Virus record (IMG/VR): IMGVR_UViG_3300042350_000641
Span: 1 to 21,298 of that record
DNA from: a virus
Length of the DNA stretch: 21,298 bases
Strand: one strand, 5' to 3'
The notes below the pieces were generated by a model. The model worked only from the letters and a program-made list of their open reading frames with translations, did not search any database and was not told the origin of the DNA. The position numbers and the translations under genes are program-made. Positions 1 through 21,298 of this stretch are shown in pieces. The stretch's first letter is position 1; the number at the start of each line of letters is the position of its first letter.

Positions 1-492
1 GGCTTGGCAAAGCTGTGTGAGTGGGCGAACGAACAGGGTGCAACTGGTAGGGCGGTTGAGATTGGTTCTTACAGCGGCGAGGGAACGGTAGTTCTTGCAA
101 AGTATTTTAAGGATGTTCTTGCCGTAGATCCTTGGCTAAACGGCTACGATATTAACGATAGGGCGAGTCAGCAATGCCCCATGAAGTTTGTCTTTGAGGC
201 ATTCCAAGAGCGCGCATCTTCATTTAAGAATGTTTTATATAGCAGAGGCAAAAGTTTGGATGCACTTGAATTCTTCAAGGATGGCGAGCTAGACCTAGTT
301 TATATTGACGGAGATCACAGATACGAAGGCGTGCTTGCAGACCTAAAAGGCTGGCGGCCAAAGCTTAAAGAAGGTGGGATTATGGCTGGTCACGATTGGA
401 GTTGGCAGTCAGTCAAGAAGGCCTTACTTGAGGAAATAGGACAAAAGGACTATACGCTATTCCAAGGAGATTCTTGGGCAATAAAGCTATGA
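1..492 (+). CDS. Class I SAM-dependent methyltransferase (5' partial)
   Basis: The reading frame is open from base 1, so the gene probably begins left of the window; the TTG at base 4 is the first possible start inside it but has no visible context. The product matches the Methyltransf_24 type of class I methyltransferase. It has a glycine-rich SAM loop (VEIGSYSGEGT), an acidic strand end (AVDPW), then LVYIDGDHRYEGVLADL and a GG-turn followed by GHD, the usual DGDH...GHD signature of this family. The target is unknown: family members modify sugars or small molecules, and a DNA base target is not indicated because no (D/N)PPY motif is seen. It overlaps the next gene by ATGA, so it belongs to the structural operon. 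Fold assignment is firm; role in the phage is not known. Confidence 0.8.
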   Translation, partial: GLAKLCEWANEQGATGRAVEIGSYSGEGTVVLAKYFKDVLAVDPWLNGYDINDRASQQCPMKFVFEAFQERASSFKNVLYSRGKSLDALEFFKDGELDLVYIDGDHRYEGVLADLKGWRPKLKEGGIMAGHDWSWQSVKKALLEEIGQKDYTLFQGDSWAIKL

Positions 493-812
493 GAAAACTA
501 AAAGCAGCATTGGCGTTCATTCGCGATCAAGAATGGGTAAACGAACCACAATGGGAGGATGAGGACGAGAAGGCGTGGACAGGATTCTTGTCAACCCCAA
601 CTGGAAAACGCCTTAGTCTTATTTTACTTAACCTAACCCTGCGTCAGAATGGCTCTGCTGTGATGAAGAAATCAGAGGCACTTGCAGACGCTTGTGGTTA
701 TGCTAAAGGATTTCGTGGGTGTGTTGCGACCTTAGAATCGCTCGCATCCCAAAAACTTAACTCCGCCATTCCAGGCTATGGGGATGGATCGGATGAACCA
801 GTAGCCGACTAA
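489..812 (+). CDS. Hypothetical phage protein, 107 aa
   Basis: I do not recognise this protein. The ATG at 489 overlaps the TGA of the methyltransferase gene (ATGA) and is preferred to an upstream in-frame TTG at 474, which would lie deeper inside the methyltransferase gene. The product starts MRKLKAALAFIRD, has an acidic stretch (EWVNEPQWEDEDEKAW), a hydrophobic helix around LSLILLNLTL, and a C-terminal half that looks helical (SEALADACGYAKGFRGCVATLESLA). No signal peptide or catalytic motif is evident. It sits just before the scaffold and capsid genes, where small proteins of unknown function are common between portal and scaffold. An assembly accessory role is only a guess from position. 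Confidence 0.65.
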   Translation: MRKLKAALAFIRDQEWVNEPQWEDEDEKAWTGFLSTPTGKRLSLILLNLTLRQNGSAVMKKSEALADACGYAKGFRGCVATLESLASQKLNSAIPGYGDGSDEPVAD

Positions 813-861
813 CCTTTAGGTAGAATGACTCCCTACCGAAAAGTGTAAAGAAAGGGTCAAA

Positions 862-1821
862 ATGGCAGATTCAATGGAAGTTACTGAACTGGATATGTTG
901 AAACTTGCGGCGGCAGCCGATGCAGGATTGGAAACAATCCCAAAGGATGAGCCAGAAGTTGAAACTGAAACAGAGGTAAATTCAAGCGGAGATAACGAGC
1001 AGACACCCGCGCCTGCTGATGAAGCCGAAAAAACAAAACTAGAAGCCTCGGATGAGGTTTCAGCGACCAAGGAGAAATCCGAGGAAGCCAAAAGTTCTTT
1101 AACAACGCAATCTTCAGAAGACAAGTCGGAGTCGGCTTCCGAAAAGAAGCCTACCCGTTACGAGAAGGCTAAGTCACGACTTGAGAAGGAGTGGGAAGAT
1201 GTCCGAGCCGAGAAAGCCAGAATCAAAGCAGAGCGCGAACAGATCGAGGCTGAAAGGGCAAGGAAGACTTCAGAAGCTCCTCAAGGCGAGACAAAGACAG
1301 GAAGTCGCAAGTTTAGCTCGGAAGATTACAGGGAAGCGGCAAAAAGCTACCGTGATGAAGGCCGTGACGATCTTGCGAAACTCGCTGAAAACAAAGCCAG
1401 CGAGATTGAAGTAGAGGATAAGAAGGCGTTTGAGCAGAAGGTGCAGACTGAAATGAAGTCTGCCTGGGATAAAAATTTGCTTGAGGAAGTAGAAGCAAAT
1501 CCAGAACTTAAAGACTCAAACAGCAATCTCTACAAAGCCGTATCGGAAATGTTGCAAAACCACGCTATTCTGCGTAATTACCCAGCGGGGATCAAGGATG
1601 CGGTTGGGATTGCAAAGGTTAAGCTTAAAGCGGAGTCCGCCTCCGATTTGTCGAAAAAGGTTGCAGAGTATGAGAAAGAACTTTCTCAACTCAGAAAAGC
1701 GACTACTCCAGCGTCAGGTCAACCCAAAGGTCCTGCCAAGACTAAAGCTTTTCACGAACTAACGCTCGATGAGCAAGAACGTGAATTGATGAAAATGGCA
1801 AGCGAAGTTGACAGAGGTTGA
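862..1821 (+). CDS. Putative capsid scaffolding protein
   Basis: The product is 319 aa, highly charged and nearly free of aromatic residues. The first ~95 residues are acidic and low in complexity (many E, T, S, A), a stretch from about residue 95 to 140 is a strong coiled-coil candidate (RLEKEWEDVRAEKARIKAEREQIEAERARK), and later helices run to a basic/acidic tail ending in LDEQERELMKMASEVDRG. This composition, and its place directly upstream of the major capsid gene, is typical of tailed-phage scaffolding proteins, which guide capsid assembly and are removed before packaging. A purine-rich ribosome site (around 850-855) precedes the ATG. No protease motif is visible, so a fused scaffold-protease is not supported. 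The assignment rests on composition and position rather than sequence homology. Confidence 0.72.
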   Translation: MADSMEVTELDMLKLAAAADAGLETIPKDEPEVETETEVNSSGDNEQTPAPADEAEKTKLEASDEVSATKEKSEEAKSSLTTQSSEDKSESASEKKPTRYEKAKSRLEKEWEDVRAEKARIKAEREQIEAERARKTSEAPQGETKTGSRKFSSEDYREAAKSYRDEGRDDLAKLAENKASEIEVEDKKAFEQKVQTEMKSAWDKNLLEEVEANPELKDSNSNLYKAVSEMLQNHAILRNYPAGIKDAVGIAKVKLKAESASDLSKKVAEYEKELSQLRKATTPASGQPKGPAKTKAFHELTLDEQERELMKMASEVDRG

Positions 1822-1852
1822 GTAGTCATAACAAACAAGGATACTTAATTAT

Positions 1853-2881
1853 ATGGTAACTACTGGTTCAGTCAGCGCACAGTTCCAGACGTACTTCTCG
1901 AAGGCGTTATTGGAACGTGCAATCCCATTGCTCCAAATGGAGCAATTCGCAATGAAAGCCCCCTACCCGACCAAAACTGGCGGAAACAAAACCATTAGGT
2001 TTTTCCGCTTTGGCGACCCTAGCATCACTGCTATCTCCGCCTTGTCGGAAGGAACAACCCCATCCTCTGGTGACGAGCGTGATCTCACGTTGTCCTCAGT
2101 GGAAGCCACGCTTGTACAGTACGGAAGCAAGATCATCCTAACGGATGTTGTTCTCGCAACCGAATTGTTCTCGCACTTGGCGCAGGCCACCAAACAACTC
2201 GGCGAAGATGCCGCCCTCCACGCTGACACACTCTGTCACCGCGCGTTGGTGCAGGATTCCTCGACCAGCACTGGTACTGGTGTAGCAGTCAAGTCCTACG
2301 CTCGTTATGCTCAAAACACAACGAACGGCACGACCTGGGCTACCTCGTCAGTTGCTAACAGCGCAATGACCGCCACCGACTTGCTCGATGGTGCGACTTC
2401 GTTGTTCATCGCCCGCGCTCCTAAGATCAAGGACGGCTACGCGCTTGTCGCGCATCCTGCCGTTATCCGTGATCTACAGCAGGACGATGATTGGTTGAAG
2501 GTTTCGAGCTACTCTGCTCCCGACCAAATCTTCAAAGGTGAGACTGGTAAATTGTTTGGAGTGTCGGTCATCTCTTCGACCAACGTCCAGACCTTCAATA
2601 CCTCCGCCTCTGGTATCGCTGAAAACAGCGTAGGAACAACTGGTGTTAACACTGGTTATGCAAACGTCCTCCTCGGTGGTGGCGCGTTTGGTGTTCCTAG
2701 CTTGTCCTCATTGGCCGCCTCTGGCTCGCCCTTCGCTCCGAAGGTCACGATCCTTGATGCTGCTGATAAGAGCGATCCTTATGGACAGCGCGTTGTTGCG
2801 TCCTTCAAGACGTTCTACGCGGCCAAGCAACTCGATCCTCGGTTCTTCCGAGTCATCGTTGCGAAGTCCAACTACAGCTAA
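1853..2881 (+). CDS. Major capsid protein, N4-gp56 family
   Basis: This 342-aa protein is the major head subunit. The N-terminal region (FSKALLERAIPLLQMEQFAMKAPYPTK then a GNKTIRFFRF segment) follows the pattern of the N4 gp56 major capsid family, in which a helical start leads to a K/R-rich strand typical of HK97-fold coat proteins. The middle carries LVQYGSKIILTDVVLATE and a later segment YALVAHPAVIRDLQQDDDWLK, also family-like. Length is close to the family norm. An AAGGA at 1837-1841 sits 11 bases before the ATG in an AT-rich spacer. The gene uses many C-ending and G-ending codons (CTC, TAC, TTC, GTC) compared with neighbours, as expected for the most highly expressed virion gene. A perfect hairpin follows about 50 bases downstream. 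Confidence 0.88.
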   Translation: MVTTGSVSAQFQTYFSKALLERAIPLLQMEQFAMKAPYPTKTGGNKTIRFFRFGDPSITAISALSEGTTPSSGDERDLTLSSVEATLVQYGSKIILTDVVLATELFSHLAQATKQLGEDAALHADTLCHRALVQDSSTSTGTGVAVKSYARYAQNTTNGTTWATSSVANSAMTATDLLDGATSLFIARAPKIKDGYALVAHPAVIRDLQQDDDWLKVSSYSAPDQIFKGETGKLFGVSVISSTNVQTFNTSASGIAENSVGTTGVNTGYANVLLGGGAFGVPSLSSLAASGSPFAPKVTILDAADKSDPYGQRVVASFKTFYAAKQLDPRFFRVIVAKSNYS

Positions 2882-2927
2882 TAATTAAATGGGAACCATG
2901 CTAGTAATTGGTATGGGTCCTCGGAAA

Positions 2928-2953
2928 GCTGGGGAGGGTAAAACCTCCCCAGC
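2928..2953 (+). terminator. Strong hairpin behind the capsid gene
   Basis: The arms gctggggagg (2928-2937) and cctccccagc (2944-2953) pair perfectly over 10 bp around a 6-base loop (gtaaaa). Flanking ggaa (2923-2926) and ttcc (2957-2960) could extend the stem after a small internal loop. No run of T follows, so it is not a classical intrinsic terminator; it may be a partial terminator, an RNase-processing or mRNA-stabilising element for the capsid transcript, or an attenuator of downstream genes. Its placement after the capsid gene parallels the terminator behind gene 10 of T7. Confidence 0.6.
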
Positions 2954-2963
2954 CTCTTCCACT

Positions 2964-2969
2964 AAGGAG
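2964..2969 (+). promoter_or_regulatory. Ribosome binding site deciding the 2979 start
   Basis: Perfect AAGGAG, 9 bases before ATG 2979 and just 3' of the hairpin. No comparable site precedes the upstream in-frame ATG at 2889. Confidence 0.7.
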
Positions 2970-2978
2970 AAACCAGCT

Positions 2979-3233
2979 ATGAAAGAAGGATTGGTTAAAT
3001 TGCCGATCTCTATGTTCGAGCTAGGTGAAGGCGAAGAAAACGCCACACCAGAAGCTGGAGACATGGTGGAATTGGAAGGTGTAGTGGAGAAAATCGAAGG
3101 TGGTGTGGCTATGGTGCGTGTAAACAACGCTATGGCCGAAGCATCTGAAGAAGAATCCGCTGTACCCGAAGAGTCCGAAGAAGACCGTATGATGAAGATG
3201 GCCGAGGAGTCGGATAAGGAAAACTATAGCTAA
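2979..3233 (+). CDS. Hypothetical acidic protein, 84 aa
   Basis: I do not recognise this protein. The frame is open from an ATG at 2889, but that start would place the strong hairpin at 2928-2953 inside the coding region. The ATG at 2979 has a perfect AAGGAG at 2964-2969 with 9 bases of spacing, so the shorter form is preferred. The product begins MKEGLVKLPISMFELGEGEEN, has a small beta-like region (GDMVELEGVVEKIEGGVAMVRVNNA) and ends in a very acidic tail (EESAVPEESEEDRMMKMAEESDKENYS). The acidic tail suggests an interaction with a basic surface, or a packaging or assembly cofactor, but that is speculation. It overlaps the next gene as TAATG. Confidence 0.68.
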   Translation: MKEGLVKLPISMFELGEGEENATPEAGDMVELEGVVEKIEGGVAMVRVNNAMAEASEEESAVPEESEEDRMMKMAEESDKENYS

Positions 3234-3511
3234 TGCCTGTTTACCAGTACGAGGACACCAGAAATGGGAAAGTTGTCGAACTGGAAAAGGCTGTGGCCGA
3301 AAGGGATTCTGTCCCTCGTTACCTTAAACGATTCACCGTCCCGCAAAGATTGAGCCTAGTGGGGGTTGGCGAACCCCTCGACAACCCGCTGGGAGTCAAT
3401 CAAACAAACTTAATGAAGGGGTACTATCGCCAGGAACAAAAGCTTGGCAGTAGATTCAAAAGTAAGTACACGCCAGATAGTATCAAACGTGTTGCTTTAA
3501 GGAGAAAATAA
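3233..3511 (+). CDS. Hypothetical phage protein, 92 aa
   Basis: The function is unknown. The start codon overlaps the previous stop (TAATG). The N-terminus MPVYQYEDTRNGKVVELEKAVAERDSVP resembles the opening of FmdB-type zinc ribbons (MPxYxYxC...), but every cysteine is absent, so no zinc site can form and the resemblance may be only superficial. The C-terminal half is basic (GYYRQEQKLGSRFKSKYTPDSIKRVALRRK), suggesting contact with nucleic acid or with the acidic tail of the neighbouring protein. The gene lies in the cluster of small proteins behind the capsid gene and has no membrane segment or signal peptide. Confidence 0.65.
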   Translation: MPVYQYEDTRNGKVVELEKAVAERDSVPRYLKRFTVPQRLSLVGVGEPLDNPLGVNQTNLMKGYYRQEQKLGSRFKSKYTPDSIKRVALRRK

Positions 3512-3512
3512 T

Positions 3513-3707
3513 ATGTCAAATGAGTTATTTCGCAGCCCGATCAAGGCTAAGAATAAAACTGTAAGAATTGTGAGTACGCCCTTTGAGAACGTAATTGAGT
3601 TTACGGCAAGCTCCAGCGGTGGCACTGTTAACACAGTTGCAACAGCCCCTGCGTCCTTGAACGTGACCTTGAACGGTACGTCTTACAGAATCGCATTGCA
3701 CACCTAA
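3513..3707 (+). CDS. Small beta-rich virion protein candidate, 64 aa
   Basis: An AAGGAG at 3499-3504 sits 8 bases before the ATG, so translation should be efficient. The product starts MSNELFRSPIKAKNKTVRIVSTPFENVIEFTASSSGG and ends in a short module (APASLNVTLNGTSYRIALHT). The end closely resembles the last residues of the fibre protein at 5819-7033 (YLTVSINGTSRKIPYYAT). Such NGTxxxIP/IA endings recur on phage virion surface proteins, so a capsid-decoration or fibre-linked role is plausible. No catalytic residues are visible. Family membership cannot be named from sequence alone. Confidence 0.62.
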   Translation: MSNELFRSPIKAKNKTVRIVSTPFENVIEFTASSSGGTVNTVATAPASLNVTLNGTSYRIALHT

Positions 3708-3711
3708 TTGT

Positions 3712-3948
3712 ATGCGACTCTTATCTCGCCTTACGCTTGGTAATGGTGGGACAATTATTGCATCGTCAGCTTCCACGAATACTGGAAGCTACGATGCGGT
3801 AACTGCTCTTACGCTTTCCACAGCTACCCTTGTTATTAGTGGTGCTACAACCGCCGCAACCTACGCTGCTGGTGTGACCGTTTACGGTGACATTGACGAA
3901 GTTCGGTTAACTGGCGGTGCGATGGCAATCTACAATCGCAAAGATTAA
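3712..3948 (+). CDS. Small beta-rich virion protein candidate, 78 aa
   Basis: The product (MRLLSRLTLGNGGTIIASSASTNTG...) is almost entirely Gly/Ser/Thr/Ala beta-strand sequence and ends YAAGVTVYGDIDEVRLTGGAMAIYNRKD. The pattern of aG-x-tvyG followed by vrLtsGa-xAYn is one I associate with small phage head-surface or fibre-attached proteins, although I cannot name a family. The start at 3712 follows the previous stop by four bases and has no clear ribosome site, so translation probably depends on coupling with the gene before it. Confidence in a real gene comes from tight packing and plausible protein composition. Confidence 0.6.
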   Translation: MRLLSRLTLGNGGTIIASSASTNTGSYDAVTALTLSTATLVISGATTAATYAAGVTVYGDIDEVRLTGGAMAIYNRKD

Positions 3949-3959
3949 GGAGTCCTAAA

Positions 3960-4376
3960 ATGGGCCGCCAGTGGAACACGATTATTGAGAGCCTTGGTCC
4001 GCTTTCTGGCGGAACTGGTTTATCGATTAACGCTAATCTAACAGAGCTAGAGGCATTGGTTACAACGCTCCAAGCTGACGTTGCCGATGGCATTCGACTA
4101 CCAAACGCCACAACTGGAGGAACTGGATCTACTGACTTCACCTCCACAAGCTACGGCACGATTGCAACGGCAAGTACAGGCAGGCTGGGATGCACAATCT
4201 TCAATTCTGGCCCAGGCAACCTCCACGTTCTTCTAGGCACTGGAACAGCAAGCACATCAGTTTTCACGGTCAGACTAAGTGCTGGAGACTACTACGAAGT
4301 CCCATTCAACTACACTGGATTGATTGGCGGAATCTTTGCAACGGCTGGAACGGCTGAAGTGACGCAACTAAGCTAG
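3960..4376 (+). CDS. Putative virion surface/decoration protein, 138 aa
   Basis: AAGGAG at 3947-3952 gives a good ribosome site. The N-terminus (MGRQWNTIIESLGPLSGGTGLSINANLTELEALVTTLQADVAD) looks helical and could anchor or trimerise the protein. The rest is beta-rich. The C-terminal ~75 residues (RLGCTIFNSGPGNLHVLLGTGTASTSVFTVRLSAGDYYEVPFNYTGLIGGIFATAGTAEVTQLS) follow a pattern seen in many small phage structural proteins: iNsg-x-lxvxlG, then a GxxyEvP turn, then a GtaxVTxl end. A decoration or fibre-tip protein on the head is the best reading, inferred from composition and position. There is no signal peptide and no catalytic motif. Confidence 0.68.
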   Translation: MGRQWNTIIESLGPLSGGTGLSINANLTELEALVTTLQADVADGIRLPNATTGGTGSTDFTSTSYGTIATASTGRLGCTIFNSGPGNLHVLLGTGTASTSVFTVRLSAGDYYEVPFNYTGLIGGIFATAGTAEVTQLS

Positions 4377-4386
4377 GATCTAGGCC

Positions 4387-5157
4387 ATGCCTCTCGTTAA
4401 GAATCCTAGCAACATAGATAACTTTCTTTTTTCCACTGGAAGAACAAGGGCTTTTCGTGTTGGTAACGCTGGTTCTTATTTTAAGAGTGCTGGAGTTGGA
4501 GCTACTGCTACTGGTGGCAATACTCTTGGATTTAATTTAAGCATAAACGCTGGGTCTGCTGCTGCGGGAACAGCGAAAGTTGGATATTTCGACCCAACCG
4601 CAGCACTAATGACGGCAAGCGCGGGGAAGATTGATTACTCAAAGAGAATTAGATTCTCAATAGGCGGGATGATGTACATTGGCAGCACAAATTCTGTTAT
4701 CAGAATTGTATTTGGTGGAACTGGAAATTCAGTTGACGCACCAGCAGCAGGCGCAAATGGACTAACAATCAAGGGTTTTGGTGCTGAATTTGCCCTGCAA
4801 TCTGGCGTGATACAAGCAAGGTTAATTGGGTTTGATTCAGCATACTTAACTCCGACATCCTACACAACGCTAACAAATGGCTTTGGCCTTGTCGCATCTG
4901 ATAACCGATTCTTTGGTGTTGTTATAGAATCCGATGGTGCTGGAAACATTTATCTTTATGGTGCAGACTCATCTATAAATCCAAACATTAACATTGGGCA
5001 ATCACCTCTTTTAACTCTTACTGGTGGGCCAACCAACGACACCAGTACAAATAGGTTTGGCCCAGAAATTCAATGTTCAAACAATGCGAGCGTAGCACCG
5101 ACAGCCAGCCCTTCAGCAATTTTACAATCAACCTATTACTTAATAGACGTACAATAA
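4387..5157 (+). CDS. Hypothetical beta-rich virion protein, 256 aa
   Basis: I do not recognise a named family. The protein starts MPLVKNPSNIDNFLFSTGRTRAFRVGNAGSYFKS and continues as alternating short strands rich in G, S, N and T, with an aromatic/glycine pattern (GKIDYSKRIRFSIGGMMYIGSTNSVIRIVFGGTGNSV) compatible with a jelly-roll or lectin-like beta sandwich. A carbohydrate-binding or capsid-fibre role would fit its place among the decoration-like genes, but no binding-site residues can be pointed to. Base composition is more AT-rich than the capsid gene. The stop overlaps the start of the lipoprotein gene as TAATG. Confidence 0.66.
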   Translation: MPLVKNPSNIDNFLFSTGRTRAFRVGNAGSYFKSAGVGATATGGNTLGFNLSINAGSAAAGTAKVGYFDPTAALMTASAGKIDYSKRIRFSIGGMMYIGSTNSVIRIVFGGTGNSVDAPAAGANGLTIKGFGAEFALQSGVIQARLIGFDSAYLTPTSYTTLTNGFGLVASDNRFFGVVIESDGAGNIYLYGADSSINPNINIGQSPLLTLTGGPTNDTSTNRFGPEIQCSNNASVAPTASPSAILQSTYYLIDVQ

Positions 5158-5294
5158 TGCCACTCCTCCTCATCACCCTCTTGCTCTGCTCCTGCTCGCC
5201 ACGGCCAGTAGATCATAATAATTCGCTCCCGCGCTACTCGGACATGTCTGCTGCTGCCGATGCAGGAGCAGTAAGTTCTGGTAATGTCAAATGA
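5157..5294 (+). CDS. Small lipoprotein, 45 aa (spanin-like candidate)
   Basis: A longer frame is open from 5073, but the ATG at 5157 overlaps the previous stop (TAATG) and immediately begins a lipoprotein signal peptide: MPLLLITLLLCSC, with lipobox L-C-S-C and Cys13 as the likely lipidated residue. The mature part is about 33 residues (starting CSPRPVDHNNSLPRYSDM). Size and lipid anchor resemble outer-membrane spanin subunits (Rz1 type), which help fuse inner and outer membranes at lysis in Gram-negative hosts. However, proline content is modest and no partner with an N-terminal membrane helix lies beside it, so the spanin reading is tentative. It overlaps the next gene by ATGA. Confidence 0.66.
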   Translation: MPLLLITLLLCSCSPRPVDHNNSLPRYSDMSAAADAGAVSSGNVK

Positions 5295-5569
5295 AACGCA
5301 TCGCCATGTGGCTGACCAATTTGAGTTTGCGTTTCTTAATGACGGGGCAGGAATACGCCTGTTTCAAGGAGGCGTTAAAGTTTGCCGTGGAGAACAACAA
5401 TATGGTCAAGGAGACGAAGTACATTGGCAAGGTAAAGCATCTCCTGTCTGTCAACAGAAGCATAAAGCGGATTGTCGAGGAAGGTCGAGATCGGGACGAG
5501 GTTGTGGATGCCGTTGTCCATCTTGCAGTTTCACTAAGATACTTGGAGGGTAAAGGTCGTGAGTCTTGA
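5291..5569 (+). CDS. Hypothetical helical protein, 92 aa
   Basis: Unknown function. The ATG overlaps the TGA of the lipoprotein gene (ATGA). The product is basic at the N-terminus (MKRIAMWLTNLSLRFLMTGQEY), then an amphipathic helical region (EALKFAVENNNMVKETKYIGKVKHLLSVNRSIKRIVEEG), then RDRDEVVDAVVHLAVSLRYLEGKGRES. The opening 17 residues are moderately hydrophobic but too broken by charge for a confident membrane helix. It lies between a lipoprotein and a membrane protein, so a part in lysis or envelope interaction is possible only by position. The other open frame across the same bases (5284-5553) is a shadow. Confidence 0.62.
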   Translation: MKRIAMWLTNLSLRFLMTGQEYACFKEALKFAVENNNMVKETKYIGKVKHLLSVNRSIKRIVEEGRDRDEVVDAVVHLAVSLRYLEGKGRES

Positions 5570-5807
5570 TGAGGTATACGACCTTAAAGACAGGGTTGCC
5601 AGCGTATCAGAGCGACTTGCCAGGATGGAGGAACGCCAGATGACGCTGATCTCAATGATCGAAAGGTCACTTGCTTTCCACGGGGATGTTGCTAATAGAT
5701 TAGGTGCGCTGGAACACCTGCGGACGAAGGTTCTGGCTGTAGCTGGGCTGATAGGGCTTGCTTGCTCAATGGCCTGGGATGTCCTCAAAAACCGCCTTTC
5801 TAACTAG
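5559..5807 (+). CDS. Coiled-coil protein with C-terminal membrane helix (holin-like candidate)
   Basis: Translation starts at a GTG supported by GGAGGG at 5545-5550 with 8-base spacing; the gene overlaps the previous one by 11 bases. The 82-aa product has a long N-terminal coiled coil (about residues 5-55, VYDLKDRVASVSERLARMEERQMTLISMIE...) and a single C-terminal membrane helix (about 58-74, VLAVAGLIGLACSMAWDVL). This architecture is shared by XhlA-type haemolysin/holin helpers and several other small phage membrane proteins. A holin or holin-accessory role is therefore plausible, but the lysozyme gene lies 11 kb downstream, so the usual holin-lysozyme adjacency is missing. The family name is an inference from architecture. 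Confidence 0.65.
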   Translation: MSLDEVYDLKDRVASVSERLARMEERQMTLISMIERSLAFHGDVANRLGALEHLRTKVLAVAGLIGLACSMAWDVLKNRLSN

Positions 5808-5818
5808 GAGACTAAACA

Positions 5819-7033
5819 ATGGCTTCATTTACCGCAGGAACTACATTTGTTGACGGGGTATCCAATGACGTAACAGCAGCTAAACTAGGCGCGCTAGTTA
5901 CCAACGCCACGCCTACCTCTGGCTTTATTCAAGATCGTACTGCTGAGACTGTGGTAGGCGTAAACGACACGCTTCTCATTGGCGATGCTTCAGATTCTAA
6001 TAATTTGAAGCGGATGACAGTTGCCAACCTTTTGAAAGCCCCCCTTGTCAGCACGTCAGGAACGGTTGACAATCTTACGACAGGGACGACAACCTCGACA
6101 GCGCAGATCGTCACAAGCGGAACGATTGCCACGTTGAATAGTACCTCTGCAACGATTACTACTGGAACGATAAACACTGGAACTTTTGGAACGACCACAT
6201 CTACTGCTGCAACGATTACTACTGGCACAATCCCAACCCTAGTCGCAACAACCCTTGTCACGACAGGCACAGGCACGGCAGCAGCCCCAGCAATCGTTCC
6301 TACTGGCGATACCAATACTGGCATCTTTTTCCCAGCCGCTGATACGATTGCGTTTAGTGAAGGCGGAACTGAAGGAATGCGGATTAATTCGAGTGGGAAT
6401 GTTGGGATTGGGACTACGAGTCCTGCGACAAAACTCGACGTTGTTGGTGGTAGGTCTACTTTTTCTGCGGCAAGTGAGCAATACGCAGTTGGTGCAAGGT
6501 ACGTCTCAACAGGAGGACCAGTATATTTTGGAGCAGCAAGCGCATCAGCAACTCCCGATGCAGTAATATCAGGAGCAGGTGGAGAAGCACTTATGACCCT
6601 CCAGAATGGAGGCAATGTCGGGATTGGGACTACGAGTCCGATTAGGAAACTATCAATAGATGGAGGTGGGCTTGCCTTCCAATCTGCTAGCGGTACCAAT
6701 AGGTCTATATCATGGATAGACTCAACATCAACCGCTGCTCCTGTTTATCTTGTTGGAGACTCGACGTCTACTGGTTGTTATTTTGCAGTTAATACAAGTG
6801 CATTTGGTACAAGCGGAACAGAACGCCTCCGCATTGATTCGAGTGGGAATTGCTCAATCGGAACCGCCACAGCCTTATCCACGCTTCACGTCCATGGAAA
6901 CGTGACGCTTTCCAATACAACTACCGCAACATCGGCTGGAACTGGCGGCCTCTCAAAGCCAGCAACCTATGCTGGATATCTGACCGTATCCATAAATGGA
7001 ACTAGTCGAAAGATTCCATACTACGCAACATGA
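5819..7033 (+). CDS. Tail/head fibre protein with GNVGIGTTSP repeats
   Basis: The 404-aa product is a fibre-type virion protein. Residues 1-75 (MASFTAGTTFVDGVSNDVTAAKL...) form a likely attachment region. About residues 80-150 are a Thr/Ser/Gly-rich repeat with a 20-residue period (ATITTGTI...). The second half carries three copies of a module with the pattern R-I-(N/D)-S-S-G-N-x-x-I-G-T (MRINSSGNVGIGTTSP, NGGNVGIGTTSP, LRIDSSGNCSIGTA), each followed by a strand such as KLDV, KLSI or LHV. The C-terminus YLTVSINGTSRKIPYYAT matches the end of the 64-aa protein at 3513-3707. This motif set is widespread in phage fibres and predicts a trimeric beta structure binding the host surface. Which virion part it joins is not clear. 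Confidence 0.78.
   Translation: MASFTAGTTFVDGVSNDVTAAKLGALVTNATPTSGFIQDRTAETVVGVNDTLLIGDASDSNNLKRMTVANLLKAPLVSTSGTVDNLTTGTTTSTAQIVTSGTIATLNSTSATITTGTINTGTFGTTTSTAATITTGTIPTLVATTLVTTGTGTAAAPAIVPTGDTNTGIFFPAADTIAFSEGGTEGMRINSSGNVGIGTTSPATKLDVVGGRSTFSAASEQYAVGARYVSTGGPVYFGAASASATPDAVISGAGGEALMTLQNGGNVGIGTTSPIRKLSIDGGGLAFQSASGTNRSISWIDSTSTAAPVYLVGDSTSTGCYFAVNTSAFGTSGTERLRIDSSGNCSIGTATALSTLHVHGNVTLSNTTTATSAGTGGLSKPATYAGYLTVSINGTSRKIPYYAT
6147..6225 (+). repeat. Direct repeat, 60-bp period, in fibre gene
   Basis: A 19-base word beginning ctgcaacgattactactgg occurs at 6147-6165 and again at 6207-6225, exactly 60 bases (20 codons) apart. It encodes the ATITTGTI unit of the Thr-rich shaft. Confidence 0.85.
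6387..6850 (+). repeat. Dispersed direct repeats coding the GNVGIGTTSP modules
   Basis: The 20-base word gggattgggactacgagtcc is identical at 6404-6423 and 6620-6639. A 14-base word attcgagtgggaat is identical at 6387-6400 and 6837-6850. Together they mark three copies of one fibre module. The near-identical DNA suggests recent duplication or recombination among copies. Confidence 0.85.
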
Positions 7034-7206
7034 AGACAATTATTTCAGACACGGAGCAGGAGATTGTTTATGAGTTTACATGGGAAAGCGATTCCTGTTT
7101 TTATAATTACATAAAGAATCCTTCATCCGACCCGCAGCCTAATTATGACGCAATCTCAACTTCTGATTACAACAAGTGGCTGGCTTGGCTTGGGGTTTCG
7201 GAATGA
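7030..7206 (+). CDS. Hypothetical protein, 58 aa
   Basis: A short frame whose ATG overlaps the stop of the fibre gene (ATGA) and whose TGA overlaps the next start (ATGA). The product reads MKTIISDTEQEIVYEFTWES... and ends DYNKWLAWLGVSE, with aromatic residues throughout (W18, F24, Y25, Y27, W50, W53). I do not recognise it. It may be a fibre chaperone, as small genes directly behind fibre genes often are, but no tail-fibre-assembly motif is evident. The paired ATGA junctions on both sides are the main evidence that it is translated. Confidence 0.6.
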   Translation: MKTIISDTEQEIVYEFTWESDSCFYNYIKNPSSDPQPNYDAISTSDYNKWLAWLGVSE

Positions 7207-7334
7207 ATATTGAATTAACAGTCAAGGATATAAACATAATTCTTGCCTCTCTTGGCAAGAACCCCTACGAAATTGTTTTTGAGACAATAAATAAAATTCA
7301 AGAACAAGCAAAAGCTCAGGACGCAGCTAAATGA
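7203..7334 (+). CDS. Hypothetical protein, 43 aa
   Basis: A short frame joined at both ends by ATGA overlaps to the 58-aa gene before it and the adaptor gene after it. The product MNIELTVKDINIILASLGKNPYEIVFETINKIQEQAKAQDAAK looks like a strand followed by two helices. The pattern of a short beta start, an NPY(E) turn and a terminal helix occurs in many tiny phage proteins of unknown role. It fills what would otherwise be a gap between the fibre and adaptor genes. Confidence 0.58.
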   Translation: MNIELTVKDINIILASLGKNPYEIVFETINKIQEQAKAQDAAK

Positions 7335-8029
7335 CCCTAACCGAGATCGCGCAGTACGCTGGCGAGAAGATCGGAAAGACCGATGCTGACACGCTTACCT
7401 TCTTGCAGAAAGCCGCAAGCTTGGCCTACCGCCGAGTGTGGGACTTTGCTCCTTGGCGTGAGACTGTAACCAACTCCACCTATTCAGTTGGAACAAGCCG
7501 AACAATCACGCTTGGTACAAATGTAGAGACACCTCTTTCGGTGGCCTACAACGATGCCGAGGTTGACCCGATTGACTTGGCAACGATTGTAAGCCAAGAC
7601 CCAGGCTTGCTGTCCGATGACCGCACTGGCGATCCAGATACATATCATTTTACTGGCCGTAACAGCAGTGGCGTTGCCCAACTTGACCTGTATCCAAGGC
7701 TTGCCACATCTGGAACAATCCCATTGCGAGTTATTGAAAAGTTAAAGTGCCTGACCAGAACAAACTACATCGTTGACTTTCCTCCTTCCAATGATGCCCT
7801 CGGTGACGAACTTCGCTTGCCCCACGTTCATCACTTGGTTCTTGCTCTGACTCACGCAGACGCACTGGAGCGTGAACGGCAGTACACCAAGGCGCAGGTA
7901 ATTACGCAGGGTGCAAACTCTGACCTTGCAGCTATGGCTAACTACGAGTTGAGCCAGGTTGGAGGCGTGAAACAGATTACCCCACAAAGCCTTGGCGAGC
8001 TAACCATAGAAGAAATGTTCTCAGCTTAA
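7331..8029 (+). CDS. Putative head-tail adaptor (connector) protein
   Basis: The 232-aa product opens with a helical region (MTLTEIAQYAGEKIGKTDADTLTFLQKAASLAYRRVWDFAPWRETV), then beta strands with a YHFTGRNSSGVAQLDLYPRLATSGTIPLRVIEKLK segment, then a helical C-terminus starting LRLPHVHHLVLALTHADALERERQYTKAQV. The order of helices, a strand pair reading out a physical-value pattern (lDlyPxP-like), then a histidine-containing helical bundle is typical of adaptor proteins that join the portal to the short tail in podoviruses such as SU10-type phages. It lies directly before the nozzle candidate, matching the usual adaptor-nozzle order. The fold is inferred from pattern, not from a search. Confidence 0.65.
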   Translation: MTLTEIAQYAGEKIGKTDADTLTFLQKAASLAYRRVWDFAPWRETVTNSTYSVGTSRTITLGTNVETPLSVAYNDAEVDPIDLATIVSQDPGLLSDDRTGDPDTYHFTGRNSSGVAQLDLYPRLATSGTIPLRVIEKLKCLTRTNYIVDFPPSNDALGDELRLPHVHHLVLALTHADALERERQYTKAQVITQGANSDLAAMANYELSQVGGVKQITPQSLGELTIEEMFSA

Positions 8030-8039
8030 AGTAGGCTTT

Positions 8040-9869
8040 ATGCCTTACTACATAGACACAACAGACGATGTACTGTCAATTGCTGGGTCTACCAGCTTTG
8101 AGGGTGGGCAAGCTTCTGGAATTTCCCCAAGCCTAATTGCAAATAATCAAGCCAGCGAAATTTCCAACATGACGATTAGCCCGTCTGGGATCCTCCAGAC
8201 TAGGCAAGGCATTGAGCAAGTATCTGCAAACGTATCAAGTGGATCGGGCATTCAAGGTATGCACTACTTTGACACGCCAAACATTGAGGAAATTGTTGTT
8301 GCTTGCAATGGATCAATTTTCAAATCAACAAGCGCAACAAGCTTTGCCACAACCTCTGGAACTGTAACAAGCGGGGCTGTACAGGTTGATTTTTCTCAGT
8401 TTAATAACAGGCTTTATTATACCGATGGAGCAAGCAATCTTCATTTCACGGATGGAACAACGGCATTTAGGCAAGGCACAAGTGTTCTTTCGATAACAGT
8501 ATCAACCCAGGGATTGGGATATACAACTGCTCCAGCCGTAACAATAGGCGCACCCAACATAGCCTACGGAACAACAGCTAGCGCGACTGCCACAGTTACC
8601 AGCGGTACAATATCTGCGGTAACAGTTACCTTTGCTGGATCGGGCTATACAACCGCGCCAACAGTTACCATTGCTGCTCCTCCCTCTGGTGGTGGGCATT
8701 TTACAGCAACAGCAACAGCCAGCGTTTCTGCTCTATCGCCTTCTGGCCTTCGCCTCATTCGCCAGTTTACCAATCGCTTATTTGCCGTAGGAACTGGAGC
8801 AAACCGCAACACGCTTTACGCATCCGACATCCTTGATGCTGAGATATGGAAATCGACAAACAGCATTGTTGTCGGTGGGAATGACGGCGAGGACATTATT
8901 GCCATCCAACCATTCTTTGACTTTGAATTGCTGGTGTTCAAGCCAAACAAGATTTACTTGGTTACTGTTGACCCAACCTCAACAACTGCTTCTGGCTGGA
9001 CTGTAAGACTGATTAACGACAAGATTGGTTGTCAGGCATCTAGGTCTGCAATCTTTACAAGCAAGGATGTGTTGTTCTTGTCTAATGACGGAATAAGGAG
9101 CGTTGTAAGGTCAGCAGCCGATGACTTTTACACGGTAGGCCCAACTCTTAGCGAGCCAGTTAAGAATGTGATAGCAAGAATCAATAGGAGCTATATTGGT
9201 TCTGCAAACGGAGCGTTTCATAACAACAGGTATTATCTGGCTCTTCCTCTGGACAACTCAACCACTTGCAATTATGTGCTTGTTTACAACACGCTGTTTG
9301 GTTCATTTGAGGGATTGTGGTCTATAGCCGCATCAGCAATGACCAAGACAAATTTTTCTGGCGGGTACTCAACAAACTGCGTAAAGCTTGCGATTGGCAG
9401 TCCGACAGGACAGGTTGGGCATCTTTACGATTATCTCGATCCAGATTTGCAGGGCGATGGAAATACCGAGTTCAAGGACTACGGAACTTCCTATGCGTCC
9501 TACGTTGTGACCAAGGCTTACGATTTTGACGACAGGATTTCAAAGAAGTATGGGTCGCACTATGAGATGGAGTTTTATTTTTCCACAGCCACCAATTGCA
9601 CCATAGGCATGAAGCGGGAGACAGACTCTCAATATGTAACAATTGGAACAGCCGTAGACACATCGACCCCAGGAGGATTAACCTTGCCATTCACGCTACC
9701 AGCCACGCTTTCGGCTCAGACCTACAACTTTAGGGCTGATAGTCTTAGGTCTTATCAGAAGTGGCGCAATATGAAGTTTAAGATGGAAGCTCCAGGTAAG
9801 AAGCTTTCCATTAAGCAAATTATGATTGCGGCCAATCCAGACACCATTGAGGTGCAAAAGAATATATGA
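8040..9869 (+). CDS. Putative tail nozzle/hub (stabilisation) protein
   Basis: The 609-aa protein opens MPYYIDTTDDVLSIAGSTSFEGGQASGISPSLIANNQASEISNMTISPSGILQTRQG, a pattern of tail nozzle or P22 gp10-like stabilisation proteins in which all ligand strands start from an 'observe the input variable' beta-propeller. Later blade-like segments (LIRQFTNRLFAVGTGANRNTLYASDILDAEIWK, ALPLDNSTTCNYVLVYNTLFGSFEGLWSI, GQVGHLYDYLDPDLQGDG) support a propeller closing the tail end. Between about residues 155 and 235 there is a Thr/Ala-rich insertion with two copies of GYTTAP(A/T)VTI. The C-terminal domain is a beta sandwich (YEMEFYFSTATNCTIGMKRETDS). The stop overlaps the following gene by ATGA. Tail function is likely; the exact family is inferred. 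Confidence 0.68.
   Translation: MPYYIDTTDDVLSIAGSTSFEGGQASGISPSLIANNQASEISNMTISPSGILQTRQGIEQVSANVSSGSGIQGMHYFDTPNIEEIVVACNGSIFKSTSATSFATTSGTVTSGAVQVDFSQFNNRLYYTDGASNLHFTDGTTAFRQGTSVLSITVSTQGLGYTTAPAVTIGAPNIAYGTTASATATVTSGTISAVTVTFAGSGYTTAPTVTIAAPPSGGGHFTATATASVSALSPSGLRLIRQFTNRLFAVGTGANRNTLYASDILDAEIWKSTNSIVVGGNDGEDIIAIQPFFDFELLVFKPNKIYLVTVDPTSTTASGWTVRLINDKIGCQASRSAIFTSKDVLFLSNDGIRSVVRSAADDFYTVGPTLSEPVKNVIARINRSYIGSANGAFHNNRYYLALPLDNSTTCNYVLVYNTLFGSFEGLWSIAASAMTKTNFSGGYSTNCVKLAIGSPTGQVGHLYDYLDPDLQGDGNTEFKDYGTSYASYVVTKAYDFDDRISKKYGSHYEMEFYFSTATNCTIGMKRETDSQYVTIGTAVDTSTPGGLTLPFTLPATLSAQTYNFRADSLRSYQKWRNMKFKMEAPGKKLSIKQIMIAANPDTIEVQKNI
8512..8679 (+). repeat. Duplicated GYTTAP module inside the nozzle gene
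   Basis: Two copies of a module ending G-x-GYTTAP-x-VTI-x-AP (around 8512-8559 and 8632-8679) lie about 120 bases apart within the tail protein. At protein level they read LGYTTAPAVTIGAP and SGYTTAPTVTIAAP. They look like an inserted, self-duplicated beta module. Confidence 0.75.
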
Positions 9870-10234
9870 CCGCTATTGAGTATATCGAGGAAAGTGGCGT
9901 TCCAGAGGCTATGTGGCCTAACCTAGCTGAGTGGTTTGGCTGGTTTGAGAAGCAGGGCATGGTCGGGATTGTTAGGGATGAGGAAGGCATAGCTGGGGTG
10001 GCTTTGGCTAGGTGTATAAAGGATGGGCAAAAGGCTGACCATTATGTGCATAGCGAAGATGGTGAGAATGTGTTTGTTGATTTGACTATCTCATCAAAAG
10101 GTGCTAAATCCTTACGATGCTTGCTGTTGCTCCTTTGGGAGCGTTTTGGTCCTCGCAAGCGGATCACATTCAATCGTTCTGGTAAACCAAAGGATTACGA
10201 CTATATGACATTTATGCGAAAGGCTTTACTCTAA
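9866..10234 (+). CDS. GNAT-like small virion-region protein, 122 aa
   Basis: The product reads MTAIEYIEESGVPEAMWPNLAEWFGWFEKQGMVGIVRDEEGIAGVALARCIKDGQ...DLTISSKGAKSLRCLLLLLWERFGPRKRITFNRSGKPKDYDYMTFMRKALL. The strand-helix order, with a central strand (vGIVRDEEGIAGVALAR), a VDLTISSKGAKSL helix region in the acetyl-CoA position and a final RItFnR strand plus Y-x-F(M)-RK end, resembles compact GNAT acetyltransferases. T7 gene 13, which precedes the internal core proteins, is similarly small and GNAT-like. The acetyl-CoA loop (Q/RxxGxG/A) is not clear, so enzymatic activity is doubtful. It is linked by ATGA and TAATG to its neighbours, just ahead of the internal protein genes. Confidence 0.55.
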   Translation: MTAIEYIEESGVPEAMWPNLAEWFGWFEKQGMVGIVRDEEGIAGVALARCIKDGQKADHYVHSEDGENVFVDLTISSKGAKSLRCLLLLLWERFGPRKRITFNRSGKPKDYDYMTFMRKALL

Positions 10235-10695
10235 TGGGTGGCGGTCCTTCTATTCCTGCACCTCCTCCGCCTCCCAACCCACTTGAGGCGGCTAGGGCTA
10301 ACGATCTTTTCTATCGTTCTTCGCTTGAGACATACATCCAGAAACAGCCAGATGTGGCGGCTCTAGAGCAACGCCTTAGAGAGAAGTATGCTCCTCGCCA
10401 GCGTGAGCTTGAACGCCAGATGTCGGCATTAGATTTGCAAAAATCAGCCCAAGCTGGACTGCAGGTTGAGCGCGAGCTTGGCCCACAGCGTTCGCTAGAG
10501 GCTATGCGCCGTCAATTTGAAATGGCTCCAGAAGCATACGCAACCCAGCGTGGCTTAGGCCAACAAGCAGCCCTACAATTTGCAAGACTTTATGGTCAAT
10601 CTCCGATGGGAGCAGTTCCGAAAGAAGTCCAACAAAGCCAAGGCGTAAACCAAGTCGATTATCTTGGCGGACTTCCAAGGACAGGAATATTTTAA
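10234..10695 (+). CDS. Putative internal virion protein, 153 aa
   Basis: The ATG overlaps the previous stop (TAATG). The protein begins with a Gly/Pro-rich stretch (MGGGPSIPAPPPPPNPLEAARANDLFYRS), a signature start of small podovirus internal or ejection proteins encoded ahead of the large core proteins. The rest is a charged coiled-coil-like helix (EQRLREKYAPRQRELERQMSALDLQKSAQAGLQVERELGPQR) and ends NQVDYLGGLPRTGIF. It has no enzymatic motif. The place before the 604-aa and 1221-aa proteins suggests a part in the internal core or DNA ejection tube. The assignment is by composition and order. Confidence 0.6.
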   Translation: MGGGPSIPAPPPPPNPLEAARANDLFYRSSLETYIQKQPDVAALEQRLREKYAPRQRELERQMSALDLQKSAQAGLQVERELGPQRSLEAMRRQFEMAPEAYATQRGLGQQAALQFARLYGQSPMGAVPKEVQQSQGVNQVDYLGGLPRTGIF

Positions 10696-10696
10696 T

Positions 10697-12511
10697 ATGG
10701 CAGCCAAAAAACCAGTAGTTGATCCGAATCAAACTCTAATTGACAAGTATACTGCGGCTGGATTAACAGACGTAAAGAATACTTATGTAAAGACGGTTGG
10801 GAATAAACAAGTATTTGATACGGCAGCGGCTGACAAGGCTGTTTTTGAAATTCCGAAAATAACAAAAGGAGAGGCCAAGCCAGACAGCTTCACCAAGGCG
10901 GTAACAAATTATTCAAATATTTTATCTCAGGCACAGCAGGTTGGTGTAGCCAATCTAAACGCGAAAGATCAGCAGGCATTAAAAGATGCGGCAAGACTTG
11001 TTCGTGATTTTGATTCAAAAAATTTAAGCCTTGATGCGAAACAAGTAATTGCAAATATTACTGAAGGAACTGATCTTATTGATCAAATCAATGAACAAAG
11101 AAAGAATGTAGAGATACAGCAATATAGGTCAAAAGGGCTAGACGTTGATGGCGTAACAAAGATTAGATTGTCTGGCAAGGAGCGTGAAGCTGCTAGGGGC
11201 AGGCTTGTTACAGAGCAAGACACGTTGCGTAGGCTGGAATCAACAGCCACAAATACAGCACCCAAGCTTGGCGAGTCTCTGACAAGGCTTGGTTTGGCCG
11301 ATATTGGCGTAAACATAGGGTCGGCTGTTGCTGGAACTAAAAAACTTTCAACAGGACTAGAGGCTCTTCGTGGCGAGAATTTCTTTGATGTAAATAAAAG
11401 CGGTCTTGCTGGAAGGCTAAACGTCCAGGTAACGGACGAGCAAATTCTTAACGACATCAATACACAGAGTAGGAATGAATACAAAAGTCTTTATGATATT
11501 GGAACTGCGGCAGTAACCGATCTCCAAAGCCAACTTGATCAAGCCAATAAAATATATGCCGATCTTCCTGCTGGTAGAAGTAAGGATGAGGCCGCGAAAT
11601 CAATTGATGCATTAAAAAGTGATCTTACTCAGGCTCAAAAAGACACGCTTGAAGCCAAGAATCTTTACGAAGGATATAAGCCAATCAGTGGCGAGAAGGC
11701 CACATCCGTTTTGTCGCAAGTCAGGGAATCTCTGCGCCTACCAGAAGAGCGTACTATTGCTCAAATTGAAAGCATTGATCCTACGATTGGCGCGACTGTT
11801 CGCGGTCTCGCCAAGCAGTATCAAGCGATGGCCGAGACTCCGCTTGAGGCAACGACCAGCCCAGAGACAGAAGCCTTTAGGCGTGATGTTGAACAACGGA
11901 TTGCTGGTCAAGTTGCGCTAGGCTCACAGCTTGGTGCGGAAGAGCAGAGGCAGTACCAGCAGGCTGCAAGGGCAGCACAGACTGCCAGAGGCAATATCTT
12001 TGGTGTAGCACCAGCCGTAGAGGAAGCAGTCACAACTGGATTGGCTGGTGAGCAAAGACTCCAGGCTCGCCTTGGTGCAGCCCAAGGATTCTTGGCTTCT
12101 GGTCAAAGTATGTCAGACGCAATTGCGCGTGACGTTGGCTTGCGTAACGCCCTTACTCAATCCCGCCTTGGCGCAGCTCAAGGCTTTATTGCAAGCGGTC
12201 CAACAATGTACAACTTGGCCTCACAGCGTCTTGGACAACAGCAGAATATTCTAAACAATTACTTGGCAGCCTCCGCTCCTCAAACTACTGGTGGCTTCCA
12301 AGCTACACCTTCAGCCGCCAATCCGTATGCCTACGTCAATCCTAACGCTGGATTCATTGGTGCGCAGAATGCGGCTGGGATTTACAATACGTTGGCGGAT
12401 TATTCAGCACAGACGTATGGCGCGCAGGTTGGTGGCATTGCAAGAGGATCTAGCGGTGCCGAACAATTCGGTCAGATTGCTACTGGTCTTAGCAACCTAA
12501 TCAAGATATAA
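10697..12511 (+). CDS. Putative internal virion (ejection) protein, 604 aa
   Basis: The frame is open from a TTG at 10664, but ATG 10697 has CAGGAA at 10682-10687 with 9-base spacing and begins just after the preceding stop, so it is preferred. The product is helix-rich and soluble (MAAKKPVVDPNQTLIDKYTAAGLTDV...). Long coiled-coil candidates include about residues 120-200 and 270-330 (TDLQSQLDQANKIYADLPAGRSKDEAAKSIDALKSDLTQAQ). The C-terminal third is rich in Ala, Gly and Gln and contains a repeated RLGAAQGF(L/I)ASG unit. This is typical of internal core proteins that are ejected with the DNA and span the periplasm. No transglycosylase motif was found. Confidence 0.62.
   Translation: MAAKKPVVDPNQTLIDKYTAAGLTDVKNTYVKTVGNKQVFDTAAADKAVFEIPKITKGEAKPDSFTKAVTNYSNILSQAQQVGVANLNAKDQQALKDAARLVRDFDSKNLSLDAKQVIANITEGTDLIDQINEQRKNVEIQQYRSKGLDVDGVTKIRLSGKEREAARGRLVTEQDTLRRLESTATNTAPKLGESLTRLGLADIGVNIGSAVAGTKKLSTGLEALRGENFFDVNKSGLAGRLNVQVTDEQILNDINTQSRNEYKSLYDIGTAAVTDLQSQLDQANKIYADLPAGRSKDEAAKSIDALKSDLTQAQKDTLEAKNLYEGYKPISGEKATSVLSQVRESLRLPEERTIAQIESIDPTIGATVRGLAKQYQAMAETPLEATTSPETEAFRRDVEQRIAGQVALGSQLGAEEQRQYQQAARAAQTARGNIFGVAPAVEEAVTTGLAGEQRLQARLGAAQGFLASGQSMSDAIARDVGLRNALTQSRLGAAQGFIASGPTMYNLASQRLGQQQNILNNYLAASAPQTTGGFQATPSAANPYAYVNPNAGFIGAQNAAGIYNTLADYSAQTYGAQVGGIARGSSGAEQFGQIATGLSNLIKI
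12067..12195 (+). repeat. Imperfect repeat coding RLGAAQGFxASG
   Basis: Around 12067-12102 and 12163-12195 the gene encodes RLGAAQGFLASG and RLGAAQGFIASG, about 96 bases (32 codons) apart. The DNA differs at several third positions, so it is a duplicated protein module rather than a recent perfect duplication. Confidence 0.7.
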
Positions 12512-12519
12512 GGAGATTT

Positions 12520-13236
12520 ATGGCAGTATTAGATATACCAGCAATGATGGACATGTTTCGGCAGGATGAACTTCAGAAGCAGGCAGTAGCTGAAGCACAG
12601 AGAAAGCAGGCAATGGAAGAGCGTGCAATGGCAATCAAGGAACAGCCAGACGTTGACTTCAGCTTTGAAAAGGGTGGGCTAAAGGTCAAGGGTAAGCTGA
12701 AGGATCTTCCTGCATTAAGCCAAGATCCAGCGTTTGCTCCTTATCTCGCTGGGATTGGTAGCACGATTACGAATGAGCAATCATTGGAGAACGAGGAGGT
12801 TCAGGCTCAAAGGGAATCAATCAATGACAGATTGCGTAAGCTTTCTGCCGAAAGACTTAAACAAGAACTTGAGATTGCAAAAGGCGACACACGCACTGGC
12901 GCAATGGAGCTTGGTCTTGGTCTTGTAGGGATGAAGAAAAGATCCGATGTAATGAAGGAACTTGAGGCCGAACGTGGGGTGCTTCAAGGAAGAATGGCAG
13001 AGCTTGGATTCAACAGGCAAACTGGTCAAATGGAAACCGAGACTCCAGAAGGCGCACCAACAGCTATAGCCCCAAGCGCGCCAGCTATTGCTGCACCAAC
13101 AATAGAACAGCAACCAGCCCAATCACAGACACCAAAGAATTTCAATAGTCTTCAAGAAGCAAGGGCAGCAGGCGTGAAGCCTGGAGAACTTATCTACATC
13201 AACGGAAAGCCAGGACGACTGCAAGCGAGGCAGTAA
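12520..13236 (+). CDS. Putative internal virion protein, 238 aa
   Basis: AAGGAG at 12510-12515 lies 4 bases before the ATG. The N-terminal ~100 residues are charged and helical (MDMFRQDELQKQAVAEAQRKQAMEERAMAIKEQ, later a short G-K-L pattern FSFEKGGLKVKGKLKDLPALS). The middle (residues ~100-165) is a coiled-coil candidate (QRESINDRLRKLSAERLKQELEIAKGD). Residues ~170-205 are a Pro/Ala-rich linker. The last ~30 residues (NFNSLQEARAAGVKPGELIYINGKPGRLQARQ) form a compact module of a type often found at the ends of phage internal proteins, where a short motif after a flexible linker may contact a partner protein. Function is inferred from order and composition. Confidence 0.6.
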   Translation: MAVLDIPAMMDMFRQDELQKQAVAEAQRKQAMEERAMAIKEQPDVDFSFEKGGLKVKGKLKDLPALSQDPAFAPYLAGIGSTITNEQSLENEEVQAQRESINDRLRKLSAERLKQELEIAKGDTRTGAMELGLGLVGMKKRSDVMKELEAERGVLQGRMAELGFNRQTGQMETETPEGAPTAIAPSAPAIAAPTIEQQPAQSQTPKNFNSLQEARAAGVKPGELIYINGKPGRLQARQ

Positions 13237-13239
13237 GCA

Positions 13240-16200
13240 ATGGCTATAGAGCCAGAGCTTGAGTTCGTTCCAGAGCAGGAACAAGATTTAGAGTTCGCTC
13301 CGCTTTCCCCAGAGGAAGCTGGAAACTTAACTAAAGCCGAATATCTTGCATCTGGCGGCAAGCCAGAAGAAGTTATCTCGCCAGAACGCAAGGCTTTACT
13401 AGATCAAGAAACACAGCGTCAGCTACAGGCTGGAGCAACTCCACAGCAAGCATCCATTGAGGCTGGCAAAGCCTTGGATGCGATGGGAGCGATCCGAAGG
13501 CCAGATGGCACGATAGCGGAAGGATACAAGCCAACAGCACAAGCGTTGGCTGAAGGCATTATTGAGACACCAGCAATACCAGCCGTAAAGGAAGCTCAGA
13601 GGTTGGGCATAGAAACAGTATCCTCTGGAACGGATAAAGCTACGGGCGTTGGCTTTGCTATTGGCAGAAACAAGGACGGTAAGGTAGTGCGCTTCGAAGC
13701 TGACAAGGATGGCAATGTTGACTCCTTTGAACTTGAGCCAGAAGAACCCAGCAGGCTAGGTGCGATTGCACGCACTGTTGCAAGCCAAGTAATCCCTGCA
13801 ACTACTGGTGCTGTGGCTGCTGAAACTGCTGCTGCTCTTACTCCTGGTGGCATTGTTCCCAAGTTAGTAACAGGAGCAATTGCTGGCGTGGGTGGATTTA
13901 TTGCAGGCCAAAAGGGACAAGAGGCCGCTGGTAAGGCCTTGCTAGGTCCAGAGCGTATGGCTCGCATCAGCGAAGTCTTACAGCGCGATGTTGAGAAGTA
14001 TCCAATAACCACAACGGCGGCATCTATTCTCACGCCTACTGGCGGTGGGTTGGTTGGATTGGCTAAAGGAGTTCGCGGCGCATTAACTCGCCCAGCCACT
14101 CAAGTTGCTGAAGCTGTTGCTCCTGCTGTTGCTCCAGCGGTTGAGGGTGCCTTGCCGAAGGCAGTTGAGGCTGTTGTTCCAAGGGCAGAGCAAGTAGCTG
14201 GAAAAGCTGGTGTTGCTCCAGTTGAATTGCCAATTGAATTGCCTGCAACACCAAAAGGAATTGGATACAGACAAGCTGGGGTAAAGATGGTGAAAGATCC
14301 ATTTCTTGACAGAGGGGTGCGTGAACAGCTTGCAAAGAGTGAGGATATAAAGTACGCAAAGTTTGGTCAGAAGGCATTGCAAGATGCCTTGGCAAACGAG
14401 TCGGATGACGTTGTAAGGGGAATTTTTGAAAGCGGAACTGCTCCTCAAAAAGTAGTTGCCAATGCCGAGCTAATTAACCGAGCATCAAAACAGAATGATG
14501 TTAAGTCATTGATTGATCTTGCGAAGACAAGAATAAAACTACCTACAGAAGCTGCTCAAACTGTTGCAGCAATGAGGACTCTCCCATCGGCAACCCAAAA
14601 TGGATACCTTGCCACACTAAGCGTTTTTCTTGATAAGAATGGAAGAACCCTTACTCAGCCTCTTCTTGTAGAAGCCAGAAATCTTTTTAAGCTACAAGCC
14701 AGAACTAGGTCAACTTATGAAACTCTTGCTGAAACAGCAAGAAACACGCTGGATGATGTTGACATACAGAAAGCAATTCAGGCAGAGAAAAGATTTGTTG
14801 AGAGTGCATTTAGATTCCAGAACTTTGAGTCAAGACTTGTTCCAAAGAAGTTTTTTGCAGAGACATTGCCAACTGTTATACAAGGCAATCTTCTTGCTCC
14901 CTTGTCATTGGTCACAAATCTTTGGAGTAATGCGGTAAGCTCATTGCCCAGAGCGATGGGAAGACAGGGTGCGTTTATAAGCCAAGAAGTAGCAAGGGCG
15001 TTCAAGAAATCAGTTGGACTTCCAGTTGCAGAGAGAACTGTGTCATCACCAATATCTTTGGCTGGAGCAAGAAGAGTTGGGGAAACAGTTAAAGCATTTG
15101 TTCGTGGAGGCGGAGAAGGATTGGCTGGGTTAAAAAGAGGTATCAGTGCCGAAGGGTTATTGTCTGGAGAGAAAATAAGAGGATTCCAGCCAGCCCAAGC
15201 GTTTAGACAATTTTGGACAGGATCTGGATTGGCTAAACCAGTTCTTAACGGATGGAAAGGATTGGGGCAGGCTGGGCTTGATAGGGCTAGACTGGCCGCC
15301 GAAACGGTGCTTGGCGTTCCGCCAGAAACAATGTTGCGACTACTTCAGCTTGGAGATACTCCATTCAGAAGAATGGCTCAAGCAAGGCTTTTGGCTGAAT
15401 CCGCACAACTTCAAAGAGTATCCAAGATTTCTTCTCTTAATAATGAGCTTTCAAAATTGTTGTCAAAACCCAAAACAACAGCAACTGACTCAGCAAAAAT
15501 ACAAGACATTAGAAATCAAATTGAGTCGATTGGCAAAAGAGAGATTGGAAAAGAAATTTCAGTAGCAACAAGACTTCCATCAGCGGAAGCTTTAGGAAAA
15601 ATAGAACAAGAGGCAGCAGAAGCCGTGTTCCAGCAGGACACGCCGCTATCAAGAGCAGCCTTGAGCGTATCAAATATGTTTGGCCTTGGTAATAGGGTTG
15701 GATTGGCGAGGACTCTTGGGAAGACAATTATCCCATACGCAAAGACACCAGCAAATGTGATCGATGAAATGCTTGATTATTCGCTTCCTGGTTATGCGCT
15801 TGTTACAAAGGGAATACCAGCAATGCAATCCAAGGACGCTAGAGGCGTACACATGGCAATAGGAAAAACATTAACAAGCCTAACCATAGGGGCAGTTGCA
15901 AAAACATTGTCGGACGCTGGGGTGATTGGCGGGTCGGCAGAGGATTCTGAGAAGACTAGGGACATACAATACAAAACACTTCCTCCCCGAACAATAAACC
16001 TAAGCGCGCTTGAGAGATTTGCAGAAGGTGATTCCACAGACCTCCAGCCTGGTGATCGTGTTATGAATCTTGAGAAAATGGGTATTGTTGGCGGGATGCT
16101 TGCAACTTGGAACGAAGCAAGCAAGGCAACAGATAAGGGTGACTTTATAAGTCCAGAGTTTTTAACTGCACTTGTTCCAGAAACCTTGTCATTTGCAATG

Positions 16201-16905
16201 AACCAAAGCTTTCTGAAGGGAACAAACAGCCTTCTTTCGGCTATGCTTGACGGAAAGAGGGATAGAATGGACAAGTGGATTGCCAATTACTTTGGTACAG
16301 TATCTTCAATAGTTTTCCCCAATACGCTTAGTGCTGTGTCAAGGTCTATGAGCGATTCATTGCCAGAGAAAATAAAGATTAAGGATATTGAGGGTGAAGA
16401 TACAACAGAAAGAACGCTTAATTTATTTGGCGAAGTCCTCAAGAGAAAGATTCCTGGCTATGCAGAGGATTTACCAAGAAAGATTGATATATGGGGAAGA
16501 GAAATACCGCAGACACCAGAAGGTGCTGATCCAGTAATGTACAACTTCTTTGATTTCACCAAGTCAAGAGAAGCAACATACGATAAAACCACCTTGGCAA
16601 TTTACAAGCTATTCAAGGAAACTGAAAATGGAGACGTGATACCACCGAAGCCTTTAGAGCAATTTATGATTGGCAACGAAAAGTACAGGCTATCTCCAGA
16701 GTTGTATGAAAAATACTCAAAGATAAGAGGCCGAGCCAACCGCGCTGCTGCTGAAGCATTGCTTGGTGATAGTGGCTTCAAGAGGCTTGGTAGCGAGGAT
16801 AAGGTTAGGGCATTAAAGAGCGCGTATTCTCAAGTTGGCAGTGACGCAAGAAAAGAGTTTTTGATTCGTAATGAGTCAAGAATTAAGCAAGGCCAAAAAC
16901 AATGA
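13240..16905 (+). CDS. Large ejection / polyvalent-like protein, 1221 aa
   Basis: The largest gene in the window. Residues 1-175 are acidic and mixed; about 180-225 are Ala/Gly-rich and hydrophobic (ASQVIPATTGAVAAETAAALTPGG...GAIAGVGGFIAGQKG), a candidate membrane-active segment. From about 340 to 760 the protein is helical, with a motif near 550-566 (NLLAPLSLVTNLWSNAV) that resembles the NLLLSPxTxxrNxxsN motif of large polyvalent proteins of phages and mobile elements. Around 825-845 there is IIPYAKTPANVIDEML, and around 879-899 a second hydrophobic stretch (LTSLTIGAVAKTLSDAGVIGG). Both motifs recur in DNA-ejection and polyvalent proteins. No catalytic motif was seen. It probably enters the host with the DNA and helps form the trans-envelope channel. 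Confidence 0.7.
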   Translation: MAIEPELEFVPEQEQDLEFAPLSPEEAGNLTKAEYLASGGKPEEVISPERKALLDQETQRQLQAGATPQQASIEAGKALDAMGAIRRPDGTIAEGYKPTAQALAEGIIETPAIPAVKEAQRLGIETVSSGTDKATGVGFAIGRNKDGKVVRFEADKDGNVDSFELEPEEPSRLGAIARTVASQVIPATTGAVAAETAAALTPGGIVPKLVTGAIAGVGGFIAGQKGQEAAGKALLGPERMARISEVLQRDVEKYPITTTAASILTPTGGGLVGLAKGVRGALTRPATQVAEAVAPAVAPAVEGALPKAVEAVVPRAEQVAGKAGVAPVELPIELPATPKGIGYRQAGVKMVKDPFLDRGVREQLAKSEDIKYAKFGQKALQDALANESDDVVRGIFESGTAPQKVVANAELINRASKQNDVKSLIDLAKTRIKLPTEAAQTVAAMRTLPSATQNGYLATLSVFLDKNGRTLTQPLLVEARNLFKLQARTRSTYETLAETARNTLDDVDIQKAIQAEKRFVESAFRFQNFESRLVPKKFFAETLPTVIQGNLLAPLSLVTNLWSNAVSSLPRAMGRQGAFISQEVARAFKKSVGLPVAERTVSSPISLAGARRVGETVKAFVRGGGEGLAGLKRGISAEGLLSGEKIRGFQPAQAFRQFWTGSGLAKPVLNGWKGLGQAGLDRARLAAETVLGVPPETMLRLLQLGDTPFRRMAQARLLAESAQLQRVSKISSLNNELSKLLSKPKTTATDSAKIQDIRNQIESIGKREIGKEISVATRLPSAEALGKIEQEAAEAVFQQDTPLSRAALSVSNMFGLGNRVGLARTLGKTIIPYAKTPANVIDEMLDYSLPGYALVTKGIPAMQSKDARGVHMAIGKTLTSLTIGAVAKTLSDAGVIGGSAEDSEKTRDIQYKTLPPRTINLSALERFAEGDSTDLQPGDRVMNLEKMGIVGGMLATWNEASKATDKGDFISPEFLTALVPETLSFAMNQSFLKGTNSLLSAMLDGKRDRMDKWIANYFGTVSSIVFPNTLSAVSRSMSDSLPEKIKIKDIEGEDTTERTLNLFGEVLKRKIPGYAEDLPRKIDIWGREIPQTPEGADPVMYNFFDFTKSREATYDKTTLAIYKLFKETENGDVIPPKPLEQFMIGNEKYRLSPELYEKYSKIRGRANRAAAEALLGDSGFKRLGSEDKVRALKSAYSQVGSDARKEFLIRNESRIKQGQKQ

Positions 16906-17666
16906 AGTTTTCAGTAAACCCATCCAAGGATGTTTCCTTGAGAAACGATATGGTGGCAAGAGAACTTACTGGAACTGGATACGAGCCAGTACCAGAGGAG
17001 ATAAGAAGGATAGCTCCGATTGAGAAGGCTAGAGAATATGCCAAGCAAATGCCACAAGCCACGCAAGCACCAGAACTTGACTTTATAGAGGAACAACAAG
17101 CTATGCAAACAAAACCAGAACAAGATGCACTACAAACAGCAGCGTTAAAGACGATTGATTTTGAGGCAAGGAAGGACAAGCAAGGCAACGTGCAGGTCTA
17201 TAAATTGCCAGCAGGAGATATGGGTGGTAATTTTGAGATTGCTGGTATTAACGACAAATATCATCCAGATGCCTTCAAAAGAATCTCATCGCTCCCAGCG
17301 CAAGAAAGAGCGCAGGCTGCGGCACAATACGTCAAAGAGTACACCAGCCCATTCGTCTCTAAACTCCCCCAAGAAGTCCAGCCATTCGCACAGGATCTCG
17401 CGTTTAATCGAGGGATGGGCGGTGCAACGAAGTACATCCAGCAAGGATTGAACACGCTTGGGCAAAGAGTAGCGGTAGATGGAGGGTTAGGTCCGAAGAC
17501 ATTGCAGGCGATCAACCAGGTTGAGCCAAAGGCGTTAATGCGTGCAGCCAGCCAAGCCCAGCTTGAGGACGAATACCGAATGGCTCAGCGCAACCCAGCC
17601 AGAAAGAAGTTTATTGGTGGACTCGAAAGCAGAATACGAAATAGGCTCGCATTATTTGGAGCTTAA
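16902..17666 (+). CDS. GH108-type lysozyme with peptidoglycan-binding region
   Basis: This 254-aa enzyme likely cleaves the peptidoglycan glycan strand. About residues 1-80 are charged and look disordered. The catalytic part (about 83-150) carries Phe-Glu (FEARKD; E88 is the candidate catalytic acid) followed by AGDMGGNFEIAGINDKYHPDAF, matching the glycoside hydrolase 108 order of Glu, then a D-GG-x-T/YGI segment. The C-terminal part (about 160-215, QDLAFNRGMGGATKYIQQGLN...VDGGLGPKTLQAIN) fits the linked peptidoglycan-binding motif, including DGxxGPKTL. The start overlaps the 1221-aa gene by ATGA. No signal peptide or adjacent holin is present, and the long leader plus linkage to internal protein genes leave open whether it is a lysis enzyme or a virion-carried one. 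Confidence 0.82.
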   Translation: MKFSVNPSKDVSLRNDMVARELTGTGYEPVPEEIRRIAPIEKAREYAKQMPQATQAPELDFIEEQQAMQTKPEQDALQTAALKTIDFEARKDKQGNVQVYKLPAGDMGGNFEIAGINDKYHPDAFKRISSLPAQERAQAAAQYVKEYTSPFVSKLPQEVQPFAQDLAFNRGMGGATKYIQQGLNTLGQRVAVDGGLGPKTLQAINQVEPKALMRAASQAQLEDEYRMAQRNPARKKFIGGLESRIRNRLALFGA

Positions 17667-18028
17667 TCATTATCCTCTTCTTGAGATTCAACCCAAACAG
17701 CGCCTTCATTCATATAGGCAGAACCAGCCTTAATCGTTGTGGAAGTTCCGTAAAAGAAATTCTTAGACTTCGATATGAATGTTTCATCTTTTCCAACAAC
17801 ACTACTTCCAGACTTATAATAAAAACCATCAGTTGAAATTATTGACCTACCAGATGACGATGAATAAGCCATTCCACCATCCTCTGATATTACGCATCCA
17901 CGGCCACATGAGAATCCGTTGCGCTTTAGCACTGCTCCCACAAAATCAGCAGCGTCAGCATCATCATCTTCAGCCATCACCGATGCCATCAGCATCGCCG
18001 TCAGTGTTATCATTGTTATTGCTTTCAT
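17663..18028 (-). CDS. Secreted Gly/Ser repeat protein (candidate moron), 121 aa
   Basis: The only gene on the minus strand. It has a clear Sec signal peptide (MKAITMITLTAMLMASVMA, cleavage after A-M-A near residue 19), then an acidic start (EDDDADAADFVGAVLKRNG), a CGRGC pair that could form a disulphide (C40 and C44), and four or five loose ~14-residue repeats (GGMAYSSSSGRSIIS, TDGFYYKSGSSVVG, KDETFISKSKNFFYG, TSTTIKAGSAYMNE) suggesting a small beta-solenoid. Its stop codon overlaps the lysozyme stop inside a shared TTAA. It faces away from the endonuclease gene, with 38 bases between their start codons. Phage morons are often such lone, opposite-strand genes that change the host envelope, but the function here is unknown. 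Confidence 0.72.
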   Translation of the reverse strand: MKAITMITLTAMLMASVMAEDDDADAADFVGAVLKRNGFSCGRGCVISEDGGMAYSSSSGRSIISTDGFYYKSGSSVVGKDETFISKSKNFFYGTSTTIKAGSAYMNEGAVWVESQEEDND

Positions 18029-18037
18029 GGTGAAAAG

Positions 18038-18064
18038 TCTCTAGCACAAACCGAAAGCCGTCAA
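18038..18064 (-). promoter_or_regulatory. Weak promoter candidate for the minus-strand gene
   Basis: Read on the minus strand, TTGACG (18059-18064) is followed after 15 bases by TAGAGA (18038-18043), preceded by TG at one base distance. The -35 is near consensus but the -10 is poor and the spacing short. It is given only because a lone minus-strand gene needs its own promoter and the intergenic space is just 38 bases. Confidence 0.2.
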
Positions 18065-18066
18065 GC

Positions 18067-18450
18067 ATGAAATTATCTTCACGCCAAGTAGGTGCAGTTG
18101 GGGTAGCTCGCGTTACTGGTGCGTTGCTTCGCTGCGGATACAACGTGCTTACGCCCTACGAGGATTTTGCTGGCTACGATGTGGTGGCAGAGAAGAATAA
18201 TAAGTTCTTCCGCATCCAGGTTAAGACCGCCCAAGCCATAGAGCCTGGTCGAACCAAGTACCGCTTCACTACCAGCAGTGGCAATGGGTTTAACATTCCA
18301 AAGCGCGCAATCAGTGGCGTGGATTATGTTGCCTGCTGGGGCATGAACGATGACCTATTCTGGTTGTTGCCCATTGCCAAGTGCAAAAGCATAACAACTA
18401 AGCTTTGCCCCTCGACAGGTCAGAACTGGCGTGTATTCCAAAGCTTGTGA
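18067..18450 (+). CDS. PD-(D/E)XK endonuclease (PDDEXK_5, intron-endonuclease type)
   Basis: The 127-aa product matches small PD-(D/E)XK nucleases related to the group I intron endonuclease family (such as I-Ssp6803I). It has a GYDVV segment with D38 and then FFRIQVKT with Q51-x-K53; a Q in place of the second acidic residue (QxK) is characteristic of this branch. The early conserved Glu expected in helix 1 (G-E-x) is not visible: the region reads AVGVARVTGALLRCG. No intron is present in the window, so it may be a free-standing nuclease serving DNA processing or recombination, or a homing nuclease. It starts the DNA-metabolism half of the window and overlaps the next gene by GTGA. Confidence 0.72.
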   Translation: MKLSSRQVGAVGVARVTGALLRCGYNVLTPYEDFAGYDVVAEKNNKFFRIQVKTAQAIEPGRTKYRFTTSSGNGFNIPKRAISGVDYVACWGMNDDLFWLLPIAKCKSITTKLCPSTGQNWRVFQSL

Positions 18451-18626
18451 ACGAGAAAGAAGCTTGGGCTAAGTTTGAGGCTGGGTTAAAGGACATGGAG
18501 TCCTTCGATGAAGCTGTGGCTTGGGTGAAGAAGAACAAGAAGATCGTAGAGAAGCTGACCATGATGGCAATGATTAGACGATTTAATGAGGATATTAGCA
18601 AAGCTAATAAGACTTGGCGGAACTGA
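18447..18626 (+). CDS. Hypothetical helical protein, 59 aa
   Basis: The frame extends upstream to a TTG at 18405, but a GTG at 18447 overlaps the TGA of the endonuclease gene (GTGA) and is favoured, giving a product starting (V/M)NEKEAWAKFEAGLKDMESFDEAVAWVKKNKKIVEKL and ending RRFNEDISKANKTWRN. It looks like a compact helical bundle with a basic surface. No family is recognised. The coupling to the nuclease gene hints at a partner or modulator of that enzyme, but this is only an inference from arrangement. Confidence 0.55.
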   Translation: MNEKEAWAKFEAGLKDMESFDEAVAWVKKNKKIVEKLTMMAMIRRFNEDISKANKTWRN

Positions 18627-18656
18627 AATAGATTAAAATATAACTCGACACTGGCG

Positions 18657-18676
18657 TGGGTTGACAGCTAAACCCA
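18657..18676 (+). promoter_or_regulatory. Hairpin in the leader of the resolvase gene
   Basis: TGGGTT (18657-18662) pairs with AACCCA (18671-18676) around an 8-base loop (gacagcta), ending 4 bases before ATG 18681. No Shine-Dalgarno is visible in the 54-base leader, so this stem occupies the place where one would be expected. It could modulate translation; a stem of only six pairs may also be chance. Confidence 0.4.
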
Positions 18677-18680
18677 ACCA

Positions 18681-19127
18681 ATGGGCAAAATCAATAGTCG
18701 GGCTAAAGGCGCAGCGGGTGAGCGAGAATTAGCAAACTACCTGCGTGAGCAGGGTTGGCAGAAGGCCAGAAGGACCGCCCAATACGCAGGCAATCCAGAA
18801 GGCGGTAGCGGGGATGTAGTCTGCGAGAACTTTCCATTTCACATCGAAGGCAAGCGTTGCCAAGCACTAAAGCCTGAAGACTGGATGGCGCAGGCCAAGC
18901 GTGATTGTCCGAAGGGCAAAATCCCAGCAGTATTCTTCCGCCGTAACGGACGCAAAGAGTGGCTAGTTATACTAACCGCCGACAGCGTGTGCGAATTAGC
19001 TCGACAGATCGCGCCAGCCAATGTCACCATCGAATATGCAAAGACCGCAACTATCGCGCAGGGCTTTTACGTTAAGTCACCAGCTTTTGAAGAACTTACC
19101 CCAACAACAATAAACCCAAACAAATAA
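18681..19127 (+). CDS. Holliday-junction-resolvase-like PD-(D/E)XK nuclease
   Basis: The 148-aa product has the layout of archaeal Hjc-type and phage resolvase-like nucleases. SRAKGAAGERELANYLREQGW gives the N-terminal helix with E14, GGSGDVV gives D45, and FHIEGKR gives E56-x-K58, the core of the PD-(D/E)XK site. A later helix-strand (WMAQAKRDCPKGKIPAVFFRRNGRKEWLVIL) completes the fold. Such enzymes cut branched DNA during replication, recombination and before packaging. It precedes the SSB-like and exonuclease genes. The ATG lacks a Shine-Dalgarno and is preceded by a short hairpin. Structure-specific activity is a family inference. Confidence 0.8.
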   Translation: MGKINSRAKGAAGERELANYLREQGWQKARRTAQYAGNPEGGSGDVVCENFPFHIEGKRCQALKPEDWMAQAKRDCPKGKIPAVFFRRNGRKEWLVILTADSVCELARQIAPANVTIEYAKTATIAQGFYVKSPAFEELTPTTINPNK

Positions 19128-19130
19128 ATA

Positions 19131-19136
19131 AAGGAG
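19131..19136 (+). promoter_or_regulatory. Strong ribosome binding site of the SSB-like gene
   Basis: A perfect AAGGAG lies 8 bases before ATG 19145, in an A-rich leader that is otherwise unstructured. It is the strongest site in the DNA-metabolism half, consistent with abundant need for a single-strand binding protein. Confidence 0.7.
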
Positions 19137-19144
19137 ATACTACA

Positions 19145-19786
19145 ATGGCACTAACCATAAGTGAATCGCAGAAGATGGAACGCAAGTTGCCTGAAGCAGG
19201 CGCAACCGTAGGCGTTCTCTACAGCCTAGTCGATCTAGGCCACCAGAAAACCAATTGGGACAACCAAGAGAAGTGGACACCAAAAGTCCGATTGACCTTT
19301 GAGTTGCCCGATCAAACCGATGAGTTCGAGGTCGAAGAGAATGGCAAACGCACCACAGTCCAAAAGCCGATGGTCGTTTCCATCGAACAAACCCGCAGCC
19401 TTGGCGAGAAAGCCAGCCTTCGCAAGCTTCTTGAACAATGGCGCGGTCAGACCTTCACCTCAAAGGAACTCCAGGCATTCAGCTTGAAGAACCTTCTTGG
19501 CAAGCCAGCCATGCTCACGCTGATCCACAAGACCAGCCAGCAGGGTCGGCAGTATTGCGCCATCGCAGGTGCATCCAAACTCCCCAAGGGCATGAAAGCA
19601 CCAGCCACCACAACTAACGATCAGTTGTACTACGAGATCGAACAGGGTGAGGCTGGTCAGTTCAACGATATGCCCGATTGGTTGCAGGAGAAGATCAGAG
19701 CCTCCAAGGAGTTTGCTACCGCTGCTGGCAAGTCCACGGCCACTAAGGTCGAGGTGGACGCAGACGGCAACCAAGTGCCATTCTAA
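19145..19786 (+). CDS. Single-stranded DNA-binding-like protein
   Basis: The 213-aa protein starts MALTISESQKMERKLPEAGATVGVLYSLVDLGHQ and has an OB-fold-like beta region (VRLTFELPDQTDEFEVEENGKRTTVQKPMVVSIEQTRSL, LLGKPAMLTLIHKTSQQGRQYCAIAGASKLPKGM). The C-terminal tail is flexible and ends in VDADGNQVPF, with an acidic stretch and terminal Pro-Phe as in bacterial SSB tips that recruit partner proteins. Proteins with this layout are encoded beside phage exonucleases and recombinases. It lies 5 bases before the RecB-like exonuclease gene, whose product begins with the same MALTI. The role as ssDNA-binding or annealing helper is likely but the exact family is not certain. Confidence 0.7.
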   Translation: MALTISESQKMERKLPEAGATVGVLYSLVDLGHQKTNWDNQEKWTPKVRLTFELPDQTDEFEVEENGKRTTVQKPMVVSIEQTRSLGEKASLRKLLEQWRGQTFTSKELQAFSLKNLLGKPAMLTLIHKTSQQGRQYCAIAGASKLPKGMKAPATTTNDQLYYEIEQGEAGQFNDMPDWLQEKIRASKEFATAAGKSTATKVEVDADGNQVPF

Positions 19787-19791
19787 ATCAA

Positions 19792-20610
19792 ATGGCTCTT
19801 ACAATCACAGCGAAAGAGCCTACTAATTCCCGTCTGGTCGCAACTGACCAGGCGGGACATTGGTACACAGCCGAGGGTGAATCTGCCCACGTTGTGATTG
19901 GCAAGAACGGAAAAGAAAGAAACACAACCGTAGCCGATGCGCGCCAGATGGGGTTATACCCATCCGTAACCAGCGTGCTTGGCATTATGGATAAGCCGCA
20001 ATTGACGGCGTGGAAGATTGAGCAGGCCATTATGTCCTCGCTCACACTTCCGAAGGAGGCAGATGAAACGCTCGAAACCTACGCTCGAAGAGTGGTTAAG
20101 GACTCTAAAGAATCGACAACGAAGGCAGCTGAACACGGCACGAAAATGCACACCGAAATGGAAAACATCCTCTTGGGACGTTCTCCTTCCAAGGATGAAG
20201 TCCTCAAGCCGTACATTGAAACATTTAAGAAGTGGGCCGATGCAAACATTGAGAAAACCTACTGGTGCGAAAAGGGTCTTGTCGGCGCAGGCTATGCGGG
20301 AAGGTGTGATGCCTACGTTAAGCTACGCGGTATTGGTGACGCTATCATCGATCTAAAGAATCGTAAGGTTAATCCAAAGTACGATCCATTCTACGATACA
20401 GATTGCGCCCAGCTTTGGGCATACAGAGCCGCAAGCGAGAATCCTAAGTGCGCCTGCGTGTCGGTGGTCCTAGCATCAAATGATGCTACCAAGCTGACAA
20501 CGAAGGTGTGGGACGAAGACGAACTCTACCAAGCTGGCATTGCCTTCTGCGCAATGCAGAAAGTCTGGGCTTGGGTCAAAGGCTACACACCTCCTGGTAT
20601 GAAATTATGA
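19792..20610 (+). CDS. RecB-like PD-(D/E)XK exonuclease
   Basis: The 272-aa product shows the RecB/lambda-exonuclease type core: AEHGTKMHTEME (H115, H120), GYAGRCDAYVK (G167, D173), then a strand with AIIDLKNRK (D187-x-K189), followed by CAQLWAYRAA, in which Q207 matches the QxxxY motif of this superfamily. Such enzymes digest double-stranded DNA from the end to produce single strands for recombination or end processing. It follows the SSB-like gene closely, forming a compact exonuclease plus SSB pair; a dedicated annealing recombinase was not seen in the window. Only a poor ribosome site is visible, so coupling to the SSB-like gene is likely. The stop overlaps the next tiny gene by ATGA. Confidence 0.82.
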   Translation: MALTITAKEPTNSRLVATDQAGHWYTAEGESAHVVIGKNGKERNTTVADARQMGLYPSVTSVLGIMDKPQLTAWKIEQAIMSSLTLPKEADETLETYARRVVKDSKESTTKAAEHGTKMHTEMENILLGRSPSKDEVLKPYIETFKKWADANIEKTYWCEKGLVGAGYAGRCDAYVKLRGIGDAIIDLKNRKVNPKYDPFYDTDCAQLWAYRAASENPKCACVSVVLASNDATKLTTKVWDEDELYQAGIAFCAMQKVWAWVKGYTPPGMKL

Positions 20611-20678
20611 TTGACCCACAAGACGTACTTTGGCTAGAAGGATTACTGGACGAATTTTATAGGAGGCTTGCAAAATGA
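20607..20678 (+). CDS. Tiny coupling ORF, 23 aa
   Basis: The ATG overlaps the TGA of the exonuclease gene, and its TGA overlaps the next ATG (both ATGA). The peptide is MIDPQDVLWLEGLLDEFYRRLAK, an amphipathic acidic helix. The ribosome site AGGAGG (20661-20666) for the next gene lies inside it, so it may serve mainly as a translational link, although the peptide is also plausible as a small protein. It is too short to judge by composition. Confidence 0.45.
   Translation: MIDPQDVLWLEGLLDEFYRRLAK
20661..20666 (+). promoter_or_regulatory. Ribosome binding site inside the 23-aa ORF
   Basis: Full AGGAGG, 8 bases before ATG 20675, embedded in the Arg-Arg codons near the end of the tiny upstream ORF. 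Confidence 0.7.
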
Positions 20679-20971
20679 CTGCACCAACAATTCAAGAAAT
20701 GGGTCTTGCCGCGCAGGAAATAGTCTGGCGCGTTATGGGTAAAGGTTCGGATAAGTCTGCCTACGGCGATTGGTTGGTAAAGGATAGGCCGACTCACGAT
20801 TACCATATTGCCAGAGCGATTCGTCACCTAGCCACAGCACAGATGCAATTGCACAAGTCTTCGCCTTGTCCAGATAATAACGGCGAAACAAGTATTGACC
20901 ACCTTGAGCGTGCGTTGGTAAGGTCGCTCTTCGTGTTAGCACAAATCAAAAAGGAAGTACCAAGACTATGA
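20675..20971 (+). CDS. Hypothetical protein, 98 aa (His/Asp helical)
   Basis: The product has the pattern DYHIARAIRHLATAQMQL...DNNGETSIDHLERALVRSLFVLAQIKKE, with paired histidines and acidic residues in two helices. This resembles small phage all-alpha proteins of the DUF5664 / dATP-dGTP pyrophosphohydrolase-associated kind, where H and D/E residues could bind a metal, but the match is loose and I do not assign a reaction. It has a strong AGGAGG and is joined by ATGA overlaps to genes on both sides. A role in nucleotide metabolism would suit the DNA-metabolism neighbourhood; that is inference. Confidence 0.6.
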   Translation: MTAPTIQEMGLAAQEIVWRVMGKGSDKSAYGDWLVKDRPTHDYHIARAIRHLATAQMQLHKSSPCPDNNGETSIDHLERALVRSLFVLAQIKKEVPRL

Positions 20972-21144
20972 ACAAAACACAAGAAGAAATAGACAAAGAT
21001 TGGGATGAGTTTTTCAGCAAGCCTCGCCCTTGGCTTTACTCAAACTACGGAGACAAAACAAGCGACAGCGATGAATCTGAAACAGATAAATCGTTCCAGA
21101 AGTTTTGCGATCACGATGGGAATAATAGGTATCCTAGGGAATGA
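20968..21144 (+). CDS. Hypothetical acidic protein, 58 aa
   Basis: Joined at both ends by ATGA overlaps. The product MNKTQEEIDKDWDEFFSKPRPWLYSN... continues with a Ser/Asp/Glu-rich stretch (SDSDESETD) and ends FCDHDGNNRYPRE. No family is recognised. The acidic middle section and aromatic start suggest a flexible interacting protein. It is small but the regular stop-start overlaps favour real translation. Confidence 0.55.
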   Translation: MNKTQEEIDKDWDEFFSKPRPWLYSNYGDKTSDSDESETDKSFQKFCDHDGNNRYPRE

Positions 21145-21296
21145 AGCTGGCCTTGTCTTGGATATGTTATCAGATCGGTGATCTGATTAGCCTCACGCTG
21201 ATGAGGTTTGGCTACGCCTACAGTATCTACAACAAGATGATGATCTGGTCATCCGCGCTGGATGAGCATGGAAAAATATGGAAGAACGTAAAATGA
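21141..21296 (+). CDS. Hypothetical protein, 51 aa
   Basis: Joined to the previous gene by ATGA and to the following, cut-off frame by ATGA at 21293. The product MKLALSWICYQIGDLISLTLMRFGYAYSIYNKMMIWSSALDEHGKIWKNVK has a moderately hydrophobic centre that could lie on or in a membrane, with a basic and aromatic end. I have an impression of similar short proteins among small phage genes but cannot name a family. Confidence 0.52.
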   Translation: MKLALSWICYQIGDLISLTLMRFGYAYSIYNKMMIWSSALDEHGKIWKNVK

Positions 21297-21298
21297 AA
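21293..21298 (+). CDS. Start of a gene cut by the window end
   Basis: An ATG at 21293 overlaps the previous TGA (ATGA) and continues with AAA to the last base. Only two codons are visible. The overlap pattern of this region makes a real gene start likely. Confidence 0.35.

Follow-up and report, generated by a model that had tools for sequence, protein, structure and literature searches.

A secreted phage protein whose allelic classes pair with a short motif of a putative virion protein: a candidate self-specific superinfection-exclusion pair

The window studied here, a 21,298-nt stretch of phage DNA (IMG/VR record IMGVR_UViG_3300042350_000641), carries on its minus strand a small gene for a predicted secreted protein whose mature domain is allelic among related phages, and whose allelic class is strongly matched, at the sequence level, to a short motif near the C terminus of a structural-cluster protein, t5, encoded 5.2 kb away. 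We consider it rather likely that the secreted protein is a periplasmic, self-specific superinfection-exclusion protein that recognises the t5 tail of its own allele; the pairing comes from sequence comparison, and exclusion, direct contact and a role of t5 in ejection are inferred. Coordinates are collected in Table 1.

Table 1. Features of the window that bear on the pairing of the secreted protein with t5
Feature	Position	Strand	Basis or remark
t5, 615-aa Ala/Gln-rich protein, structural gene cluster	10664..12511	+	position, composition
Key motif FGQIATG near the t5 C terminus	12467..12487	+	co-varying partner of the mature domain
g250, 238-aa gene	12520..13236	+	
First 40 codons of g250	12520..12639	+	follows the mature domain, with less consistency than the key motif of t5
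giant, 1221-aa protein between both cassettes	13240..16905	+	class not followed at constant giant type
GH108/PG_binding_3 lysozyme	16902..17666	+	convergent neighbour; class not followed within one lysozyme type
Secreted repeat gene, 121 aa	17663..18028	-	dN/dS, codon-position variation, about 100 homologues
Mature domain (class 0), predicted N-terminal helix and beta-solenoid	17666..17971	-	allelic cassette
Sec-type signal peptide	17972..18028	-	predicted cleavage A19|E20
-10 element GAGACT	18036..18041	-	7 nt before the ATG
-35 element TTGACG	18059..18064	-	pattern in 81/81 distinct upstreams
PDDEXK_5 nuclease	18067..18450	+	divergent neighbour; no correlation with class (r about -0.06 to 0.07)

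The secreted gene and its product

Homologues were gathered from IMG/VR through protein search, a DNA pattern and the neighbouring nuclease; one probe led to relatives in 47 loci, and the unique homologous sequences number about 100 overall. A profile search found the gene as a single copy in 78/78 related IMG/VR contigs, always between the lysozyme and the PDDEXK nuclease. Wherever a locus extends far enough upstream of the nuclease, the gene is present on the same strand, its start lying 36-44 nt from the nuclease start; in the loci without it, the DNA ends within a few hundred bases. In the window its stop overlaps that of the convergent lysozyme gene and its start is 38 nt from the divergent nuclease gene. 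The initial annotation had located this ORF exactly and proposed it as a possible moron or superinfection-exclusion protein, naming loss of the frame in related phages as a refuting outcome: the frame is retained in every relative with complete upstream DNA, so the reading as a sporadic moron does not hold, and a single-copy gene that is always present at a fixed place is better called a core gene of its clade. It had also been described as the only minus-strand gene, which is right for the window, where no other is credible, but not for longer relatives, which carry further minus-strand ORFs upstream of the terminase.

The ORF is a real coding gene. Variation is concentrated in third codon positions (17, 13 and 71 variable columns at codon positions 1, 2 and 3), and the mature domain, with dN/dS of 0.01-0.19 in ten classes, is under purifying selection. 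The antisense frames are interrupted by stops in nearly all classes, one class 7 frame being open. An accidental (shadow) ORF or sporadic moron could be suspected from the small size and opposite strand, but this reading is scarcely credible and already refuted: dN/dS, universal retention, the promoter and the matched pairing all speak against it.

The gene has a conserved promoter-like sequence of its own on the opposite strand, as would be expected if the minus strand is transcribed independently, a point raised in the initial annotation. The pattern TTGAC-N16-18-nAnnnT occurs in 81/81 distinct upstreams, against 0.18 expected in shuffles, for a pattern set after viewing the sequences and upstreams many of which are related; diverged upstreams (L028-L030, L270 and L290) keep it too. 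Across upstreams it ends 6-7 nt before the ATG, and a Shine-Dalgarno-like site is absent in 79/81, so the mRNA is probably leaderless or nearly so.

As initially annotated, the product has a signal peptide, a CGRGC pair and a short Gly/Ser/Tyr repeat that recurs four to five times; the repeat unit is about 14 aa long. The signal peptide, MKAITMITLTAMLMASVMA, is followed by EDD at the mature start; it is the only hydrophobic part of the protein, and the mature domain is soluble by sequence. A signal peptide is retained even where the N-terminus has been replaced (L212, L185 and L270). It is of the AxA type in the window and in most classes, and the TAFTC of class 7 is not a canonical lipobox. 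The Cys pair is kept in the window's class, with one Cys missing in L029/L030; CGKNC takes its place in one other class, and the remaining classes have no such pair.

Profile searches of the secreted protein, one of the checks proposed for it, gave no match in Pfam, PHROG, NCBIfam or PADLOC, and sequence searches of the PDB returned weak chance matches only. At the sensitivity used, two scans of 84,980 prokaryote genomes yielded no homologue, and no match was found among cultured phages. Structure prediction, the other proposed check, gave a helix and a beta-solenoid. For the window's protein, AlphaFold2 places a helix and short strands with pLDDT 75 overall and 85-91 over most of residues 31-100; in the model of a class-5 relative, six coils of 14 residues each make up a regular solenoid (pLDDT 85, about 88-95 in the mature part). 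Foldseek with the predicted structure found nothing significant in the PDB or BFVD. Of the earlier idea of a beta-solenoid superinfection-exclusion protein, the fold agrees with the predicted 14-residue solenoid and the exclusion part is favoured by the match to a virion protein allele described below, exclusion as such being our interpretation of that match.

We found no integrase in ten relatives of 33-39 kb, and the phages carrying the secreted gene are therefore probably lytic. The terminase of one relative is nearest to those of Akkermansia phages (35-37% identity), a hint at Verrucomicrobiota hosts. Some features away from the secreted gene deserve mention: (i) In the window, the plus-strand ORF at 5073-5294 resembles a small lipoprotein gene when read from an internal start, MPLLLITLLLCSCSPRP; it is adjoined by ORFs 5291-5569 and 5559-5807, the second with a hydrophobic C-terminal stretch, and the three may form a spanin/holin-like lysis set. 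(ii) The 39-kb relative L222 has several minus-strand ORFs before the terminase, and its segment 9274-10161 resembles, by eye, a C5 DNA methyltransferase gene.

Allelic classes and the t5 key motif

The mature domain splits into at least 11 classes at 60-65% identity, with about 15-60% identity between classes; the signal peptide and promoter are common to them. Among 23 genomes, similarity of the mature domain correlates with that of g250 (0.81), giant (0.74) and lysozyme (0.58), and hardly with that of whole t5 (0.14), g153 (0.06) or the nuclease (0.07); the mature domain thus appears to follow the g250-to-lysozyme module, not g153 or the PDDEXK gene.

Within one lysozyme/giant type (n=19) the picture sharpens. 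The correlation with the mature domain is 0.85 at the t5 C-terminal tail, 0.71-0.78 at residues 1-40 of g250; it does not exceed 0.25 over the remainder of g250 and is about 0 for the t5 core, giant and lysozyme. Here t5 windows were aligned on a QVGA motif; with C-anchored windows, a 60-aa extension present in one class had produced spurious correlations upstream of the tail. This bears on the idea that the secreted protein inhibits the neighbouring lysozyme, for which one could cite the adjoining genes, the periplasmic site and the precedent of T4 Spackle (PMC7677548). Classes 2, 3, 5, 6 and 8 carry almost identical lysozyme, and with r about 0 within that group we regard such an inhibitor as very improbable; as a specificity partner, lysozyme appears largely refuted by covariation within the one lysozyme type.

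Three further features of t5 and g250 were observed: (i) The 60-aa extension (CWVAREVYG..NPKWLQFREWM..), found in t5 of L237, L402 and L350, occurs in L402 without the class it otherwise marks, and has no Pfam or PHROG match. (ii) The N-terminal third of t5 (10664-11278 in the window, and its counterparts in relatives) is extremely variable and unrelated to class (r 0.02-0.04). (iii) Residues 1-40 of g250 follow class while its C-terminal part recombines freely; the start of g250 is possibly a second contact, or possibly hitchhikes with the adjacent t5 tail.

The t5 tail contains the motif F[GA]xIA[TSG]G. In 26 genomes of one lysozyme/giant type, the residue at x, one of T, S, D and Q, corresponds to class without exception. 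The mutual information of the x column, 1.83 bits, equals its full entropy and is joint top among about 1500 columns, tied with another t5-tail column of higher entropy; the maximum is 0.90 for a column of giant and 0.53 for one of lysozyme. Across classes, class fixes a three-residue key in the motif in 84/84 genomes, a count that leaves out L032 with its frameshifted t5. In the reverse direction the link is incomplete, because three class pairs (0 and 8, 5 and 7, 2 and 10) share a key; their mature domains are related, at 35-39% identity. The distal t5 tail (CWVAREVYG type) was considered as the determinant and rejected: L297 and L402 have a distal tail of another class's type, which breaks the link, and keep a motif that agrees with their own mature class, so the motif is the better determinant. 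As a separate impression, the N-terminal helix of the secreted protein contains a conserved motif, FxG[GA]V[YL] (about 17930-17971, minus strand), that resembles the t5 key and perhaps mimics the t5 helix.

By parsimony, the giant tree requires at least 16 changes of class, the lysozyme, g250-C and t5-core trees at least 14 each, and the mature tree just 3 changes of the x residue; the trees were built from mosaic genes and the counts are approximate. With class changing so often against so few changes of x, descent or adjacency linkage does not explain the match.

The class-to-key rule was written down before a further scan for genomes, which was run once; the reading script was revised twice before counting. 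The strict script found the rule obeyed in 14/17 new class-assignable genomes, and inspection of the three misses raised this to 16/17, the first two having been reclassified by eye after the test. One of these, FGAIMSG, carries the predicted key and fails the regular expression; in the other, L391, a wrong ORF had been chosen and the correct frame reads FGAIASG. The third miss is real but partial: L362, at 68% mature identity, has FGQIAGG where A-Q-G was predicted. Five more genomes belong to new classes, and three of them carry the x residue of the nearest class, L389 and L396 being the exceptions.

A model for the pairing and its alternatives

t5 itself has no match in Pfam, PHROG, NCBIfam or among cultured phages; lacking a recognisable homologue, it is labelled an ejection protein, or an internal virion protein, from its position and composition. 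On the reading we prefer, host RNA polymerase would transcribe the secreted gene from its own promoter soon after infection, and the signal peptide would direct the product to export. When a second virion delivers t5 into the envelope, the mature beta-solenoid would recognise the glycine-rich C-terminal segment of a same-allele t5, and genome delivery by siblings and same-key relatives would be blocked. Were the t5 key to change by recombination, the solenoid would have to change too if the phage is to keep excluding its own kind; both cassettes would then come in together, with free recombination in the 5 kb that separates them. That cassettes 5.2 kb apart stay matched is, in our view, explained most simply by selection for a functional match. 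An extension about which we are almost evenly divided, leaning slightly to doubt, is a system of self/non-self recognition among lytic phages: the hypervariable solenoid would read a three-residue code in the C-terminal motif of an entry protein, with at least eight key types and 11 or more receptor alleles that set mutual-exclusion groups and pass between genomes by recombination as matched pairs.

The main rival is a linkage through the host niche, in which the t5 tail and the secreted protein would not touch each other but would both bind one variable factor of the host envelope, host range keeping their alleles together. Host factors mediate the action of HK97 gp15 and T5 Llp, which we count as precedents; moreover, mature similarity shows a weak correlation with similarity of the tail-fibre region (r 0.45, n=31; r 0.34, p 0.047 in a smaller set of n=10). 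These regions are, however, largely unrelated between genomes (mean similarity 0.07-0.08), and three residues of the t5 motif follow class in every one of the genomes counted above, whereas giant and lysozyme, which possibly meet the envelope too, do not. We judge this rival unlikely.

The same matching and secretion would also be expected of a progeny cap, a periplasmic protein that, once released at lysis, attaches to newly made virions at t5 or the tail tip and prevents premature ejection into debris; a promoter of its own opposing the late operon would be unnecessary for that task, we know of no precedent, and we take the idea to be improbable. An immunity protein, shielding the membrane of the producing cell from pore formation by its own t5 tail, would suit the glycine-rich key motif, and the allele-specific pairing resembles that of bacteriocins with their immunity proteins. 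Since t5 is made in the cytoplasm and the secreted protein is exported, we find this quite improbable.

Accounts of superinfection exclusion usually deal with single genes. In about 100 natural genomes compared here, a polymorphic protein of the exclusion type has stayed with its probable virion target, apparently under selection, through at least 14 switches of allele and despite free recombination of the genes that separate them. Covariation of this kind points to interacting residues ahead of experiment. Exclusion groups of uncultured phages would become predictable from sequence, and the way in which lytic phages distinguish self from non-self at entry becomes open to direct test.

Comparison with known exclusion systems

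The window's protein belongs to none of the Spackle, SieA and Ltp families, and shares traits with each. T4 Spackle (Sp) is a small periplasmic protein of a lytic phage, with a cleaved signal, that binds an incoming virion protein; it is a generally well conserved helical bundle, and its target is the gp5 lysozyme (PMC7677548). Small size, a signal peptide and a putative virion protein target are common ground. Unlike Spackle, the window's protein is a hypervariable predicted beta-solenoid with no helical bundle and no Pfam, PHROG or PDB match; its class is independent of lysozyme within one lysozyme type, and specificity appears to follow the C-terminal motif of a non-lysozyme protein.

P22 SieA blocks DNA injection by related short-tailed phages, with escape mutations in the C-terminal regions of ejection proteins; it is a prophage-encoded inner-membrane protein of several divergent types, two of which show no difference in target specificity (PMC10883804). 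The likeness lies in the divergent sequence types and in a putative target at the C terminus of a candidate ejection protein. In our case, in contrast, class and key are matched; no sequence relation to SieA was found, and the window's protein lacks the character of an integral inner-membrane protein.

TP-J34 Ltp is an exported repeat lipoprotein that sits outside the cytoplasmic membrane, blocks DNA injection and targets the tape measure protein; it comes from a lysogen of a Gram-positive host and is encoded in the lysogeny module (PMC3952083). Our protein is likewise repeat-containing and predicted to be exported, but its repeats differ and it has no lipobox Cys at +1. What it would have in common with superinfection-exclusion proteins in general is an envelope site and a virion target, to which its signal peptide and the covarying t5 motif respectively point.
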